In this document: piece by piece, positions 1 through 64,000 of the stretch
Position numbering within the stretch: position 1 is the first letter of the stretch
How the letters are laid out: every line of letters starts with the position of its first letter
Assembly (NCBI GenBank): GCA_029782145.1
Contig: JAKOVH010000016.1
Coordinates: 310,001-374,000, forward strand
DNA: 64,000 bases
Source: Actinomycetes bacterium
GTDB lineage: Bacteria > Actinomycetota > Acidimicrobiia > Acidimicrobiales > Acidimicrobilacustridaceae
Reading direction: 5' to 3'
Made by a program: the position numbers and the translations under genes
The notes under the pieces: generated by a model
Database searches by the model: none
Told to the model about the DNA's origin: nothing
What the model saw: the letters and a program-made list of their open reading frames with translations, nothing else

Positions 1-2
1 CC

Positions 3-563
3 GAGGAGTCGGCGCTCGACCTGGCGTCGCAGGTGGTCGGCATGGACCGCGCCCGGTGGGACGAGGCGGTGGTCGCCTACGACGCCTCCTACGAGTACTC
101 GGGACCGCCGGACGATGCCACCCAGGAGGTGCTCGCCACGGGGGAGGTCGACGGCCGTCCGTGGACCCTGTCGGCGTGGGTCGCGCCGGACCGCTCGGGC
201 GTCTCGGACTTCCGCTGCCTGGGCCTCCAGCACGCGGGCGAGGACACGGGGCCGGGATGTGCGACCGAGTGGGAGGTGCTCGGCGGCACCGGGTTCGTGA
301 TCGGGTGGTCCGGTGCCGACGGAGAGCCGACGGTCAGGTCCGGGGTGAGCGCGGCACCCGTCTCGGGCGGGGAGGCCGGGCTGACCCCGGTGGCGGCGCA
401 GACGTTTCCGGTCGAGGGCGCGGGCGCCCGGGTGTGGGTGGCGGTCGTGCCGACCGGTGCCTGCACGGTGGTGGTCGGGGACGCACCCCGGGCGGGTGCG
501 TCCCCCCGCCAGCTGTGGCTGCTGCCGGGTGACCCTGGGGCAGCGGAGTGCGCCGGAGGCTGA
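3..563 (+). CDS. Hypothetical protein, 5' end outside window
   Basis: The reading frame is open from the first bases of the window, so the true start lies upstream and only the C-terminal part (about 187 residues) is seen. An internal GTG at 33 could also start it. The visible part is acidic and rich in Gly/Ala/Val. It has two Cys about 8 residues apart near the middle and two more near the end (GACTVVV and AECAGG), which would suit disulfides in an exported domain. There is no transmembrane segment and no motif I recognise. Its stop faces the stop of the DUF3097 gene 77 bp away. Function unknown. Confidence 0.6.
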   Translation, partial: EESALDLASQVVGMDRARWDEAVVAYDASYEYSGPPDDATQEVLATGEVDGRPWTLSAWVAPDRSGVSDFRCLGLQHAGEDTGPGCATEWEVLGGTGFVIGWSGADGEPTVRSGVSAAPVSGGEAGLTPVAAQTFPVEGAGARVWVAVVPTGACTVVVGDAPRAGASPRQLWLLPGDPGAAECAGG

Positions 564-640
564 CGGACCGGCCCGATCGGTGGAGGTCGCTCCCGTGCGA
601 GCGGATCGCCATCCACCGGTCCGGTGGCGGGCGGTCCGGC

Positions 641-1498
641 TCAGGCGGAGGTGGGCTCGGTGACGAAGTCGATGAGCTGCTCGACCGCGCCCACCAGCGC
701 CGGTTCGAGGTCGGCGTAGCTCGACACCGAGCCGAGGATCTGCTTCCAGAACCGGCGGGGGTCGTCGACGCCGAGGCGGCGGCACACCCCCTCCTTCCAG
801 CTCTCGCCCTTCGGCACGTCGGGCCAGGCCGGGATGCCGACGACCTTGGGCTTCACCGCCGCCCAGATGTCGACGAAGGGGTGGCCGGTGACGAGCACGT
901 CGGGGTGGTCGACCCCGGCGGCGATCCGGGTCTCCTTGGAGTCGTCGACGAGGTGGTCGAGCAGGATGCCGAGGCGCCGGCCGGGCCGGGGGCCGAAGCC
1001 GCGCACGACCTCGACCAGGTTGTCGGCCCCCTCGAGCAGCTCGACCACCACGCCCTCGATGCGCAGGTCGTCGCCCCACACCTTCTCGACCAGCTCGGCG
1101 TCGTGCACCCCCTCGACGAGGATGCGGCTGGCCCGGGCGATGCGGGCGGGCGCTCCCGGCACGGCCACCGAGCCCGAGGCGGTGCGGACCGGTGCGGCGG
1201 CGGCCGGTCCCGCTGCCGGCTTGGGGCGCACCAGGGTGGCCCGGCGGCCGCCGACGTCGAAGGCGCCGTCGCGCAGGCGCGCCTTGTGGTCGCGGCCGTG
1301 GTCGTCGCGGATCGTGACGAACGCCTTGTCGCACGCCACCACGACGCCCTTCACGTGCGTGCCCCGCACGGCGACCTCGAGCCCCGGGTTGGCGGCGATC
1401 ACCGCGGGCGGCTTCTTCACCCGCGGGCCGTCGCCGTCGAGGTCGAGCGGCTCGGACAGGATGCCGCGCATGTAGGGCTTGGCGGGGCGGTCGGGCAC
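641..1498 (-). CDS. DUF3097 family protein
   Basis: A 285-residue protein recognised as the actinobacterial DUF3097 family. It has an N-terminal PxMRGIL-type segment, a basic beta-rich region with VVACDKAFVTIRD, and a C-terminal Toprim-like half. That half holds ILVEGVHDAELVEKVWGDDLR near residue 150, then GILLDHLVDDSKE and VLVTGHPFVDIW. Family function is not established; the Toprim-like EG and DxxxD pattern suggests nucleic-acid or nucleotide chemistry (inference). I chose GTG at 1498, 4 nt after the stop of the upstream ABC ATPase gene, because a GGAGG lies 11 nt before it. Longer starts would overlap that ATPase. It is the last gene of the minus-strand ABC operon. Confidence 0.8.
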   Translation of the reverse strand: MPDRPAKPYMRGILSEPLDLDGDGPRVKKPPAVIAANPGLEVAVRGTHVKGVVVACDKAFVTIRDDHGRDHKARLRDGAFDVGGRRATLVRPKPAAGPAAAAPVRTASGSVAVPGAPARIARASRILVEGVHDAELVEKVWGDDLRIEGVVVELLEGADNLVEVVRGFGPRPGRRLGILLDHLVDDSKETRIAAGVDHPDVLVTGHPFVDIWAAVKPKVVGIPAWPDVPKGESWKEGVCRRLGVDDPRRFWKQILGSVSSYADLEPALVGAVEQLIDFVTEPTSA

Positions 1499-1502
1499 GG
1501 GC

Positions 1503-2249
1503 TCAGTCGCCTCCGACGAGCTCGCGGATCTTCTCGGCGGTGACCTTGCCGTCGTAGACCAGCCCACCGTCCTGCAGCCCGATGCAGCGGGTGGCTCTGG
1601 GCACCAGGTCGAGCTGGTGGGTGGAGCACACGACCGTGGCGCCCTGCTCGACCACGTCGCCCAGGATCTCCACGAGGGTCTCCTGCCCCGGGGTGTCGAG
1701 GCCGACGAAGGGCTCGTCGACCAGCATCAGCCGGAACGGCCGGATGAGCCCGAGGATCAGGCCCGTCTTCTGCTTGAGGCCCCGGCTGAAGCGAGACGGG
1801 AGGTCGTCGACGCGGTCGGCGAGCCCGAACATCTCCACGAGGTCGTCGGCGTACTCCTCCCACTCCTGGGTCTGGTGCAGCCGAGCGACGTACTCGATGT
1901 GCTCACCGAGGCTGAGGTCGTCGTAGAGCACCGGGCTGTCGGGGAGGAAGGAGAGCGCGGCGCGGGCCTCGACCGTGCCCGACGGGTGGCCAGCGACGAA
2001 CGCCCAGCCGTTGGTGGGCTCGAGCATCCCCGAGCACAGCCCGAGCAGCGTGGACTTGCCGGCGCCGTTGGGGCCCACGAGCATCACCAGCTCGCCCTGG
2101 CCGATCTTGAGGTCGAGCTCGGAGACCAGGCCCATGCCGTCGCCGTAGTCCTTGCTGAGGTCGAGGGTCTGCAGGGCCGCGGACGTGTCGAGGCGCGGCT
2201 CGGTGGCCGGGGTCGGCGGTTGCTTGGGCAGGGCGAAGGGCGAGGTCAC
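1503..2249 (-). CDS. ABC transporter ATP-binding protein
   Basis: A 248-residue cytoplasmic ATPase subunit. Walker A GPNGAGKST is at about residues 59-67, a degenerate signature (FSRGLKQK) at 154-161, Walker B LMLVDEP at 174-180 and the H-loop His at 211. The FSRGLKQK signature and D-loop FVGLDTPG resemble CcmA/NatA-type exporters of the ABC-2 class. The Pro-rich first 20 residues are an unstructured extension. Its GTG start overlaps the stop of the permease gene (GTGA), so the two are translationally coupled and surely form one transporter. Substrate cannot be told from sequence. Confidence 0.88.
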   Translation of the reverse strand: MTSPFALPKQPPTPATEPRLDTSAALQTLDLSKDYGDGMGLVSELDLKIGQGELVMLVGPNGAGKSTLLGLCSGMLEPTNGWAFVAGHPSGTVEARAALSFLPDSPVLYDDLSLGEHIEYVARLHQTQEWEEYADDLVEMFGLADRVDDLPSRFSRGLKQKTGLILGLIRPFRLMLVDEPFVGLDTPGQETLVEILGDVVEQGATVVCSTHQLDLVPRATRCIGLQDGGLVYDGKVTAEKIRELVGGD

Positions 2250-3811
2250 AGGTGCTTGGGCTTCCGTGTGCGGAGATAGAGGATCGCGCCGCCCACCAGG
2301 AACAGCGTGTACACCGTGGCGTTGCTCACCCGGCTCGTCTGCAGCTGGGCCGGGTCGGAGCCGGCGCCGAGCAGCGGCAGCAGGGCCACCACGGTGATGG
2401 TCGGCGGGATCACCACCCGGGCGAGCATCACCCAGCCCATGATGTCGGGGCCGAGGCCGGCCAGGCCGGCCACGTCGGGCGCGCCCTGGGCGGTGCTGAT
2501 GGTGGCCGACACGGCGGAGGCCAGGGCGACCGGGACGATGAGCACCAGCCACAGCTTCCACACCACCTCGAACGGGGCCAGGGCGAGCGCCGACACCCCG
2601 GCGAAGAGGCACACGAGGACCATCACCGCGAACGAGGCGGCCAGGTGCTGGAGCAGCAGCCGCCCGGGCTGGTCGGGGTAGCTCTCCCAGCGGGTGGGGT
2701 GGTCGACCTCCTGGGCCGCCGGTTCGGCGGCGTCGTACGCGGCGAGGTAGAGGGCCACGCCGGCCACGATCACCATGGGGATGGTGCCTCTCCACATGAG
2801 CCCGAGGGAGAGCCCGGCCACGACGCCGAGCATCACCATGCGCACGACCCGGGGGAGCGGGAAGCGCAGGTAGCTCTGCCAGTCCCGCTTCCACGCAGGG
2901 GGCACCAGGCTTCGCCTGCGGGCCCGGCCGATGCGCAGCCACGGTCGGAGGCGAGGGTTCTCCTGGGACAGCTGGCGGCGCAGCAGCACGACGGTGCGCA
3001 CGTCCTGGAGGGTGACGGCGAAGCGGAGCTGGGCCACCAGCCCGGCGCGGCGCATGGCGTGCTCGATGGAGAGGTCACCGATGCGGCTCAGGGCGAGGAC
3101 GACCACGACCGCCACGAGCACGAGGCCCACCACGCCCACGGCGCGGAACGTGATGGGCCACAGCGCGATGTCGGCCAGCATGGTGAGCGGCGAGGTCGTG
3201 TGCTTGGTGACCACGTCGAGCACGGACCAGCCGATCACCACCACGGCGAGGGCGTTGGCCGGCCACCAGCGCAGGCGCCGGCCCGACGCGGCCATGGCGG
3301 TGGCCGAGGCGAGGACCCCGGCCAGGGCGAAGGTGAGCGCGCAGCACGCCACGGCGGCGGCGATGTTGACCGGCAGGCGGCGGGCCGCCAGCTCGCCGAC
3401 GATGGCGCCGGCCACCGCCCCGGCGAAGGCGAGGAACCGCAGCTGCTTGATGGCCGGGCTGCGGACGACCTCGGCCCGGGGCACGGGCGCGTTCAGCTCG
3501 TGCATCACCACGGGGGCCTCGAGCACGAGGGGGCCGCCCCGGCCACCGGAGCGCAGGCCGATGCCCACGGCGACGGCGATGCCCAGGCCGAGCCACATCG
3601 GGGCCTCGCGGGCGAAGGTGGCGGCGTCGGCGGCGTTCACCTTGTCGTCGGGCAGCTGGCCCGACGCCAGCAGCACGAGGATCACCCCGACGAGGCCGAC
3701 CATGTAGACGCGGTACAGCGCGTCGATCCAGTGCACGTCGGCAAGCCGGTTCGCCCGTCGGGCCCGGCGCAGGTCGTGCAGCGCCGCTGTGGTGGCCTCG
3801 ACGTCGATCAC
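2246..3811 (-). CDS. ABC transporter permease (ABC-2-like membrane subunit)
   Basis: A 521-residue polytopic membrane protein with roughly ten hydrophobic segments in two blocks. These are separated by a basic cytoplasmic region around residues 235-300 (LRRQLSQENPRLRPW and arginine-rich). The C-terminus is basic (YLRTRKPKHL). It is coupled by GTGA overlap to the ATPase gene, which is the main reason to call it a permease; sequence motifs alone are weak. A start at GTG 3811 is supported by TAGATT ending 8 nt upstream. Substrate unknown; export of a lipid, drug or polysaccharide are all possible. Confidence 0.75.
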   Translation of the reverse strand: MIDVEATTAALHDLRRARRANRLADVHWIDALYRVYMVGLVGVILVLLASGQLPDDKVNAADAATFAREAPMWLGLGIAVAVGIGLRSGGRGGPLVLEAPVVMHELNAPVPRAEVVRSPAIKQLRFLAFAGAVAGAIVGELAARRLPVNIAAAVACCALTFALAGVLASATAMAASGRRLRWWPANALAVVVIGWSVLDVVTKHTTSPLTMLADIALWPITFRAVGVVGLVLVAVVVVLALSRIGDLSIEHAMRRAGLVAQLRFAVTLQDVRTVVLLRRQLSQENPRLRPWLRIGRARRRSLVPPAWKRDWQSYLRFPLPRVVRMVMLGVVAGLSLGLMWRGTIPMVIVAGVALYLAAYDAAEPAAQEVDHPTRWESYPDQPGRLLLQHLAASFAVMVLVCLFAGVSALALAPFEVVWKLWLVLIVPVALASAVSATISTAQGAPDVAGLAGLGPDIMGWVMLARVVIPPTITVVALLPLLGAGSDPAQLQTSRVSNATVYTLFLVGGAILYLRTRKPKHL

Positions 3812-3822
3812 GGCGGGCCAAT

Positions 3823-5637
<1,815 letters not shown>

Positions 5638-5644
5638 CCGTCCG

Positions 5645-5650
5645 AGGCTA
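5645..5650 (-). promoter_or_regulatory. -10 element for ABC-F gene (leaderless)
   Basis: Minus-strand TAGCCT followed by 7 nt and then the GTG at 5637. No Shine-Dalgarno can fit between them, so the transcript should be leaderless. Confidence 0.6.
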
Positions 5651-5751
5651 CGGGGGGCCGGTGGCGGCGCCGGTCGGGGGGCCGACACGGGCCCGACGGT
5701 TACGGGTACGGTTCTGCGCCGGAGCGAGGGGATCTCGCCGCCCGACGACCC

Positions 5752-7023
5752 GTGTCCGACCCGAGCCTGCCGACCAGCGCCGCGAGCGTCCTGGTCGACG
5801 CCCCGCCCGACGGGGTGGTCGACCTCACCTCCACCCGGGGCGGTGCCGCCGCGCCCGGCCGGGCGGCACCGTGGTGGCACGCCCTCGCCCTGTTCGCCGC
5901 GGTGGGAGCGCTGGTGTGGCTCGCGGTGTGGTTCGGCAACGCCCACCTCGGCCACGACGCCTGGTGGCCCAGCCGGCCCGGCAGCGCCGGTGGCCAGCTC
6001 TTCGAGGGCTGGGCCCGCTGGGACGCCGTGTGGTACCGCACGATCGTGCGGGAGGGCTACGTCTACTACCCGGGCGTGCAGTCCTCGGTCGCCTTCTGGC
6101 CCTCGTACCCGCTCGTGGTGGAGGCCCTGAGCGGGCTCTTCCCGAGCATCTACGTCACCGGCACCGTGGTGACGCTCGCGAGCGGCGCGGTGGCGGCGGT
6201 GTGCTTCCACCGCTGGGCCGGGCTGTTCCTGCGCCCCGCGGCGGCGCTGACCGGCCTCGTGGCGCTGCTCGTCTTCCCCTACGGCTGGTACCAGTACGGC
6301 GCGGTGTACGCCGACGCGCTCTTCATCGCCGCTGCCATCGGTGCGTTCCTCCTGCTCGAGCGCGACCACGTGGCGTGGGCCGGCGTCGTCGGCGTCGTCG
6401 CCACCGCTGGCCGACCGGCCGGGCTCATCGTGGCGGGCGCCCTGCTGTTCCGGGTGATCGAGAAGCGCAACACGGCGAACGGCGAGCGCGGCCTGGTCGC
6501 CGCCTTCGACCCGCGCGGCCTGCGACGCGCCGACGCGCCCGTCCTGGTCGCCTTCGCCGGCGTGGGGGCCTGGTGCACCTACCTCTGGGTCCGCTTCGGG
6601 AACCCGTTCCTGTTCGCGACCATCGAGGGCGTCAAGGGGTGGGACCAAGGCGCGGGCCCGAGCACGTGGCTCAAGTTCAAGCTGCTCGAGCAGCTCCAGC
6701 ACCACCCGTTCCAGCCCTCGACGGTGAACCTGGTGGTCCAGGGCCTGCTCGTCGTCGGCGCCCTGGGCCTCGTGCCGGCCGTCAAGCGACGCTTCGGCTG
6801 GGCCTATGCCCTCTACGTCGTCGGCGTCGTCGGCCTCGCCCTGGTGGGCACCAAGGACTTCATGGGCTCGGGCCGCTACCTGCTCGCCGCCTTCCCGGTG
6901 TTCGCCGTGCTCGGCGACCTGCTGGCCGACCGCCGGCGGGCCCGGGCCGTGGTGGTGCCGTTGTCGCTGCTCGCCCTGCTCGGCCTGTCGGTCGCGTTCG
7001 GTCGGGGGTCATACCTCTCCTGA
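5752..7023 (+). CDS. PIG-V-like mannosyltransferase, membrane protein
   Basis: A 423-residue polytopic membrane protein of the GPI-mannosyltransferase 2 (PIG-V)-like family found in actinobacteria. A hydrophilic N-terminus of about 45 residues precedes the first membrane segment. The lumenal loop has WARWDAVWYRTIVREGY, with the WD pair expected for the GT-C active-site Asp, followed by FWPSYPLVV. About ten hydrophobic segments follow. It probably transfers a mannose from polyprenyl-phosphate-mannose to a cell-envelope lipid or glycan (family knowledge; acceptor unknown). The GTG start lacks a clear Shine-Dalgarno and may lie further in; TACGGT at 5707-5712 is a candidate -10. A paralog lies at 47658. 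Confidence 0.75.
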   Translation: MSDPSLPTSAASVLVDAPPDGVVDLTSTRGGAAAPGRAAPWWHALALFAAVGALVWLAVWFGNAHLGHDAWWPSRPGSAGGQLFEGWARWDAVWYRTIVREGYVYYPGVQSSVAFWPSYPLVVEALSGLFPSIYVTGTVVTLASGAVAAVCFHRWAGLFLRPAAALTGLVALLVFPYGWYQYGAVYADALFIAAAIGAFLLLERDHVAWAGVVGVVATAGRPAGLIVAGALLFRVIEKRNTANGERGLVAAFDPRGLRRADAPVLVAFAGVGAWCTYLWVRFGNPFLFATIEGVKGWDQGAGPSTWLKFKLLEQLQHHPFQPSTVNLVVQGLLVVGALGLVPAVKRRFGWAYALYVVGVVGLALVGTKDFMGSGRYLLAAFPVFAVLGDLLADRRRARAVVVPLSLLALLGLSVAFGRGSYLS

Positions 7024-7028
7024 CCCGG

Positions 7029-7068
7029 TACGGTGGGAAACCACGGCTTCGGCCGGGTTTTCTCCACC
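7029..7068 (+). promoter_or_regulatory. Possible -10 and leader hairpin before nfuA-like gene
   Basis: TACGGT at 7029-7034 could be a -10. Downstream, GGTGG and AAACC pair with GGTTT and CCACC (7032-7068) to give an interrupted hairpin in the leader, before a GAGAGG Shine-Dalgarno. The arms are imperfect and the role is a guess. Confidence 0.3.
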
Positions 7069-7082
7069 GCGAGAGGTTCGCC

Positions 7083-7781
7083 ATGAGCACCGACAGCACC
7101 GACACCGCCGAGCCCGACGCGCCGGGCCGCACGGGAGCCGCGACCGGCACCGGGCCCGCCGACGCACCGACCGACGGGCCGGCCCCCGTGCTGGCGATCA
7201 CACCGGAGGCGCTCGAACGGGTGCTCGAGATCCGCGACGGCGAGGACGACCCCGGGTCGCTGTGCCTGCGGGTGGAGATCACCGGCGCGTCGGGCGCCGA
7301 CTACACCTACGACCTGGCCTTCGAGGAGATCTCCGCGCTCGACGAGGCCGACGACGTCTCGGTGCAGGGCGGCCTCAGCGTCGTGGTGGCCGCCGGCAGC
7401 GTCGAGGAGATGCGAGGCGCCACCCTGGACGTGCCCCGTACGCCCGGCCAGGCCGGCCTGGTGATCCGCAACCCCAACCGGCCCAACCCGCTGGTGGGCC
7501 GCGACATCGAGCTCACGGGCGACATCGCCGACAAGGTGCGCCAGCTGCTGGCCGAGGCCATCAACCCGAGCCTCGCCTCCCATGGCGGCTACGCCGACCT
7601 CGTGGGCGTGGAGGACACCACCGTGTTCCTCACCATGGGCGGCGGCTGCCAGGGCTGCGCCATGAGCGCCGCCACGTTGCGGGAGGGCATCCAGGTGGCC
7701 ATCAAGGAGGCCATCCCCGAGGTCACCGAGATCGTCGACGTCACCGACCACACCGCCGGCGACAACCCCTTCTACACCTAG
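7083..7781 (+). CDS. nfuA: NfuA-like Fe-S carrier (degenerate HesB/IscA + NifU domain)
   Basis: A 232-residue cytoplasmic protein with two parts. Residues about 35-130 look like an A-type (HesB/IscA) fold, but the usual conserved cysteines are missing, as in NfuA. Residues about 145-225 are a NifU C-terminal domain with GGGCQGCAMS, the CxxC that binds a shared [4Fe-4S] cluster. The first 35 residues are Thr/Ala/Pro-rich and probably disordered. Expected role: carry and deliver Fe-S clusters to target enzymes, such as the radical-SAM protein MoaA encoded in this window. ATG follows GAGAGG by 6 nt. A short stand-alone Nfu domain is encoded at 57141. Confidence 0.88.
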   Translation: MSTDSTDTAEPDAPGRTGAATGTGPADAPTDGPAPVLAITPEALERVLEIRDGEDDPGSLCLRVEITGASGADYTYDLAFEEISALDEADDVSVQGGLSVVVAAGSVEEMRGATLDVPRTPGQAGLVIRNPNRPNPLVGRDIELTGDIADKVRQLLAEAINPSLASHGGYADLVGVEDTTVFLTMGGGCQGCAMSAATLREGIQVAIKEAIPEVTEIVDVTDHTAGDNPFYT

Positions 7782-7789
7782 GTGCCGCG

Positions 7790-8086
7790 TCAGCGGCGGC
7801 GCCGCATCTCGGCTTCGATGTCGGCGTCGGTCACCGGCCGGCGGAAGAACACCTCCCAGGCGTGCAGGACCAGGCCGATGCCCCAGCCGGCCATGATCCA
7901 CGCCGGCCAGAAGTAGCTGCCGCCGGTGAAGGCCCAGATGAACACCAGGAAGGCGTTCACCACCACGTAGGCCACCAGGTGGGCACCGAAGTCGCGGCGG
8001 TCGGTCACCCGCTTGCGGGCCGCCTTCCACTCCTCGGACTCCCGGTCGGGACCCGGTGCCGGCTGCTCGATGTCACCCGCGCTCAT
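7790..8086 (-). CDS. Small 2TM-domain membrane protein
   Basis: A 98-residue protein with two hydrophobic segments (FGAHLVAYVVVNAFLVFIWAF and a Trp-rich second helix) preceded by RRDFGAHL, which matches the 2TM domain family common in actinobacteria. The C-terminus is short and Arg-rich. Function unknown; often found next to regulators elsewhere. ATG at 8086 is preceded by GACCCT with 6-nt spacing, a weak variant of the leaderless pattern. A start 15 nt upstream is possible. Converges with the nfuA-like gene, with 8 bp between stops. Confidence 0.7.
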   Translation of the reverse strand: MSAGDIEQPAPGPDRESEEWKAARKRVTDRRDFGAHLVAYVVVNAFLVFIWAFTGGSYFWPAWIMAGWGIGLVLHAWEVFFRRPVTDADIEAEMRRRR

Positions 8087-8147
8087 GGCACCAGGGTCCA
8101 CCGAGGGGACGGCGACGGCAAGGGCCGCCCGCCCATCGGCCCAGAAG

Positions 8148-8176
8148 TTGCTATGCGGCGTTAAGTATCGTACGGT
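8148..8176 (+). promoter_or_regulatory. Promoter of enoyl-CoA hydratase / Ltp operon
   Basis: TTGCTA at 8148-8153, a 17-nt spacer and TACGGT at 8171-8176 form a plausible sigma-70-type promoter about 45 nt before the gene start. No obvious KstR-type operator was seen beside it. Confidence 0.5.
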
Positions 8177-8220
8177 CCTGCGGGCGGCCCGGGGGAGGTC
8201 GTGCCGGCCGGAGGAGGAAG

Positions 8221-9024
8221 ATGCCCGACGCCCTGATCGAGCGTGACGGCGCCGTGCTCGTCATCACGATGAACCGGCCCAAGCGGCTCAACGCCCTGTC
8301 GGGGGCGATGTTGATCCGCATGTACGACGCCATGGTCGGCGCCGACGCCGACGACGACGTGCGGGCCATCATCCTCACCGGCGCGGAGGGCAACTTCTCC
8401 TCCGGCGCCGACCTCAGGGCCATGGCCGGCGACGCCGGCCCCGACGCCGACACCGAGATCGACGTGGCCGCCCGCATGGCCGACGACCCGGGGCTGGCCT
8501 GGAAGGGCCTCCTGCGCCACTACCAGCCCAAGAAGCCGCTGATCGCCGCGGTCGAGGGCATCGCCTTCGCCGGCGGCACCGAGCTGTTGCAGGGCACCGA
8601 CATCCGGGTGGCGGGGCGCAGCGCCCGGTTCGCGGTGAGCGAGGTGAAGCGCTCGCTCTACCCGATGGCCGGCTCGGCGGTGCGCCTGCGTCGGCAGATC
8701 CCCTACACGATCGCCGCCGAGGTGCTCCTCGCCGGCCGGGAGCTCAGCGCCGAGGAGGCGCTGCACTACGGCCTCGTCGGCCACGTCGTCGACGACGGCC
8801 AGGCGCTCACCAAGGCGCCGGAGATCGCCCAGCAGATCGCGGCCAACGGGCCCCTCGCCGTCGAGGCCGTGCTGCGCACGCTCCGCGAGACCGAGGGCAT
8901 GACCGAGCGCGAGGCCCTCGACCACGAGTTCGAGTACGGCCAGGCCGTGTTCGCCACCGAGGACGCCAAGGAAGGCCCACGAGCCTTCGCCGAGAAGCGC
9001 ACGCCCGTCTACCACCGCCGCTAG
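8221..9024 (+). CDS. Enoyl-CoA hydratase/isomerase family (crotonase)
   Basis: A 267-residue crotonase-fold enzyme, the usual family length. It has the N-terminal MNRPKRLNAL segment and the oxyanion-hole region FSSGADLRAM near 58-67. The second oxyanion segment AVEGIAFAGGTELLQGTD (about 107-124) contains the Glu that usually acts as catalytic base. The C-terminal helix is RAFAEKRTPVY. Expected reaction: hydration of a 2-enoyl-CoA in beta-oxidation. It begins an operon whose next genes are a DUF35 protein and two Ltp-like proteins. That order recalls the steroid side-chain genes of mycobacteria (echA19 and Rv3521-ltp4-ltp3), so a bulky acyl-CoA substrate is plausible (inference). ATG follows GAGGAGGAAG. 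Confidence 0.85.
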   Translation: MPDALIERDGAVLVITMNRPKRLNALSGAMLIRMYDAMVGADADDDVRAIILTGAEGNFSSGADLRAMAGDAGPDADTEIDVAARMADDPGLAWKGLLRHYQPKKPLIAAVEGIAFAGGTELLQGTDIRVAGRSARFAVSEVKRSLYPMAGSAVRLRRQIPYTIAAEVLLAGRELSAEEALHYGLVGHVVDDGQALTKAPEIAQQIAANGPLAVEAVLRTLRETEGMTEREALDHEFEYGQAVFATEDAKEGPRAFAEKRTPVYHRR

Positions 9025-9068
9025 CCCGGTCCGGGCCGGCCCGTCCGGTCCGCCGAGAGAGAGGAACC

Positions 9069-10103
9069 ATGACCGACACATCGATCGCAGATCCATCGAA
9101 CGACATGGAGCCGTTCAACCTCCAGTTCCCGTTCACCCGCACCCTGGGGAACACGCTCAGCACCTTCTTCTCCGCCGTGGCCCAGGGCCAGCTCATCGGG
9201 GTGAAGGTGGGCGGGCGGGTCATCGCCCCGCCGCTCGAGTACGACCCCGAGACCGGCGCCGACGCCGGCAGCGAGTGGGTGAAGGTCGGGCCCAGGGGCA
9301 CGGTGAGCGCCTGGACCTACGTGCCCGAGCCCACCCACCTCCACCCGGTGCAGGGCCCGTTCGCCTTCGCCTTCGTCACCCTCGACGGCGCCGACACGCC
9401 GATGATCCACGTCGTCGAGGCCCCCGAGGACCAGCTGCGCTCGGGCCTGCGGGTCGAGGCCCGCTTCAAGGAGGGCGACGAGGTCAACGGCCGCATCGAC
9501 GACTTCGTGTTCGTCCCCGCCACCGACCCGTCGCCGAGCGAGGGCGCCGGTGAGCCCTACCAGGCCCCCGCCGAGCCCGAGATCCAGACCATGGACGCGT
9601 ACTGCGACCTCACCTACGTCGACAACGCCGCGCCGGTCACCCGGGTGTGGACCCAGGCCCTGCTCGAGGGCAAGCTCGTCGGGCGCACCTGCCCGCAGTG
9701 CGGTCGCACCTTCGTCGGGGCCGTCAGCCTGTGCTGCGTCGACGCCATCGAGCTCGACGAGTCCACCCAGTCGGAGATGCCCCAGACCGGCGTGGTCACC
9801 AACTTCACCGTGATCACGCCCGTGCCGTACCCGGGCCAGAAGGAGACCGAGCCGTTCGTGCGCTGCTCGGTGATGCTCGACGGCACCGACGCCGTGCTCG
9901 GCCAGCAGACCATCGTCGGCATCCCCGCCTCGGAGGTCCGCGTCGGCATGCACGTGGCGCTCGAGTGGGAGCCCGAGGGCCAGCGCGACGTGAGCGAGAT
10001 CGGGAACGGCGGCCACGGCTCCACCGGAGGGGCCGTCGTGGGATGGAAGCCGACCGGGGAGCCGGACGAGCCGGCCGAGAACTACGTGGATCGGATGATG
10101 TGA
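9069..10103 (+). CDS. Double DUF35 (OB-fold/zinc ribbon) acyl-CoA-associated protein
   Basis: A 344-residue protein made of two DUF35-like OB-fold halves. The first half (about residues 20-160) has no Cys ribbon. The second (about 178-320) has the rubredoxin-like ribbon CPQCGRTF followed by CC, then an OB fold (VVTNFTVITPVPYPGQ). DUF35 proteins bind acyl-CoA and partner thiolase-fold or hydratase proteins, as ChsH2 does with Ltp2. The stop overlaps the next start (TGATG), which ties it to the Ltp-like protein. By length and position it resembles M. tuberculosis Rv3521 (from memory, no alignment made). It probably presents the acyl-CoA substrate to one or both Ltp-like subunits. Confidence 0.8.
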   Translation: MTDTSIADPSNDMEPFNLQFPFTRTLGNTLSTFFSAVAQGQLIGVKVGGRVIAPPLEYDPETGADAGSEWVKVGPRGTVSAWTYVPEPTHLHPVQGPFAFAFVTLDGADTPMIHVVEAPEDQLRSGLRVEARFKEGDEVNGRIDDFVFVPATDPSPSEGAGEPYQAPAEPEIQTMDAYCDLTYVDNAAPVTRVWTQALLEGKLVGRTCPQCGRTFVGAVSLCCVDAIELDESTQSEMPQTGVVTNFTVITPVPYPGQKETEPFVRCSVMLDGTDAVLGQQTIVGIPASEVRVGMHVALEWEPEGQRDVSEIGNGGHGSTGGAVVGWKPTGEPDEPAENYVDRMM

Positions 10104-11173
10104 TGCCCCGCACCGAGAACGACATCGCCATCGTGAGCTACGCGCAGTCACCGCTGCTGCGCCGCTCCGAGAACACCGAGACCGAGATGATGCTGTCCAC
10201 GGTCCAGGGGGCCATCAAGGCCGCCGGGCTGGGCAAGGGCGACATCGGCTTCACCGTCAGCGGCTCCTGCGACTACCTGTCGGGCCGCGGCTTCTCGTTC
10301 GTCGCCAACGTCGACGCCTACGGGGCCTACCCGCCGATCAACGAGTCGCACGTGGAGATGGACGGCTCGTTCGCCATGTACGAGGCGTTCGTGCGCCTGC
10401 TGCAGGGCGACATCGACACCGCCGTGGCCGCTGGCGTGGGGAAGACCTCCAACTCCGACCCCGCCACGCTCTACACGATCGAGATGGACCCCTACTACCT
10501 CACGCCGCTCGGCGCCGACGTCGCCTCGCTGTCGGCGCTGCAGTACCGGGCGCTGCTCGACTCGGGCAAGGTCACCGAGCGCGACGTGGCCGAGGTCGTC
10601 GCCCGCAACCGGCGCGCCGCCAAGGACAACCTGAACGCCCAGGTGTCGGGCGACTTCGACGTCGACGAGCTGCTCGCCGCCCCCTACGTGCGCAACCCGC
10701 TGCGCCGCCACGACCTCCCGCCGGTCACCGACGGCTGCGCCGCGGTGGTGCTGGCCCGGGGCCAGAAGGCCTACGAGCTGTGCGAGCGGCCGGTGTGGAT
10801 CACCGGCATCGACCACCGCATCGAGCCCCACCTGCCCACCATGCGCCAGGACCTCACCTCCTCGGTGTCGACCCGGCTGGCGGCCGAGGGCGCCGGTGTG
10901 GCGAGCGGCCCGGTCGAGGTGGCCGAGATCCACGCCCCGTTCAGCTTCCAGGAGCTGATCGTGCGCGAGGCACTCGGCCTCGGCGACGACACCGAGATCA
11001 ACCCCTCCGGCGGCGCCCTCGCCGCCAACCCCGTGATGGTCACCGGCCTGCTTCGTGTCATCGAGGCGGCCAAGCAGATCGCGGAGAACGGCAGGAGCCG
11101 CACGTTGGCGCACACCACGTCCGGCCCCTGCCTCCAGCAGAACCTCGTGTGCATCCTGGAGGGTGACCAATGA
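10103..11173 (+). CDS. Thiolase-fold Ltp4-like protein without catalytic Cys
   Basis: A 356-residue SCP2/thiolase-superfamily protein. Its halves fit the thiolase fold, but the usual nucleophile segment (CASGS) reads EMDGS near residue 88, so the Cys is replaced. The usual HPxGATG reads NPVMVTG, so the His is also lost. The NEAF-type loop is HAPF. The same losses are known in Ltp2-type retro-aldolases, which cleave branched steroid side-chain CoA esters without a covalent thiolase Cys. It overlaps the DUF35 gene and the next Ltp-like gene by 4 nt, so a heteromeric complex is likely. A retro-aldol or lyase activity is inferred, not shown. Confidence 0.78.
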   Translation: MPRTENDIAIVSYAQSPLLRRSENTETEMMLSTVQGAIKAAGLGKGDIGFTVSGSCDYLSGRGFSFVANVDAYGAYPPINESHVEMDGSFAMYEAFVRLLQGDIDTAVAAGVGKTSNSDPATLYTIEMDPYYLTPLGADVASLSALQYRALLDSGKVTERDVAEVVARNRRAAKDNLNAQVSGDFDVDELLAAPYVRNPLRRHDLPPVTDGCAAVVLARGQKAYELCERPVWITGIDHRIEPHLPTMRQDLTSSVSTRLAAEGAGVASGPVEVAEIHAPFSFQELIVREALGLGDDTEINPSGGALAANPVMVTGLLRVIEAAKQIAENGRSRTLAHTTSGPCLQQNLVCILEGDQ

Positions 11174-12330
11174 GCCACCAGCCCGTCGCGGTCGTCGGCA
11201 TCGGCCAGACCCACCACAAGAAGCGTCGTGCCGACGTGTCCATCGCCGGCCTCGTGCGGGAGGCCGCCCAGCGCGCCCTCGAGGACGCCGACATGGACTG
11301 GGGCGACATCGACGCCGTGGTCCTGGGCAAGGCGCCCGACCTGTTCGAGGGCGTCATGAAGCCCGAGATGTACCTCGCCGACGCCCTCGGCGCGAACGGC
11401 AAGCCGATGTTCCGGGTGCACACCGCCGGCTCGGTCGGCGGCTCCACCGGCATCGTCGGCTCGCACCTGGTGTCGAGCGGCCGGCACAAGCGGGTGCTGT
11501 CGGTGGCGTGGGAGAAGCAGTCGGAGGGCAACGCCCAGTTCGCCCTCGGCGGCGGCAAGTCCGGCTCCATCGGCGCCGGCGGCGCGTTCGCCCCGTTCAT
11601 CCGGGCCTACATCCGCCGCTCCGGCGCGCCGGAGGACATCGGCTGGAAGGTGGCGGTGAAGGACCGCCTCAACGGTGCGAAGAACCCCTACGCCCACCTC
11701 AAGCTGGCCGACATCACCATCGAGAAGGTCAAGGAGTCCCCGATGATGTGGGATCCTCTGCACTTCCTCGAGTCGTGCCCGTCGTCCGACGGCGCCTGCG
11801 CGGTGGTGTTCACCGACGAAGCCGGTGGCAAGGCGGCCGCCAAGCCGCCGGCGTGGGTGCTGGCCACCGCCATGAAGAGCGAGCCGTCCACCTTCGCCGG
11901 CCGCGACGCGGTGAACCCCAAGGCGGCCCACGCCTGCTCCGACGAGATCTACAAGCAGATCGGGGTCACCAACCCCCGCGAGCAGATCGACTGCGCCGAG
12001 CTGTACGTGCCGTTCAGCTGGTACGAGCCGATGTGGCTCGAGGCCCACGACATCGCCGCCCCCGGCGAGGGGTGGAAGATGACCGACTCGGGGGCCACCG
12101 CCCTCGACGGCGACTTCCCGGTGAACATGTCCGGCGGCGTGCTGTCGTCGAACCCCATCGGCGCCTCCGGCCTGCTGCGCTTCTCCGAGGCGGCGCTGCA
12201 GGTGCGCGGCCTGGCAGGGGAGCACCAGGTGCCCGGGGCCAAGCTGGCCATCGCCCAGGCCTACGGCGCGAACGCGCAGTTCTACGCCATGTGGGCGGTC
12301 GGCTCGTCCCTCGACCCGCTGGGGTCGTAG
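11170..12330 (+). CDS. Thiolase-fold Ltp3-like protein without catalytic Cys
   Basis: A 386-residue SCP2/thiolase-superfamily protein with VAVVGIGQT at the N-terminus. The nucleophile position is Ser in TAGSVGGS (about residues 86-93), and the HP motif is replaced by SNPIGASG near 325. The loop before it reads YVPFSWYEP, with tyrosines where Ltp2 aldolases use catalytic Tyr. It overlaps the previous Ltp-like gene by 4 nt, and a strong terminator follows at 12351. The pair corresponds in order and size to M. tuberculosis ltp4-ltp3. Likely a subunit of the same acyl-CoA-cleaving complex. Confidence 0.8.
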   Translation: MSHQPVAVVGIGQTHHKKRRADVSIAGLVREAAQRALEDADMDWGDIDAVVLGKAPDLFEGVMKPEMYLADALGANGKPMFRVHTAGSVGGSTGIVGSHLVSSGRHKRVLSVAWEKQSEGNAQFALGGGKSGSIGAGGAFAPFIRAYIRRSGAPEDIGWKVAVKDRLNGAKNPYAHLKLADITIEKVKESPMMWDPLHFLESCPSSDGACAVVFTDEAGGKAAAKPPAWVLATAMKSEPSTFAGRDAVNPKAAHACSDEIYKQIGVTNPREQIDCAELYVPFSWYEPMWLEAHDIAAPGEGWKMTDSGATALDGDFPVNMSGGVLSSNPIGASGLLRFSEAALQVRGLAGEHQVPGAKLAIAQAYGANAQFYAMWAVGSSLDPLGS

Positions 12331-12350
12331 GGGAGATGGGGGAGGCGACG

Positions 12351-12378
12351 GGGCCGGCCACAGCGTGGTGGCCGGCCC
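12351..12378 (+). terminator. Terminator of Ltp operon
   Basis: Perfect 11-bp GC stem (GGGCCGGCCAC / GTGGCCGGCCC) with a 6-nt loop, 21 bp after the last stop. No T-run follows, as is usual in very GC-rich actinobacteria. The 79 bp between it and the patatin gene hold only a 7-bp inverted repeat (CGGAGCC/GGCTCCG). Confidence 0.7.
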
Positions 12379-12457
12379 TCCGTCGTCCCCGAGCGGAGCC
12401 CGGCGCGGGAACGCCGCACGGCTCCGGTCGTGTCGGCCCGGCATGAGGAGGAGACGC

Positions 12458-13288
12458 ATGGGCAAGGCCCTCGTGCTCGGTGGCGGTGGCGTGGCGGGCA
12501 TCGCGTGGGAGACCGGGCTGCTGCTCGGCCTGCGCGACCACGGCCTCGACCTCACCGACGCCGAGCTCCTCGTGGGCACGTCGGCCGGCTCGGTCGTGGC
12601 CGCCCAGGTGGCCACCGGCCAGCCGCTCGGTGAGCTCTACGCGGCGCAGCTGGCGCAGGGCACCGCCGAGCGGACGGTCGAGTTCGACGTCGAGGCCATG
12701 ATCGCCCGGTTCGTCGAGCTGCTCGCCGACCGGCCCCACCCCGAGGAGCTGCGGCGGCGCATCGGGGCGTGGGCGCTCGAGGCCGACACCGTGCCCGAGG
12801 CCGACCGTCGGCGCGTCATCGAGGCCCGGCTGCCCGTGCACGAGTGGCCCGAGCGCGACCTGCGGGTCACGGCCGTCGACGCCGGCACGGGCGCGTTCGT
12901 GGTCTTCGACCGGGCCTCCGGCGTGGATCTCGTCGACGCGGTGGCGGCCAGCTGCGCGGTGCCGGGTGTGTGGCCGCCGGTCACCATCGGCGATCGGCGC
13001 TACGTCGACGGCGGCGTGCGCTCCACCATCAACGCCGACCTGGCCGAGGGCCACGAGCGGGTGGTGGTGCTCACCCCGTTCACCGCCGGGCTGGCCGGCG
13101 ACAGCGAGCACGAGTGCGAGTCGCTGCGGACAGCGGGAGCAGCGGTGGCCGTGGTGGCCGCCGACGAGCGCAGCGCCGCCGCCTTCGGTGCCAACCCGCT
13201 CGACCCGTCCACCCGACGGCCATCGGCCGAGGCGGGCCGGGCCCAGGCCGCCGCCGTCGTCGACGCGGTCGCGAGCGTCTGGCGATGA
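12458..13288 (+). CDS. Patatin-like phospholipase
   Basis: A 276-residue soluble patatin-family acyl hydrolase. The oxyanion motif LGGGGVAGI is at 7-15, the nucleophile motif GTSAG at 40-44 (Ser42) and the Asp of the dyad in YVDGG near residue 185, so all catalytic elements are present. There is no signal peptide, so it acts in the cytoplasm or at the inner leaflet on phospholipids or acyl esters. ATG is preceded by GAGGAGGAG. It is coupled by ATGA to a MarR regulator and then an acyl-CoA synthetase, so released fatty acids could be activated directly. Confidence 0.88.
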   Translation: MGKALVLGGGGVAGIAWETGLLLGLRDHGLDLTDAELLVGTSAGSVVAAQVATGQPLGELYAAQLAQGTAERTVEFDVEAMIARFVELLADRPHPEELRRRIGAWALEADTVPEADRRRVIEARLPVHEWPERDLRVTAVDAGTGAFVVFDRASGVDLVDAVAASCAVPGVWPPVTIGDRRYVDGGVRSTINADLAEGHERVVVLTPFTAGLAGDSEHECESLRTAGAAVAVVAADERSAAAFGANPLDPSTRRPSAEAGRAQAAAVVDAVASVWR

Positions 13289-13770
13289 GCCCACGGCGCA
13301 GCGCGGCCGAGGCCCGCCGGCGGCTGCGCGACTCGCTCGGCGCCCTGAGCCGCATCACCGGCAGCTCCCGGCTCGACCGCCGGGTCTCGGCCCGCTCCGG
13401 TGTGCCCATCGGCTTCGCCGCGTTCGCGGTGCTGGGCCGGGTCGTCGCCGACGGGCCGACACGGCTGAGCGAGCTGGCGTCGAGCGCCCGGATGCACCCG
13501 GCCGCGCTCACCCGGCAGGTGCAGGCCCTGGAGGCCGAGGGCTACATCGAGCGCCGTCCGGACCCGCTCGACGGCCGGGCCGCGGTGGTGGAGGCCACCG
13601 AGAGCGGGGTGCGGGCCTACACGAGGGTCGACGCCGTGAACGACGGGATCATGTCCGAGCAGCTGGCCGACTGGTCGTCCGACGAGCTGTGGGACCTCGT
13701 CGAGCGGCTCGAGCGGTTGATCCACGACCTGCGCTCCTCGCCGGCGTCTCCGGAGGCCGAGGCGGGATGA
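13285..13770 (+). CDS. MarR family transcriptional regulator
   Basis: A 161-residue winged-helix protein. The recognition region (RLSELASSARMHPAALTRQVQALEAEGYIERRPDPLDGRA) fits MarR, with the DGRA wing. Helices at both ends give the dimer interface. It sits inside the patatin - acyl-CoA synthetase operon, overlapping both neighbours by 4 nt, so it probably regulates this operon in response to an acyl or aromatic ligand. No operator palindrome could be picked confidently. Confidence 0.85.
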   Translation: MSPRRSAAEARRRLRDSLGALSRITGSSRLDRRVSARSGVPIGFAAFAVLGRVVADGPTRLSELASSARMHPAALTRQVQALEAEGYIERRPDPLDGRAAVVEATESGVRAYTRVDAVNDGIMSEQLADWSSDELWDLVERLERLIHDLRSSPASPEAEAG

Positions 13771-15416
13771 CCGGCGGAGGGGGCCCGGGCGTGGTCCGGG
13801 CCGCCGCCGACGCATCCGCCGCGTACCGGGCGGCGGGTTGGTGGGGCGACGACACCGTCGGTTCGCTCGTGCGGCGCTGGGCGGCCGAGCGGCGCGGCGG
13901 CGCCGCCTTCCTCGGTGGTGCGGCCCCCTTCACCTGGGCGCAGTACGACGAGGCGGCCGACGCCATCGCCCTCGCCCTGCTCTCCGGTGGGCCGCCCGAC
14001 GGCGAGCGGGTGGCGGTGTGGCTCCCCGACGGCCCCGGCGTCCACGCCGCCTTCGTGGGCGTCGAGCGGGCCGGGCTGGTCACGGTGGGCATCGGCCACC
14101 GGGCCGGCGACCGCGAGGTCGCCCACCTGCTGTCGCTCACCGGGGCGACCACGCTCGTCACCACCGCCGCCCACGCCGGGCGCCCGGCGGCGCAGGTGCG
14201 GGCCGACCTCGCCGCCCTCGGCGCGCCCGTCGAGCGCCACGTGCTGCTCGACCCCGCCGGTGCGGTGCTCGACGACGGCCTCGGGAGCCGGCCGCCGGTC
14301 GCGCCGCGGCCGCTCGCCGCGCCCGACCCCGACGCGCTGTTCCTGCTCAACTCCACGTCGGGCACCACCGGCCTGCCCAAGTGCGTGATGCACACCCAGA
14401 ACCGGTGGTTCTACTTCCACCAGCTCGCCGTCGAGGCCGGCGCCCTCGGCGCCGACGAGGTCTTCTTCAGCGCCATCCCTGCGCCGTTCGGCTTCGGCCT
14501 GTGGACCGCCCACTTCACCCCGGCCATCCTCGGGTGCCCCACCGCGCTGGTCGACCGCTTCGACGCCCATGCCGCCCTCGACCTCATCGAACGGGAGCGG
14601 GTCAGCGTGCTGTGCTGCGTGAGCACGCAGTTCATCATGATGCTCGACGCCCAGGCGGAGCGGCCACGCGACCTGACCTCGTTGCGGTGCATGTTCACCG
14701 GAGGAGAGGCCGTGCCCTACGAGCGGGCCGCTGCCTTCGAAGACGCCACCGGCGCCAAGGTCCTGCAGTTCTACGGCTCCAACGAGACGGGCGTGCTCAG
14801 CGGCACCACCGTGCACGACGACCGCGAGCGGCGCTTCGCCACCGCCGGGCGGATCGTGCCGGAGATGAACGTCCGCCTGCTCGACCCGGACACGCACACC
14901 GACGTGCCGGCGGGCGTGCACCAAGGGCAACCGGCGTGCCAGGGGCCCGCCACCTGCCTCGGCTACTGGGGCGACGACGCCGCCGACCGGGAGCTGTTCA
15001 CCGACGACGGCTGGATGCTGATGGGCGACATCGTCGAGATCGACGACGACGGGTGGCTCACGGTGATCGGCCGCACGTCGGACTTCATCATCCGGGGCGG
15101 CAAGAACATCAGCGCCCCCGCCGTCGAGGCCGAGGTCGCCACCCATCCGGCCATCGCCATGGTGGCGGCGGTTGCCTCCCCGGACCCGGTGTTCGGCGAG
15201 CGGGTGTGCGCCTACGTCGAGCTTCGGCCCGGCACCACCGTCACCCTCGACGAGCTGGTCGCGCACCTCGCCGCTCGGGGCGTGAGCCGCGAGTGGTTCC
15301 CGGAGCGGCTGGTGGTCGTCGACGAGCTGCCCCGCTCGTCCGGGGGGAAGGTGGCCAAGGGCGAGCTGCGTGCCGACGCCCGCCGCCGCGCCGCCCGACC
15401 CGACGAGCGTCCCTGA
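13767..15416 (+). CDS. AMP-dependent acyl-CoA synthetase/ligase
   Basis: A 549-residue ANL-superfamily enzyme that activates a carboxylic acid with ATP and joins it to CoA. The P-loop NSTSGTTGLPK is at 195-205. Also present are FYGSNETG, the hinge with DIVEIDDDGWLTVIGRTSDFI, RGGKNIS and the C-terminal catalytic Lys in SSGGKVAKGEL. It resembles the cyclohexanecarboxylate/2,3-dihydroxybenzoate ligase type more than long-chain FadD; the acid is unknown. Last gene of the patatin-MarR operon, ATGA overlap with marR. An unusual 17-bp hairpin follows the stop. Confidence 0.88.
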   Translation: MTGGGGPGVVRAAADASAAYRAAGWWGDDTVGSLVRRWAAERRGGAAFLGGAAPFTWAQYDEAADAIALALLSGGPPDGERVAVWLPDGPGVHAAFVGVERAGLVTVGIGHRAGDREVAHLLSLTGATTLVTTAAHAGRPAAQVRADLAALGAPVERHVLLDPAGAVLDDGLGSRPPVAPRPLAAPDPDALFLLNSTSGTTGLPKCVMHTQNRWFYFHQLAVEAGALGADEVFFSAIPAPFGFGLWTAHFTPAILGCPTALVDRFDAHAALDLIERERVSVLCCVSTQFIMMLDAQAERPRDLTSLRCMFTGGEAVPYERAAAFEDATGAKVLQFYGSNETGVLSGTTVHDDRERRFATAGRIVPEMNVRLLDPDTHTDVPAGVHQGQPACQGPATCLGYWGDDAADRELFTDDGWMLMGDIVEIDDDGWLTVIGRTSDFIIRGGKNISAPAVEAEVATHPAIAMVAAVASPDPVFGERVCAYVELRPGTTVTLDELVAHLAARGVSREWFPERLVVVDELPRSSGGKVAKGELRADARRRAARPDERP

Positions 15417-15424
15417 TCCCCCCG

Positions 15425-15472
15425 TTCTGGTGGAGATCTACGGTCACATGCGCCAGTAGATCTCCACCAGAA
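15425..15472. repeat. 17-bp perfect inverted repeat between convergent genes
   Basis: TTCTGGTGGAGATCTAC at 15425-15441 is matched exactly by its reverse complement at 15456-15472 around a 14-nt loop. It lies between the stops of the acyl-CoA synthetase and YkgJ genes, so it can act as a bidirectional terminator. The stem is markedly less GC-rich than the surroundings, unlike the other terminators here, which suggests a repeated element rather than an ordinary terminator. Confidence 0.75.
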
Positions 15473-15486
15473 GGCCGGGCCGGCGG

Positions 15487-16095
15487 TCAGCGGCGGGGGC
15501 GCCGGGCGGCGATCGCGGCCACGACGTCGTCGACCGTCGGTTCGCCACCGCGGAACAGCTCGTGCAGCTCGACGGCGAGCGCGGCCCGCTGCGTGGGCGG
15601 TGGGCCGCCGCCGGGCAGCTCGGCAGCGTGGTGCTCGAGGAACCGCGACGCGGCCCGCACCGCGACCAGGTCCCGCCGGTCGTCGTCGCCGTCGATCCCG
15701 AACCGCCAGCGGTCCACCCGGCGGGCGACGGCCGGCGTGTCGACGTGCACGTCGACCTCGGCGGCGGCGAGCACCCGGCAGTCGTAGGCGCGGCAGGTCC
15801 GGGGCCGGTGGTCGTAGATCGAGCAGCCCTCCGCCCCCAGCATCGGGCAGCGGCCGTGCTCGTCGTAGGGGAGCACGGAGAACCCGTCCGGAGCGCCCGG
15901 TGCGGGGAACAGCAGCTCGGCGGGGACGTGCGCCCGGACCTCGTGCTCGTCGGGCTCGACCAGCACGAACTGCGACGACGCGCAGCAGGCCGTGCACCCG
16001 TCGCACGGGACGTCGGCCTCCGCCCGCTCGCGCAACACCGCCATCGTGCGGGCCAGCCACGGCCCGAACGGGCCGGCGTCGAGCCCGCCGTCCAC
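15487..16095 (-). CDS. YkgJ family cysteine-cluster protein
   Basis: A 202-residue cytoplasmic protein with the YkgJ/UPF0153 zinc- or iron-binding cysteine cluster: CDGCTACC at about 33-40, then CPML, GCSIYDHRPRTCRAYDC. Function of the family is not settled. I chose GTG at 16095, 7 nt after the dxs stop. The frame continues upstream within dxs, so a longer form is possible. It is the last gene of the UPF0104-PAP2-dxs operon. Confidence 0.75.
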   Translation of the reverse strand: MDGGLDAGPFGPWLARTMAVLRERAEADVPCDGCTACCASSQFVLVEPDEHEVRAHVPAELLFPAPGAPDGFSVLPYDEHGRCPMLGAEGCSIYDHRPRTCRAYDCRVLAAAEVDVHVDTPAVARRVDRWRFGIDGDDDRRDLVAVRAASRFLEHHAAELPGGGPPPTQRAALAVELHELFRGGEPTVDDVVAAIAARRPRR

Positions 16096-16102
16096 GGCCG
16101 GG

Positions 16103-17968
16103 TCAGACAGAGGCGCCGTGCGGGTGGTCGGCGGCCATGAGCGACACGGCCGACGCGAAGACGCCCGCGGCGTCGAGGCCCAGCTCGGCGAGGATGGCGT
16201 CGGGCTTGCCGTGGGGGATGTAGGCGGCCGGGACCCCGAGGACCCGGACCCGCGGCTCGGGCCGCCCAACGGTGAGCTCGCACAACCGGTCGGCGACCGC
16301 CATGCCGACGCCGCCGTCGCGCAGGCCGTCCTCGACGGTGACCACGTAGGGGTGACGCCCGGCGTCGGCCAGCATGGCCGGGTCGAGGGGCTTCACCACC
16401 CGGGCGTCCCACAGGGTGACCGACACGCCGTCGGCCGCCAGCATCTCGGCGGCGGCCTCGGCCGCGTCGAGCATCTTGCCCACGCTGATGATGCACAGCT
16501 CGTCGCCGGAGCGCAGGCGGCGACCCTGCAGGCCGTGGCCGACCTCGTGGTCGGCGACCTGGCGGGCGGCGGTCTTGGCCCACCGGATGGCGCACGGGCC
16601 CGTGGTGATCTCCAGCGCGTCGTGGAGCATCTGGCCGAGCTCCTGGTACGACGAGGGGGCGAACACGGTCATGCCCGGCACCTTGGTGAGCAGCACCATG
16701 TCGAGCACGCCGTGGTGGCTGGGGCCGTCGTCGCCGGTGATGCCGGCCCGGTCGAGGCAGAACACCACGGGCTGCTCGTGCAGGCCGACGTCGAGGTTCA
16801 CCTGGTCGAAGGCCCGGGTGAGGAAGGTGGAGTACACCGCCACCACCGGGCGCAGGCCGCCCATCGCCATGCCCGCGGCGGCGGTGACGGCGTGCTGCTC
16901 GGCGATGCCGACGTCGAACATGCGGCCCGGGAACCGCTCGGCGAAGGGCAGCAGGCCGGTGGAGTCGGGCATGGCCGCGGTGATGGCGACGAGCTCGGGG
17001 CGGGCCTCGCCCTCCTTCACGATGGCCTCGGTGAAGGCCGCCGTGTAGCTGCCGGGCTTGGCCTCGGACGTGTCGTGGAGGCGCTTGATCGGGTCGTTCT
17101 CGGCGGGGCCGTAGCCGCGGCCCTTCTGGGTGAGCACGTGGATGACCTGCGGGCCGCCCGACATCTCGGCGGCGTTGCGCAGCGCCTCCTCGAGGGCGGG
17201 GATGTCGTGGCCGTCGAAGGGCCCGGCATAGCGCACGCCGAGCGCCTCGAAGAACGCGGTGGGCTCCCACAGCTCGCGGATGGCGGCCTTGGTGGCCTCG
17301 AGGCCCCGCTCGAGGCGGCCTCCGACGACGGGCATCTCGGCCAGGACCTTCTCGAGCTTGGCCTGGCGGCGCATGTACACCGGGTTGTTGCGGATCTTCA
17401 CCAGGCTCTCGCCCAGCTTCGACACGGTGGGGGCGTAGGAGCGACCGTTGTCGTTCAAGACGATGATGCAGTCGCGGCCCGAGTGCCCGAGGTTGTTCAA
17501 CCCCTCGAACGCCATGCCGCCGGTCATCGAGCCGTCGCCGATCACCGCGACCACCCGGCGGCCGTCGCCCTGGGGTGAGGCCTGCGCCACGGCCAGGCCG
17601 TAGGCCCAGCTCAGCACGGTGGACGCGTGGCTGTTCTCGATCCAGTCGTGCTCGGACTCCGAGCGCGACGGGTAGCCGGACATGCCGCCGGCCTGGCGGA
17701 GGGTGTCGAAGCCCCCGGTGCGGCCGGTGACGATCTTGTGCGGGTAGGCCTGGTGGCCGGTGTCCCACAAGATGATGTCGTCGGGCGAGTCGAACACGCG
17801 GTGCAGGGCGAGGGTGAGCTCGACCACACCGAGGTTCGAGCCGAGGTGGCCGCCGTGGGTGGTGACCGACTCGACGATGAGGTCTCGCATCTCCTGGGCG
17901 AGGACCTCGAGCTGCTCGGCGTCGAGCGCCTTGAGGTCGGCCGGCGAGTGGATCGACTCGAGGATCAT
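16103..17968 (-). CDS. dxs: 1-deoxy-D-xylulose-5-phosphate synthase
   Basis: A 621-residue thiamine-diphosphate enzyme that condenses pyruvate and glyceraldehyde-3-phosphate in the first step of the MEP isoprenoid pathway. It has THGGHLGSNLGVVELT and the TPP-binding GDGSMTGGMAFEGLN. The transketolase middle domain has DVGIAEQHAVTAAAGMA and DRAGITGDDGPSHHG, which is DXS-specific. The C-terminal domain has VEDG. Length fits the family. ATG overlaps the stop of the PAP2 gene, so it is co-translated with two membrane-lipid genes. That suggests coordinated supply of polyprenyl lipids. Confidence 0.95.
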   Translation of the reverse strand: MILESIHSPADLKALDAEQLEVLAQEMRDLIVESVTTHGGHLGSNLGVVELTLALHRVFDSPDDIILWDTGHQAYPHKIVTGRTGGFDTLRQAGGMSGYPSRSESEHDWIENSHASTVLSWAYGLAVAQASPQGDGRRVVAVIGDGSMTGGMAFEGLNNLGHSGRDCIIVLNDNGRSYAPTVSKLGESLVKIRNNPVYMRRQAKLEKVLAEMPVVGGRLERGLEATKAAIRELWEPTAFFEALGVRYAGPFDGHDIPALEEALRNAAEMSGGPQVIHVLTQKGRGYGPAENDPIKRLHDTSEAKPGSYTAAFTEAIVKEGEARPELVAITAAMPDSTGLLPFAERFPGRMFDVGIAEQHAVTAAAGMAMGGLRPVVAVYSTFLTRAFDQVNLDVGLHEQPVVFCLDRAGITGDDGPSHHGVLDMVLLTKVPGMTVFAPSSYQELGQMLHDALEITTGPCAIRWAKTAARQVADHEVGHGLQGRRLRSGDELCIISVGKMLDAAEAAAEMLAADGVSVTLWDARVVKPLDPAMLADAGRHPYVVTVEDGLRDGGVGMAVADRLCELTVGRPEPRVRVLGVPAAYIPHGKPDAILAELGLDAAGVFASAVSLMAADHPHGASV

Positions 17969-18897
17969 TGGGCAGCGGGTTCCTTGCCGGTCCGGCGATG
18001 AGGGGACGGCTCCGGCCCGAGGACGGGGTCGGCGGGCTCGGGCGGTGTGGGCGGCACCGGCGAGGCCTCGCTCACGGTACCGCCTCGTCGATGCCTGTTC
18101 ACCATCAGGGCGGCCAGTCGCGAGCCGGCCAGCCAGCCCACGCCGATCACCAGCGCGCCGCCCGCGGCGTCGAGCCAGAAGTGGTTCCCGGTGACGATGA
18201 CGGTGAGCAGCGTGAACAGCGGGTAGAGGCAGGCGAGCACCTTCGCCCACCGGTGGCGGGCCCGGGGCACGATGACCAGCGCGCACCACAGCGCCCAGCC
18301 GAAGTGGAGGCTGGGCATCGCCGCGTACTGGTTGGACAGCGACTGCATGGCGGAGTTGTCGAACGACCACAGCCCGCCGTGGACCGCCAGCGTGTCGACG
18401 AAGTGGGGGAGCCCGTCGGCGGCGGCCGCCGGGCCGGCCCCGTAGGCGCAGTCGCACAGCAGGCGGGGCGGCATCAGGGGGAACAGCGAGTAGCCGACGA
18501 GCGCCAGGCCGGTGCCGATGAGGATGGTGTTGCGCCACGTGGGATAGTCGCGCGGGTGCCGCCACGCCAGCCAGGCCAGCACGGTGGCGGTGACCACGAA
18601 GTGCAACGAGCCGTAGTAGATGTTGAGCGCCCGCAACAGCAACGGGGCGCCGAGGAACCAGCCCTGGATGGTGGCCTCGTGGAACAGCCCGACGGCCTCC
18701 TCGAACCTGATGACCCGCAGGGCGTTGTGGTAGGCGTGCTCGGTGCCCACCGCGGCGGACCCGAACTCGTTGCGCACGAGGGTGTACAGCCCGTAGAAGC
18801 CGAGGATGTAGGCGATCTCGCGCCACCAGCGGATGGTGACCGCCGGCTCGGCGCGCTCGACCGGCGCCGCCTCGGCGGTGACGGCGCCCGTGGTCAT
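17965..18897 (-). CDS. PAP2 superfamily (Aur1/Ipt1-like) membrane phosphatase/transferase
   Basis: A 310-residue integral membrane protein with about six hydrophobic helices. The phosphatase residues are visible as MPSLHFGWAL (second motif, SxxH-like) and NHFWLDAAGG (third motif, H-x3-D). The first motif appears as the PPRLL-type segment typical of the Aur1/PAP2_3 group. The C-terminal 40 residues are Pro-rich and cytoplasmic. It probably dephosphorylates a lipid phosphate or transfers a phosphoinositol head group. Overlaps both its neighbours by ATGA (UPF0104 gene upstream, dxs downstream). Confidence 0.82.
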   Translation of the reverse strand: MTTGAVTAEAAPVERAEPAVTIRWWREIAYILGFYGLYTLVRNEFGSAAVGTEHAYHNALRVIRFEEAVGLFHEATIQGWFLGAPLLLRALNIYYGSLHFVVTATVLAWLAWRHPRDYPTWRNTILIGTGLALVGYSLFPLMPPRLLCDCAYGAGPAAAADGLPHFVDTLAVHGGLWSFDNSAMQSLSNQYAAMPSLHFGWALWCALVIVPRARHRWAKVLACLYPLFTLLTVIVTGNHFWLDAAGGALVIGVGWLAGSRLAALMVNRHRRGGTVSEASPVPPTPPEPADPVLGPEPSPHRRTGKEPAAQ

Positions 18898-19997
18898 GCC
18901 GCGGCTTCTCGGCTCCCACCGCCGATGGCGAACGCCGGCGCTCCGGCCAGGCTCACCACCAGGTTCAGGGCGTAGAGGACCAGGCCGAGGGCCACGGCCT
19001 GCTCGGCGGGGACGCCGAGGGGCGTGAGGAAGAGCACGAACGCGCCCTCGCGCACGCCCAGACCCGAGATGCCGATGGGCAGGACCTGGGCGATGAGCAC
19101 GGCGGGGAAGAAGGCGAGCAGCGGGGTGGGGCCGAGCCATCCGAAGCCCAGGGCGGCGGCGACCATGAGGGCGGCGACGCACAGCACCAGCTGGTAGGCC
19201 AGACCGGCGAGCACCACCCCGACGGCGGCCGCCGGGTGGCGGCGCAGCTGGGCGACGCCGCGGTGCACGGCGCCCACGAAGCGGGTCCAGCCCTCGCTCG
19301 ACGCGAAGCGGCCCCCCAGGCGCGGGTGGTCGGCGACGACGAGGACCGTGACGAGGGCGACGAGGGTGGCGGCGGCCACGGCGGCGGCGACGGCGGTGGC
19401 CCGGCCCTGCTCGCGCAGCTCGGGGTTGACGACCAGGCCGAAGAAGGTGATGAGCGGCAGGACGAGCCAGCCGGTGAGCCGCTCGAGCACGACCGAGGCG
19501 AAGGTGTCGGCCGAGTCGACGTCGGCCCCTCCCTTCGACAGGCGCGACACCCGCAGGACGTCGCCTCCGATGGTGGTGGGCAGGACGTTGGACACGAACT
19601 GGCCGGCGAAGTACAGCGGGATGAGGCGCCGCAGTCGGGCGTGGATGTCCATGGCCCGCAGCACCTGTTGCCAGCGCACGGCCGACAGCACGATGCCGCC
19701 CATGGTCAACAGCGCGGCGCCGCTCAGCCACAGCGCGGTCGTGCGGTCCCAGGCGGGCACGACCTCGGACCACTCGAAGTGGGGGAACCGGGTGAGCAGC
19801 ACGGCGAGCATGAGCAGGCTCAGGCCGATGCGCAGCGGCAGCGCCCATCGCCGGCGGCGGGGACGTGCGCTCCCGCCCGTCCCGGCGACGTCGACCAGGT
19901 CGAGCACGGAGTCCGAGGCCAGGTGCTCGAGCGCGAGCGCGTCGTCAGGACCGTCGTCCGGGGCTGGAGGCCCGCCCGTCGCCGACCGGTCGGACAT
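18894..19997 (-). CDS. Lysylphosphatidylglycerol synthase TM region / UPF0104 flippase-like protein
   Basis: A 367-residue membrane protein with about eight hydrophobic helices after a 60-residue acidic cytoplasmic tail. Family marks are RLIPLYFAGQFVSNVLPTTIGGDVLRV, VVLERLTGW and the C-terminal PIGISGLGVREGAFV. Members are related to the flippase part of MprF and to AglD-type proteins, and may move or modify polyprenyl or phospholipids. Start ATG 19997 is leaderless (TAGACT, 7-nt spacing). First gene of a four-gene overlapping operon. Confidence 0.85.
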   Translation of the reverse strand: MSDRSATGGPPAPDDGPDDALALEHLASDSVLDLVDVAGTGGSARPRRRRWALPLRIGLSLLMLAVLLTRFPHFEWSEVVPAWDRTTALWLSGAALLTMGGIVLSAVRWQQVLRAMDIHARLRRLIPLYFAGQFVSNVLPTTIGGDVLRVSRLSKGGADVDSADTFASVVLERLTGWLVLPLITFFGLVVNPELREQGRATAVAAAVAAATLVALVTVLVVADHPRLGGRFASSEGWTRFVGAVHRGVAQLRRHPAAAVGVVLAGLAYQLVLCVAALMVAAALGFGWLGPTPLLAFFPAVLIAQVLPIGISGLGVREGAFVLFLTPLGVPAEQAVALGLVLYALNLVVSLAGAPAFAIGGGSREAAA

Positions 19998-20004
19998 GGC
20001 CGCC

Positions 20005-20010
20005 AGTCTA
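20005..20010 (-). promoter_or_regulatory. -10 element of UPF0104-PAP2-dxs-ykgJ operon
   Basis: Minus-strand TAGACT, 7 nt before the ATG at 19997; the only clear promoter for this operon, including dxs. Confidence 0.6.
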
Positions 20011-20123
20011 CGGACGTGGCTCGCCGACCGGCGGTTCGTCCGAGATTCTCGCGCGCAAAGTGGTCGTGATAGTGCATGATGTGGTCGTGCGGCCGCGCGT
20101 GCCGCGTCCGGAGGAGCGTCCCC

Positions 20124-21113
20124 ATGCCACGAGCCCATGACCGCACCGAGCGACGCCGCCGCTCGCTCCGAGTCCGCCGCGCCGTCGCCGCGGTGGCCGT
20201 CGTCGGACTGGCGGGCGTCGCCACGTCCTGTGGCGGTGGCGGCTCGTCGGACGCCGCCGTGCGGGTGGAGGTCGGTGCTCCGCAGGAGAGCCCGTCGGCG
20301 CTGCTCGCCCGGGCCAGCGAGACCACCGGCGCGGTCGACACCGGCCGCATGCGCGCCACCTACACGTTGCAGGGCACGAACGGGGGCCGAGCCATCGACG
20401 GCTCGTTCACCGCCGAAGGGTCGTTCTCCGCCACCGGCCGGCGGGCCGAGATGACGGTGGACATGTCGCCGATGCTCGAGCAGTTCGCGGCGACCGGTCA
20501 GGACGTGCCCTCGACGTTCACCATGCGCGAGATCGTCGACGGCACGACGATGTACATGTCGATCGACTCCGACGCGCCGAGCGGCTTCGGGTTCGGCAAC
20601 GGCCGGTGGATGAAGCTCGACCTGGCCGACGCGGCCGGCGGCCAGGGCGGGCTCGGCGGCGCCCTCGGCGGCATCCCCGGTGTGGGCTCCGGCGTCGGTG
20701 CCGGCCCGCAGGGGTTCCTGGAGTCGCTCAAGGGCGCGGGCGCGTCGGTCTCCCAGACCGGCACCGACACCGTCGACGGCGTGGCGGTGAGCGTCTACGA
20801 GGGCACCATCGACCCGGCCCAGGCGGTGCAGTCGGCCGCGCCGGACAAGGCCGACGAGGTCCGCCAGGCGCTCGAGCAGGTGGGGATGGGCACCATCCCG
20901 TTCACCGCCTGGGTCGACGACCAGGGCATCGTTCGCCGCTTCCGCATGGACCTCGCCATGGCGACCGGCGCCGAGGCCATGACCATGTCGATGGTGGTCG
21001 ACCTCTACGACCTCGGCGCGCCGGTCACCATCACCCCGCCGCCTCCGGACCAGGTGATGGACCTCGGCCAGCTGGCCTCGATGTTCGGCGGCGGCGGCAG
21101 CCACACCGCCTGA
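20124..21113 (+). CDS. Lipoprotein, LolA/LppX-like
   Basis: A 329-residue exported lipoprotein. A basic N-terminus (RTERRRRSLRVRR) and hydrophobic core lead to a lipobox ending at Cys36 (GVATSC). The mature part has alternating beta-strand sequence (TYTLQG, IDGSFTAEGSFSATGRRAEMTVD, TTMYMSIDSD). This resembles actinobacterial LolA/LppX-fold lipoproteins that bind hydrophobic ligands. A Gly-rich insert is at about 170-200. Similarity is judged by eye, so the family is only likely. ATG 20124 is preceded by GGAGGAG. A strong terminator follows. Divergent from the UPF0104 operon. Confidence 0.72.
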   Translation: MPRAHDRTERRRRSLRVRRAVAAVAVVGLAGVATSCGGGGSSDAAVRVEVGAPQESPSALLARASETTGAVDTGRMRATYTLQGTNGGRAIDGSFTAEGSFSATGRRAEMTVDMSPMLEQFAATGQDVPSTFTMREIVDGTTMYMSIDSDAPSGFGFGNGRWMKLDLADAAGGQGGLGGALGGIPGVGSGVGAGPQGFLESLKGAGASVSQTGTDTVDGVAVSVYEGTIDPAQAVQSAAPDKADEVRQALEQVGMGTIPFTAWVDDQGIVRRFRMDLAMATGAEAMTMSMVVDLYDLGAPVTITPPPPDQVMDLGQLASMFGGGGSHTA

Positions 21114-21123
21114 GCGCAGAGGG

Positions 21124-21152
21124 GCCCGAGCGCCGGCCGCGGGCGCTCGGGC
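21124..21152 (+). terminator. Terminator after LolA-like lipoprotein gene
   Basis: Perfect 11-bp stem GCCCGAGCGCC / GGCGCTCGGGC with a 7-nt loop, 10 bp after the stop. Further GCGCCGG repeats lie between it and the convergent thioesterase gene. Confidence 0.7.
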
Positions 21153-21203
21153 TGCCCAGCGCCGGCACGGCGCCGGCCCGACGCGTCGCTGCGCCGGCGC
21201 CGG

Positions 21204-21590
21204 TCAGTGCTGGCCCGAGGCCTTGGCCACGAAGCCCTCGGCGTCGACCACCACGCGGGTGACGCGCCCCACCGCGACCAGCCCGCGGTCGTCGTTGACC
21301 GACACGGTGAAGAGCACCCGCCGGCCGTTGACCTTCTCGACGACCGCCTCGGCGACGACCGTGTGGCCGACCGCCGACGGGGCCAGGTGGTCGAGCTGGA
21401 CCTTCATGCCCACCGTGGTCTGGCCCTCGGCCAGCTCGGGCGCCACCGCCGTGTGAGCGGCCTCCTCGCACAGGGCCAGCACCCTCGGCGTGGCCAGCAC
21501 CGGCACCTCCCCGGAGTGGAGGGCGATGGCGGTGTCGGCGTCGGCGACGACGAGCTCGACCCTCGCGCTCTGGCCGGGGTGGAGGGGCAT
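21204..21590 (-). CDS. Hotdog thioesterase, fluoroacetyl-CoA thioesterase-like
   Basis: A 128-residue single hotdog-fold protein. VLALCEEAAHTAVAPEL near 40-56 carries the Glu and His expected in FlK-like thioesterases, and TTVGMKVQLDHLAPS follows, as in that family. It would hydrolyse a short acyl-CoA. ATG 21590 is leaderless (TAGCGT, 7-nt spacing), which rules out the much longer frame that runs antisense to tldD. Confidence 0.8.
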   Translation of the reverse strand: MPLHPGQSARVELVVADADTAIALHSGEVPVLATPRVLALCEEAAHTAVAPELAEGQTTVGMKVQLDHLAPSAVGHTVVAEAVVEKVNGRRVLFTVSVNDDRGLVAVGRVTRVVVDAEGFVAKASGQH

Positions 21591-21596
21591 CGGCGG

Positions 21597-21603
21597 TACG
21601 CTA
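21597..21603. promoter_or_regulatory. Overlapping divergent -10 elements
   Basis: TACGCT (21597-21602) on the plus strand can serve tldD with a leader of about 50 nt. TAGCGT (21603-21598) on the minus strand serves the leaderless thioesterase gene. The two share five base pairs, so RNA polymerase can probably occupy only one direction at a time. Confidence 0.5.
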
Positions 21604-21660
21604 CGCCGCTCGACCATCCCCCGGCCAGCCGGTCGCGAGCGACCGTGGAAAGGATCGTCC

Positions 21661-23048
<1,388 letters not shown>

Positions 23049-23052
<4 letters not shown>

Positions 23053-24392
23053 CCGACGAGCTGCTCGAGCTCGCCGACCGCGTGGTGGCCATGGCCCGGC
23101 CCGGCGAGCAGGTCGAGGCCGTGGTGGTGCGGGGCACCGACACCGAGATCAAGGTCTACGGCGGGCAGGTCGAGTCGCTCTCGTCGGCCCAGTCGCAGGG
23201 CGTCGGCATCCGCGTCGTCGTCGACGGGCGGCAGGGCTTCGCCTACGCCGGCTCGCTCGACGAGGTGGCCATCACCGAGACCCTCGCCGACGCACGCGAC
23301 AACGCCGGGTTCGCCACCCACGACGAGCACGCCGGCCTGGCCGAGCCCGACGGCGTGCCCGTCCAGGAGCTCGACCTCCACCGCGACGGCCTGAGCACGT
23401 TCGGCCCCGACGCCAAGGTGGCCCTCGCCATCGAGCTCGAGCGGGCCGTGCTCGGCGCCGATCCGCGCATCTCGGGCATCGAGTCGGCCGAGTACGTCGA
23501 CGGCGTGTCCGAGGCGGCGGTGGCCACCACCACCGGCATCCGCTCGTCGGGGCGCGAGACCAGCTGCTACGTCGCCACCTACGCCATGGCCACCGAGGGC
23601 GGCGACACCCAGACCGGCTTCGGCTTCTCGGTGGGGCGCGAGCCGGCCGAGCTCGACGTCGCCCGCGCCGCCGGCGAGGCCGCCGAGCGGGCCACCCGGA
23701 TGCTGGGCGCGACCCAGCCCCCCTCGGGCCGGCTCACCGTGGTGCTCGACCCGTGGGTCACGGCCCAGTTCCTGGGTCTGCTCGGCTACACGCTCAACGG
23801 CGACGCCGTGCAGAAGGGCCGGTCGCTCTTCGCCGACCGCCTCGGCGAGGCGGTGGCCTCTCCGCTCGTGACGCTCGTCGACGATCCCACCGACACCCGG
23901 GCGTTCACCGCCACCGACACCGACGGCGAGGGCCTGGCGACCCGCCGCAACGTGCTCGTGGCCGACGGTGTGCTCGAGCGCTTCGTGCACAACGCCTACA
24001 CCGCCCGCCGGGCCGGCACGGTGAGCACGGGGAACGCGGTCCGCGGGTTCAAGAGCACGCCGTCGGTCGACTGCCTGTTCCTGTCGCTGGCGCCGGGCAC
24101 CGCCGATCCGGCCGAGCTGGTCGCGAGCATCGCCGAGGGCGTCCTGGTCCAGGAGGTGTCCGGCCTGCACTCCGGGGTGAACCCGGTGAGCGGCGACTTC
24201 TCCACCGGCGCGGAAGGCCTGCGCATCCGTGGCGGCGAGCTGGCCGAGCCGGTGCGGGAGTTCACCATCGCCTCGACCCTGCAGAAGATGCTCCACGACG
24301 TGCAGGCCGTGGGCTCCGACCTGCAGTTCCTGCCGATGAACGCCGCCGGCGTCACCCTGGTCGTGGGCGACGTCACCGTGTCCGGCTCGTGA
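23049..24392 (+). CDS. pmbA: PmbA/TldE-like protein, first copy
   Basis: A 447-residue TldD/PmbA-family protein without the HExxxH zinc site, as expected for the non-catalytic PmbA partner. Family marks include VESLSSAQSQGVGIRVV, KGRSLFADRLGE, NAVRGFKSTPSVDCLF and SGLHSGVNPVSGDFSTGAEGL. It overlaps tldD upstream and the next pmbA copy downstream by 4 nt, so all three are made together and probably form TldD-PmbA complexes. Confidence 0.9.
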
Positions 24393-25774
24393 CCGCCCTC
24401 GCGGCCTCGCCGCTCGACCCGCCCGACGACGGCTGCGCCGAGCTGCTCGACCTGGCCGCTCGGGTCGCGCGGGAGGCGGCGCCCAGCGAGCAGGTCGAGG
24501 CCTTCGTCGGGCGCTCCTCCTACACCACCGTCCGGGTGCACGGCGCCGAGGTGGAGTCGTTCACCGCGGCGACCACGGCCGGGATCGGCGTGCGGGTGGT
24601 GCGCGACCACCGCCAGGGGTTCGCGTGGGCCGGCAGCCTCGACCCCGACGTGGTCAGCGACGCGCTGGCCGAGGCACGCGACAACGCCGCCTTCGCCGAG
24701 CCCGACGAGTGGGTGGGGCTGGCCGAGCCCGACGGCGTGGCGCCGGTGCCCTTCGACGCCTTCGACCCGTCGGTGGCGGCGCTGGCGGCCGAGCGCAAGA
24801 TCGACCTGGCCCTCGAGCTCGAGCGCATGGTGCGCGCCGGCGATCCTCGTGTGACCGGGGTGCGGGTCGCGTCGTTCTCGGACTCCTCGGGCCGGTTCGC
24901 GGTGGCCACCAGCACCGGCGTCGCCGGCACCAGCCGCGGCGCCTGGTGCTCCATGGGCGTGCTGGCGCTGGCCGCCGACGGCGACGAGACCTACACCGGC
25001 CACGGCACCACCGTGGGGTTCCGGCCCGACGAGCTCGACCTGCAGGAGGCGGCCGACGACGCCGTGCGTCGCGCCACCCGCCTGTTCGGCGCCCGGCCCG
25101 TGCCCTCCCAGCGGCTGGCCGTCGTGCTCGAGCCCCGGCTGGCGGCCAGCGTGGTCGGGCTGCTCGGCGGCACCCTCACCGGCGACCGGGTGCTCAAGGG
25201 CCGCTCGCCGTTCGCCGACCGGCTGGGCGACACCATCGCCAGCCCGCTGCTCACCCTCGTCGACGACCCCACCGACCACCGCTCCTACGGCGCCGACACC
25301 TACGACGGCGAGGGGCTGGCGTGCCGGCGCAACGTGCTGGTCGCCGACGGCGACCTGCAGGGGTTCCTCTACGACAGCGCCACCGGGCGCCGCGCCGGTC
25401 GTCGCTCCACCGGCTCGGCGGTCCGGGGCATCTCGTCCACGCCGTCGGTGGGCTGCCAGGCCCTCGCCGTCGCCCCCGGCACGGGCACGCACGACGACCT
25501 CGTCGCCGGCCTCGACCGGGGCCTCTACGTGCAGTCGATGACCGGCTGGCACTCGGGGGTGAACGCGGTGAGCGGCGACGTCTCGGTGGGCGTGGAGGGC
25601 CTGATGATCCGCGACGGCCAGCTGGCCGAACCGGTGCGCGAGGTCACCATCGCCTCGACCCTCCAGCGCATGCTGCTCGACATCACCGCCGTCGGCGCCG
25701 ACGTCGAGTGGCTGCCCGGCGGCACGGGCTGCCCCACCCTCGTGGTGGGCGACCTGTCCCTGAGCGGCGCCTGA
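24389..25774 (+). CDS. PmbA/TldE-like protein, second copy
   Basis: A 461-residue paralog of the preceding protein; most motifs are matched (VESFTAATTAGIGVRVV, KGRSPFADRLGD, SAVRGISSTPSVGCQA, TGWHSGVNAVSGDVSVGVEGL). It again lacks a zinc site. It arose by tandem duplication but has clearly diverged, with an N-terminal extension of about 12 residues and different central loops. It may form an alternative complex with TldD. GTG start overlaps the previous stop (GTGA). Its stop is only 3 bp from the convergent uppP stop. Confidence 0.88.
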   Translation: MTALAASPLDPPDDGCAELLDLAARVAREAAPSEQVEAFVGRSSYTTVRVHGAEVESFTAATTAGIGVRVVRDHRQGFAWAGSLDPDVVSDALAEARDNAAFAEPDEWVGLAEPDGVAPVPFDAFDPSVAALAAERKIDLALELERMVRAGDPRVTGVRVASFSDSSGRFAVATSTGVAGTSRGAWCSMGVLALAADGDETYTGHGTTVGFRPDELDLQEAADDAVRRATRLFGARPVPSQRLAVVLEPRLAASVVGLLGGTLTGDRVLKGRSPFADRLGDTIASPLLTLVDDPTDHRSYGADTYDGEGLACRRNVLVADGDLQGFLYDSATGRRAGRRSTGSAVRGISSTPSVGCQALAVAPGTGTHDDLVAGLDRGLYVQSMTGWHSGVNAVSGDVSVGVEGLMIRDGQLAEPVREVTIASTLQRMLLDITAVGADVEWLPGGTGCPTLVVGDLSLSGA

Positions 25775-25777
25775 GGG

Positions 25778-26815
25778 TCAGATGGTGCCGGCGACGATCA
25801 GGGAGATCGTGATCGCGGCCACGAGGATGCGCTCCCAGCCGAAGATGGCCAGGCTGCGGGTCTGCAGCCAGCTCACCATCCACCGCACCGCGACCACCGC
25901 GGCGAAGAAGGCGGCCACCAGCCCGACGAGCGGGTCGACCCAACCGTAGGCGTCGACGACCTTCGAGCCGTCCTTGGCCGCCTCGTAGAGCGTCGCCCCG
26001 CCGAGGGTCATGAGCCCGAGCAGGAAGCTGAACTCGACGGCGGCGCCGACGGTGGCGCCCACGGCGAGGGCGGCCAGGATCGTCACCATCGAGCGGCTCG
26101 TGCCGGGCCACATGGCCACGACCTGGGCCACGCCGATGACGGCCCCGTGGCGCCACGTGAGGTCGGTGATGGCGAACCCGGGGCGGTCCGGGCGGATCTT
26201 GGGGGCCACCCACAGCAGCAGCACGCCGCCCACCAGCCAGGCGACGACGACCGGCCACGGCCCGAAGAGGTGCTTCTTGATGGCCTTCTCGGCCACCACG
26301 CCGACGATCACCGCGGGCACGAAGGCCACGACGAGCGAGATCAGCAGGCGCCGGCCCTCGGGGTCCCTCCCGAGCAGGCCCTGGACGATCGACAGGATGC
26401 GTCGCCAGTAGAGCACCAGCACGGCGAGGATGGCGCCGAACTGGATGGCGATGGCATAGGTGTCGGCCGCGTCCTTGGTGGCGTCGGTGTCGCCGATGCC
26501 GAGGACTCGCTGGGTGACGAGCAGGTGCCCGGTGGAGCTGATCGGCAGGTACTCGGTGACGCCTTCCACCACCCCGAGCACGACCGCCTTCCACGTGGTC
26601 AGCTCGGCGTCGGCCGCGGCGTTGGCCGTGGCCTGGTCGTCGGCGGTGCTCACGCCGCCGACGCTCACCTGGGCCGGCTCGGTGGTGGTCGGCTGGGCCG
26701 TGGCCGGCCCGCCGAAGGTGGTGGTCGCCCAGGCGGCGAGCAGGGCGAGGAGGACGACGCCGAGGGCGAGGCGCCAGCGGCGGGGTCGACTGGCACTCGT
26801 GGTCGTGCTCCGCAC
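25778..26815 (-). CDS. uppP: Undecaprenyl-diphosphate phosphatase
   Basis: A 345-residue integral membrane enzyme that recycles undecaprenyl pyrophosphate for cell-wall synthesis. The BacA/UppP motifs are present: GVVEGVTEYLPISSTGHL and the second active-site segment MWPGTSRSMVTI. It has about eight helices. An N-terminal hydrophobic segment and a Thr-rich linker of about 70 residues precede the usual start, longer than most UppP. GTG 26815 is chosen because TAGCGT ends 8 nt before it; a GTG 42 nt upstream is the alternative. Confidence 0.93.
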   Translation of the reverse strand: MRSTTTSASRPRRWRLALGVVLLALLAAWATTTFGGPATAQPTTTEPAQVSVGGVSTADDQATANAAADAELTTWKAVVLGVVEGVTEYLPISSTGHLLVTQRVLGIGDTDATKDAADTYAIAIQFGAILAVLVLYWRRILSIVQGLLGRDPEGRRLLISLVVAFVPAVIVGVVAEKAIKKHLFGPWPVVVAWLVGGVLLLWVAPKIRPDRPGFAITDLTWRHGAVIGVAQVVAMWPGTSRSMVTILAALAVGATVGAAVEFSFLLGLMTLGGATLYEAAKDGSKVVDAYGWVDPLVGLVAAFFAAVVAVRWMVSWLQTRSLAIFGWERILVAAITISLIVAGTI

Positions 26816-26823
26816 GACGGTGC

Positions 26824-26829
26824 ACGCTA
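26824..26829 (-). promoter_or_regulatory. -10 element of uppP (leaderless)
   Basis: Minus-strand TAGCGT with 8-nt spacing to the GTG at 26815. Confidence 0.5.
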
Positions 26830-26897
26830 GTGGTCCGGTGGCGGGTGGACCGGCCACCCCGCCGGCGGTCGGGCCGCCGAGGCGCGCCCGGAGGTGG

Positions 26898-27545
26898 TCA
26901 GGGGCCCTCGCCGGGGGCCACCAGGGCCAGCGTGAGGGCGCCGTCGAGCACGGCGCGTGCCACCGCCGGCGCCTCCGCGGCGCTGACGGCGATGGTCACG
27001 GCCCGTTCGTCGACGGCGACGACCCTGGCTTCCCGGGCCACCCGGCGGGCCCCGCCGCCCGAGCGGGCGGAGGCGGCCGCGCTGCCCTGGCCCACGACCT
27101 CCGCGGGCGCGTACGCGTCGACCCTGTCGCCCAGCGCCAGCCCGGGTGTCGAGGCGTCGACGGGCACGGCGAGGGCCCGCCCGCCCGGAGGGACCAGCGC
27201 CGCCGCGCCCTCCCCGCCGGCTCCCGAGAGCCGGCGCTCCAGCACCACCTCGCCGGCCACCACCGGCTCGGTGACGGTGCGCCCCTCGGGCTCGGCGGCG
27301 ACGCCGTCGGGCACGAGGGCGGCGGGCAGCTCGGACCACGCCACGTCGCCGGGGCCGACCCGGGCGCCCACCTCGAGGTCGGTCGCGGCCACTGGCACCC
27401 GGCGCTGCTCTCCATAGGCGGAACGGGCCGCCTCGGCCCGTTGGACGGTGCCGGCGGCGACCGCACCCGCCACCACGGCCAGCACGACGGTGACGGCCCA
27501 GCGCAGGCCGCGGCCGGGCAGGCGGCGACGCAACGGTGATCCCAC
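26898..27545 (-). CDS. SAF-domain (CpaB/RcpC-like) protein
   Basis: A 215-residue protein with one N-terminal membrane anchor (WAVTVVLAVVAGAVAAGTV) and then an SAF domain (RVPVAATDLEVGARVGPGDV..., VVAGEVVLERRL) followed by a CpaB-like second domain (RALAVPVDASTPGLALGDRVD). CpaB proteins belong to Flp/tight-adherence pilus assembly, but no other pilus gene is here. In actinobacteria lone SAF proteins sit next to the fmdB-galU-moeA region, as they do here. Start GTG 27545 follows GGAGG by 5 nt. Confidence 0.8.
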   Translation of the reverse strand: MGSPLRRRLPGRGLRWAVTVVLAVVAGAVAAGTVQRAEAARSAYGEQRRVPVAATDLEVGARVGPGDVAWSELPAALVPDGVAAEPEGRTVTEPVVAGEVVLERRLSGAGGEGAAALVPPGGRALAVPVDASTPGLALGDRVDAYAPAEVVGQGSAAASARSGGGARRVAREARVVAVDERAVTIAVSAAEAPAVARAVLDGALTLALVAPGEGP

Positions 27546-27590
27546 GGGGTCCTCCCGGATCGGGGGACGGCGCAGGGGGAAGTGCCCGCC

Positions 27591-27596
27591 ACTCTA
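27591..27596 (-). promoter_or_regulatory. -10 element for SAF-domain gene
   Basis: Minus-strand TAGAGT about 45 nt before the GTG, with a Shine-Dalgarno GGAGG in the short leader. No clear -35. Confidence 0.4.
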
Positions 27597-27658
27597 TGCG
27601 GCGGCCGGGTGGAGCGGTAGCGCGGGCCCGACCCCGTCGCGGCGTGGCCGGCCGCCGC

Positions 27659-28018
27659 TCAGGCGGAGGCGGCCGCCGGCGACGACGTGCTCGACGAGGA
27701 GGTGCTCGACGAGGACGTGCTCGACGACGAGGTGTCGCTCGATCCCGAGCCGGAGGACCCGGCGCTCGAGGCGGAGCCGGACTCGGAGCCGGTGGAGCCC
27801 GAGCCGGTGTCGGCGCTGCTCGTCGAGCTCGAGCCCGACGAGCCGCGGCTGTCGTTCTTGTAGAAGCCGCTGCCCTTGAACGAGATGCCGACCGAGCCGA
27901 ACCTCTTCTTCAGCGCACCGCCGCAGGACGGGCACTCGGTGAGGGGGTCGTCGCTGAACGCCTGCTGGGCCTCGAGCTCGTGGCCACAGTCCTTGCAGCG
28001 GTACTCGTAGGTCGGCAT
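27659..28018 (-). CDS. FmdB family zinc-ribbon protein with Ser-rich tail
   Basis: A 119-residue protein. Residues 1-45 are an FmdB/CxxC_CxxC_SSSS zinc ribbon (Cys 8, 11, 29 and 32 in YRCKDCGHELE and CPSCGGALKKRF). From about residue 56 to the end it is almost only Ser, Thr, Gly, Ala and Asp, in repeats of SSSSTS, which is disordered. ATG 28018 is preceded by GGAGGACCTCC. The promoter region carries a CIRCE element, so expression is likely repressed by HrcA and raised on heat or protein-folding stress. Divergent from galU. Confidence 0.88.
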   Translation of the reverse strand: MPTYEYRCKDCGHELEAQQAFSDDPLTECPSCGGALKKRFGSVGISFKGSGFYKNDSRGSSGSSSTSSADTGSGSTGSESGSASSAGSSGSGSSDTSSSSTSSSSTSSSSTSSPAAASA

Positions 28019-28053
28019 GGAGGTCCTCCGGAGCCCGGCCCGTGGCCCGGGCG

Positions 28054-28084
28054 TTAGCACTCGAACGTCGCGAGTGCCAGCATA
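28054..28084 (-). promoter_or_regulatory. CIRCE (HrcA operator) overlapping fmdB promoter
   Basis: TTAGCACTC (28054-28062), nine spacer bases, then GAGTGCCAG (28072-28080). The CIRCE consensus is TTAGCACTC-N9-GAGTGCTAA, so only two of 18 arm bases differ. A minus-strand -10 TATGCT (28084-28079) abuts it, which places the transcription start inside CIRCE. That is where HrcA normally blocks groESL/hrcA promoters. Confidence 0.85.
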
Positions 28085-28208
28085 GCGGGCCGCCGGGCAG
28101 GCCTACAGCGCACGGCCGGGTGCGACGATGCTAGAGACGTAGGTGGCGCCGCGGTGGCGCGCCCGCCCTCGCCCCTACGATGGCCCCGGCCGCTCCCAGG
28201 AGGTCCGC

Positions 28209-29093
28209 ATGCCCGGTTCGAAGGTCACCAAGGCCGTCATCCCCGCTGCGGGCCTGGGCACCCGGTTCCTCCCGGCCACCAAGGCCCAGCCCAAGGAGAT
28301 GCTGCCGGTCGTCGACAAGCCGGCCATCCAGTACGTCGTCGAGGAGGCGGTGCGGGCCGGGATCGACGACATCCTCATCATCACCGGTCGCGGCAAGCGA
28401 TCGCTCGAGGACCACTTCGACCGCAACTTCGAGCTCGAGTACTACCTGGCGGAGCGCAACAAGCAGGACCAGCTCGACGACGTCCGTCACCTCGCCGAGC
28501 TGGCCGACATCCACTACGTCCGCCAGGGCGAGCCGCTCGGGCTGGGCCACGCCGTGTCCGTCGCCCGCAAGCACGTCGGCGACAACCCCTTCGTGGTCAT
28601 GCTCGGCGACGACATCATGGACCACCGCTCGTCGGTGCTCACCGACATGATCCAGGCCTACGAGCACTACGGCCGGTCGGTCATCGCCCTGTCGGAGTTC
28701 CCGCCCGAGGAGATCTCCTCCTACGGCTGCGTCGACCCCGAGGTGGTGAGCGACGAGCTGGTCCAGGTGCGGGGCATCGTCGAGAAGCCCAGGCCGGAGC
28801 AGGCCCCGTCGAACCTCGCCGTCATGGGGCGCTACGTCTTCACCCCCGAGATCTTCGAGGCCCTCGAGCACGTCCAGCCCGGCGTGGGCGGCGAGATCCA
28901 GCTCACCGACGCCATCGCCCGGCTGCTGCAGTCCCAGAGCGTGTACGGCTGGGTGTTCAGCAGCGGCCGCTACGACATCGGCAAGAAGCTCGACTACCTG
29001 CGGGCCACCGTCGAGATGGCCATCGACCGCGACGACCTCGGGCCGGAGTTCCGCGCCTTCCTCGTCGGGCTCGTCGACAAGCGCCTGCGGTGA
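28209..29093 (+). CDS. galU: UTP-glucose-1-phosphate uridylyltransferase
   Basis: A 294-residue nucleotidyltransferase that makes UDP-glucose. The signature AGLGTRFLPATKAQPKEMLPVVDKP is at the N-terminus, with VMLGDDIM (metal-binding Asp) and SSGRYDIGKKLDYL near the end. Product feeds envelope polysaccharide and, with galT at the window end, galactose metabolism. ATG 28209 follows AGGAGG. The stop overlaps the moeA/glp start (GTGA), an arrangement common in actinobacteria. Confidence 0.95.
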   Translation: MPGSKVTKAVIPAAGLGTRFLPATKAQPKEMLPVVDKPAIQYVVEEAVRAGIDDILIITGRGKRSLEDHFDRNFELEYYLAERNKQDQLDDVRHLAELADIHYVRQGEPLGLGHAVSVARKHVGDNPFVVMLGDDIMDHRSSVLTDMIQAYEHYGRSVIALSEFPPEEISSYGCVDPEVVSDELVQVRGIVEKPRPEQAPSNLAVMGRYVFTPEIFEALEHVQPGVGGEIQLTDAIARLLQSQSVYGWVFSSGRYDIGKKLDYLRATVEMAIDRDDLGPEFRAFLVGLVDKRLR

Positions 29094-30325
29094 TCCCCCT
29101 CGACGAGGCCCGCGCCTTCGTCCTCGCCGGCTGCCGCCCCGGGCCCGTCGTCACCGTGCCCCTCGCCGATGCCCTCGGCCTGGTCACCGCGGCCGGGGTC
29201 ACCGCCGCCGAGGCGGTCCCCCCGTTCGCCAACACCGCCATGGACGGCTTCGCCGTCCGGGCCGCCGACACCTCGTCGGCACCGGTGGCCCTCCGCGTGG
29301 TGGGCACCGTGCGCGCGGGGATGTCGGGCGAGGGCGCGCCCGTCGGCCCCGGCGAGGCCACCCGGATCATGACGGGCGCCCCGCTGCCGCCCGGCGCCGA
29401 CGCCGTGGTGATGGTGGAGCTGACCGAGGTGTCCGCCGACGGCTCGCAGGTCGTGGTGCGCGAGGCGGTCCGGGAGGGCAACCACGTCCGCCCCGTCGGC
29501 GACGACGTGCGCCCCGGTGATCGGGTGCTCGAGCCCGGCACGGTGCTCACCCCGGCGCACCTCGGGGTGCTCGCCACGGTGGGGGCCACCGAGGTGCAGG
29601 TCGTGCGCCGGCCCCGGGTCGGGGTGATCTCCACCGGCGACGAGCTCGTCGACGACGGCTCGCCCCTCGCGGCCGGCCAGATCCGCGACTCGAACCGGCT
29701 CACCCTGCGGTCGCTGGTGGCCGAGAGCGGCTTCGAGGCGGTCGACCTCGGCCTGGTGCGCGACGACGAGCAGGCCATCGAGGCCGCGCTGCGCCACGGG
29801 GTCGCCACGTGCGACGCGCTGGTCACCTCGGGCGGCGTGAGCATGGGCGACTTCGACTACGTGAAGGTCGTGCTCGACCGCATCGGCGACATGCGCTGGA
29901 TGCAGGTGGCCATCCGGCCGGCCAAGCCGTTGGCCTTCGGCACCGTCGCCCGGCGCTCCGACGGGTCGCCGGTGCCGGTGTTCGGCCTGCCCGGCAACCC
30001 GGTGTCGTCGATGGTGAGCTACGAGCTGTTCTGCCGGCCCGGGCTGCGGCGCATGGCCGGCCGGGCCGACACCGACCTCGACCGGCCCGTCGTGCTCGCC
30101 GTCGCCGACGAGCCGTTGCGCCGCAAGCCCGACGGCAAGGTCCACTTCGCCCGGGTGGCGTGCCGGTACGACCTCGCCACCGGGGCCTACCGGGTGCGCT
30201 CGGCCGGCGCCCAGGGCTCGCACCAGATGGCGGCCATGGCGGCGGCCGACGCGCTGGCCGAGCTGCCCGACGGGCCCACGGTCGAAACGGGCGCCACCGT
30301 GCGGGCCCGGCTGCTGCGCCCGTAA
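29090..30325 (+). CDS. glp: Gephyrin-like molybdotransferase (MoeA/Glp)
   Basis: A 411-residue MoeA/gephyrin-family protein with the N-terminal MoeA domain (PPFANTAMDGFAVRA, GEATRIMTGAPLPPGADAVVMVE). The MogA-like domain has RVGVISTGDEL and TSGGVSMGDFDYVK plus GLPGNPVSS, and a C-terminal beta domain follows. It inserts molybdate into molybdopterin. In actinobacteria the copy directly after galU is the Glp that also binds divisome proteins and the membrane receptor GlpR/SepX, whose likely gene is at 37489. moaA follows 9 bp later. Confidence 0.9.
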   Translation: MIPLDEARAFVLAGCRPGPVVTVPLADALGLVTAAGVTAAEAVPPFANTAMDGFAVRAADTSSAPVALRVVGTVRAGMSGEGAPVGPGEATRIMTGAPLPPGADAVVMVELTEVSADGSQVVVREAVREGNHVRPVGDDVRPGDRVLEPGTVLTPAHLGVLATVGATEVQVVRRPRVGVISTGDELVDDGSPLAAGQIRDSNRLTLRSLVAESGFEAVDLGLVRDDEQAIEAALRHGVATCDALVTSGGVSMGDFDYVKVVLDRIGDMRWMQVAIRPAKPLAFGTVARRSDGSPVPVFGLPGNPVSSMVSYELFCRPGLRRMAGRADTDLDRPVVLAVADEPLRRKPDGKVHFARVACRYDLATGAYRVRSAGAQGSHQMAAMAAADALAELPDGPTVETGATVRARLLRP

Positions 30326-30328
30326 CCT
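30323..30328 (+). promoter_or_regulatory. -10 element of moaA (leaderless)
   Basis: TAACCT overlaps the glp stop and ends 6 nt before the moaA ATG; allows moaA transcription apart from galU-glp. Confidence 0.45.
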
Positions 30329-30334
30329 GCCCTC

Positions 30335-31339
<1,005 letters not shown>

Positions 31340-31390
31340 GGCCTCGGCGTGGCCGACCGAGCGAGAGGCGACGACCGACGGGAGAGCGAC

Positions 31391-32218
31391 ATGGACGGGC
31401 CGCGCGTGGGGTTCGTGGGGGCAGGGTCGATGGGCGCCCCGATGGTGGAGCGCCTGGCGGCGGCCGGCATCCCCGTCACCGTCTACGCCCGCCGACCGGA
31501 GGTGCGCGCCCACTTCGTTGGCCTCGGCATCCGCGCCGTCGACTCGCTGGCCGCCGTGGCCGAGGGGGCCGACGTGGTGATCGCCTGCGTCTACTCCGAC
31601 GCCCAGGTGCGGGAGGTCGCCGAGGGGCCCGACGGCCTGGTGGCGGCCATGGCTCCCGGCTCGGTGCTGGCCATCCACACCACGGGCAGCCCGGCCACCG
31701 CACGGGCGTTGGCGGAGCAGGGGTCGGCGCGCGGCGTGCGGGTGGTCGACGCGCCGGTGAGCGGAGGGGTCGACGACATCATGGCCGGCCGGCTCACCGT
31801 CATGCTCGGCGGTGATCCGGCCGACACCGCCCGGGTCCGCGAGGTCGTGGCCGCCTACGCCGACGCCGTGTTCGACACCGGCGCCGTGGGCAGCGCCCAG
31901 GCGGTGAAGCTCATCAACAACTCGCTGTTCGCGGCGAACCTCCAGCTGGTGGCCGAGGCCGAGCGCATGGGCCGGGCCTTCGGCGCCGACCCGGTGGCGC
32001 TCTCGCGCATCGTCCAGCGCAGCTCCGGCGCCAGCTACGTCATGGGGCTGCTGGAGGCCATGGGTGGCACCGAGGCCCTCGTGGCCGCCGCCGGGCACTA
32101 CATGCGCAAGGACGTCGACGTGGTCAACCAGGTGGCCGCCGAGGTCGGCGTCGACCTCGGGCTGCTCGGCCGGGTGGCCAACGCCGACGCCGTCACCTTC
32201 GAAGCCCGCGTGGAGTGA
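31391..32218 (+). CDS. 3-hydroxyisobutyrate dehydrogenase-like NAD(P)-dependent oxidoreductase
   Basis: A 275-residue beta-hydroxyacid dehydrogenase. The Rossmann motif VGFVGAGSMGAPM is at 5-17, the substrate motif VDAPVSGG near 119 and the catalytic Lys in AVKLINN near 173. All family residues are in place. Substrate may be 3-hydroxyisobutyrate, tartronate semialdehyde or a related acid. ATG 31391 follows GGAGAGCGAC. Confidence 0.85.
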   Translation: MDGPRVGFVGAGSMGAPMVERLAAAGIPVTVYARRPEVRAHFVGLGIRAVDSLAAVAEGADVVIACVYSDAQVREVAEGPDGLVAAMAPGSVLAIHTTGSPATARALAEQGSARGVRVVDAPVSGGVDDIMAGRLTVMLGGDPADTARVREVVAAYADAVFDTGAVGSAQAVKLINNSLFAANLQLVAEAERMGRAFGADPVALSRIVQRSSGASYVMGLLEAMGGTEALVAAAGHYMRKDVDVVNQVAAEVGVDLGLLGRVANADAVTFEARVE

Positions 32219-32265
32219 GGTGCCGCGCACCGCCGCCGGCCACCCGTGCGTGCCAGGATCCTCCC

Positions 32266-33147
32266 GTGACCGACACCTCGCCGCAGTTCTTCGTGTTCCT
32301 GCCGCAGATGCGGATGACCCTCGAGACCTTGGTGGCCAGGGCCCAGGCCGCCGAGGCCGCCGGCTTCGACGGCATGGCGCTCATGGACCACCTGGCCCCG
32401 CCGATGGCGGAGTCGCAGCCCATGTACGAGGCCATCACCACGGCGATGTGGCTTCTGGCCCGCACCGAGCGGCTCACCGTCGGCCACCTCGTGCTGTGCG
32501 ACGCCTTCCGCCACCCCTCGGTGCTGGCCCGCCAGGCCGTCACCCTCGACCACGCGTCCGGTGGCCGCTTCGAGCTCGGCATCGGGTGGGGCTCGGTGCC
32601 CGACGAGTTCCCGGTGTTCGGCATCCCCGAGGGCACCCCGCGCTCCCGCGTCGAGCGCCTCGGGGAGACCCTCGACGTCGTGCGGGCCCTGTGGAGCGGC
32701 GAGCCGGTCACCCACCACGGCGAGCACTTCCGGCTCGAGGCGGCCCAGCAGCAGCCCACGCCGCTCGGGCACATTCCCATCGTCATCGGCGGCTCCGGGC
32801 CCCGCACCCTCGAGCTGGTCCGGCGCCACGCCGACTGGAGCAACCTGCCCATCCACCAGCTCGACCGCATGGACGACATCCGCCCGCTGATCGGCGACGC
32901 CCGCATCTCCCTGCAGAACCGGGTGACCCGCATCCCTCCCGGCGCCGACCGGGCCGAGATCGAAGGTGTGGCCCGCAAGCGGTTCGGCACCACCGGGCTG
33001 CTGGTGGGCGACGACGACGAGCTGGTCGCGCAGTTCACCGAGCTGGCCGGGCGCGGCGTCGAGCGCTTCTACGTGTGGTTCACCGACTTCGCCACCCCCG
33101 AGACCCTGGCCGGCTTCGGCGAGGGCGTCATCGCCCGGATGCGCTAG
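32266..33147 (+). CDS. LLM-class (probably F420-dependent) oxidoreductase
   Basis: A 293-residue luciferase-like TIM-barrel protein. Visible marks are FDGMALMDHL near 35-45, GHLVLCDAFRHPSVLARQAVTLDHASGGRFELGIGWG, and PIVIGGSGPRTLELVRRHADWSNL. Such proteins use F420 or FMN to reduce or oxidise small molecules; the GRFELGIGWG segment is typical of F420 members. Start GTG is preceded by CAGGAT with 6-nt spacing (weak leaderless pattern). Substrate unknown. Confidence 0.82.
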   Translation: MTDTSPQFFVFLPQMRMTLETLVARAQAAEAAGFDGMALMDHLAPPMAESQPMYEAITTAMWLLARTERLTVGHLVLCDAFRHPSVLARQAVTLDHASGGRFELGIGWGSVPDEFPVFGIPEGTPRSRVERLGETLDVVRALWSGEPVTHHGEHFRLEAAQQQPTPLGHIPIVIGGSGPRTLELVRRHADWSNLPIHQLDRMDDIRPLIGDARISLQNRVTRIPPGADRAEIEGVARKRFGTTGLLVGDDDELVAQFTELAGRGVERFYVWFTDFATPETLAGFGEGVIARMR

Positions 33148-33160
33148 CCGGGAGCCGGAG

Positions 33161-33931
33161 GTGGGCGGCACGGCGACGATCCGGCTCTACGCCGAGCTGA
33201 ACGACCTGGTGCCCACCGACCGCCGCCAGCGCGACCTGCCCTACCGGTTCGACGTGGCGCCCACCGTGAAGGACGCGCTCGAGGCCCTCGGCGTGCCCCA
33301 CACCGAGATCGACCTCGTGCTCGCCGACGGGGAGCCGGTCGGCTTCGGTCACCGCCTCGCCGACGGCGAGCGCATCGCCGCCTACCCGCGCTTCGCTCGC
33401 CTCGACGTGGCCGCCGACTCCCTCGTGCGCCCGCCGCCGCTGCCCGAGGCCCGCTTCGTCGCCGACGGCCACGTCGCCGCGCTGGCCCGGTTCCTGCGCC
33501 TGCTCGGGTTCGACAGCCTGTGCGACCCGGCGTGGGACGACGAGCGGCTGGCGCAGCTCTCGGCGGGGGAGGAGCGGATCCTGCTCACCCGCGACCGTGG
33601 CCTGCTCAAGCGGGGCACCGTGGTGCACGGCCTGCTGGTGCGGGCCGATGACCCCGACGAGCAGCTCGTCGAGGTGGTGCGGGCCCTCGACCTGGCCGCC
33701 GCGGCCCGGCCCTTCACCCGCTGCATGGCGTGCAACGGCGTGCTCGCCGAGGTGGCCAAGGACGACGTGGCCGGACTGGTGGGGGCCGAGTCGTTCGCCG
33801 CCTTCGACCGGTTCCGGCGCTGCGGCTCCTGTGGCCGGGTGTTCTGGGAGGGCTCACACGCCGACCGGCTCCGGGCGCTGGTGGCACGGGCGATCGGCCG
33901 CGGCTCCGGCCCGACGCGCCCGGATGGCTAG
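33161..33931 (+). CDS. Ubiquitin-like/Mut7-C RNase domain protein
   Basis: A 256-residue cytoplasmic protein. Residues 5-80 form a ubiquitin/ThiS-like beta-grasp region (RLYAELNDLVP... VLADGEPVGFGHRLADGERIAAYP). The rest is a Mut7-C RNase domain: LARFLRLLGFD, ILLTRDRGLLKR with the acidic catalytic residues, and a C-terminal zinc ribbon (RCMACNGVL ... RRCGSCGRVFWEGSH). Presumed to be an RNase of PIN-like fold; target unknown. GTG 33161 is preceded by GGAGCCGGAG. Confidence 0.85.
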   Translation: MGGTATIRLYAELNDLVPTDRRQRDLPYRFDVAPTVKDALEALGVPHTEIDLVLADGEPVGFGHRLADGERIAAYPRFARLDVAADSLVRPPPLPEARFVADGHVAALARFLRLLGFDSLCDPAWDDERLAQLSAGEERILLTRDRGLLKRGTVVHGLLVRADDPDEQLVEVVRALDLAAAARPFTRCMACNGVLAEVAKDDVAGLVGAESFAAFDRFRRCGSCGRVFWEGSHADRLRALVARAIGRGSGPTRPDG

Positions 33932-33934
33932 CGT
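33929..33934 (+). promoter_or_regulatory. -10 element of flavin monooxygenase-like gene (leaderless)
   Basis: TAGCGT overlaps the stop of the Mut7-C gene and ends 6 nt before the ATG at 33941. Confidence 0.5.
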
Positions 33935-33940
33935 CCGGCC

Positions 33941-35092
33941 ATGGCCCAACCGCCCTTGATCGACCGTGTCCGTGCCCTCGCGCCGCTGGTGGAGGCGGCG
34001 GCCGACGACATGGAACGGCGGTGCGCGCTCACCGAGGCGGTGCGGGCGGCTCTGCTGGGCTCGGGAGCGGTGCACCTGCTCGTGCCCGCCGAGCTCGGCG
34101 GCGACGAGCTCGACATCGTCGGGGCCATCGAGGTCATCGAGGAGCTCGCCCGCCAGGACGGCTCGGTCGGGTGGTCCGCCATGGCCGCCGCCGTCAGCAC
34201 GACCTTCACCGCCGTGTACACCAGCGACGAGGTCGCCCGGTCGCTGTTCGGCACCAGCCGCGACGCCGTGCTGGCCGGCCAGCTCGCGCCCGTCGGGCGG
34301 GCCGTGCCCGACGGCGACGGCTACGTCGTGTCCGGGTCGTACCGCTTCGGCTCCGGGTCCGACCTGACCACCCACATGCTCGGCGGGTGCCTGCTGCTCC
34401 GCGACGGCGAGGTGGTGCTGCGCGACGACGGCAGGCCCGAGGTGCTGGCGGCCGTCGTCCCGAACGACCACGTGGCCTTCCGGGGCGGGTGGGAGGTCAT
34501 GGGCCTGTCCGGCACCGCCAGCGTCGACTACGAGGTCGAGCCGTTCCGGGTGGGGCCGGGGGAGGTGTTCTCGATCTTCACCGAGGTGCCCGAACGTGGC
34601 TCGGACGTGCACCGCCTCGGGGTCACCGTCATCACCGCCGCCGGCCACGCCGGCTGGGCGCTCGGGGTGGCCCGCCGCGCCCTCGACGAGATCGCCGTGA
34701 TCTCGACCACCAAGGTGCGCATGAGCGACACCCTCCTGGCCGACCAGCACGTCTTCCTGGTCGGCTATGCGCGGGCGGAGGCCGAAGTGCGAGCGGCGCG
34801 GGCCCTGGTGCTCGAGTCGTTCGCCGCCGCCGAGCAGGAGGTCACGGCGACGGGCCGCCTCTCGGCGAGGGCGAACCACCTCGCCCGGCTGGCCACCACC
34901 TGGGCCACCTCGACGTGCGCCGACGCCGTGGGCTGGGCCTACCGCGAGGCCGGCACCGAGGCCCTGCGCCACCCCAGCGCGCTGGGCCGGTGCTTCCGTG
35001 ACGTCAACGCCGCCACCCAGCACGTGATGGTGGGGCGCCCGACGCTCACCGCCGCCGCGGCGGCGCTGCTGGAGAGGGAGCTGGCGCCCTAG
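33941..35092 (+). CDS. Acyl-CoA dehydrogenase-fold flavin monooxygenase (HsaA-like)
   Basis: A 383-residue protein of the acyl-CoA dehydrogenase fold, closest in look to group D flavin-dependent monooxygenases such as HsaA. Visible marks are VPAELGGDELDIVGAIEVIEELARQDGSVGWSAM, VVSGSYRFGSG in the beta domain, GLSGTASVDYEV, and a C-terminal helical domain with HPSALGRCFRDVNAATQHVMVG. Those last residues (DxNxxxxH) are typical of HsaA/HpaB-type enzymes rather than true dehydrogenases. Likely a hydroxylase needing reduced flavin from a partner; substrate unknown. Confidence 0.78.
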   Translation: MAQPPLIDRVRALAPLVEAAADDMERRCALTEAVRAALLGSGAVHLLVPAELGGDELDIVGAIEVIEELARQDGSVGWSAMAAAVSTTFTAVYTSDEVARSLFGTSRDAVLAGQLAPVGRAVPDGDGYVVSGSYRFGSGSDLTTHMLGGCLLLRDGEVVLRDDGRPEVLAAVVPNDHVAFRGGWEVMGLSGTASVDYEVEPFRVGPGEVFSIFTEVPERGSDVHRLGVTVITAAGHAGWALGVARRALDEIAVISTTKVRMSDTLLADQHVFLVGYARAEAEVRAARALVLESFAAAEQEVTATGRLSARANHLARLATTWATSTCADAVGWAYREAGTEALRHPSALGRCFRDVNAATQHVMVGRPTLTAAAAALLERELAP

Positions 35093-35101
35093 CGCGCCGG
35101 C

Positions 35102-35593
35102 TCAGGCGTCGGGGCGAGGCTTCCCCGGTGCCGCGGTGCGGGCGAGGATGCCCAACGTGGCCCGCAGCGCCGACTCGGGGACGATCGGGAAGGTGAGGAG
35201 CTCGCGGTAGGTCGGCTCCAGGTCCGACCAGTCGTAGTAGGAGGTCACGAGGGTGCCGCCGTCGGTCGGCTCGAGGCGGTAGCCGTACACGTGGCGCAGC
35301 GGTGGGTCGATGGCGCCCTCGATCGTCCACGCGATCTCCCGGTCCTCGTCGAAGGCGACGATGCGCACGATGACGTCGTAGAGGCCGAGGGGGAAGTCGT
35401 TGAGCGCCTCGCGGTCCATGTGCACCACGAAGGTGTCACCCACGGCGGCCACCGGCTCGCCGGTGGCGGCCATCAGCATCCCGGAGGCGTCGATGGCGAC
35501 GTGGCCCTGCGGGTCGCGCAGGATGGTGAAGACCTCGGCGGGGGTGGCAGCGATCCTGCGCTCCACCTCGATGCGTTCTGCGTCGTCGGGCAT
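35102..35593 (-). CDS. SRPBCC family protein
   Basis: A 163-residue START/Bet v1-fold protein: EVERRIAATPAEVFTILRDPQGH at the N-terminus, alternating strands in the middle (IAWTIEGAIDPPLRHVYGYRLEP) and a long C-terminal helix. Proteins of this kind bind hydrophobic ligands, but no catalytic residue can be named. CAGGGT 6 nt before the ATG is a weak leaderless -10. Converges with the flavin monooxygenase gene (9 bp between stops). Confidence 0.78.
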   Translation of the reverse strand: MPDDAERIEVERRIAATPAEVFTILRDPQGHVAIDASGMLMAATGEPVAAVGDTFVVHMDREALNDFPLGLYDVIVRIVAFDEDREIAWTIEGAIDPPLRHVYGYRLEPTDGGTLVTSYYDWSDLEPTYRELLTFPIVPESALRATLGILARTAAPGKPRPDA

Positions 35594-35650
35594 GGCCGCA
35601 CCCTGCCACAGCGGGTGCGCCGGTGCAGGGGCGCAGCAGCTGGCGCGCGA

Positions 35651-36601
35651 CTAGCGCGCCGGGGGAGCGAAGCGGATGTCGAGCGAGCGCAGGTAGGTGT
35701 GCAGCCCGGCGTCCTGGATCGGGATGATCCAGGCCGGCGCGCCCGACTCGTTGTGGTGGGCGTGCCACAGGCCCGGCGGCGTCACGAAGGCGGCCGACGC
35801 CTCCCAGTCGATGCGGACGGGGTCGACGATCTCGCCGCGCTCGTCGATCGACCGGCCGACCAGCGTGTAGCAGCCCGGCTCGCACGCCCCGACGAGGTCG
35901 AGGGCCACCGACTGGTGGCGGTGCGGGCGCTGCACGGCGTCGACCGGCAGCTTGCCGAACATGGCCCACAGCACGTGGGTGACGGTCTGGGTGAGGTCGT
36001 TGGGCGCCGTGTTGAGCAGCACGGCGAGGCGGTTGCGGTCGGTGGCGTGGGGGGCGGCCTCCACCGCGTCGAGCTCCTGGCGCACCCGCTCGCCGGGGAA
36101 GTGGGTGATCTCGAAGCGGCGGCCGGTGGGCGCCACGCCGAGGTAGCGCAGCAGCGGCTCGTCGGTGACCCAGTACAGGGTGGCGTCGGCGCTGGCCCGG
36201 TGCACGCTGGTGCAGCCGGCGGGCAGGACGAAGAAGTCGCCCTCGGCCCAGGCGAGCTCCCGCCCGTCGACGCTCGTCGTCCCCGAGCCGGCGACCACGT
36301 GGTAGAGCTCCGAGGTCGCCACGGGGGCGGTGCGCACCTGCTCCCCGGGCGCGATGCGCACGAACGACGCCAGCAGCGCCGGCGAGGTGGCCGGGCCGGC
36401 GGTCACGCCCAGGGCGGCGGACAGGTCGAAGGGCACGACACCGGTGCGCACTGCCCGGTGGCGGCTGGCCGGGAAGCGCTCGAGCGGGACGCGCGGGATG
36501 TGGCCCGAGCCGATGGGGTTGGCGGCCCGGGTGTACTCGAAGTACCGGGCGTCGCCCGTCCAGTCCTCCACGGCCTCGCCCACGATCAGCGCTGGTTCCA
36601 T
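35651..36601 (-). CDS. Bicupin, gentisate 1,2-dioxygenase-like
   Basis: A 316-residue protein with two cupin domains. The first has TSELYHVVAGSGTTSVDGRELAWAEGDFFVLPAG, in which only one His is clear. The second has RPHRHQSVAL and PPGLWHAHHN, with His residues placed as the metal ligands of gentisate/salicylate dioxygenases. It may be a ring-cleaving Fe(II) dioxygenase or a non-catalytic bicupin. ATG 36601 is supported by GAGACT with 6-nt spacing. Divergent from moaC. Confidence 0.72.
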   Translation of the reverse strand: MEPALIVGEAVEDWTGDARYFEYTRAANPIGSGHIPRVPLERFPASRHRAVRTGVVPFDLSAALGVTAGPATSPALLASFVRIAPGEQVRTAPVATSELYHVVAGSGTTSVDGRELAWAEGDFFVLPAGCTSVHRASADATLYWVTDEPLLRYLGVAPTGRRFEITHFPGERVRQELDAVEAAPHATDRNRLAVLLNTAPNDLTQTVTHVLWAMFGKLPVDAVQRPHRHQSVALDLVGACEPGCYTLVGRSIDERGEIVDPVRIDWEASAAFVTPPGLWHAHHNESGAPAWIIPIQDAGLHTYLRSLDIRFAPPAR

Positions 36602-36607
36602 CCCCCG

Positions 36608-36680
36608 AGTCTCTCGCGCCACGGGGCCGGCCGCACCGGTCGAGCGGCCCTTCGTGGTCCACAGGCGAGCGGCCTACACT
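36608..36680. promoter_or_regulatory. Divergent promoters, bicupin and moaC
   Basis: Minus strand: GAGACT (36613-36608), 6 nt before the bicupin ATG. Plus strand: TACACT (36675-36680) ending 8 nt before the moaC ATG, with a possible -35 TTCGTG 18 nt upstream. Both look leaderless. Confidence 0.5.
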
Positions 36681-36688
36681 CGGCGCCC

Positions 36689-37297
36689 ATGTCCGATCGC
36701 GGCCTCACGCACCTCGATCCCCTCGGCCGGGCCCGGATGGTCGACGTCACCCCCAAGGAGGTGACGCACCGCCGGGCCATCGCCCGGGCACGGGTCTACA
36801 TGCAGACCGAGACGTCGTCGCTGGTGGCGCGCGGCGCGATCAGCAAGGGCGACGTGCTGGCGGTCGCCCGGGTGGCGGGCATCCAGGCCGCCAAGCGGGC
36901 GCCTGACCTCATCCCGCTGTGCCACCCGCTGCTGGTCGGCTCGGTGTTCATCAACTTCCGCATCGAGGACCGCTTCATCGAGGTGGAGGCCCAGGTCGAG
37001 ACCGTCGACCGCACCGGCGTCGAGATGGAGGCGCTCACCGCGGCCAGCGTTGCCGCTCTCACCATCTACGACATGTGCAAGTCGTCCGACCGTTCGATGG
37101 TCATCGGCGACGTCACGTTGTGGGAGAAGACCGGCGGGCGCTCGGGCCTGTACCGGCGCGACCCGCTCGAGCCGCTCGGCGCCGACGCGCTCCCCGGTGA
37201 CTTCGACGGCTCGCTCGTCGCCACGCTCGATCCCGACCTCGACGCCGATCTCGACGCCGACCTGGCGGGCGACGAGCCCGAGGAGCTCGAGGCCTGA
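36689..37297 (+). CDS. moaC: Cyclic pyranopterin monophosphate synthase
   Basis: A 202-residue MoaC that turns the MoaA product into cyclic pyranopterin monophosphate. Residues 8-155 show the whole family: ARMVDVTPKEVTHRRAIA, PDLIPLCHPL, VETVDRTGVEMEALTAASVAALTIYDMCKS, and WEKTGGRSG. The last 45 residues are an unusual Asp-rich tail with DPDLDADLDADLAGDEP, absent from typical MoaC. Leaderless start. The glpR-like gene is next on the same strand. Confidence 0.94.
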   Translation: MSDRGLTHLDPLGRARMVDVTPKEVTHRRAIARARVYMQTETSSLVARGAISKGDVLAVARVAGIQAAKRAPDLIPLCHPLLVGSVFINFRIEDRFIEVEAQVETVDRTGVEMEALTAASVAALTIYDMCKSSDRSMVIGDVTLWEKTGGRSGLYRRDPLEPLGADALPGDFDGSLVATLDPDLDADLDADLAGDEPEELEA

Positions 37298-37350
37298 CCG
37301 CCTCGTGCCGCCTCCTGGCGCCCGGGCCGGCCGGTCGTTCGCCACGTCTG

Positions 37351-37380
37351 TTGGAACTTCGTGACGGCTCGTAGTAGAAC
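37351..37380 (+). promoter_or_regulatory. Promoter of glpR/sepX-like gene
   Basis: TTGGAA (37351-37356), an 18-nt spacer and TAGAAC (37375-37380) give a good promoter with a leader of about 100 nt. A second possible -10, TACGGT, is at 37455. Confidence 0.55.
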
Positions 37381-37443
37381 CGTAACGTTCTCGTTCGACG
37401 ACCACCCGGATCGTTCCGGCGCCCAGGGTCCACCACCGGACCA

Positions 37444-37483
37444 GGGCCTGCCGCTACGGTCCCCGAGCACTGAAGGCAGGCCC
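37444..37483 (+). repeat. 9-bp inverted repeat in glpR leader
   Basis: GGGCCTGCC (37444-37452) and GGCAGGCCC (37475-37483) are perfect complements 22 nt apart, ending 5 nt before the GTG. The 3' arm abuts the GGAG Shine-Dalgarno, so the stem could limit translation start. Confidence 0.5.
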
Positions 37484-37488
37484 GGAGC

Positions 37489-38019
37489 GTGACATTCGTG
37501 GTACTGGTCATCCTGGCGGTGGTGTGGGCGGTCTACCTGGTCAGCTGGGTGCGGTCACGCACCGAGCACCGCCGGGTGAACTCCATCAACTCCTTCTCCC
37601 ACCACATGTCGGTGCTCGAGCGCACCACCCCGGGGGCACGCAGCTCGAGCGGGGCCGCCGTTCGTCCGGCGTCCTACCTGGCGCCCCGCCGGCCCACGCT
37701 GTCGCAGGCCAAGAAGCGCCGCCGCGACGTGCTCGTCGGGCTGCTCGCCGCCACCGGCCTCACCTTCCTCGGCACGCTCGTGCTCGGCGGGATGGTGACC
37801 TACCTGTTCGTGCTCTCGCTGCTGCTGACCGTCGCCTACGTGGTGGCCCTGGCGTCCATCCAGAAGCGGGCCCTCGAGCGGCAGGCCAAGGTGCGCTACC
37901 TGGGCCCGGTCGAGTCTGCCGCCCCGGCCGCGTGGGCCGAGCCGGAGTGGGCCGAGGACGGCCACGACGCCGACTACGGCTACCCGGTGCGCCAGATGTA
38001 CGCCGTCAACGGCCGCTGA
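37489..38019 (+). CDS. glpR: SepX/GlpR-like membrane protein (Glp receptor)
   Basis: A 176-residue membrane protein. The N-terminal helix (VVLVILAVVWAVYLVSW) is followed by RVNSINSFSHHMSVLER, a segment that matches the SepX/GlpR consensus WAxYLVxxW...SVxxFSxxMxVL. Two further helices lie at about 84-125, after a basic linker (KKRRRD), and a short acidic tail has EPEWAED. In Corynebacterium GlpR recruits the gephyrin-like Glp to the divisome; in Streptomyces SepX acts in division. galU-glp lies 8 kb upstream here. The assignment is from layout and memory of the family, without alignment. Confidence 0.68.
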   Translation: MTFVVLVILAVVWAVYLVSWVRSRTEHRRVNSINSFSHHMSVLERTTPGARSSSGAAVRPASYLAPRRPTLSQAKKRRRDVLVGLLAATGLTFLGTLVLGGMVTYLFVLSLLLTVAYVVALASIQKRALERQAKVRYLGPVESAAPAAWAEPEWAEDGHDADYGYPVRQMYAVNGR

Positions 38020-38034
38020 CGCCGCCGGCCCGCC

Positions 38035-38688
38035 GTGAGCGAGGCCTCCACCCCCCACCGGCGACCTGACCGCCGCGACGAGATCGTCGCCGCCGTCGAC
38101 GCAGTGCGCGCCCAGCTCGAGCTGGCCAACCGCGCCCGGGAGGTGGCGCTGCCGGCGTGCCGGCGGGCGATCCGCGCCTTGGGCAGCTCCATCCGGGCCG
38201 TGCACCGCGGCGAGCCCGAGCGGGCCCGGGCCCTCGCCGCCGAGGCGGTGACGGCCCTGCGCGAGGCGCAGGAGGCGCTGGGCCCTCACCCCGCGGTGGC
38301 CCACGCCGGGTTCCTGCACGACGCCGAGCGAGAGGTCGCCGAGGCGCACCTCACCGCAGCCCTGGTGGCCGGCGAGGCCCTCCCCGGACCGGCCGAGCTC
38401 GGTGTCGACGGGCCGCCGTGGCTGCGGGCCCTGGCCGAGGCGGCCAGCGAGCTGAGGCGCTCCACCCTCGACCGGCTGCGTGAGGGCGAGCTCCACCGGG
38501 CCGAGGAGCTGCTCGGGGCCATGGACGACGCCTACGACGCGCTGGTCACCGTCGACTACCCCGACGCGGTGACCGAAGGCCTGCGGCGCAGGCTCGACGC
38601 CCTGCGGGCCGTGCTCGAACGCACCCGGGGTGACGTCACGACCACGGTGGTCCAGGCCCGCCTGCAGCGCGCCCTCGAGACCGGCTGA
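38035..38688 (+). CDS. Translin family protein
   Basis: A 217-residue all-helical protein that reads as a bacterial/archaeal translin. It has REVALPACRRAIRALGSSIRAVHRG early, then PWLRALAEAASELRRSTLDRLREGELHRAEELLGAMDDAYDAL, then DYPDAVTEGLRRRLDALRAVLERTRGDVTT. The DYPDA and ERTRGD blocks are hallmarks of translin/TRAX. Eukaryotic translin-TRAX is an RNase complex (C3PO); bacterial roles are poorly known. GTG is 16 bp after the glpR stop, so co-transcribed. A strong hairpin follows. Confidence 0.8.
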   Translation: MSEASTPHRRPDRRDEIVAAVDAVRAQLELANRAREVALPACRRAIRALGSSIRAVHRGEPERARALAAEAVTALREAQEALGPHPAVAHAGFLHDAEREVAEAHLTAALVAGEALPGPAELGVDGPPWLRALAEAASELRRSTLDRLREGELHRAEELLGAMDDAYDALVTVDYPDAVTEGLRRRLDALRAVLERTRGDVTTTVVQARLQRALETG

Positions 38689-38734
38689 GCCCGCTCGCCC
38701 GTTTGCGAGCCGGCCCGCCTCCGGCCGGGCGCGC

Positions 38735-38780
38735 AGCGACCCGCCCTGGGCACGAGCCGGCGTGCGCAGGGCGGGTCGCT
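38735..38780. terminator. Terminator between translin and SCP lipoprotein genes
   Basis: Perfect 14-bp stem AGCGACCCGCCCTG / CAGGGCGGGTCGCT with a further inner stem GCACG/CGTGC. Works in either direction between the two convergent genes. Confidence 0.75.
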
Positions 38781-38793
38781 GCCGCTCCCGACC

Positions 38794-38825
38794 ACCTCCC
38801 GGCGGCGGCGTTGCCGGCGGGAGGT
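38794..38825 (-). terminator. Terminator of first SCP lipoprotein gene
   Basis: ACCTCCCGGCGGC pairs with GCCGGCGGGAGGT (one mismatch), 8 bp beyond the SCP gene stop on the minus strand. Confidence 0.55.
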
Positions 38826-38832
38826 CGGTGGG

Positions 38833-39300
38833 TCAACGCTCCTGCATGAACTCCTGGACCACCCAGTAGCGGCCGGCGCCGTCGCGGGTCACGCCGAGGC
38901 CGATGCGGTTGAAGCCGCCGTCGAGGATGTTGGCCCGGTGGCCGGGCGAGTTCATGAAGGCCTGCTGGACCTGCTCGAGGGAGTAGCCGTAGCCCACGTT
39001 CTCGCCGAGGCGGGCCCAGTTGTAGCCGATGCCGTCGGGGAGGTTGGAGTGGTGCAGGTAGCCGTCACGGGCCAGCTGCTCGGACCACGACTGCGCCTTG
39101 AGGTACAGGTCGATGTTGGTCGGCAGGCTGGCGAGGCCCTTGGCGTTGCGGTCGGCGTTCAGCAGGTCGGTGCTGTGATCGACCTCGGGGCTGCACGCCC
39201 CGAGCGCCATGACCACCACGGCCACGAGGGCCGCCAGCCAGGCCAGGCGGGTGCGGTTGGATCGACGGCGAGCGGTCGCTTCGTTCGTCTGCGTGATCAT
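38833..39300 (-). CDS. SCP/CAP-domain lipoprotein, copy 1
   Basis: A 155-residue exported protein with basic N-terminus, hydrophobic core and lipobox ending at Cys36 (ALGAC). The rest is one compact SCP/CAP domain: LLNADRNAKGLASL, LAQ/WSEQLARDGYLHHSNL, WARLGENVGYG, SPGHRANILDGGFNRIGLGV and WVVQEF. His, Glu and His of the CAP cavity are all present. CAP proteins bind lipids or sterols, or act on the wall. Close paralog of the gene at 39404. Confidence 0.85.
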   Translation of the reverse strand: MITQTNEATARRRSNRTRLAWLAALVAVVVMALGACSPEVDHSTDLLNADRNAKGLASLPTNIDLYLKAQSWSEQLARDGYLHHSNLPDGIGYNWARLGENVGYGYSLEQVQQAFMNSPGHRANILDGGFNRIGLGVTRDGAGRYWVVQEFMQER

Positions 39301-39356
39301 GTGAAGAGGTGTCGGCCGTCTCACCGCTCCACTTGAGCCGCTTCATCCAGCTGCCC

Positions 39357-39399
39357 GTCGGCGCCCGCCCGGGCCGGTCGGGCCCGGGCGGGCGCCGAC
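39357..39399 (-). terminator. Terminator of second SCP lipoprotein gene
   Basis: Perfect 19-bp GC stem (39357-39375 with 39381-39399, loop GGTCG), 4 bp after the stop of the gene at 39404. The strongest hairpin of the window; it separates transcription of the two paralogs. Confidence 0.8.
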
Positions 39400-39403
39400 G
39401 ACC

Positions 39404-39868
39404 TCAACCCTCCTGCATGAACTCCTGGACCACCCAGTAGCGGCCGCCGCCGTCGCGGCTCACGCCGATGCCGACCCGGTTGAAGCCGCCGTCGAGGATG
39501 TTGGCCCGGTGGCCCGGCGAGCTCATGAAGGCCTGCTGGACCTGCTCGAGGGAGTAGCCGTAGCCGACGTTCTCACCCAGGCGGGACCAGTTGTACCCGT
39601 TGCCGTCGGGCAGGTTCGAGTGCGACAGGGACTGGACCTGGGCGAGGTGGTTCGACCACCCCTGGGCCTTGAGGTACAGGTCGATGTTGGTGCTCAGACC
39701 GGGGAGCCCGGCAGACCCTCGGTCTGCGTTCAGCAGATCGGTGCTGTGGTTGATCTCGGGGCTGCACGCCCCCAGTGCCATGACGACGACGGCGACGGCG
39801 GCTCCGACCCACGCCAGGCGGCGGCGGGATCGACGACGGGTGGTGGTTTCGATCGTCTCGGTGGTCAT
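39404..39868 (-). CDS. SCP/CAP-domain lipoprotein, copy 2
   Basis: A 154-residue paralog of the neighbouring gene, with lipobox Cys35 (ALGAC) and the same CAP motifs (HSTDLLNADRGSAGL, LSHSNLPDGNGYNWSRLGENVGYG, SPGHRANILDGGFNRVGIGVSRD). Differences cluster at the signal peptide and in the loop before the HSNL motif. The region upstream (39880-39960) is AT-rich for this genome, as strong promoters often are, and holds an 8-bp inverted repeat. Confidence 0.86.
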   Translation of the reverse strand: MTTETIETTTRRRSRRRLAWVGAAVAVVVMALGACSPEINHSTDLLNADRGSAGLPGLSTNIDLYLKAQGWSNHLAQVQSLSHSNLPDGNGYNWSRLGENVGYGYSLEQVQQAFMSSPGHRANILDGGFNRVGIGVSRDGGGRYWVVQEFMQEG

Positions 39869-39961
39869 GTTCCTGTTCTCGGGTCGGGTGCAGGACGCCC
39901 CCTTTCTTAGCGCATTTTGACGACAGATGTTGCATTCCCATGACGAAGATGACGAACACAT

Positions 39962-39981
39962 CTCGTTTCGCGGGAAACGAG
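39962..39981 (-). promoter_or_regulatory. 8-bp inverted repeat upstream of SCP lipoprotein gene
   Basis: CTCGTTTC-GCGG-GAAACGAG, a perfect operator-like palindrome about 95 nt before the ATG at 39868, in an AT-rich promoter region. No regulator can be named. Confidence 0.5.
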
Positions 39982-40045
39982 TGACCGGCGTCACGCTCGA
40001 CGCCAGCCCGGTGAACCCGTGAGCCGGCTCAGGGCCCGCCGGGAG

Positions 40046-40076
40046 TTGTCGGCGGGCGGCCTCGCTCGGGTATCCT
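40046..40076 (+). promoter_or_regulatory. Promoter of tRNA-Ala
   Basis: TTGTCG at 40046-40051 and TATCCT at 40071-40076 with a 19-nt spacer, 13 nt before the tRNA. Confidence 0.5.
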
Positions 40077-40089
40077 TCCGGTCCCCTGC

Positions 40090-40163
40090 GGGGGTGTAGC
40101 TCAGTTGGCTAGAGCGCTACGTTCGCAACGTAGAGGTCGGGAGTTCGATTCTCCTCACCTCCA
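40090..40163 (+). tRNA. tRNA-Ala (anticodon CGC)
   Basis: A complete 74-nt cloverleaf: acceptor GGGGGTG pairs with CACCTCC, including the G3-U70 pair that marks alanine tRNA. The D arm is GCTC...GAGC, the anticodon stem CTACG/CGTAG with loop TTCGCAA (anticodon CGC, reading GCG), and the T arm GGGAG-TTCGATT-CTCCT. Discriminator is A; the genome continues CCG, so the CCA end is not encoded. GCG codons are frequent in such a GC-rich genome. Confidence 0.95.
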
Positions 40164-40189
40164 CCGGTCCTCCCGGACCGCAGGACCCC

Positions 40190-40215
40190 GAAGGCCCGGC
40201 TCGTGCCGGGCCTTC
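40190..40215 (+). terminator. Terminator of tRNA-Ala
   Basis: Perfect 11-bp stem GAAGGCCCGGC / GCCGGGCCTTC with loop TCGT, 26 bp after the tRNA. Confidence 0.75.
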
Positions 40216-40290
40216 GTCGCGCCGGGCCCCGCCGGTCGGTCCCGCCGGTCGGTGCCGCCGGCGCCGCGCCGGGGCCGAGCGGTGGCGAGA

Positions 40291-40306
40291 GTACCCAAGG
40301 GGGTAT
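40291..40306 (+). promoter_or_regulatory. CsoR/CstR-like operator at sulfide-operon promoter
   Basis: TACCC (40292-40296) - AAGG - GGGTA (40301-40305): a G-tract dyad of the TACCC...GGGTA form bound by CsoR-family repressors (copper-sensing CsoR/RicR, persulfide-sensing CstR). The sequence TATGAC at 40304-40309 is a likely -10, so a bound repressor would block RNA polymerase. Given the sulfur genes, CstR is the best guess. No csoR/cstR gene is in the window. Confidence 0.55.
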
Positions 40307-40320
40307 GACGATCGGCCCTG

Positions 40321-40338
40321 TCGTGAACCGGTTCACGA
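40321..40338 (+). promoter_or_regulatory. 18-bp perfect palindrome upstream of SQR-like gene
   Basis: TCGTGAACCGGTTCACGA is its own reverse complement and lies just after the predicted transcription start. The form (GTGAACCGGTTCAC) suits a dimeric helix-turn-helix repressor. A second layer of control is likely; the protein is unknown. Confidence 0.6.
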
Positions 40339-40374
40339 GGCGACGATGGACGTGCTCGACCGAAGGAGCCCGCC

Positions 40375-41613
40375 ATGGCCAAGCGCATCGTCATCCTCGG
40401 CGGCGGCACCGGCGGCACGCTCACCGCCAACCGCCTGTCCAAGCACTACGGCGACGACGTGGAGGTCACCGTCGTCGACCGGGACGACGACCACGTGTAC
40501 CAGCCCGGCCTGCTCTTCGTGCCGTTCGGGCTGGCCGACCCCGACGACATCGTCCGGCCCCGCCAGCGCCAGCTGAAGAAGGGCGTGGCGTTCCACCGGG
40601 CCGGGATCGACCACGTCGACATCGACGGCGACGAGGTCCACCTCGTCGACGGCACGGTGCTGCCCTACGACCTGCTCGTCGTGGCCACCGGCGCCCGGTT
40701 GCTGCCCGACGAGACCGAGGGGCTCACCGGCCCCGGGTGGGGCGAGAAGGTCTTCACGTTCTACGACCTGGCCGGGGCGACCGCCCTGCACGACGCCCTC
40801 GAGCGCTTCGAGGGCGGCCGCGTCGTGGTGAACGTGGTCGACCTGCCCATCAAGTGCCCGGTGGCGCCGCTCGAGTTCAGCTTCCTCGCCGACTGGTACT
40901 TCCACGACCGGGGCCTGCGCGACCGGGTCGAGCTGACCTACGTCACGCCGCTCGACGGTGCCTTCACCAAGCCCACGGCGTCACGGACGCTGGGCGGCAT
41001 GCTCGACGAGAAGGGCGTCGAGCTCGTGACCGAGTTCAACACGGGCGAGGTCGACGGTGAGGGCGGCCGGCTCGTCTCCTACGACGAGCGGGAGGTGCCC
41101 TTCGACCTGGCGGTGGTGATCCCGCTGCACGGCGGGGCGGAGTACGTCGATCGCTCACCCGGCCTGGGCGACGAGCTGGGCTTCGTGCCGACCGACCAGC
41201 ACACGCTGCAGTCGAAGGTGAGGCCCAACATCTTCGCCATCGGCGACGCCACCAACGTCCCCGCCTCGAAGGCGGGCTCGGTGACCCACTTCGAGGGCGA
41301 GGTGCTGTTGCGGAACATCATCCGGTTCCTCGACGGCGAGGAGCTCGACGCCTCCTACGACGGCCACGCCAACTGCTTCATCGAGACGGGCTTCCACAAG
41401 GCCATGCTCATCGACTTCAACTACGACACCGAGCCGGTGGGCGGGCACTTCCCGGCCGGCGTCGGCATGCCGCTGTTGCAGGACTCCCGGCTCAACCACC
41501 TCGGGAAGCTCATGTTCCAGTGGGTCTACTGGCACGTTTTGCTGCCCGGCCGCGACATCCCGGGCATCCGGCCCGACATGCCGACCTCGGGCAAGGAGCT
41601 GGCCTCCCACTGA
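40375..41613 (+). CDS. Sulfide:quinone oxidoreductase-like flavoprotein
   Basis: A 412-residue FAD protein of the SQR/NDH-2 group. N-terminal FAD motif IVILGGGTGGTLTANRL is at 5-21, with YDLLVVATGARL near 100 and NIFAIGDATNVPASKAGSV near 285. Cys161 lies in LPIKCPVAP, the position of a redox Cys in SQR. A second Cys (about 339) is in GHANCFIETG. The C-terminus has Trp/Tyr helices suited to membrane-surface binding. It probably oxidises sulfide to persulfide and passes electrons to quinone. SD AAGGAG precedes ATG 40375. It leads an operon with TusE/DsrC-like and DsrE-like sulfur carriers. Confidence 0.83.
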   Translation: MAKRIVILGGGTGGTLTANRLSKHYGDDVEVTVVDRDDDHVYQPGLLFVPFGLADPDDIVRPRQRQLKKGVAFHRAGIDHVDIDGDEVHLVDGTVLPYDLLVVATGARLLPDETEGLTGPGWGEKVFTFYDLAGATALHDALERFEGGRVVVNVVDLPIKCPVAPLEFSFLADWYFHDRGLRDRVELTYVTPLDGAFTKPTASRTLGGMLDEKGVELVTEFNTGEVDGEGGRLVSYDEREVPFDLAVVIPLHGGAEYVDRSPGLGDELGFVPTDQHTLQSKVRPNIFAIGDATNVPASKAGSVTHFEGEVLLRNIIRFLDGEELDASYDGHANCFIETGFHKAMLIDFNYDTEPVGGHFPAGVGMPLLQDSRLNHLGKLMFQWVYWHVLLPGRDIPGIRPDMPTSGKELASH

Positions 41614-41654
41614 GAGCGTCCCCACACCCCACGACACACCCGCAGGAGGATCCC

Positions 41655-41972
41655 ATGACCACCACGACGATCGCCGGGCAGGCCGTCGACCGCAACGACG
41701 AGGGGTTCTTCGAGCACCCCGAGCAGTGGACCGAGGACGTGGCGGTGGAGATCGCCAAGGAGGAGGGCATCGACGAGCTCACCCCCGAGCACTGGCAGGT
41801 CATCCACTTCATGCGCAAGGAGTACGTCGAGAAGGGCACCGGCCCCACCGTGCGGGTGCTCGGCAAGACCTCCGGCGTCTCGGTGAAGGAGCTCTACCAG
41901 CTCTTCCCGAAGGGCCCGGCCAAGGTCGCCGCCAAGATCGCGGGCATCCCCAAGCCCCGCGGCTGCATCTGA
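41655..41972 (+). CDS. TusE/DsrC/DsvC-family sulfur carrier
   Basis: A 105-residue small protein with DEGFFEHPEQWTEDVAVEIAKEEGI, LTPEHWQVIHFMRKEYVEKG and the C-terminal PKPRGCI. The penultimate Cys104 is the persulfide-carrying residue of TusE/DsrC. The second Cys that true DsrC has about 10 residues earlier is Ala here (KVAAKIAG), so it behaves as a TusE/DsrC-like carrier rather than a dissimilatory DsrC. SD AGGAGGA, ATG 41655. Between the SQR-like and DsrE-like genes. Confidence 0.88.
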   Translation: MTTTTIAGQAVDRNDEGFFEHPEQWTEDVAVEIAKEEGIDELTPEHWQVIHFMRKEYVEKGTGPTVRVLGKTSGVSVKELYQLFPKGPAKVAAKIAGIPKPRGCI

Positions 41973-41984
41973 GAGGAGGGCGCC

Positions 41985-42446
41985 ATGCCCATCGAGAAGG
42001 TCTGCATCATCGTGTCCAAGGGCTCCCTCGAAGGGATCTACCCGGGCCTGATCATGGCGAACGGCGCCCGGGCCGAGGGCATCGAGGCGAACCTCTTCTT
42101 CACCTTCTTCGGCCTCGACGCCATCCACAAGAAGAGGATGGAGCACATCAAGGTCGCCACCGTGGGCAACCCCGGGATGCACATGGCGACGCTGGTGGGC
42201 GCCCTGCCCGGCATGTCCGGGATCGCCACCCACATGATGAACAAGAAGATGGACGACTTCGACATCCCGCCCATCCCCGAGTTCCTCGAGATGATCAGCG
42301 ACACGGGCTGCGGCATCTACGCGTGCCTCGCCTCGGTCGACCTGTTCGGCCTCGCCAAGGAGGACTTCGTCGACTACCTCGACGGGATCATCACCGTGGG
42401 CGAGATGTACGACCTGGCCGACGGCGGCGAGATCATCTTCACGTAG
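41985..42446 (+). CDS. DsrE/DsrF/DrsH-like family sulfurtransferase (DsrE2-like)
   Basis: A 153-residue protein of the DsrE2-like (DrsE) family: CIIVSKGSLEGIYPGLIMANGA at the N-terminus, FFTFFGLDAIHKKRMEHIKV in the middle, and GCGIYACLASVDLFGL near 108-123 with two Cys that can carry sulfane sulfur. Family members pass sulfur to TusA/DsrC-type carriers. With the SQR-like and TusE-like proteins it forms a sulfide-to-carrier relay. SD GAGAGGAGG precedes ATG by 6 nt. The stop faces iclR with 19 bp between. Confidence 0.87.
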   Translation: MPIEKVCIIVSKGSLEGIYPGLIMANGARAEGIEANLFFTFFGLDAIHKKRMEHIKVATVGNPGMHMATLVGALPGMSGIATHMMNKKMDDFDIPPIPEFLEMISDTGCGIYACLASVDLFGLAKEDFVDYLDGIITVGEMYDLADGGEIIFT

Positions 42447-42465
42447 GCGCCGGCCCCGGTCGGGC

Positions 42466-43179
42466 TCAGCCGGCGAGCGACGCCGCCGCCTCGGCGAGGC
42501 GGCGGCCGAGCGGCTCGTGGCGCGCCCGGGGCAGCCGCGCGCTCGGCGCGCTCACGGCGATGGCGGCGAGCGGCCGGCCGCTCGGCCCGAGCACGGCGGC
42601 GCCCACGCCCGAGGCCGAGGCGGTGATGTCGCCCTGGTTGAGCGACCAGCCGCGGCGGCGCACCACCTCGAGCTGGCGCAGGAACGCCTCGTCGGGCTGG
42701 GTGCCGAGGTAGGCGGGCAGGTCCTCGACGGGGAGGTGGGCGAGCAGGGCCTGGCCGGCGGCGCTGCCCACCGGGGGGATCACCATGCCCACGTGCGGCG
42801 CGGCGCGCACGAGCTGGCGGCTCTCCACGACGTCGAGGGTGACGATGCGGGGCGCGTCGGCGACGGCGAGGAGCACCGACTCGCCGGTCTCGTCGCGGAG
42901 CTGCTCCAGCACCGGACGGGCCCGTTGGCGCAGGTCGGAGCGCACCGCGGAGCGCGACGCCAGCACGAGCGTGCGGGTGGTGAGCTCCCACCGGGGCGGC
43001 TCGCCGGGAAGGGCGCGGATCCACCCGTCCTCGGCCAGCGTGGCCAGGGCCCGCTGCACCGCGCTCTTGTCCTCGCCCAGGTGGCGGGTGACCGCCCCCA
43101 GACCGACCGGCTGGAGCTCGGCCACCGCCTCGAGCACGGCGAGCACGCGGGTGGCGCTGCGGACTGCCTTGACCGTCAC
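42466..43179 (-). CDS. IclR family transcriptional regulator
   Basis: A 237-residue regulator. Winged-helix domain at residues 1-70 (TRVLAVLEAVAELQPVGLGAVTRHLGEDKSAVQRALATLAEDGWI) and IclR effector domain from about 75 (ESVLLAVADAPRIVTLDVVESRQLVRAAPHVGMVIPPVGSAAGQALLAHL). GTG 43179 follows AGGAGG by 7 nt. Divergent from an amidohydrolase gene, with an inverted repeat between them. It probably controls that gene and itself. Confidence 0.88.
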   Translation of the reverse strand: MTVKAVRSATRVLAVLEAVAELQPVGLGAVTRHLGEDKSAVQRALATLAEDGWIRALPGEPPRWELTTRTLVLASRSAVRSDLRQRARPVLEQLRDETGESVLLAVADAPRIVTLDVVESRQLVRAAPHVGMVIPPVGSAAGQALLAHLPVEDLPAYLGTQPDEAFLRQLEVVRRRGWSLNQGDITASASGVGAAVLGPSGRPLAAIAVSAPSARLPRARHEPLGRRLAEAAASLAG

Positions 43180-43217
43180 CGGCGACCCTCCTAGCGTCGT
43201 GTCACTGAACGCCACAC

Positions 43218-43236
43218 CGTATCGCACAACGATACG
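43218..43236. promoter_or_regulatory. Probable IclR operator
   Basis: CGTATCG-CACAA-CGATACG, a perfect 7-bp inverted repeat in the iclR/amidohydrolase divergent region, 14 nt before the amidohydrolase GTG. Likely binding site of the adjacent IclR protein. Confidence 0.6.
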
Positions 43237-43250
43237 AAGGGGAGGGCCGC

Positions 43251-44537
43251 GTGAACCCGGACGAGATGATCCTGATCAGCGTCGACGACCACATCGCCGA
43301 GCCGGCCGACATGTTCGAGCGCCACGTGCCGGCGAAGTACCGGGACCTCGCCCCCCGGGTGGTCACCGAGGACGACGGTCGGGAGCAGTGGTACTACGGC
43401 CAGCTCAAGGGCCGGAACCTCGGCCTCAACGCCGTCGCCGGCAAGCCCCGGGAGATGTACAACGTCGACGTCCTGCGCTACGACGAGATGCGCCCGGGCT
43501 GCTACGACGTGCACGAGCGGGTGCGCGACATGGACGCGGGCGGCCAGCTCGCCGGGCTGAACTTCCCCAACTGGACCGGCTTCAGCGGCCAGGTGCTCAA
43601 CCAGGGGCCCGACCGCGAGGTCAACCTCGTGATGATCCGGGCCTACAACGACTGGCACGTCGACGAGTGGTGCGGCACCTACCCCGACCGGTTCATCCCC
43701 TGCGGCATCCTCCCGCTGTTCGACGTGGAGGAGGCCGCCCGGGAGCTGCGGCGCCTGGCCGACAAGGGCTGCCACGCCGTCACCTACTCCGAGAACCCCG
43801 AGGCCCTCGGCCTGCCGTCGATCCACACCGACTACTGGGACCCGCTCTTCGCCGCCGCCTGCGACGTGGGCACGGTGCTGTGCTGCCACCTGGGCTCGTC
43901 GTCGCGCTCGGCGATGCTGTCGCCCGACGCCCCGGCCAGCTCGCGCATGACCATGTCGTCGACGATGTCGATGTGGACCCTCGGCGAGCTGATGTGGGCC
44001 GACTTCTGGAACCGCTTCCCGGACCTCACCATCTCGATCACCGAGGGCGACGTGGGCTGGATCCCCTACTTCCTGTGGCGGGCCGAGCACGTCCACGACC
44101 GCCACTCGGGCTGGACCAAGCACGAGTTCCCGCAGGGCGGCGGGCCGTCCGACGTGTTCAAGCGCCACATGGTCTGCTGCTTCATCAGCGACCCCATCGG
44201 CGTGAAGCTCATCGACGAGCTCAACGACGACATGGTGTGCTGGGAGTCCGACTACCCCCACTCCGACAGCAACTGGCCCAACGCCCCCGAGGACCTGGCC
44301 GAGGTGCTGGCCCCGCTCACCGACGAGCAGGTCGCCAAGATCACCCACCGCAACGCCATGCGGCTGTTCCAGTTCGACCCCTTCGCCACCCGGCCCCAGG
44401 AGCGGTGCACGGCGGCGGCCCTGCGGGCCGAGTCGCCCGACGTCGACACCGTCACGCGCGTGGGCCGTGAGGCCGACGAGCGCGACCTCGAGTTCTGGAA
44501 CCGCATCGCGGGCGGGGCCGCCGCCCGGGCGAAGTAG
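43251..44537 (+). CDS. Amidohydrolase 2 family protein
   Basis: A 428-residue metal-dependent TIM-barrel hydrolase/decarboxylase of the amidohydrolase_2 group. It shows SVDDHIAEP (the D-x-H type first motif), PDRFIPCGILPLFDVEEAARELRR, GTVLCCHLGSSS, ISITEGDVGWIPYFLWRAEH and CWESDYPHSDSNWPNA with the late Asp metal ligand. Relatives include ACMSD and gamma-resorcylate decarboxylase. In actinobacteria such genes occur in steroid and aromatic catabolism; the substrate is not known. Divergent IclR nearby. Strong terminator follows. Confidence 0.83.
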   Translation: MNPDEMILISVDDHIAEPADMFERHVPAKYRDLAPRVVTEDDGREQWYYGQLKGRNLGLNAVAGKPREMYNVDVLRYDEMRPGCYDVHERVRDMDAGGQLAGLNFPNWTGFSGQVLNQGPDREVNLVMIRAYNDWHVDEWCGTYPDRFIPCGILPLFDVEEAARELRRLADKGCHAVTYSENPEALGLPSIHTDYWDPLFAAACDVGTVLCCHLGSSSRSAMLSPDAPASSRMTMSSTMSMWTLGELMWADFWNRFPDLTISITEGDVGWIPYFLWRAEHVHDRHSGWTKHEFPQGGGPSDVFKRHMVCCFISDPIGVKLIDELNDDMVCWESDYPHSDSNWPNAPEDLAEVLAPLTDEQVAKITHRNAMRLFQFDPFATRPQERCTAAALRAESPDVDTVTRVGREADERDLEFWNRIAGGAAARAK

Positions 44538-44558
44538 CCACCGAAGGGCTGGCGCGAC

Positions 44559-44589
44559 GAGGGCCCCTCCCGGGCGGGGAGGGGCCCTC
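44559..44589. terminator. Bidirectional terminator, amidohydrolase / thiolase
   Basis: Perfect 13-bp stem GAGGGCCCCTCCC / GGGAGGGGCCCTC with a 5-nt loop between two convergent genes. Confidence 0.8.
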
Positions 44590-44615
44590 TCGCGTGCGGC
44601 GGCAGCGCCCCCGGG

Positions 44616-45842
44616 CTAGGCGAGGCGCTCCACGATCATGGCCATGCCCTGGCCGCCGCCGACGCACATCGACTCCATGCCGATGGTGCCGCCGGAGTCC
44701 TCGAGGCCGTTGAGCAGCGTGGTCATGATGCAGGCGCCGGTCATGCCGAACGGGTGGCCGAGGGCGATGGCCCCGCCGTTCACGTTCAGCTTCTCCCAGC
44801 TGATCCCGAGGTGCTTGGCCGACGGCACCACCTGGGCGGCGAACGCCTCGTTGATCTCCACGAGGTCGATGTCGTCGATGGTCATGCCGGCGCGGGCCAT
44901 GGCCTGGCGGCACGCCTCGATGGGGCCGAGGCCCATGATCTCGGGGTCGAGGGCCGACACGCCCGAGGAGATGATCCGGGCGATCGGCGTCAGGCCGAGC
45001 TCGCGGGCCTTGGCGTCGCTCATGACGATCACCGCGGCGGCGCCGTCGTTGAGGGGGCAGGCGTTGCCGGCGGTGACGGTGCCGTCGGGCCGGAACACCG
45101 GCTTCAGCTCGGCCAGCTTCTCGGCGGTGGTGCCGGGGCGGATGCCGTCGTCGCGGGTGACGGTGGTGGGGTTGCCCTCGGCGTCGACCGTCTCGACCGG
45201 GATGATCTCGCGCTCGAAGAAGCCCCGCTCGAGGGCGGCGGTGGCCCGCTGCTGCGACAGGGCGGCGAACTCGTCCTGCTCCTGGCGCGAGACGTTCTCG
45301 TACTGGGCCACGTTCTCCGCCGTCTGGCCCATGGCGATGTAGTAGTCGGCCACGCCGCCGTCGAAGGGCGCCCACGGGGCCGCCCCGCCGCCGGCGCGCT
45401 CCTTGGTGCGCGCCTCGGCGCCGGCCATGCGCTCGTTGTGGGTGCCCGGCAGGCCGTCGGACATGCCGGACATGAACTGGCTCACCGTCTCCACGCCGGC
45501 CGCCACGAAGGCGTCGCCCTCGCCGGCCTTGATGGCGTGGGCCGCCATGCGGATGGTCTGCAGCGACGAGGAGCAGTAGCGGTTGACCGTGACCCCGGGG
45601 ACGTGGCCCATGCCGGCGAGGTCGGACACGATCCGCGCCATGTTGTAGCCCTGCATGCCGGCGGGCTGGGCGCAGCCGAGCATGAGGTCGTCGACCGTGG
45701 AGGCGTCGAGCTGGGGCACCTTGTCGAGGGCGGCCCGCACGATGGTGGCGGCGAGGTCGTCGGGGCGGACCTTGGTGAGCGACCCCTTGTTGGCCCGGCC
45801 GATGGCGCTGCGGGCGGTCGAGACGATGACGGCTTCGGGCAT
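44616..45842 (-). CDS. Acetyl-CoA acyltransferase (thiolase, FadA-type)
   Basis: A 408-residue classical thiolase. Nucleophile Cys90 in NRYCSSSLQT, NEAFAAQVV, GGAIALGHPFGMTG with the catalytic His, and CVGGGQGMAM with the second Cys are all intact, in contrast to the two Ltp-like proteins at 10-12 kb. It cleaves 3-ketoacyl-CoA or condenses acetyl-CoA. ATG 45842 is preceded by AGGAG. Divergent from an isochorismatase-like gene. Confidence 0.93.
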   Translation of the reverse strand: MPEAVIVSTARSAIGRANKGSLTKVRPDDLAATIVRAALDKVPQLDASTVDDLMLGCAQPAGMQGYNMARIVSDLAGMGHVPGVTVNRYCSSSLQTIRMAAHAIKAGEGDAFVAAGVETVSQFMSGMSDGLPGTHNERMAGAEARTKERAGGGAAPWAPFDGGVADYYIAMGQTAENVAQYENVSRQEQDEFAALSQQRATAALERGFFEREIIPVETVDAEGNPTTVTRDDGIRPGTTAEKLAELKPVFRPDGTVTAGNACPLNDGAAAVIVMSDAKARELGLTPIARIISSGVSALDPEIMGLGPIEACRQAMARAGMTIDDIDLVEINEAFAAQVVPSAKHLGISWEKLNVNGGAIALGHPFGMTGACIMTTLLNGLEDSGGTIGMESMCVGGGQGMAMIVERLA

Positions 45843-45933
45843 GACGAGCTCCTGTTGTGCGCGGGACTGCGGGCGGACCGGCGTAGCACACCCCTGCCGG
45901 TCACCGACACCCGAGTGGCTACCCCGACGAGGC

Positions 45934-45945
45934 TACCGGGCGGTA
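45934..45945. promoter_or_regulatory. Short palindromic site upstream of thiolase
   Basis: TACC-GGGC-GGTA in the 223-bp region between the thiolase and isochorismatase-like genes, next to a possible thiolase -10 (TAGCCT on the minus strand, 45935-45930). Arms are only 4 bp, so low confidence. Confidence 0.3.
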
Positions 45946-46013
45946 ACCGGAGGGGTGGCCGGAGGCGTGGCGGTGGGGTCGGCGCGGGACGTGCGGTGGG
46001 CTGGCCGCTGGGG

Positions 46014-46042
46014 TAGAACCGGCCCCCGCCGCGCCGCGGGGG
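46014..46042 (+). promoter_or_regulatory. -10 and leader hairpin before isochorismatase-like gene
   Basis: TAGAAC at 46014-46019, then a 7-bp stem CCCCCGC / GCGGGGG (46023-46042) near the 5' end of the transcript, then GAGGAGGA. The stem may only stabilise the RNA. Confidence 0.4.
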
Positions 46043-46065
46043 CGGCCGGCGCGAGGAGGAGCCCG

Positions 46066-46683
46066 ATGCCGCGCGACCTGCGTGCCCTGCTGGAGCCCAC
46101 CACCACCGCGGTGGTCACCTCCGAGTGCCAGAACGGCGTGCTCGGCCCGAGCAGCTACCTGCCGGAGCTGGCCGAGGCGGCACGGGCGACGGCCGTGCCC
46201 AACGTCGCCCGGCTCGTCCACGGCGCCCGCACCGCCGGGGTGCAGGTCGTCCACTGCGTGTTCTGGCGCCGCCCCGACAGCCGGGGGGCCAACACCAACG
46301 GGCGCCTGTTCGTGGCCGCCAACCGGACCTCCCCGCCGATCGAGCCCGGCAGCGAGGCCGCCCTCCCGCTGCCCGAGATCGGCCTGTCGCCCGACGACCT
46401 GGTCTGCGGGCGCTACCACGGCCTCGACCCGGTGGGGGGCACCGACCTCGACGCGCTCCTGCGCAACCTCGGGGTGCGCACCGTCGTGATCGCCGGGGTC
46501 TCGGTGAACGTGGCGCTCGTGGGCCTGGCCATCGGACTCGTCAACCACGGCTACCAGGTCGCCGTGCCGAGGGACGCCGTCGCGGGCGTGCCCGTCGACT
46601 ACGCGGCCTCGATGCTCGACAACACCTACGCTCTCATCGCCACGGTCACCACCACCGACGAGGTGCTCGCCGCCTGGGGCTGA
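46066..46683 (+). CDS. Isochorismatase-like protein lacking catalytic Cys
   Basis: A 205-residue isochorismatase/cysteine-hydrolase fold protein. The first catalytic acidic position reads VVTSECQNGV, where DxQxxF is usual. The Cys position after the GV turn reads GVSVNVALVG, where TDYCV is usual, so the nucleophile is apparently Ala. The rest of the fold is regular (PNVARLVHGARTAGVQVVHCVFW; HGLDPVGGTDLDALLRNLGVRTVVIAG). Either a non-Cys variant enzyme or a binding protein. ATG follows GAGGAGGAGCC. Confidence 0.75.
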   Translation: MPRDLRALLEPTTTAVVTSECQNGVLGPSSYLPELAEAARATAVPNVARLVHGARTAGVQVVHCVFWRRPDSRGANTNGRLFVAANRTSPPIEPGSEAALPLPEIGLSPDDLVCGRYHGLDPVGGTDLDALLRNLGVRTVVIAGVSVNVALVGLAIGLVNHGYQVAVPRDAVAGVPVDYAASMLDNTYALIATVTTTDEVLAAWG

Positions 46684-46721
46684 CCCGGGCCGAGCTCACC
46701 GTGGGCGCCTCGGGCCGGCAG

Positions 46722-46727
46722 TAGCCT
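46722..46727 (+). promoter_or_regulatory. -10 element of tetR gene (leaderless)
   Basis: TAGCCT with 6-nt spacing to the GTG at 46734. Confidence 0.55.
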
Positions 46728-46733
46728 CGGCGG

Positions 46734-47396
46734 GTGGCCAGCGCTGCCGCCCACGAGGGTGCTCGACGGGACTCACCCGACCGGGCGCCCGGCCGCCGGG
46801 CCCGTGCCACGCGCCGCCGGCTGCTCGACGCCACCGCCGAGCTGCTGGAGGCGACGAGCTACCGGGACGTGAAGGTCGTCGACATCGCCCGCGCCGCGGG
46901 CACCTCGCCGGCGACCTTCTACCAGTACTTCTCCGACGTGGAGGAGGCCGTGCTCGCCCTGGCCGAGGAGGTCGAGGCCGACGCCGGCGCCCGCCTGGCC
47001 GAGCTGGTTGCCGACCGGCCCTGGACCGGCGTCGACGGTTGGGCCAGCGCCCTCGCCCTGGCCGACGGCTTCGTCGAGACCTGGGAGCGGCACCGGTCAG
47101 TGCTGCGGGTCATCGACCTGGCGACCGACGAGGGCGACCAGCGCTTCCGCGCCGTGCGCACCCGTCTGCTCGGCGCCCCGGCCGAGGCCCTGGTCGCGGT
47201 GCTCAAGCGACGCCGGCGGGGCGCGGCGGCCGACCCCTACGCCGAGGCCGGCGTGCTCGTGTCGATGCTGGCCCACGTCGCCGCCCACCGCACCGGGCTC
47301 GAGCAGTGGGGCGCCTCGCCCGAGGGCCTGCGCCGCAGCCTGGCGCGCGTGGTGTTCGCCGCGGTCACCGGTCAGCCGTCGCCCGAGGCGGGCTGA
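46734..47396 (+). CDS. TetR family transcriptional regulator
   Basis: A 220-residue TetR regulator. After a 20-residue basic arm, the DNA-binding domain is RRRLLDATAELLEATSYRDVKVVDIARAAGTSPATFYQYFSDVEEAVLAL (about 27-76). The ligand domain is Ala/Leu-rich with an HRTGLEQWG segment. Gene targets are unknown; the neighbouring isochorismatase-like gene or the desaturase 2.6 kb away are candidates. Its 3' end overlaps the convergent small membrane-protein gene by 25 bp. Confidence 0.88.
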   Translation: MASAAAHEGARRDSPDRAPGRRARATRRRLLDATAELLEATSYRDVKVVDIARAAGTSPATFYQYFSDVEEAVLALAEEVEADAGARLAELVADRPWTGVDGWASALALADGFVETWERHRSVLRVIDLATDEGDQRFRAVRTRLLGAPAEALVAVLKRRRRGAAADPYAEAGVLVSMLAHVAAHRTGLEQWGASPEGLRRSLARVVFAAVTGQPSPEAG

Positions 47397-47590
47397 CCGG
47401 GCTCGTCGCCTCGAGGGCCACCACCGCGGTCGTCGGCGTGGTCGGCGTGGTCGGGATGGTCGTGGCGGGCGCGGTCGGCCATCGAGCCGGGGCGGAAGAG
47501 CAGCCACAGGCACAGCACCACCACGGCGGCGACCCCGACCAGCACCGCCGGCCACGGCGTGGACGCGGCGAGCAGCGCGGCGACGGGCAC
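47372..47590 (-). CDS. Small single-pass membrane protein with His/Asp-rich tail
   Basis: A 72-residue protein: VPVAALLAASTPWPAVLV leads into one transmembrane helix (VGVAAVVVLCLWLLF), then a polar tail with HDHPDHADHADD and a Gly/Pro-rich end. The His/Asp run could bind divalent metal. GTG 47590 is supported by TACCGT with 6-nt spacing. No family recognised. Confidence 0.6.
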   Translation of the reverse strand: MPVAALLAASTPWPAVLVGVAAVVVLCLWLLFRPGSMADRARHDHPDHADHADDRGGGPRGDEPGQPASGDG

Positions 47591-47596
47591 CCGACA

Positions 47597-47623
47597 ACGG
47601 TAGCGGTGGGGGCTGGCTAGGTT
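47597..47623. promoter_or_regulatory. Divergent -10 elements
   Basis: Minus strand TACCGT (47602-47597), 6 nt before GTG 47590. Plus strand TAGGTT (47618-47623), 10 nt before a short ATG reading frame that precedes the mannosyltransferase gene. Confidence 0.45.
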
Positions 47624-47633
47624 GGCGGCCGCC

Positions 47634-47654
47634 ATGGACCGACCCCTGCGCTGA
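47634..47654 (+). CDS. Six-codon leader reading frame (MDRPLR)
   Basis: ATG and five further codons, then TGA 3 nt before the GTG of the mannosyltransferase gene, whose start has no Shine-Dalgarno. It begins where a near-leaderless transcript from TAGGTT would begin. It may load ribosomes for re-initiation at 47658. Could be chance. Confidence 0.3.
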   Translation: MDRPLR

Positions 47655-47657
47655 GCC

Positions 47658-48833
47658 GTGCCCGTCGCCGAGGCCGCCCCCGCCCCGCCCCGCGTCGAGC
47701 CGTCGCCCTCCACCGCGGCGAGCGGCTGGCTCGCCCGCGCCCTGCCCGGCGCGTGGTTCCCGGTGGCGGTGTTCGCGGTGTGGCGGGTCGCCCAGGCCGC
47801 CGTCACGTGGTGGCTCGGCGGGCGGCTGGTCGAGGGCGCCTACACCTACGACGGCGCCCACTACCTGCGGATCCTGCACTACGGCTACTGGCACCCCCGG
47901 CCGGTGATGCCGTCGCACGCCTTCTTCCCCGGCATCGCCTGGCTCGCCACGCCGCTGCGCTGGCTCACCGGTTCCGACGCCGTCACCGTGCACGTCACCG
48001 CCAGCGCCACCGCCGTCGCCGCCTTCGTGGCCGTGTGGGGTGTGTCGCGCGAGTGGACCGACGAGCGCACGGCCCGTCGGGCCGTGGTGCTGCTGGCGCT
48101 GTTCCCCTCGTCGGTGTTCCTGTGGGCGTTCTACTCCGAGGCGCTGTTCATCGCGCTCGGCGCCGGGGCGCTCTGGGCCGACCGGCGGGGCCGTCGTTGG
48201 ATCGCCGCGCTGTGCTTCGCCGGCATCGCCACGACCCGTTCGGTCGGCATCCTCGTGCCCGCCGTGGTGGTGCTGGCCCGGGTCGTCCGCACCCGACGCG
48301 TCGACCGCTGGGCCGTCGGCTACGCGGCCGCGGCCCTGGCCGGGCTCGGTGCGGTGCTGCTCGCCATGTGGGTGCAGGTGGGCGACGCCTTCGCCTTCAT
48401 GGGCGTGCAGCAGGACTGGGGGCGCAGCATCTCGTGGCCGTGGTCGTCGGTCCTGCAGGGCATCGACAACCTGACGCCCCGGTACGGCACGGTGATGGTG
48501 CCGGCCCTGGTGGCACGGAACTTCGACCTGTGGGCGGTGGGCATCGTGGTCGTCGCCATCGCCTACGTGGCGTTCTCCCGCCGTCCCCGCTTCCCGATGG
48601 AGGCCTGGATGCTGGGCGTGGTGATGATCGCCCTGGCCCTGTGCTCGAGCGTCCTCGCCAGCTTCAACCGCTTCGTGCTGGCGGACTGGATCATCTACCC
48701 GGCCTACGCGTCGCTCCTCGGGCGCCTCCCCACCTGGTGGCGTCGGGGCGCCATGGGCGTCGTGGCGGTGGCCTGCGCCCTCACCGCCTACGCGCTGATC
48801 GGGCGGTTCTGCGTCGGTCGCTTCATCGGCTGA
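47658..48833 (+). CDS. PIG-V-like mannosyltransferase, membrane protein (second copy)
   Basis: A 391-residue polytopic membrane protein related to the protein at 5752. The lumenal loop has YTYDGAHYLRILHYGY with the acidic residue of GT-C enzymes, then HAFFPGIAWL. WAFYSEALFIALGAGALW and about nine helices follow. Likely adds mannose or another hexose from a polyprenyl-phosphate donor to an envelope acceptor. The GTG start lacks a Shine-Dalgarno; a six-codon frame ends just before it. A hairpin follows the stop. Confidence 0.76.
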   Translation: MPVAEAAPAPPRVEPSPSTAASGWLARALPGAWFPVAVFAVWRVAQAAVTWWLGGRLVEGAYTYDGAHYLRILHYGYWHPRPVMPSHAFFPGIAWLATPLRWLTGSDAVTVHVTASATAVAAFVAVWGVSREWTDERTARRAVVLLALFPSSVFLWAFYSEALFIALGAGALWADRRGRRWIAALCFAGIATTRSVGILVPAVVVLARVVRTRRVDRWAVGYAAAALAGLGAVLLAMWVQVGDAFAFMGVQQDWGRSISWPWSSVLQGIDNLTPRYGTVMVPALVARNFDLWAVGIVVVAIAYVAFSRRPRFPMEAWMLGVVMIALALCSSVLASFNRFVLADWIIYPAYASLLGRLPTWWRRGAMGVVAVACALTAYALIGRFCVGRFIG

Positions 48834-48853
48834 GCCGGCACCGTCCCGGCGGG

Positions 48854-48875
48854 GGCGCCCGACCGGACGGGCGCC
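48854..48875 (+). terminator. Terminator after second mannosyltransferase
   Basis: 8-bp stem GGCGCCCG / CGGGCGCC with a 6-nt loop. Confidence 0.55.
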
Positions 48876-48904
48876 GCGCCGGCGGTGGTCGACGGCTGTC
48901 GGCC

Positions 48905-48910
48905 TAGGCT
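48905..48910 (+). promoter_or_regulatory. -10 element of tsaC (leaderless)
   Basis: TAGGCT with 7-nt spacing to GTG 48918. Confidence 0.6.
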
Positions 48911-48917
48911 CGCCGAG

Positions 48918-49967
48918 GTGAGCAGCGAGCCCGGCCGTCGCCCCGAGGTGCTGCAGGGCGAGGCCGGCGTCGAGCCGGCCGTCGCCGTGCTGCGCCAGGG
49001 CGGGCTCGTCGCCTTCCCGACCGAGACCGTCTACGGACTGGGCGCCGACGCCACCAACCCCGACGCGGTGCGGCGGATCTTCGCGGCCAAGGGCCGTCCG
49101 GCCGACCACCCCCTCATCGTCCACCTCGGCGATGCGGGCCTGGTCGAGGCCTGGGCCGACGTGGTGCCGGTGGAGGCCCACCTGCTGGCCGACGCCTTCT
49201 GGCCCGGCCCGCTCACCATGCTCCTGTGGCGCAGCCCGAAGGCGCCCGACGTGGTCACCGGCGGGCGTGACACCGTCGGGCTGCGGGTGCCGGACCACCC
49301 GTTGGCGCGGCGGCTGCTCGAGGCCTTCGGCGACGGCGTGGCCGCGCCCTCGGCCAACCGCTTCGGGCAGGTGAGCCCGACCACGGCGGCCGACGTGGTG
49401 GCCGACCTCGGCACCGAGGTCGACGTGGTGCTCGACGGGGGCCCGTGCCGCGTGGGCGTGGAGTCGACGATCGTCGACCTGACCGGCGACGAGCCGGTGG
49501 TGCTGCGCCCGGGTGGCGTGGGCCTCGACCGGCTGGCCGACGTCCTCGGCCGCCAGCCCGAGGTGCACCGGGGGCCGGCTCCGGCCCGCGCCGCCCGGGC
49601 GCCGGGCATGCTGGCGGCCCACTACGCGCCGCGTGCGCGGGTCGTGCTGGCCGACGCCGAGCGCGCCGCCCAGGTCGCCAACGCGCTGGCGTCGGCGGAG
49701 CGGGGACGAGTGGGGGTGCTGGGCCCTCGGGCCACCGACGGGCTGGCGCCCGGCGTGGTGGAGCTCGAGCCGGCCGGGACCCCCGACGAGTACGCCCGCT
49801 TGCTCTACGCCCGGCTCCGCCAGGCCGACCGCCTGCGCCTCGAGTGGCTGGTGTGCGTGCCGCCGCCGGCCCGCGGCGTCGGGGTGGCGGTGCGCGACCG
49901 GCTCACCCGGGCGGCGGCCAGCGCCCCTGCCGACGCCCCGGCGCCGGACCCGACGGCGGGCCGCTGA
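48918..49967 (+). CDS. tsaC: L-threonylcarbamoyladenylate synthase (TsaC/Sua5)
   Basis: A 349-residue Sua5-type enzyme that makes threonylcarbamoyl-AMP for the t6A37 tRNA modification. YrdC domain: GGLVAFPTETVYGLGADATNP, IFAAKGRPADHPLIVHL, FWPGPLTMLL, GLRVPDHPLA, APSANRFGQVSPT and GVESTIVDL. A linker with APGMLAAHYAPRA leads to the C-terminal Sua5 domain (residues 230-335). Leaderless GTG start. Confidence 0.95.
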   Translation: MSSEPGRRPEVLQGEAGVEPAVAVLRQGGLVAFPTETVYGLGADATNPDAVRRIFAAKGRPADHPLIVHLGDAGLVEAWADVVPVEAHLLADAFWPGPLTMLLWRSPKAPDVVTGGRDTVGLRVPDHPLARRLLEAFGDGVAAPSANRFGQVSPTTAADVVADLGTEVDVVLDGGPCRVGVESTIVDLTGDEPVVLRPGGVGLDRLADVLGRQPEVHRGPAPARAARAPGMLAAHYAPRARVVLADAERAAQVANALASAERGRVGVLGPRATDGLAPGVVELEPAGTPDEYARLLYARLRQADRLRLEWLVCVPPPARGVGVAVRDRLTRAAASAPADAPAPDPTAGR

Positions 49968-49990
49968 CCGCCTCGACCGCGGTGCCGTGT

Positions 49991-50009
49991 CTACCTACTG
50001 GTCGGTAGG
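49991..50009 (+). promoter_or_regulatory. TetR-type operator at desaturase promoter
   Basis: CTACCTACTGGTCGGTAGG: CTACC...GGTAG and CCTAC...GTAGG are nested arms of an imperfect palindrome, close to the ACYxACxGGTCGGTAG form bound by many TetR-family lipid regulators. A possible -10 (TAGGCT, 50006-50011) overlaps its right arm. Confidence 0.5.
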
Positions 50010-50056
50010 CTACGGTTCGGCCGACGTACGCCACCGACATCGCAGGAAGGCCCCGC

Positions 50057-51241
50057 GTGCACGACACCCCCCCCGACACCACCGGCACGGTCGAGCACCA
50101 CTCGCCCGGTGCCCGGGCGCCCTACGAGCGAGCCCCCGACGAGAAGGTCAACTGGCGCAGCTCCATCCCGTTCCTGCTGGTGCACGTGCTCGCCGTCGCC
50201 GGCCCGTTCGTGTTCGGCGTGTCCTGGAAGGCCGTGGTGGTCTTCCTCGTCATGGTGTGGGGCCGGGAGTGGTTCATCACCGCCGGCTACCACCGCTACT
50301 TCGCCCACCGCTCCTACAAGACCAACCGGGCGTTCCAGCTGCTCCTCGCCGTCGGCGGCGCCTCGTGCGCCCAGAAGGGCCCGCTGTGGTGGGCCGGCCA
50401 CCACCGTGACCACCACCGCTACAGCGACACCGAGGCCGACATCCACTCGCCGCTTCGAGGCTTCTGGTGGAGCCACGTGGGCTGGATCCTGTGCGACAAG
50501 TACAACGAGGTCCCCCACGAGCGCATCAAGGACTTCGCCAAGTACCCCGAGCTGCGCTTCGTCGACAAGTGGAACGGCCTGTTCCCCTGGCTCGCCGGCA
50601 TCGCCGCCTACCTCTACGCCGGGTGGTCGGGGCTGTTCTTCGGCTTCTTCCTCGGCACCGTCGTGCTGTGGCACAACACGTTCTTCGTGAACTCGCTGGC
50701 CCACGTCATGGGGCGTCGCCGCTACGTCACCGAGGACACCAGCCGCAACTCGTGGTTCATCGCGGTGACCACGCTGGGCGAGGGATGGCACAACAACCAC
50801 CACTACTACCAGGCGTCGGCGCGCAACGGCTTCTTCTGGTGGGAGCTCGACGTCACCTACTACGTGCTGAAGGTGCTCAGCTGGTTCGGCGTCGTCCGTG
50901 ACCTGAAGGTGCCCACGGCCGAGATCCTCGCCGCCAACCGGGTGAAGGACGGCAACTTCGACATCGGCACGTTCAAGGCCCACTGGGCCCACGCCTCGGC
51001 GGCGGTGGCCCGCAGCCACGCCAGCCTGGGCGCCCGGGTCGCCGAGTCCAAGGCCCACGCCGTGGAGGCGCTGGCCGAGCGCCGCGAGACGCTCCACGAG
51101 CGGCGCGAGGCCCTCGAGCACGCCATCGAAGCCAGGAAGCAGGCGCTCGACGAGTTCGTGCAGGGGTCGATGGCCTCGGCCGAGGACCTGGCGCGCGTCA
51201 CCCGCCGCGGCAACCGGGAGCTCGGCCTGCTCGACCAGTGA
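50057..51241 (+). CDS. Acyl-CoA (delta-9 type) fatty acid desaturase
   Basis: A 394-residue membrane diiron desaturase. The three His boxes are HRYFAH (about 80-85), HRDHHR (117-122) and HNNHH (about 255-259), with two hydrophobic blocks between. It needs electrons from a ferredoxin or similar. The last 85 residues form a charged Ala/Glu/Arg-rich helix (KAHAVEALAERRETLHERREALEHAIEARKQ), a coiled coil absent from typical desaturases. GTG 50057 follows AGGAAGG. A TetR-type operator sits upstream, so fatty-acid control is likely. Confidence 0.92.
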   Translation: MHDTPPDTTGTVEHHSPGARAPYERAPDEKVNWRSSIPFLLVHVLAVAGPFVFGVSWKAVVVFLVMVWGREWFITAGYHRYFAHRSYKTNRAFQLLLAVGGASCAQKGPLWWAGHHRDHHRYSDTEADIHSPLRGFWWSHVGWILCDKYNEVPHERIKDFAKYPELRFVDKWNGLFPWLAGIAAYLYAGWSGLFFGFFLGTVVLWHNTFFVNSLAHVMGRRRYVTEDTSRNSWFIAVTTLGEGWHNNHHYYQASARNGFFWWELDVTYYVLKVLSWFGVVRDLKVPTAEILAANRVKDGNFDIGTFKAHWAHASAAVARSHASLGARVAESKAHAVEALAERRETLHERREALEHAIEARKQALDEFVQGSMASAEDLARVTRRGNRELGLLDQ

Positions 51242-51297
51242 GGTGAGCCCAGGGCGGTGGGTGCCGGCCGCGGCGTCTCTTCTGCGCACCCGCCGGG

Positions 51298-51303
51298 TAC
51301 GTT
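51298..51303 (+). promoter_or_regulatory. -10 element of membrane-protein gene (leaderless)
   Basis: TACGTT with 7-nt spacing to ATG 51311. Confidence 0.55.
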
Positions 51304-51310
51304 GCCGCCG

Positions 51311-51991
51311 ATGGCTCTCCCCGTCAGCTCCCGAGGCGCCCGGTCCGCTGCTGGCACCCGCCGCGCCGCACGGTCGGCCCCCGCGGTGCGCCGGGCGGGC
51401 CAGGTGGCGCCGGGCGCCCTCAGCGGCGCCGCCCGGCGTCGGCTCGACCGGGGCCTCGACGTGCTGGGCCGCCTGGTCCCCCTGGCGTGCCGGCTGTCGC
51501 GCCTGGTCGGCTCCTACGTCGCCGTGGTCGCCGCCGCGGTGGCCACCATCGTGACCACGCTCGCCTGGCGCTTCTGGCCCGAGTCGCTCGACCAGGTGCT
51601 GGTCCACGGCGTGCTGGCCTGCCTGCTCGCCGTGCCGGTCGTGGTGCTGTGGCTGTTCCACCGGGCGCTGGCCGAGGTCGTGCAGATCCCGAGCCGGTTG
51701 GCGGCCGCGCCGAGCGTGGCACGCGATCGCGCCGGTGAGCTGGCGGTGCTGGTGCGCGAGGCCCAGCTCCGCCGCGGAGGCTTGCGGCTGAGCGCCCTGC
51801 CCCGCGACCTGTGGCGGGCCGGCCGCCTGCTGCTGGCCGCCCACGACGAGCTGCCCGGCTACGGGGCGGTGCTGACCATCGTGAGCGTGCCGTTCCTGCT
51901 GGCGGCCTTGGCGGCCGCGGTGGCCGGCCTGGTCGAGATCGTGCTGGCGCCGGCGGTGGTGGTCGGCGCCGTGGTGACGGCGCTGGCCTGA
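51311..51991 (+). CDS. Membrane protein of unknown function
   Basis: A 226-residue protein. A basic Ala/Arg-rich N-terminus (about 60 residues) precedes two hydrophobic helices (YVAVVAAAVATIVTTLAW; LVHGVLACLLAVPVVVLWLF). An amphipathic middle part with VVQIPSRLAAAPSVARDRAGELAVLVREAQ follows, and the C-terminus is hydrophobic. No family recognised. Start fixed by the leaderless -10. Stop is 7 bp from the convergent glpX stop. Confidence 0.65.
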   Translation: MALPVSSRGARSAAGTRRAARSAPAVRRAGQVAPGALSGAARRRLDRGLDVLGRLVPLACRLSRLVGSYVAVVAAAVATIVTTLAWRFWPESLDQVLVHGVLACLLAVPVVVLWLFHRALAEVVQIPSRLAAAPSVARDRAGELAVLVREAQLRRGGLRLSALPRDLWRAGRLLLAAHDELPGYGAVLTIVSVPFLLAALAAAVAGLVEIVLAPAVVVGAVVTALA

Positions 51992-51998
51992 GCGGGCG

Positions 51999-52982
51999 TC
52001 AGACCACGACGCCCTTGGAGCGCAGCTTCTCGGGGCGGTGGCGGGCGTTCAGCAGCCGCACGGTGCCCGACTTGGACCGCATGACCAGCGACTGGGTGGT
52101 CACCACCTGGGAGCTGAAGTGCACGCCCTTGAGCAGCTCGCCGTCGGTGATGCCGGTCGCCGCGAAGAAGCAGTTGTCGCCGTCGACGAGGTCGTCGGTG
52201 CCGAGGACCTTGGCCAGGTCGTAGCCGGCAGCGACCGCGGCGTCGCGCTCGGCGTCGTTGCGGGGCCACAGGCGGCCCTGCAGCTCGCCCCCCATGCACT
52301 TGAGGGCGGCCGCCGCGATCACGCCCTCGGGGGTGCCGCCGACGCCGAAGAGGATGTCGGCGCCCGAGTCCGGCCAGGCGGTGGAGATGGCGCCGGCGAC
52401 GTCGCCGTCGGGGATGAGACGGATGCGCGCCCCGGCCTCGCGGACCTCGGCGATGAGCTCGTCGTGGCGGTCGCGCTCGAGGATGACGGCGGTGACGTCG
52501 GTGACGTCGACCCCCTTGGCGCGGGCCACCGCCCGCAGGTTCTCGGTGGGGGTCGCCTCGATGCTGCACACCCCGACCAGCTCGGGGCCGACGGCGATCT
52601 TCTCCATGTAGACGCAGGGGCCCGGGTCGAACATGGAGCCCTGCTCGGACAGGGCGATGACGGCGAGGGCGTTGCCCCGGCCCTTGGAGGTGAGGGTCGT
52701 GCCGTCGATGGGGTCGACGGCGATGTCGACGGCGGGCGGCGAGCCGTCGCCGATGCGCTCGCCGTTGTAGAGCATCGGGGCCTCGTCCTTCTCGCCCTCA
52801 CCGATGATGACGGTGCCGTCCATCTGCACGGTGCCGAGGGCCAGGCGCATGGCGTCGACGGCCGCGCCGTCCGCCCCCTCCTTGTCGCCCCGGCCCATCC
52901 ACCGGCTGGCCGCCATGGCGGCGGCTTCGGTGACCCGGACGAGGTCGAGGGCGAGGTTGCGGTCGAGGGGAGCGTCAGCCAT
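51999..52982 (-). CDS. glpX: Class II fructose-1,6-bisphosphatase
   Basis: A 327-residue GlpX phosphatase of gluconeogenesis. Visible marks are [72 protein letters not shown] (metal/phosphate site), and [29 protein letters not shown]. In most actinobacteria this is the only FBPase. ATG 52982 is leaderless. Confidence 0.95.
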
Positions 52983-52988
52983 GGCCCA

Positions 52989-52994
52989 ACGTTA
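52989..52994 (-). promoter_or_regulatory. -10 element of glpX (leaderless)
   Basis: Minus-strand TAACGT with 6-nt spacing to the ATG at 52982. Confidence 0.55.
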
Positions 52995-53095
52995 GTTCGC
53001 CCCCGTCGCCGGCTCCTCCCGGGGAGCCGCCCGCCGTCGGCTCGGTGCGGCCGCGCCGCGCCCGGCCCGACTGATCGTCGTCGCGGCCGCAGCGG

Positions 53096-53101
53096 TACCC
53101 T
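53096..53101 (+). promoter_or_regulatory. -10 element of DnaJ-tailed gene (leaderless)
   Basis: TACCCT with 7-nt spacing to GTG 53109. Confidence 0.55.
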
Positions 53102-53108
53102 CCTCGCC

Positions 53109-53870
53109 GTGGTCGTGCTGGCCGAGCTCGAGATCTTCTGCTCCCGTCCGCACGCGCCCACCCGGCGGGTGGCCCTCGGCGAGGCGGACCTGCCGTGCGA
53201 ACCGGCACCGGGCTTCGGGGGCATCCTGCTCGGCGGGGTGGTGGCGGCGCACGTGGCCGACATCGACCCCGACCTCATCCCCGACCTGCAGCACCTCACC
53301 CGCGAGCTGGAGGCCGGCCGCCGGGTCCCCCAGCCGCGCCTGCGCTACCGCCTCCAGGTCGACACCGTCGGGCTCAACTCGGTGCGGCACCGGCTCGTCG
53401 GCGAGGGCGAGCGGCTGAGGTTCGACTTCGACGACCACGGCGCCCCGGCCCAGCAGGTCCTCGGCGCGGTGTACGCCGCCGGGCGCCTCGACCCGCCGGT
53501 GCGCCGGCCGGTGATGGCCACGATCCGCCGGGCGATCGGCTGGGCCGGACCGGTCGGCGCCGAGCTGATCGCCAGCCTGAGCGGCGTGCGCTCCGGTGCC
53601 GTCCTCGGCCGCTCGGCGGTCGAGAACCCCACGGCCTGGGCGCTCGACCTGCTGGGCTTCGCCGGGTCCGGGTCCGGGTCCGGGACCGAGGCCGGGGCCG
53701 GGGTCGCCGGGCGCCTGGCCCCGGGCCTCACGCCACCGGCGAAGGACGTGCTGCGCCGCTACCGCGAGATGCTGCGCGAGGCCCACCCCGACCACGGCGC
53801 CGCCGCCGAGGGCGCCGCCCAGCGGATCGCCGAGCTCACCGAGGCGCGCCGCATCCTCACCGGCCGATGA
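53109..53870 (+). CDS. Protein with C-terminal J-domain
   Basis: A 253-residue soluble protein. The last 45 residues look like the core of a DnaJ domain (VLRRYREMLREAHPDHG...AAQRIAELTEARRIL) with the key HPD motif that stimulates Hsp70 ATPase. The first 200 residues match nothing I recognise; they contain one Cys-x-Arg segment (IFCSRPHAP), strands in LRYRLQVDTVGLNSVRHRL, and a Gly/Ser linker just before the J-domain. Likely a DnaK co-chaperone with a specific client. It overlaps the next gene by ATGA. Confidence 0.72.
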   Translation: MVVLAELEIFCSRPHAPTRRVALGEADLPCEPAPGFGGILLGGVVAAHVADIDPDLIPDLQHLTRELEAGRRVPQPRLRYRLQVDTVGLNSVRHRLVGEGERLRFDFDDHGAPAQQVLGAVYAAGRLDPPVRRPVMATIRRAIGWAGPVGAELIASLSGVRSGAVLGRSAVENPTAWALDLLGFAGSGSGSGTEAGAGVAGRLAPGLTPPAKDVLRRYREMLREAHPDHGAAAEGAAQRIAELTEARRILTGR

Positions 53871-54430
53871 CCGGCGCGCAGGCGCTGCTGCTGGCCCCGG
53901 GGGCGGGCGCCGACCGCGACCACCACACCCTCGTGGCGCTGGCCGACGGCCTGGCGCCCCTGCCGGTCGGCCGCATGGACTTCCCGTACCGCACGGCCGG
54001 CCGGAAGGCCCCGGACCGGGCGCCCGTCGCCGTGGCCGCCGTCGTGGAGGAGGCCGCGGCGCTCGTGGCCGCGGCGGCCGTCGCCGCCGAGGGCCTGGTC
54101 CTGGGCGGCCGCTCGTTCGGTGGGCGCATGTGCTCCATGGCGGTGGCCGAGGGTCTGCCGGCGGCGGGGCTGGTGCTGCTCAGCTACCCCCTCCACCCGC
54201 CGGGCAAGCCGGACCGCCTGCGGGTCGAGCACTTCGGCGAGCTGCGCGTGCCGTGCCTGTTCGTGAGCGGCGCCAAGGACCCCTTCGCCTCGCCCGAGGA
54301 GCTCGAGGCGCACACCTCGGCCATCCCCGCGCCGGTCACCCACGTGTGGCTCCCCGGCGGGCACGACCCCCGCAACGCCGACGACGCCATCGTCGACGCG
54401 GTGCGGTCGTGGCTGGCCACGCTGGGCTGA
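53867..54430 (+). CDS. Alpha/beta hydrolase (KANL3/Tex30-like)
   Basis: A 187-residue small alpha/beta hydrolase. Nucleophile elbow GGRSFGGRM near 81-89, PLHPPGKPDRLRVEHF in the family-specific loop, SGAKDPF for the acid and GGHDP for the His. All triad residues are present. The family includes dienelactone-hydrolase-like and Tex30 proteins of unknown substrate. Co-translated with the J-domain gene. Confidence 0.84.
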   Translation: MTGAQALLLAPGAGADRDHHTLVALADGLAPLPVGRMDFPYRTAGRKAPDRAPVAVAAVVEEAAALVAAAAVAAEGLVLGGRSFGGRMCSMAVAEGLPAAGLVLLSYPLHPPGKPDRLRVEHFGELRVPCLFVSGAKDPFASPEELEAHTSAIPAPVTHVWLPGGHDPRNADDAIVDAVRSWLATLG

Positions 54431-54470
54431 GCCAGCGGCGTCGACCGCGGCCGAACGGGCTCGAGGCCGC

Positions 54471-55262
54471 TCACGCGACCATCTCGACCGGCGTGGCGAG
54501 CGGCAGGATGCCCGCCAGGGTCGTGATGTCCTCGTTGCTCATGCGGATGCAGCCGTGGCTGACCTTCTGCCCGAGGTACTGGGGCTGGTTGGTGCCGTGG
54601 ATGCCGAGCTGCCCCGGCCCGCCGTTGAACGACTGCAGCACCTCGGAGAAGCCGGAGAGGCCGTAGGCGTAGGGGCCGTAGGCGCCGCCCGGGTTCGGGG
54701 TCTTGATCAGCTCGGTCGTGTAGTACAGGCCCCCCGGGGTGGGGGTGTTGTCGGAGGCCTCGGCGATCACGGTGTCCATGATCGTCTCGGTGCCCTTGTG
54801 GACGAGCAGGCGGAACTCGCCGAGACGGACCTCGATCCGGTAGGGGTTCGGGACGAGCTCCACGTCGGCGCGCCGCACGAACCCGGTCGAGCCGTTCGGC
54901 CGCACCGGCAGGTAGACCTCGACGAAGTCGCAGTTGTCGTCGGGCGTGTCCTTCACCAGGAACACCAGCGGCACCTGGGCGTTCGGGTCGTTGTTGATGA
55001 GCCGCGGGTTGGGCAGCGTGCGCACGGGGGCGGCGGCCGGCGACGGGGTGTCGTAGACGGCGAGCTCGCCGGGTCGGGCTGCGGTGGCGGTGAGGCTCCA
55101 TCCGGCGTCGAGCTTCGGGTCGCCGCAGGGCTGGGTGGTCGTCGTGGTGGCGAGGGTCGTGGGCGGCAGGGTGCTCTCGGTGACCGACACGTGGTCGGAG
55201 CCGCCGCAGGCTCCGAGGGCCACGGCCAGCACGATCAGGACGCCGCTCAGCCACTTCCTCAT
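54471..55262 (-). CDS. L,D-transpeptidase (YkuD) lipoprotein
   Basis: A 263-residue exported lipoprotein with lipobox Cys19 (ALGAC). A Thr-rich linker (about 30-45) is followed by an SH3-like or unclassified region and a YkuD domain from about 145 (YRIEVRLGEFRLLVHKGTETIMDTVIA). The catalytic segments are GIHGTNQP and SHGCIRMSN. It makes 3-3 crosslinks in peptidoglycan or anchors proteins, outside the cell. ATG overlaps the stop of the MFS gene. TACCCT ends 9 nt before the start and may add a local promoter. Confidence 0.9.
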   Translation of the reverse strand: MRKWLSGVLIVLAVALGACGGSDHVSVTESTLPPTTLATTTTTQPCGDPKLDAGWSLTATAARPGELAVYDTPSPAAAPVRTLPNPRLINNDPNAQVPLVFLVKDTPDDNCDFVEVYLPVRPNGSTGFVRRADVELVPNPYRIEVRLGEFRLLVHKGTETIMDTVIAEASDNTPTPGGLYYTTELIKTPNPGGAYGPYAYGLSGFSEVLQSFNGGPGQLGIHGTNQPQYLGQKVSHGCIRMSNEDITTLAGILPLATPVEMVA

Positions 55263-57055
55263 GATCCGGGGAGGGTACCGCCGTCGCCGGCCGGTGCTCG
55301 GGTCGGGGAGGCGCCCCGGTCGACCGGGTTGAGGTCCTCCAGCTCCCGGCCTGCCGTCTCGGGGTAGAGCGCCAGCACCAGCACCGTGAGGATCGCCGGC
55401 CCCACGGCGAGCACGGCCATGGCCGGGCCCAGCCCGCCGAGGCGGTCGGCCATCCAGCCCGCCAGGAGCAGGCCCACGCCGGAGCCGGCGACGCTCACCA
55501 CCTGGAGCCCGCCGTTGGCGGCGCCCCGCTGGCCGGTGGGGAACAGCTCGGGCCCGTAGACCGCCAGGGCCGGCACGGCGACGGCCCCGATGACCGACGC
55601 CAGCACGGACGCCACCCACAGGGGCCAGCCCCACGACAGGTACGACACCACGGTGAACCCCACCCCACCGACGATGCCGATCGCCCCGACCAGCCGCCGG
55701 CCCCGCCGGTCGGCGAGCTTGCCGCCGACCACGATGCCCAGTCCGGCCGGGGTGTTGGTCGCCAGGACGAACACGGCGATCAGCGCGCCGGAGAAGCCGC
55801 GCTCGGTGCGGAGGAACTCGTTGAGGAACTGCGCGGCGGGCGCCAGGAACAGCGACCACAGGAAGCCCGAGGCGGCGAGCAGCGCGAAGCGCCGCCAGGC
55901 GAAGCGATGGGTGTCGGCCGCCACCTCGGCGGGGGAGGGCCCGGGGTCGCCGCCCGTGCCGGCCGCGACTGTGTCGGCCGCGTGGGCCGGATCGGCCGGG
56001 CCGGCCGGGCTGGCCGGGCTGGCCGGGCTGGCTGCGCCGGCGGCGTCCTCGGCGGAGGACAGCAGCTGGTGGCGGGTGAAGCGGTGGGTCTCGGGCAGCC
56101 GGCGGGCGATGCGCCAGCACGGCCCGATGGCCAGCAGCGGCAGCAGGAACGCGATGCGCCACGCCCCCGGCGCCCGGTCGACGTAGACGAGGTTGGCCAC
56201 GCAGAGCCCGGCGCCCAGGCCGGCGGTCATGGTCAGCACCGAGACGGCGAAGGCCCGGGCGCCCGCCGGCATCTCCTCCACGGCCATGATGGCGACCAGC
56301 AGCGCCACCACGGTCGAGAGCGACCGGGCGAGCGTCTGGGCCACCCCCAGCCACACCATCCCCGGCGCCAGGGCGCCGAGGGCCGTGAACAGGCACGACC
56401 CCACGACGGCCACCACCAGCACGGCCCGCCGGCCCCGCCGGTCGGCGGCCGACACCACGACCAGCGAGAGCAGCACGCCGACGCGGACCGCAGCCAACAG
56501 CCGCCCCTGGTCGACGGTGCCGGCCCCGAACTGCCCGGCGGCGTAGGTGAGGGTCTGGGTGATGAGCGTGCCGAGGTAGCCGGCGACCGCGCCCACCAGG
56601 CACAGCAGCGACAGCACCGTGGCCGCCCGGGCGTCGAGCACGACGGGGGGCGCCCACCACGGGGCCCGAGCCGGTTCGTCCGGCGCCCGGCGCAGGTGCC
56701 GGCGCAGGGCGAACCGGAACAGCGGGGCCCAGAACGGCACGGCCAGCTCGAAGCGGACCGTCTCGGTCACCTCGGCCCACCCCTCGTCGGTGCCGCCGGT
56801 CGCCCGGTCGGGCCGAGGAGCGGGTGACACCGCCACCTCGCGCGACCACGACCGCATGGGCCCCCTGTCCAGGGTGAAGGTGCGGGTGCCGTCCGCCCTC
56901 GTCGGTCCCGGCGCTTCGAGCACGAGCTCGGCGCGGGGCCGCAGGAACCGGGCCACGTCAGCCGAGGGGACGAGGTGCCGGTTGACCGCGACCGACCCGC
57001 GATGGGCGGGCCCGCCCACGTCCCGTCCGCCCCCGTGGGCTGCCACGACCGGCAT
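55259..57055 (-). CDS. MFS transporter with extra N-terminal soluble domain
   Basis: A 598-residue major facilitator protein with twelve hydrophobic helices from about residue 150. It has the loop motifs SAADRRGRRAVL and GGKLADRRGRRLVG (motif A in each half) and PETHRF/PETAGRELE at the domain ends, as in the sugar/metabolite:H+ type. The first 135 residues form a soluble domain rich in beta strands (RAELVLEAPGPTRADGTRTFTL, WAEVTETVRFELAVPFWAPLFR) that looks SRPBCC-like. A low-complexity insert of SPASPASPAGPADP lies in the central loop. Substrate unknown. ATG has GAGACT 6 nt upstream. Confidence 0.82.
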   Translation of the reverse strand: MPVVAAHGGGRDVGGPAHRGSVAVNRHLVPSADVARFLRPRAELVLEAPGPTRADGTRTFTLDRGPMRSWSREVAVSPAPRPDRATGGTDEGWAEVTETVRFELAVPFWAPLFRFALRRHLRRAPDEPARAPWWAPPVVLDARAATVLSLLCLVGAVAGYLGTLITQTLTYAAGQFGAGTVDQGRLLAAVRVGVLLSLVVVSAADRRGRRAVLVVAVVGSCLFTALGALAPGMVWLGVAQTLARSLSTVVALLVAIMAVEEMPAGARAFAVSVLTMTAGLGAGLCVANLVYVDRAPGAWRIAFLLPLLAIGPCWRIARRLPETHRFTRHQLLSSAEDAAGAASPASPASPAGPADPAHAADTVAAGTGGDPGPSPAEVAADTHRFAWRRFALLAASGFLWSLFLAPAAQFLNEFLRTERGFSGALIAVFVLATNTPAGLGIVVGGKLADRRGRRLVGAIGIVGGVGFTVVSYLSWGWPLWVASVLASVIGAVAVPALAVYGPELFPTGQRGAANGGLQVVSVAGSGVGLLLAGWMADRLGGLGPAMAVLAVGPAILTVLVLALYPETAGRELEDLNPVDRGASPTRAPAGDGGTLPGS

Positions 57056-57061
57056 CGGCCG

Positions 57062-57133
57062 AGTCTCCCACGACGGCGAGGCCCGCCGGTCGCCGGGCCG
57101 GGGGTGGGCGACCGCCAGGCCGGTCCGTACACT
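57062..57133. promoter_or_regulatory. Divergent promoters, MFS and nfu genes
   Basis: Minus strand GAGACT (57067-57062), 6 nt before the MFS ATG. Plus strand TACACT (57128-57133), 7 nt before GTG 57141, the same -10 as for moaC. Confidence 0.5.
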
Positions 57134-57140
57134 GGCGCCC

Positions 57141-57407
57141 GTGCGTGAGCAGGTGGAGAAGGTCATCGAGGTCATCCGCCCGGCGATCCAGGCCGACAAC
57201 GGCGACGTCGTGCTGCACGACGTCGACGAGGCCAGCGGCGTCGTCACCGTCGAGCTGATCGGCGCCTGCGTGTCGTGCCCCGCCTCCACCGTCACCCTCA
57301 AGGCCGGGCTCGAGCGCATCCTCAAGGACCGGGTGCCGGGCGTGACCGAGGTCGTCGACGCGGGCGCGGCGGCCGCCCAGATCGGCGAGACCCCCGTCTC
57401 GCTCTGA
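57141..57407 (+). CDS. NifU C-terminal domain (Nfu) Fe-S carrier
   Basis: An 88-residue protein that is just one Nfu domain: VEKVIEVIRPAIQADNGDVVLHDVD, then GACVSCPASTVTLKAGLERILKD with the cluster-binding CxxC. Complements the two-domain NfuA-like protein at 7083. Leaderless GTG start. meaB follows 57 bp later with its own -10. Confidence 0.9.
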   Translation: MREQVEKVIEVIRPAIQADNGDVVLHDVDEASGVVTVELIGACVSCPASTVTLKAGLERILKDRVPGVTEVVDAGAAAAQIGETPVSL

Positions 57408-57451
57408 TCCGAACCGAGCGCCCGGTCGGCGCCGGCCGGCCGGTGCTGCCG

Positions 57452-57457
57452 TAGCGT
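57452..57457 (+). promoter_or_regulatory. -10 element of meaB (leaderless)
   Basis: TAGCGT with 6-nt spacing to GTG 57464. Confidence 0.55.
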
Positions 57458-57463
57458 GTCGCC

Positions 57464-58411
57464 GTGTCCCGGCGCCCCACCGACCCCGCCGAGCTGCTCG
57501 CCGCCGCCCGGGCGGGCGACCGCGGCGCCCTGGCCCGGCTGCTGTCGATGGTCGAGCGCGGCGGGCCCGACGCCCGGGCCGTCGGGCGGCTGACGCACCC
57601 CCTCGGCGGCGCCGTCACCACCGTCGGCGTCACCGGTGCCCCGGGGGCCGGCAAGTCGACGCTGACCTCCGCGCTCGTGCGGGCCATGCGCGCCGACGGC
57701 GAGCGGGTCGCCGTGCTGGCCGTCGACCCGTCGTCGCCGTTCACCGGAGGGGCCATCCTGGGCGACCGGGTGCGCATGGGCGAGCACGCCCTCGACGACG
57801 AGGTCTTCATCCGGTCGATGGCCACCCGCGGCCACCTCGGCGGGCTGTCGTTGGCGGTGCCGGAGGCCGTGCGCCTGCTCGACGCGGTCGGGCTGCCGTG
57901 GGTGCTGCTCGAGACGGTCGGCGTGGGCCAGGTCGAGGTCGAGGTGGCGGGCGAGGCCGACACCACGGTGGTGGTCGTGAACCCGGGCTGGGGCGACGCC
58001 GTGCAGGCCAACAAGGCCGGGCTCATGGAGATCGCCGACGTGTTCGTCGTGAACAAGGCCGACCGGGCCGGGGTCGACGACACCGTGGCCGACCTGCAGC
58101 GGATGCTCTCGCTGCGCGCCGGCGCCGCGGGGTGGCGCCCACCGCTGGTGCGCACCGTGGCCACCACCGGGGAGGGGGTCGCCGAGCTGTGGGCCGCGCT
58201 GCGCGACCACGCCGAGTGGGCCCGCTCGAGCGGTGAGCTCGACCGGCGCCGCCGCACCCGGCTGGAGTCGGAGCTGCGGCGCATCCTCACCGCCCGGCTG
58301 CTGCAGCGGGCCACCGAGCTGGCCGAGGGCCGCGCCTACGACGAGGCCCTCGCCGACGTGCTGGCCCGCCGGACCGACCCGTGGTCGGCCGCCGACGCCC
58401 TGCTCGCCTGA
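57464..58411 (+). CDS. meaB: MeaB/ArgK-type G3E GTPase
   Basis: A 315-residue GTPase. P-loop GAPGAGKST near 57-65, DPSSPFTGGAILGDRVRM (switch region, family-specific), ETVGVGQVEVEVAGEAD, NKAD for guanine, and a C-terminal helical dimer arm. MeaB protects and reloads B12-dependent acyl-CoA mutases such as methylmalonyl-CoA mutase; no mutase gene is in this window. Consistent with propionyl-CoA arising from steroid/branched acyl-CoA breakdown. Confidence 0.93.
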   Translation: MSRRPTDPAELLAAARAGDRGALARLLSMVERGGPDARAVGRLTHPLGGAVTTVGVTGAPGAGKSTLTSALVRAMRADGERVAVLAVDPSSPFTGGAILGDRVRMGEHALDDEVFIRSMATRGHLGGLSLAVPEAVRLLDAVGLPWVLLETVGVGQVEVEVAGEADTTVVVVNPGWGDAVQANKAGLMEIADVFVVNKADRAGVDDTVADLQRMLSLRAGAAGWRPPLVRTVATTGEGVAELWAALRDHAEWARSSGELDRRRRTRLESELRRILTARLLQRATELAEGRAYDEALADVLARRTDPWSAADALLA

Positions 58412-58485
58412 CCGCGCCTCGCCCGTCCGCTGGGCCGGGCGGCTCATTCTGCGGGGGGTGACCGGACTCGGCGACCGTGCGTCGG

Positions 58486-58491
58486 TACGTT
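58486..58491 (+). promoter_or_regulatory. -10 element for secreted-protein operon
   Basis: TACGTT at 58486-58491, about 64 nt before the likely GTG of the lipoprotein gene. The 143-bp region holds nothing else clear. A GTG at 58499 fits leaderless spacing but is in another frame. Confidence 0.4.
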
Positions 58492-58554
58492 CGCCGCCGT
58501 GGGCGACCGGCGGGGTCGCCGACGAAGACGGCGGACGAGGAAGGTGGCCAAGCG

Positions 58555-59127
58555 GTGCGGACACGGCGGATCGTGCGGGGTGCGACGGTGGTCGCGCTGG
58601 CCCTGTCAACGGCGGGTTGCGCAGGGGCGGCGGCGGGCGAGGCGGACGGTCCGCCGACCACCGGTGAGCCCACCACGACGGCCGCACCGCCCACCACCTC
58701 GGCCGTCGCCGACGAGCGCGCCGTGCTCGACGCGTACCAGGCGCTGTGGCACACCTACGAGGCGGTGGCCGAGGCGCCCCTCGACCCCGGTCCGGGGTTC
58801 GAGCAGGTGGCCACCGGTGACGCGCTGGCCGCCATGGAGCAGCGCCTCGACTACCTCCGGAACACCAAGCTGGTCGCCGGCCTCCCGCCCGACAGCCGCA
58901 CCGAGCATCGGGCGTCGGTCGAGTCGATCGGCGGCGACTCGGCCACGGTCGTGGACTGCGCGATCGACGACGGCATCCTGTACGACAGCCTCACCGGTGA
59001 GGTCTGGGACGACGACGTGGTGACCCGCCTCTACCGGGTGACCGTCGTGAGGACGGCCGACGGCTGGCGCACCAGCCACCTGGCGATCGACGCGGAATGG
59101 GACGGGATCTCCGGATGCGACGCCTGA
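58555..59127 (+). CDS. Lipoprotein of unknown function
   Basis: A 190-residue exported protein with short signal and lipobox Cys22 (LSTAGC). A Thr/Pro linker (about 30-48) is followed by a compact domain with ADERAVLDAYQALWHTYEAVAEAP and two Cys in VVDCAIDDG and SGCDA. The strand pattern near the end (RLYRVTVVRTADGWRTSHL) resembles NTF2-like/DUF4878-type domains that bind ligands on lipoproteins. GTG 58555 is preceded by AGGAAGG. Overlaps the next gene by 13 nt. Confidence 0.7.
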   Translation: MRTRRIVRGATVVALALSTAGCAGAAAGEADGPPTTGEPTTTAAPPTTSAVADERAVLDAYQALWHTYEAVAEAPLDPGPGFEQVATGDALAAMEQRLDYLRNTKLVAGLPPDSRTEHRASVESIGGDSATVVDCAIDDGILYDSLTGEVWDDDVVTRLYRVTVVRTADGWRTSHLAIDAEWDGISGCDA

Positions 59128-59960
59128 CCATCGTCGTGTCCGCCGCGGTGGTGGCGGCGATGGTCTGCGTCGCCGCGGCGCCGACCGCGTCGGCCGACAA
59201 CCAGGCCGGCGGCGCCATCAGGGACGGGTCGCCCGAGGCCGTCGTGGTGGTCGGCGCGTCCGGCGTCGTCGCGTCGTGGTCGGGCCTGCCTCGGGGCGGA
59301 GTGCGGCTGCGGTGCGGCTACTACGTGTTCGACATCGGCGACGGCTCGGCGGTGATCACCGACTACCCCGACGCGTCGGTCGACCCTGTCGACGGCGGGG
59401 CCTACGTGCTCAAGTGCTGGAACCAGGCCGGGCACCAGGTCCTCGACGTGCTGAGGGTCTTCGACCCGGCGGACCCCTTCGCCGGCGTGGCGGCCACGGA
59501 GCGGGCCGTCGACGAGGCCCGCCGCCGCCTCGAGCTGCCGGCGCCCCGGCCGGCCCTCAACCCGCCGGGCGAGCAGCTCGTCGGAGTGCCGACCTGGCTG
59601 TGGCTCGACGCCCCGCCGGTCACGGGGTCGGCCACGGCCTCGGTCGCAGGCGTGGCCGCCACCGTCACCGCCCGTCCCACGGGGGTGCGTTGGGACATGG
59701 GCGACGGCACGCACCTGACGTGCGACGAGGGCACGCCCTACGACCCGAGCCGACCGCCGCGCGACCAGCACAGCTCGTGCACGCACGCCTTCACCCATGC
59801 GTCGACGCGGCAGGCGGGCGGCACCTACACGGTGACCGCGACGGTCACCTACGACGTCTCCTGGACCGCCACGACGGGCGGGTCGGGCGAGCTCGGTGCG
59901 CTGACCCGGTCGACCGAGGTGCCCGTGCGCGTCAGCGAGGCGCAGGCCCTCATCCGGTGA
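59115..59960 (+). CDS. Secreted protein with PKD-like domain
   Basis: A 281-residue exported protein: signal peptide MRRLTIVVSAAVVAAMVCVAAAPTASA, cut after ASA near residue 27. The middle has Cys pairs (LRCGYYVF, VLKCWN). The C-terminal half has a PKD-like beta sandwich (VAATVTARPTGVRWDMGDGTHLTCDEG, CTHAFTHASTRQAGGTYTVTATVTYDVSW) typical of surface-associated actinobacterial proteins. ATG 59115 lies inside the end of the lipoprotein gene, so the two are coupled. Function unknown. Confidence 0.75.
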   Translation: MRRLTIVVSAAVVAAMVCVAAAPTASADNQAGGAIRDGSPEAVVVVGASGVVASWSGLPRGGVRLRCGYYVFDIGDGSAVITDYPDASVDPVDGGAYVLKCWNQAGHQVLDVLRVFDPADPFAGVAATERAVDEARRRLELPAPRPALNPPGEQLVGVPTWLWLDAPPVTGSATASVAGVAATVTARPTGVRWDMGDGTHLTCDEGTPYDPSRPPRDQHSSCTHAFTHASTRQAGGTYTVTATVTYDVSWTATTGGSGELGALTRSTEVPVRVSEAQALIR

Positions 59961-60029
59961 GGTCCCGAGCACGAGCAGCCCTTCGGCCCTTGAGGTAGAA
60001 CAGCGACCAGCACCACGATCCGACGCAGG

Positions 60030-60054
60030 GCAAGTCGCAGGCGCAAGTCGCAGG
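60030..60054 (+). repeat. Tandem 13-bp repeat in mscL upstream region
   Basis: GCAAGTCGCAGG occurs at 60030-60041 and again at 60043-60054, with a related GCAGG run after it. TAGAAC (59995-60000) is a likely -10 for mscL, so the repeats lie in the leader. The 131-bp gap holds no gene. Confidence 0.5.
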
Positions 60055-60091
60055 GGCAGGACGCAGGGCACGTCGACGGAAGGTGAGGGCC

Positions 60092-60532
60092 ATGGCCGAG
60101 CAGAAGAAGGGCGTCGTCGCCGAGTTCAAGGAGTTCATCCTTCGGGGCAACGTCGTCGACCTCGCAGTCGCCGTCGTCATCGGCGCCGCCTTCACCGCGG
60201 TGGTCAACGCCCTCGTGCGCGACATCTTCACGCCGCTGATCGCGGCCGTGTTCGGCAAGCCCGACTTCTCGGCGCTGAGCTTCACCATCAACGACAGCAC
60301 GTTCCTCTACGGGGACTTCATCAACTACCTGATCTCGTTCGTCACCATCGCCTTGGTGATCTTCTTCCTCGTGATCAAGCCGCTGAACTACCTGAACGAG
60401 CGGCGCCGGCGCGGGCTCGGCGAGGACGACACCGACGAGCGGCCCTGCCCGGAGTGCCTCAGCACCATCCCCAAGGCAGCCACCCGCTGCGCGTTCTGCA
60501 CGGCCGAGGTGCCGCCGGTCGCCGCTCCCTGA
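60092..60532 (+). CDS. mscL: MscL mechanosensitive channel with C-terminal zinc ribbon
   Basis: A 146-residue large-conductance mechanosensitive channel. KEFILRGNVVDLAVAVVIGAAFTAVVNALV (TM1) and INYLISFVTIALVIFFLVIKPLNYL (TM2) are family-typical. Instead of the usual helical bundle, the C-terminus has two CxxC pairs: Cys 119, 122, 133 and 136 in CPECLSTIPKAATRCAFC, a zinc ribbon. The channel opens under membrane tension to release solutes. ATG follows GGAAGGTGAGG. Confidence 0.92.
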   Translation: MAEQKKGVVAEFKEFILRGNVVDLAVAVVIGAAFTAVVNALVRDIFTPLIAAVFGKPDFSALSFTINDSTFLYGDFINYLISFVTIALVIFFLVIKPLNYLNERRRRGLGEDDTDERPCPECLSTIPKAATRCAFCTAEVPPVAAP

Positions 60533-60550
60533 GCGCACCGGCGGGGCCGG

Positions 60551-60556
60551 TAGGGT
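60551..60556 (+). promoter_or_regulatory. -10 element of enoyl-CoA hydratase gene (leaderless)
   Basis: TAGGGT with 6-nt spacing to ATG 60563. Confidence 0.55.
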
Positions 60557-60562
60557 CCGGCC

Positions 60563-61339
60563 ATGACCGAGACGCTGGTGGCAGTCGAGCGCGGCGACGA
60601 CGGCGTGGCCGTCGTTCGCCTCCAGAACGGCAAGGTGAACTCCCTCTCGTCGGAGGTGCTGCGCCAGCTGCGCGCCGCTGCCGAGGAGCTCACGGCCGAC
60701 CCGCCCGGGGCGGTGGTGGTCACCGGCAGCGAGCGCATCTTCGCCGCCGGCGCCGACATCACCGAGTTCGGCGGGCCCGAGGAGGCCCGCCGCATCGGTG
60801 GGCTGTTCCTCGAGGCCCTCGACGCGGTGGCCGCCATCCCCCGCATGGTCATCGCCGCGGTGGCGGGCCCGGCGCTCGGCGGCGGTTGCGAGCTGGCCCT
60901 GGCCTGTGACCTGCGCATCGCCGCCGACACGGCCCGCTTCGGCCAGCCCGAGATCCTCCTCGGGATCATCCCCGGCGGCGGGGGCACGCAGCGCCTGGCC
61001 CGGCTGGTCGGCCCGGCCCGGGCCAAGGACCTCGTGCTGAGCGGGCGCCAGGTGCGCGCCGAGGAGGCGCTCGCCATGGGGCTGGCCGACGAGGTCGTGC
61101 CCGCGGCCGAGCTGCTCGAACGGGCCCGGGCGAGGGCCGCCGAGCTGGCCCGCGGCGCGCTGGCCGCCCAGGCGCTGGCCAAGCGCGCCATCGACGAGGG
61201 GCTCGACCTCAGCCTGGAGGAGGGCCTCGCCCTCGAGCAGGACCTCTTCGCGGAGGTCTTCGGCACCGATGACGCCGGCATCGGCGTGCGCTCGTTCCTC
61301 GCCGACGGGCCCGGCCGGGCCACCTTCACCGGCCGCTAG
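60563..61339 (+). CDS. Enoyl-CoA hydratase (crotonase family)
   Basis: A 258-residue crotonase. First oxyanion segment IFAAGADITEFGG (about 55-67). Second segment VAGPALGGGCELALACDLRIA (about 98-118) with GGGCEL, the Glu of which is a catalytic acid/base. The third, GQPEILLGIIPGGGGTQRLARLVG, supplies the second Glu (IPGGGGTQ region), so both catalytic acids of a true hydratase are present. It hydrates trans-2-enoyl-CoA. Leaderless start. Confidence 0.92.
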   Translation: MTETLVAVERGDDGVAVVRLQNGKVNSLSSEVLRQLRAAAEELTADPPGAVVVTGSERIFAAGADITEFGGPEEARRIGGLFLEALDAVAAIPRMVIAAVAGPALGGGCELALACDLRIAADTARFGQPEILLGIIPGGGGTQRLARLVGPARAKDLVLSGRQVRAEEALAMGLADEVVPAAELLERARARAAELARGALAAQALAKRAIDEGLDLSLEEGLALEQDLFAEVFGTDDAGIGVRSFLADGPGRATFTGR

Positions 61340-61412
61340 GCGCTCGGCCGCGCCCGGCGCACCGTCGTGCGGTCGGGCGCGCCGCGACCACGGCGGGCGG
61401 GCGGGCGCTCGG

Positions 61413-61418
61413 TAGGGT
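61413..61418 (+). promoter_or_regulatory. -10 element of rhomboid gene (leaderless)
   Basis: TAGGGT with 7-nt spacing to GTG 61426. Confidence 0.55.
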
Positions 61419-61425
61419 CGTCGCC

Positions 61426-62328
61426 GTGACCGAGTCCGTGCCCATCACGACCTGCTACCGCCACCCCGACCGGCGGGCCGGCGTGAGCTGCCAGCGCTGC
61501 GGTCGGCCCATCTGCCCCAGCTGCATGGTCCAGGCCTCGGTCGGCTTCCAGTGCCCCGAGTGCGTGAAGGGTGCGGCGAAGACGTCGCCGGTGGTGCGCT
61601 TCGGCGAGATCCGGCACGGCGGCCGGCCGGTCGTCACCCTCGGGCTCATCGCCCTCAACGTCGTGGCCATGGTGGTGGTGGGCGTGCAGGCCGGGTCGTT
61701 CATGGAGGGCGGCGGCTCGTTCTGGGACAACGGGGTGCTGGTCGGCTACGGCGAGCTCCGGGAGGTCGTCGGGCTCCGGGTCGTGAGCACCCCGGTGGGG
61801 GTGGCCGAGGGCGAGTGGTACCGGATCATCACCGGCGGGTTCCTGCACTCGGGCCTGCTGCACCTCGGCATGAACATGCTGTTGCTGTACCTGCTCGGCG
61901 CGCAGCTCGAGCCGCTGCTCGGCCGGGTCCGCTTCCTCACCTTGTACCTGGCGTGCCTCGTCGCCGGCTCCTTCGGGGTGCTGCTCGTGTCGCCCACCGC
62001 CGTCACGGTCGGTGCATCGGGTGCCATCTTCGGGCTGATGGGCGCGGCGCTCGCCGCCCAGCGGCTCGCCCCGCACCGCGTCGCGCTGGCCAACATCGGC
62101 GCGTTGATCGTGGTGAACCTGCTCATCACCTTCGCCGTGCCCAACATCTCGGTCGGGGCCCACGTGGGCGGCCTGGTCGCCGGGGTGGTCGTCGGGGCGC
62201 TGGTGATCTGGCTCGACACCAAGGTGGCCTCGGAGTGGCTGGGCGCCGCGGTGTGCCTGGCGGTGGCGGCCGTGCTGTTCGTCGGCTGCCTCTGGGCGGC
62301 CGACCACTGGGCCAACCCGATCCTGTGA
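61426..62328 (+). CDS. Rhomboid-family intramembrane protease with N-terminal zinc finger
   Basis: A 300-residue membrane protein. Residues 10-50 are a B-box-like zinc finger (Cys 10, 22, 25, 30, 33, 43, 46 and His13). A rhomboid core of about seven helices follows. It has HSGLLHLGMNMLLLYLLG, the catalytic Ser in GASGAIFG and the catalytic His in GAHVGGLVAG. The active site is complete, so it should cut membrane helices of partner proteins. Target unknown. Converges with an SRPBCC gene. Confidence 0.9.
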   Translation: MTESVPITTCYRHPDRRAGVSCQRCGRPICPSCMVQASVGFQCPECVKGAAKTSPVVRFGEIRHGGRPVVTLGLIALNVVAMVVVGVQAGSFMEGGGSFWDNGVLVGYGELREVVGLRVVSTPVGVAEGEWYRIITGGFLHSGLLHLGMNMLLLYLLGAQLEPLLGRVRFLTLYLACLVAGSFGVLLVSPTAVTVGASGAIFGLMGAALAAQRLAPHRVALANIGALIVVNLLITFAVPNISVGAHVGGLVAGVVVGALVIWLDTKVASEWLGAAVCLAVAAVLFVGCLWAADHWANPIL

Positions 62329-62337
62329 CCCGCCCGC

Positions 62338-62778
62338 TCAGCGCGCCTCGACGATCACCTTCAGGGCTCGCAGGTTGCGGATCCAGACGAGGCGCAGCAC
62401 CTCACCGCCCACCGCGGCGCCGAGCGGCCCGCCCATCCACCACGGGAACCGGAGCCGCTCGCTCCAGGTGAAGCGCGTGCGCCCTCCCCGGGCCCGCCGG
62501 AGGGTGAAGCGGCCGGTGCCCGTGACCATCCCGACGTGGCGCACGCCGATGGTGCGGCGCGGCACCCACCGGGTGATCTCCATGCGGTCGGTGAGGCGGA
62601 ACGGGCCGAGCCGGGTGTCGCAGTCGAACGTCGTGCCCACCCCGCGGGTCCGGGCCGAGGTGAACCGGATGGCGTTGGCGTCGTGCATCCACTCGACGTG
62701 GTCCTCGACCCGGCGCACGACGTCCCAGACCTCGGCCGGGCTGGCGTCGATAAGCGTGCTCACCCGGATGCCGGCCAT
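62338..62778 (-). CDS. SRPBCC family protein
   Basis: A 146-residue START/Bet v1-like ligand-binding protein: VSTLIDASPAEVWDVVRRVEDHVEWMHDANAIRF at the N-terminus, strands in the middle and an amphipathic C-terminal helix (GGPLGAAVGGEVLRLVWIRNLRALK). Close to polyketide cyclase/dehydrase-type members, but no catalytic residue can be assigned. ATG 62778 has TACCAT 6 nt upstream on the minus strand. Divergent from the inositol-monophosphatase-like gene. Confidence 0.8.
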   Translation of the reverse strand: MAGIRVSTLIDASPAEVWDVVRRVEDHVEWMHDANAIRFTSARTRGVGTTFDCDTRLGPFRLTDRMEITRWVPRRTIGVRHVGMVTGTGRFTLRRARGGRTRFTWSERLRFPWWMGGPLGAAVGGEVLRLVWIRNLRALKVIVEAR

Positions 62779-62784
62779 CGCCGC

Positions 62785-62790
62785 ATGGTA
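62785..62790 (-). promoter_or_regulatory. -10 element of SRPBCC gene (leaderless)
   Basis: Minus-strand TACCAT, 6 nt before ATG 62778. The same bases precede the GGGAGG Shine-Dalgarno of the divergent gene at 62802. Confidence 0.5.
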
Positions 62791-62801
62791 GGGAGGTGGT
62801 C

Positions 62802-63782
62802 GTGGACGACGCCCAGCCGGACCCCGGATCGACCGCCGACCCCGACGACCGAGCCGACCTCGAGGCGCTGGCCGCCGCCCTCACCGAGGTGGGCCGGGCG
62901 GTGCGTGACGCCGTGCGCTCGGGCGAGGTGGGCGGCGTGGGCCACGACGGCCACGTCGACGACCACCGCGTGGTGCGCACCGAGGGCGGCGACGACGTGT
63001 TCGGGGTCGACGCCCGGGCCGAGGCGGCCCTCGCCCCGGCCCTGGCCGCGCTGGGCGATCGGTGGCCGGGCACGGCGGTGGTCGAGGGCCACGACGAGCC
63101 GCTGGCGGTGGGTGACCCCGCCGGCCCGTGGCGCTACCTGGTCGACCCCGTCGACGGCACCCGCGGGCTGCTGGCCGGCAAGCGCAGCGCGTGGGTGCTG
63201 CTCGGTGCCGGCCGCCACGCCCGCACCCTCGAGCAGCTCGAGGTCGGCGCGGTGGTGGAGATCCCCACCCGGCGGGCCGCCGTGGGCCTCGTCGCCCACG
63301 CCGCCGTCGGCGGCCCCGCTCACGCCCTGGACGACGACCTGACCGGGGCCGGCGCCCCGCCCCGTCCGGTGGCGCTCGTGCCGCGAGGCGGTGATCTCGC
63401 CCGCCGCTTCGTCACCGTGGTCCGCCTGGCCCCCGGCAGCCACGCCCCCATCGGCGAGTGGGCCGACCGCCACCTCGAGGGCCTCGAGGTCTACGACGAC
63501 CTGGCGCCCTGCACCGGCGGCTACCTCGTCGGGCTCGCCGCCGGCAACGACGCCGCCGTGCTCGACCCGCGGCCGCTCCTGGTGCCGGGGCACCTGGCGG
63601 CGCACCCCTACGACCTGGCGTCGCTCGTGGTCACTCGGGCCGCGGGCGCCGTGGTCGAGGCCCTGCCGCCGGGACCGCTCGACGTGCCGATCGACTGCAC
63701 CACCCCGGTGGCGTGGGCCGGCTACGCGGACGAGGAGGTGGCCGCCCGGCTGCGCCCCGGCCCGGGCTCGCTGGCCGGTTGA
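62802..63782 (+). CDS. Inositol monophosphatase-like protein
   Basis: A 326-residue Li+-sensitive phosphatase superfamily protein. The core motif DPVDGTRG is at 115-122 with GGDDVFGVDARAE before it. The usual EE metal pair appears as VVEGHDE. Late Cys/Gly-rich segment ECxxD-like is less clear, so activity is likely but not certain. Possible substrates: myo-inositol phosphate, histidinol phosphate or PAP. I chose GTG 62802, with GGAGG 5 nt upstream, over GTG 62796. Confidence 0.78.
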   Translation: MDDAQPDPGSTADPDDRADLEALAAALTEVGRAVRDAVRSGEVGGVGHDGHVDDHRVVRTEGGDDVFGVDARAEAALAPALAALGDRWPGTAVVEGHDEPLAVGDPAGPWRYLVDPVDGTRGLLAGKRSAWVLLGAGRHARTLEQLEVGAVVEIPTRRAAVGLVAHAAVGGPAHALDDDLTGAGAPPRPVALVPRGGDLARRFVTVVRLAPGSHAPIGEWADRHLEGLEVYDDLAPCTGGYLVGLAAGNDAAVLDPRPLLVPGHLAAHPYDLASLVVTRAAGAVVEALPPGPLDVPIDCTTPVAWAGYADEEVAARLRPGPGSLAG

Positions 63783-63789
63783 GCGCCGG

Positions 63790-63848
63790 CTCAAGTCCGG
63801 CACTGCCCGGGTCAGGCCCGGCACTGCCCGGCTCAGGCCCGGCGCAGG
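63790..63848. repeat. 21-bp tandem repeat, about 2.8 copies
   Basis: CTCAAGTCCGGCACTGCCCGG (63790-63810), then GTCAGGCCCGGCACTGCCCGG (63811-63831), then a partial third copy that runs into the galT stop. Lies between two convergent genes. The copies can also pair partly, so they may help termination. Confidence 0.7.
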
Positions 63849-64000
63849 TCGGCGGCCGCCTGCTCGGGCGCCACGATGTTGATGAGCACGCCGGTGCCCG
63901 CCTCGAACCCGGCGACGCTGAGCAGCCGGGGCAGCACGTGCACGTGCCAGTGGAAGGGGTCGCGGGCGTGGTGCGGGGCGGTGTGGAACACCAGGTTGTA
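63833..64000 (-). CDS. galT: Galactose-1-phosphate uridylyltransferase, C-terminal fragment
   Basis: The last 55 residues of a GalT-type HIT-superfamily protein, cut by the window end. YNLVFHTAPHH, then FHWHVHVLPRL (HxHxH-like), then AGFEAGTGVLINIVAPEQAA match the C-terminus of GalT. GalT exchanges uridylyl between UDP-glucose and galactose-1-phosphate, using the product of galU. The start lies outside the window. Confidence 0.85.
   Translation of the reverse strand, partial: YNLVFHTAPHHARDPFHWHVHVLPRLLSVAGFEAGTGVLINIVAPEQAAADLRRA

Follow-up and report, generated by a model that had tools for sequence, protein, structure and literature searches.

Why does a CIRCE palindrome, the operator through which HrcA controls groE and dnaK, lie in front of a gene for a small zinc-ribbon protein? 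We addressed this question at a single locus within a 64,000-nucleotide stretch of DNA (hereafter the window). A preliminary description had predicted a heat-shock or proteostasis gene of unknown function, and had proposed searching the genome for hrcA and for other CIRCE sites, as well as inspecting the regions upstream of orthologous genes. The features that matter here are:

28054–28080, minus strand: CIRCE/HrcA operator, CTGGCACTC-N9-GAGTGCTAA on the gene's strand (pattern search and conservation).
28079–28084, minus strand: −10 hexamer TATGCT, the last two bases of which are the operator's first two (read from the sequence).
28019–28029, minus strand: purine-rich leader GGAGGACCTCC directly before the ATG, a likely ribosome-binding site.
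27659–28018, minus strand: ruc/FmdB-type zinc-ribbon gene, 119 aa, with a Cys4 ribbon and a Ser-rich tail (Pfam Zn_ribbon_8).
28209–29093, plus strand: divergent galU-type nucleotidyltransferase gene (Pfam NTP_transferase and synteny), judged unlikely to be the operator's target.

The sequence at 28054–28080, TTAGCACTCGAACGTCGCGAGTGCCAG, matches the CIRCE consensus TTAGCACTC-N9-GAGTGCTAA at 16 of the 18 arm bases (two mismatches), reproducing the initial claim. The span first assigned to the site, 28054–28084, has to be divided: the arms stop at 28080, and the remainder takes in the −10. The site does sit on the predicted promoter of the zinc-ribbon gene, as had been proposed, since on the minus strand the bases TATG preceding the operator start CTGGCACTC complete the TATGCT hexamer; from the operator to the downstream ATG is 35 bp. 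A pattern search of the 64 kb at up to three mismatches returned this CIRCE site and no other, while a match at the same threshold appeared in 1 of 100 shuffled windows. A dinucleotide model puts the expected number of sites with up to two mismatches at 4e-5 in 64 kb and 0.0025 in a 4.2-Mb genome.

The genome encodes one hrcA (E=2e-46), in line with dnaJ. Genome-wide, the CIRCE search (up to three mismatches) identified four sites at three loci – groES-groEL (two in tandem), a second groEL (groEL2) and the window gene – and the reversed-pattern control gave 0 matches. Direct targets of HrcA repression in Mycobacterium tuberculosis are ruc (Rv0991c) and three Hsp60/Hsp10 genes (Becker et al. 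2020, PMC7448276); independent work places rv0991c-rv0990c, groEL2, groES-groEL1 and also hrcA-dnaJ2 itself under HrcA (PMC8557902). The CIRCE gene set of the genome under study is essentially this published regulon (groES, groEL1, groEL2 and ruc), and in both cases ruc carries an HrcA-type operator at its promoter. While the sequence of the operator and its position over the promoter are those of the familiar CIRCE/HrcA control of groE and dnaK, the target here is a gene for a small zinc-ribbon protein; all of the genome's other CIRCE sites are at groE genes, with none detected at a dnaK operon at up to three mismatches in the whole-genome search. The tandem groES-groEL sites (C23:45992-46042) overlap by 3 bases, one being perfect and the other having three mismatches.

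The neighbours of the window gene are galU, moeA, moaA and a gene for a SAF-domain protein; galU and moeA1 are neighbours of Rv0991c in M. tuberculosis too. The product (MPTYEYRCKDCGHEL...SPAAASA, 119 aa) is the small FmdB-type zinc-ribbon protein with a Ser-rich tail that had been described: it matches Zn_ribbon_8 (E=1e-17), and its 64-residue tail contains 35 Ser, 9 Gly and 7 Thr, and is, judged by this composition, of a hydrophilic, disordered type. The cysteines C8, C11, C29 and C32 form a CxxC-N17-CxxC arrangement, and the N17 spacer is present in 164 of 164 distinct homologues examined, matching the published layout of Ruc (PMC7448276). The Ruc mutant C29S/C32S is altered at residues 29 and 32, as given by the primer name in the strain table (PMC7448276), and Cys29 and Cys32 of the window protein bear the same residue numbers as this pair; the long tail of the disordered type is a further likeness. 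Given the cysteine positions, the N17 spacer, the divergent galU and the match between the HrcA regulons, we therefore conclude that 27659–28018 is orthologous to M. tuberculosis ruc. Unlike in M. tuberculosis, where ruc forms an operon with hsp22.5, no such operon was seen at the window locus, and the next minus-strand gene encodes the SAF-domain protein. Contig C2 of the genome encodes a second protein with this Pfam zinc ribbon; it does not have the Ser tail, and a search for CIRCE across its 3.1-kb locus found none. The corresponding 79-aa frame (C2:297276-297392, L185) ends in GGGCCGGMCGC and lies beside a frame resembling an SDR-type dehydrogenase.

We consider it very probable that the window gene is a ruc orthologue which is repressed by HrcA via CIRCE and released upon heat together with the groE genes, and that its product is an oxidation-activated chaperone. 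The operator, its overlap with the −10, hrcA, the make-up of the regulon, the conservation of the operator and the features of the protein are observed directly; repression, heat induction and chaperone activity are proposed by analogy with M. tuberculosis, in which Ruc is induced at 45 °C and is abundant in the hrcA mutant, binds zinc and, once oxidised, acts as a chaperone aiding DnaKJE (PMC7448276). HrcA dimers would bind 28054–28080, a site overlapping both the −10 and the predicted start of transcription, and, if the M. tuberculosis precedent holds, would keep ruc from being transcribed as long as the temperature is normal. HrcA would be inactivated or removed by heat or misfolded protein, upon which ruc, groES-groEL and groEL2 would be expressed together. 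The four cysteines of the protein probably bind zinc, and oxidation may expose the Ser-rich disordered region, which would then hold unfolded proteins for DnaK/DnaJ. The four zinc-binding cysteines and the predicted activation by oxidation are reminiscent of Hsp33, although the two sequences are unrelated; Hsp33 was searched for in the genome and not found, which fits the published anticorrelation between Hsp33 and Ruc.

The prediction of a heat-shock or proteostasis gene agrees, by analogy, with what has been published for the orthologue Rv0991c/Ruc (PMC7448276), and it withstood both of the refutations proposed with it, hrcA being present in the genome and the repeat being conserved upstream of orthologous genes. 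Calling the function unknown and the regulation a feature of this lineage, however, overstated the novelty: both the function and the control by HrcA are already known in M. tuberculosis. For the mycobacterial orthologue, regulation and protein function are both on record; our contribution is a further lineage, the extent of operator conservation and a difference in the promoter. A search of the literature for an earlier paper tying 'FmdB' to HrcA by name found none.

HrcA could control the gene and the product could still be something other than a chaperone like Ruc, for example a zinc-ribbon adaptor or a regulator of amide metabolism of the FmdB type. Homologues are indeed annotated as FmdB, and we found just one family member that has been tested biochemically. 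However, the co-regulation with groE, the cysteine geometry and Ser-rich tail, both conserved, and the neighbourhood associations of ruc with chaperone genes that have been published for many phyla (PMC7448276) all argue for a Ruc-like chaperone, and the galU, moeA, moaA and SAF-domain neighbours are not suggestive of amide metabolism; we therefore regard a product unlike Ruc as improbable.

Still less probable is that the operator controls the divergent galU, either instead of the zinc-ribbon gene or in addition to it. The operator does lie within a 190-bp intergenic region common to both genes, and a divergent galU is found close by in 67 operator loci. It is nevertheless mostly located 10–60 bp from the zinc-ribbon start, even at the loci where galU is 650–790 bp off (L010, L101, L124, L147, L172 and L173), and it remains beside the zinc-ribbon start at loci where no galU was found; furthermore, the fused −10 reads towards the zinc-ribbon gene. 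Since the operator stays beside ruc where another gene separates it from galU, galU is an unlikely target.

The 79 homologue loci in named genomes come mainly from Acidimicrobiales and their relatives, and partly from Frankia; at 63 of them the operator (up to four mismatches) is present within 200 bp upstream, as against 0 matches at the 549,397 positions scanned in the same loci outside these upstream regions. In the window's own family, three of the sampled members have the gene, and each of them has the operator too. While the palindrome has two consensus mismatches and is the one site upstream of the gene, a chance match or generic hairpin with no HrcA role has a negligible probability, already refuted, in our view, by strong conservation at the operator position alone, in addition to the 0.0025 sites expected per genome and the empty reversed-pattern control. 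In a sample of 87 homologues, one per genome, drawn evenly across the phylum but from the better-scoring homologues and hence not random, 39 have the operator (up to five mismatches), the mismatch counts splitting cleanly into four or fewer versus six or more. A strict operator-plus-ATGCCNACNTA pattern was matched in 8 of 296 phylum genomes, distant families included (control matches: 0); this count is low because genes that start with GTG and operators whose inner arms are imperfect escape the pattern, and it was reading the upstream regions that gave the real rate. hrcA is present in 265 of the 296 genomes. The operator occurs in 0 of 5 hrcA-negative and 39 of 82 hrcA-positive genomes of the sample (p=0.06), a co-occurrence that, with hrcA-negatives numbering only five, is no more than suggestive. 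As the other 43 of the 82 have hrcA and the homologue without the operator, several families have either lost the HrcA–ruc link or never acquired it.

The promoter beneath the operator is not the same throughout. A TANNNT hexamer overlaps the operator's first bases, at either of two adjacent phases, in 67 of the 98 operator loci, and occurs at other scanned offsets in two loci at most; many rows in both samples are related, and these locus counts do not represent independent events. An overlapping GGAAT-N18-GTT element (SigH/SigR type) was sought upstream of the window gene and not found. Families f31 and f36 have loci where this element, in place of the TANNNT arrangement, overlaps the operator; judging by gene order, f31 is probably Streptomyces-like and f36 Mycobacterium-like, probably Mycobacteriaceae, and the divergent galU at ~700–800 bp in the f36 operator loci is a likeness to M. 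tuberculosis ruc. A SigH/SigR-type layout of this kind, with the SigH and HrcA sites overlapping, has been reported for M. tuberculosis, and independent work places Rv0991c in the SigH regulon (PMC4803200). While M. tuberculosis ruc thus has an overlapping SigH site as well, the window gene has an operator-fused TANNNT −10 without a SigH-like element, and in this order the promoter on which HrcA acts is therefore probably of the housekeeping type only. Across a set of individual loci (L014–L026, L032, L077, L081 and L171–L173), most have the operator overlapping GGAAT-N18-GTT, as opposed to TANNNT in Acidimicrobiales.

It is an evenly balanced proposition that HrcA control of ruc is old and widely kept in Actinomycetota, while the promoter beneath the operator has been exchanged between lineages: a fused housekeeping −10 in Acidimicrobiales and relatives, and an overlapping SigH/SigR-type thiol-stress promoter in other families. 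If so, Ruc would be a core groE-regulon chaperone that is wired to oxidative stress in some lineages only. With the operator found here, the HrcA–ruc link reaches beyond mycobacteria to a distant order that is largely uncultured and, judging by operator conservation, to much of the phylum, a breadth that supports Ruc as a regular companion of GroE and not a quirk of M. tuberculosis. 'FmdB family zinc ribbon' annotations in these genomes could be renamed as likely Ruc chaperones. Among the records collected, five are titled Bifidobacterium breve or Acidobacteria (L088, L091, L093, L085 and L136); these metagenome-assembled genomes are probably mislabelled, since their ruc genes are 74–86% identical to the window protein, as in Acidimicrobiales.
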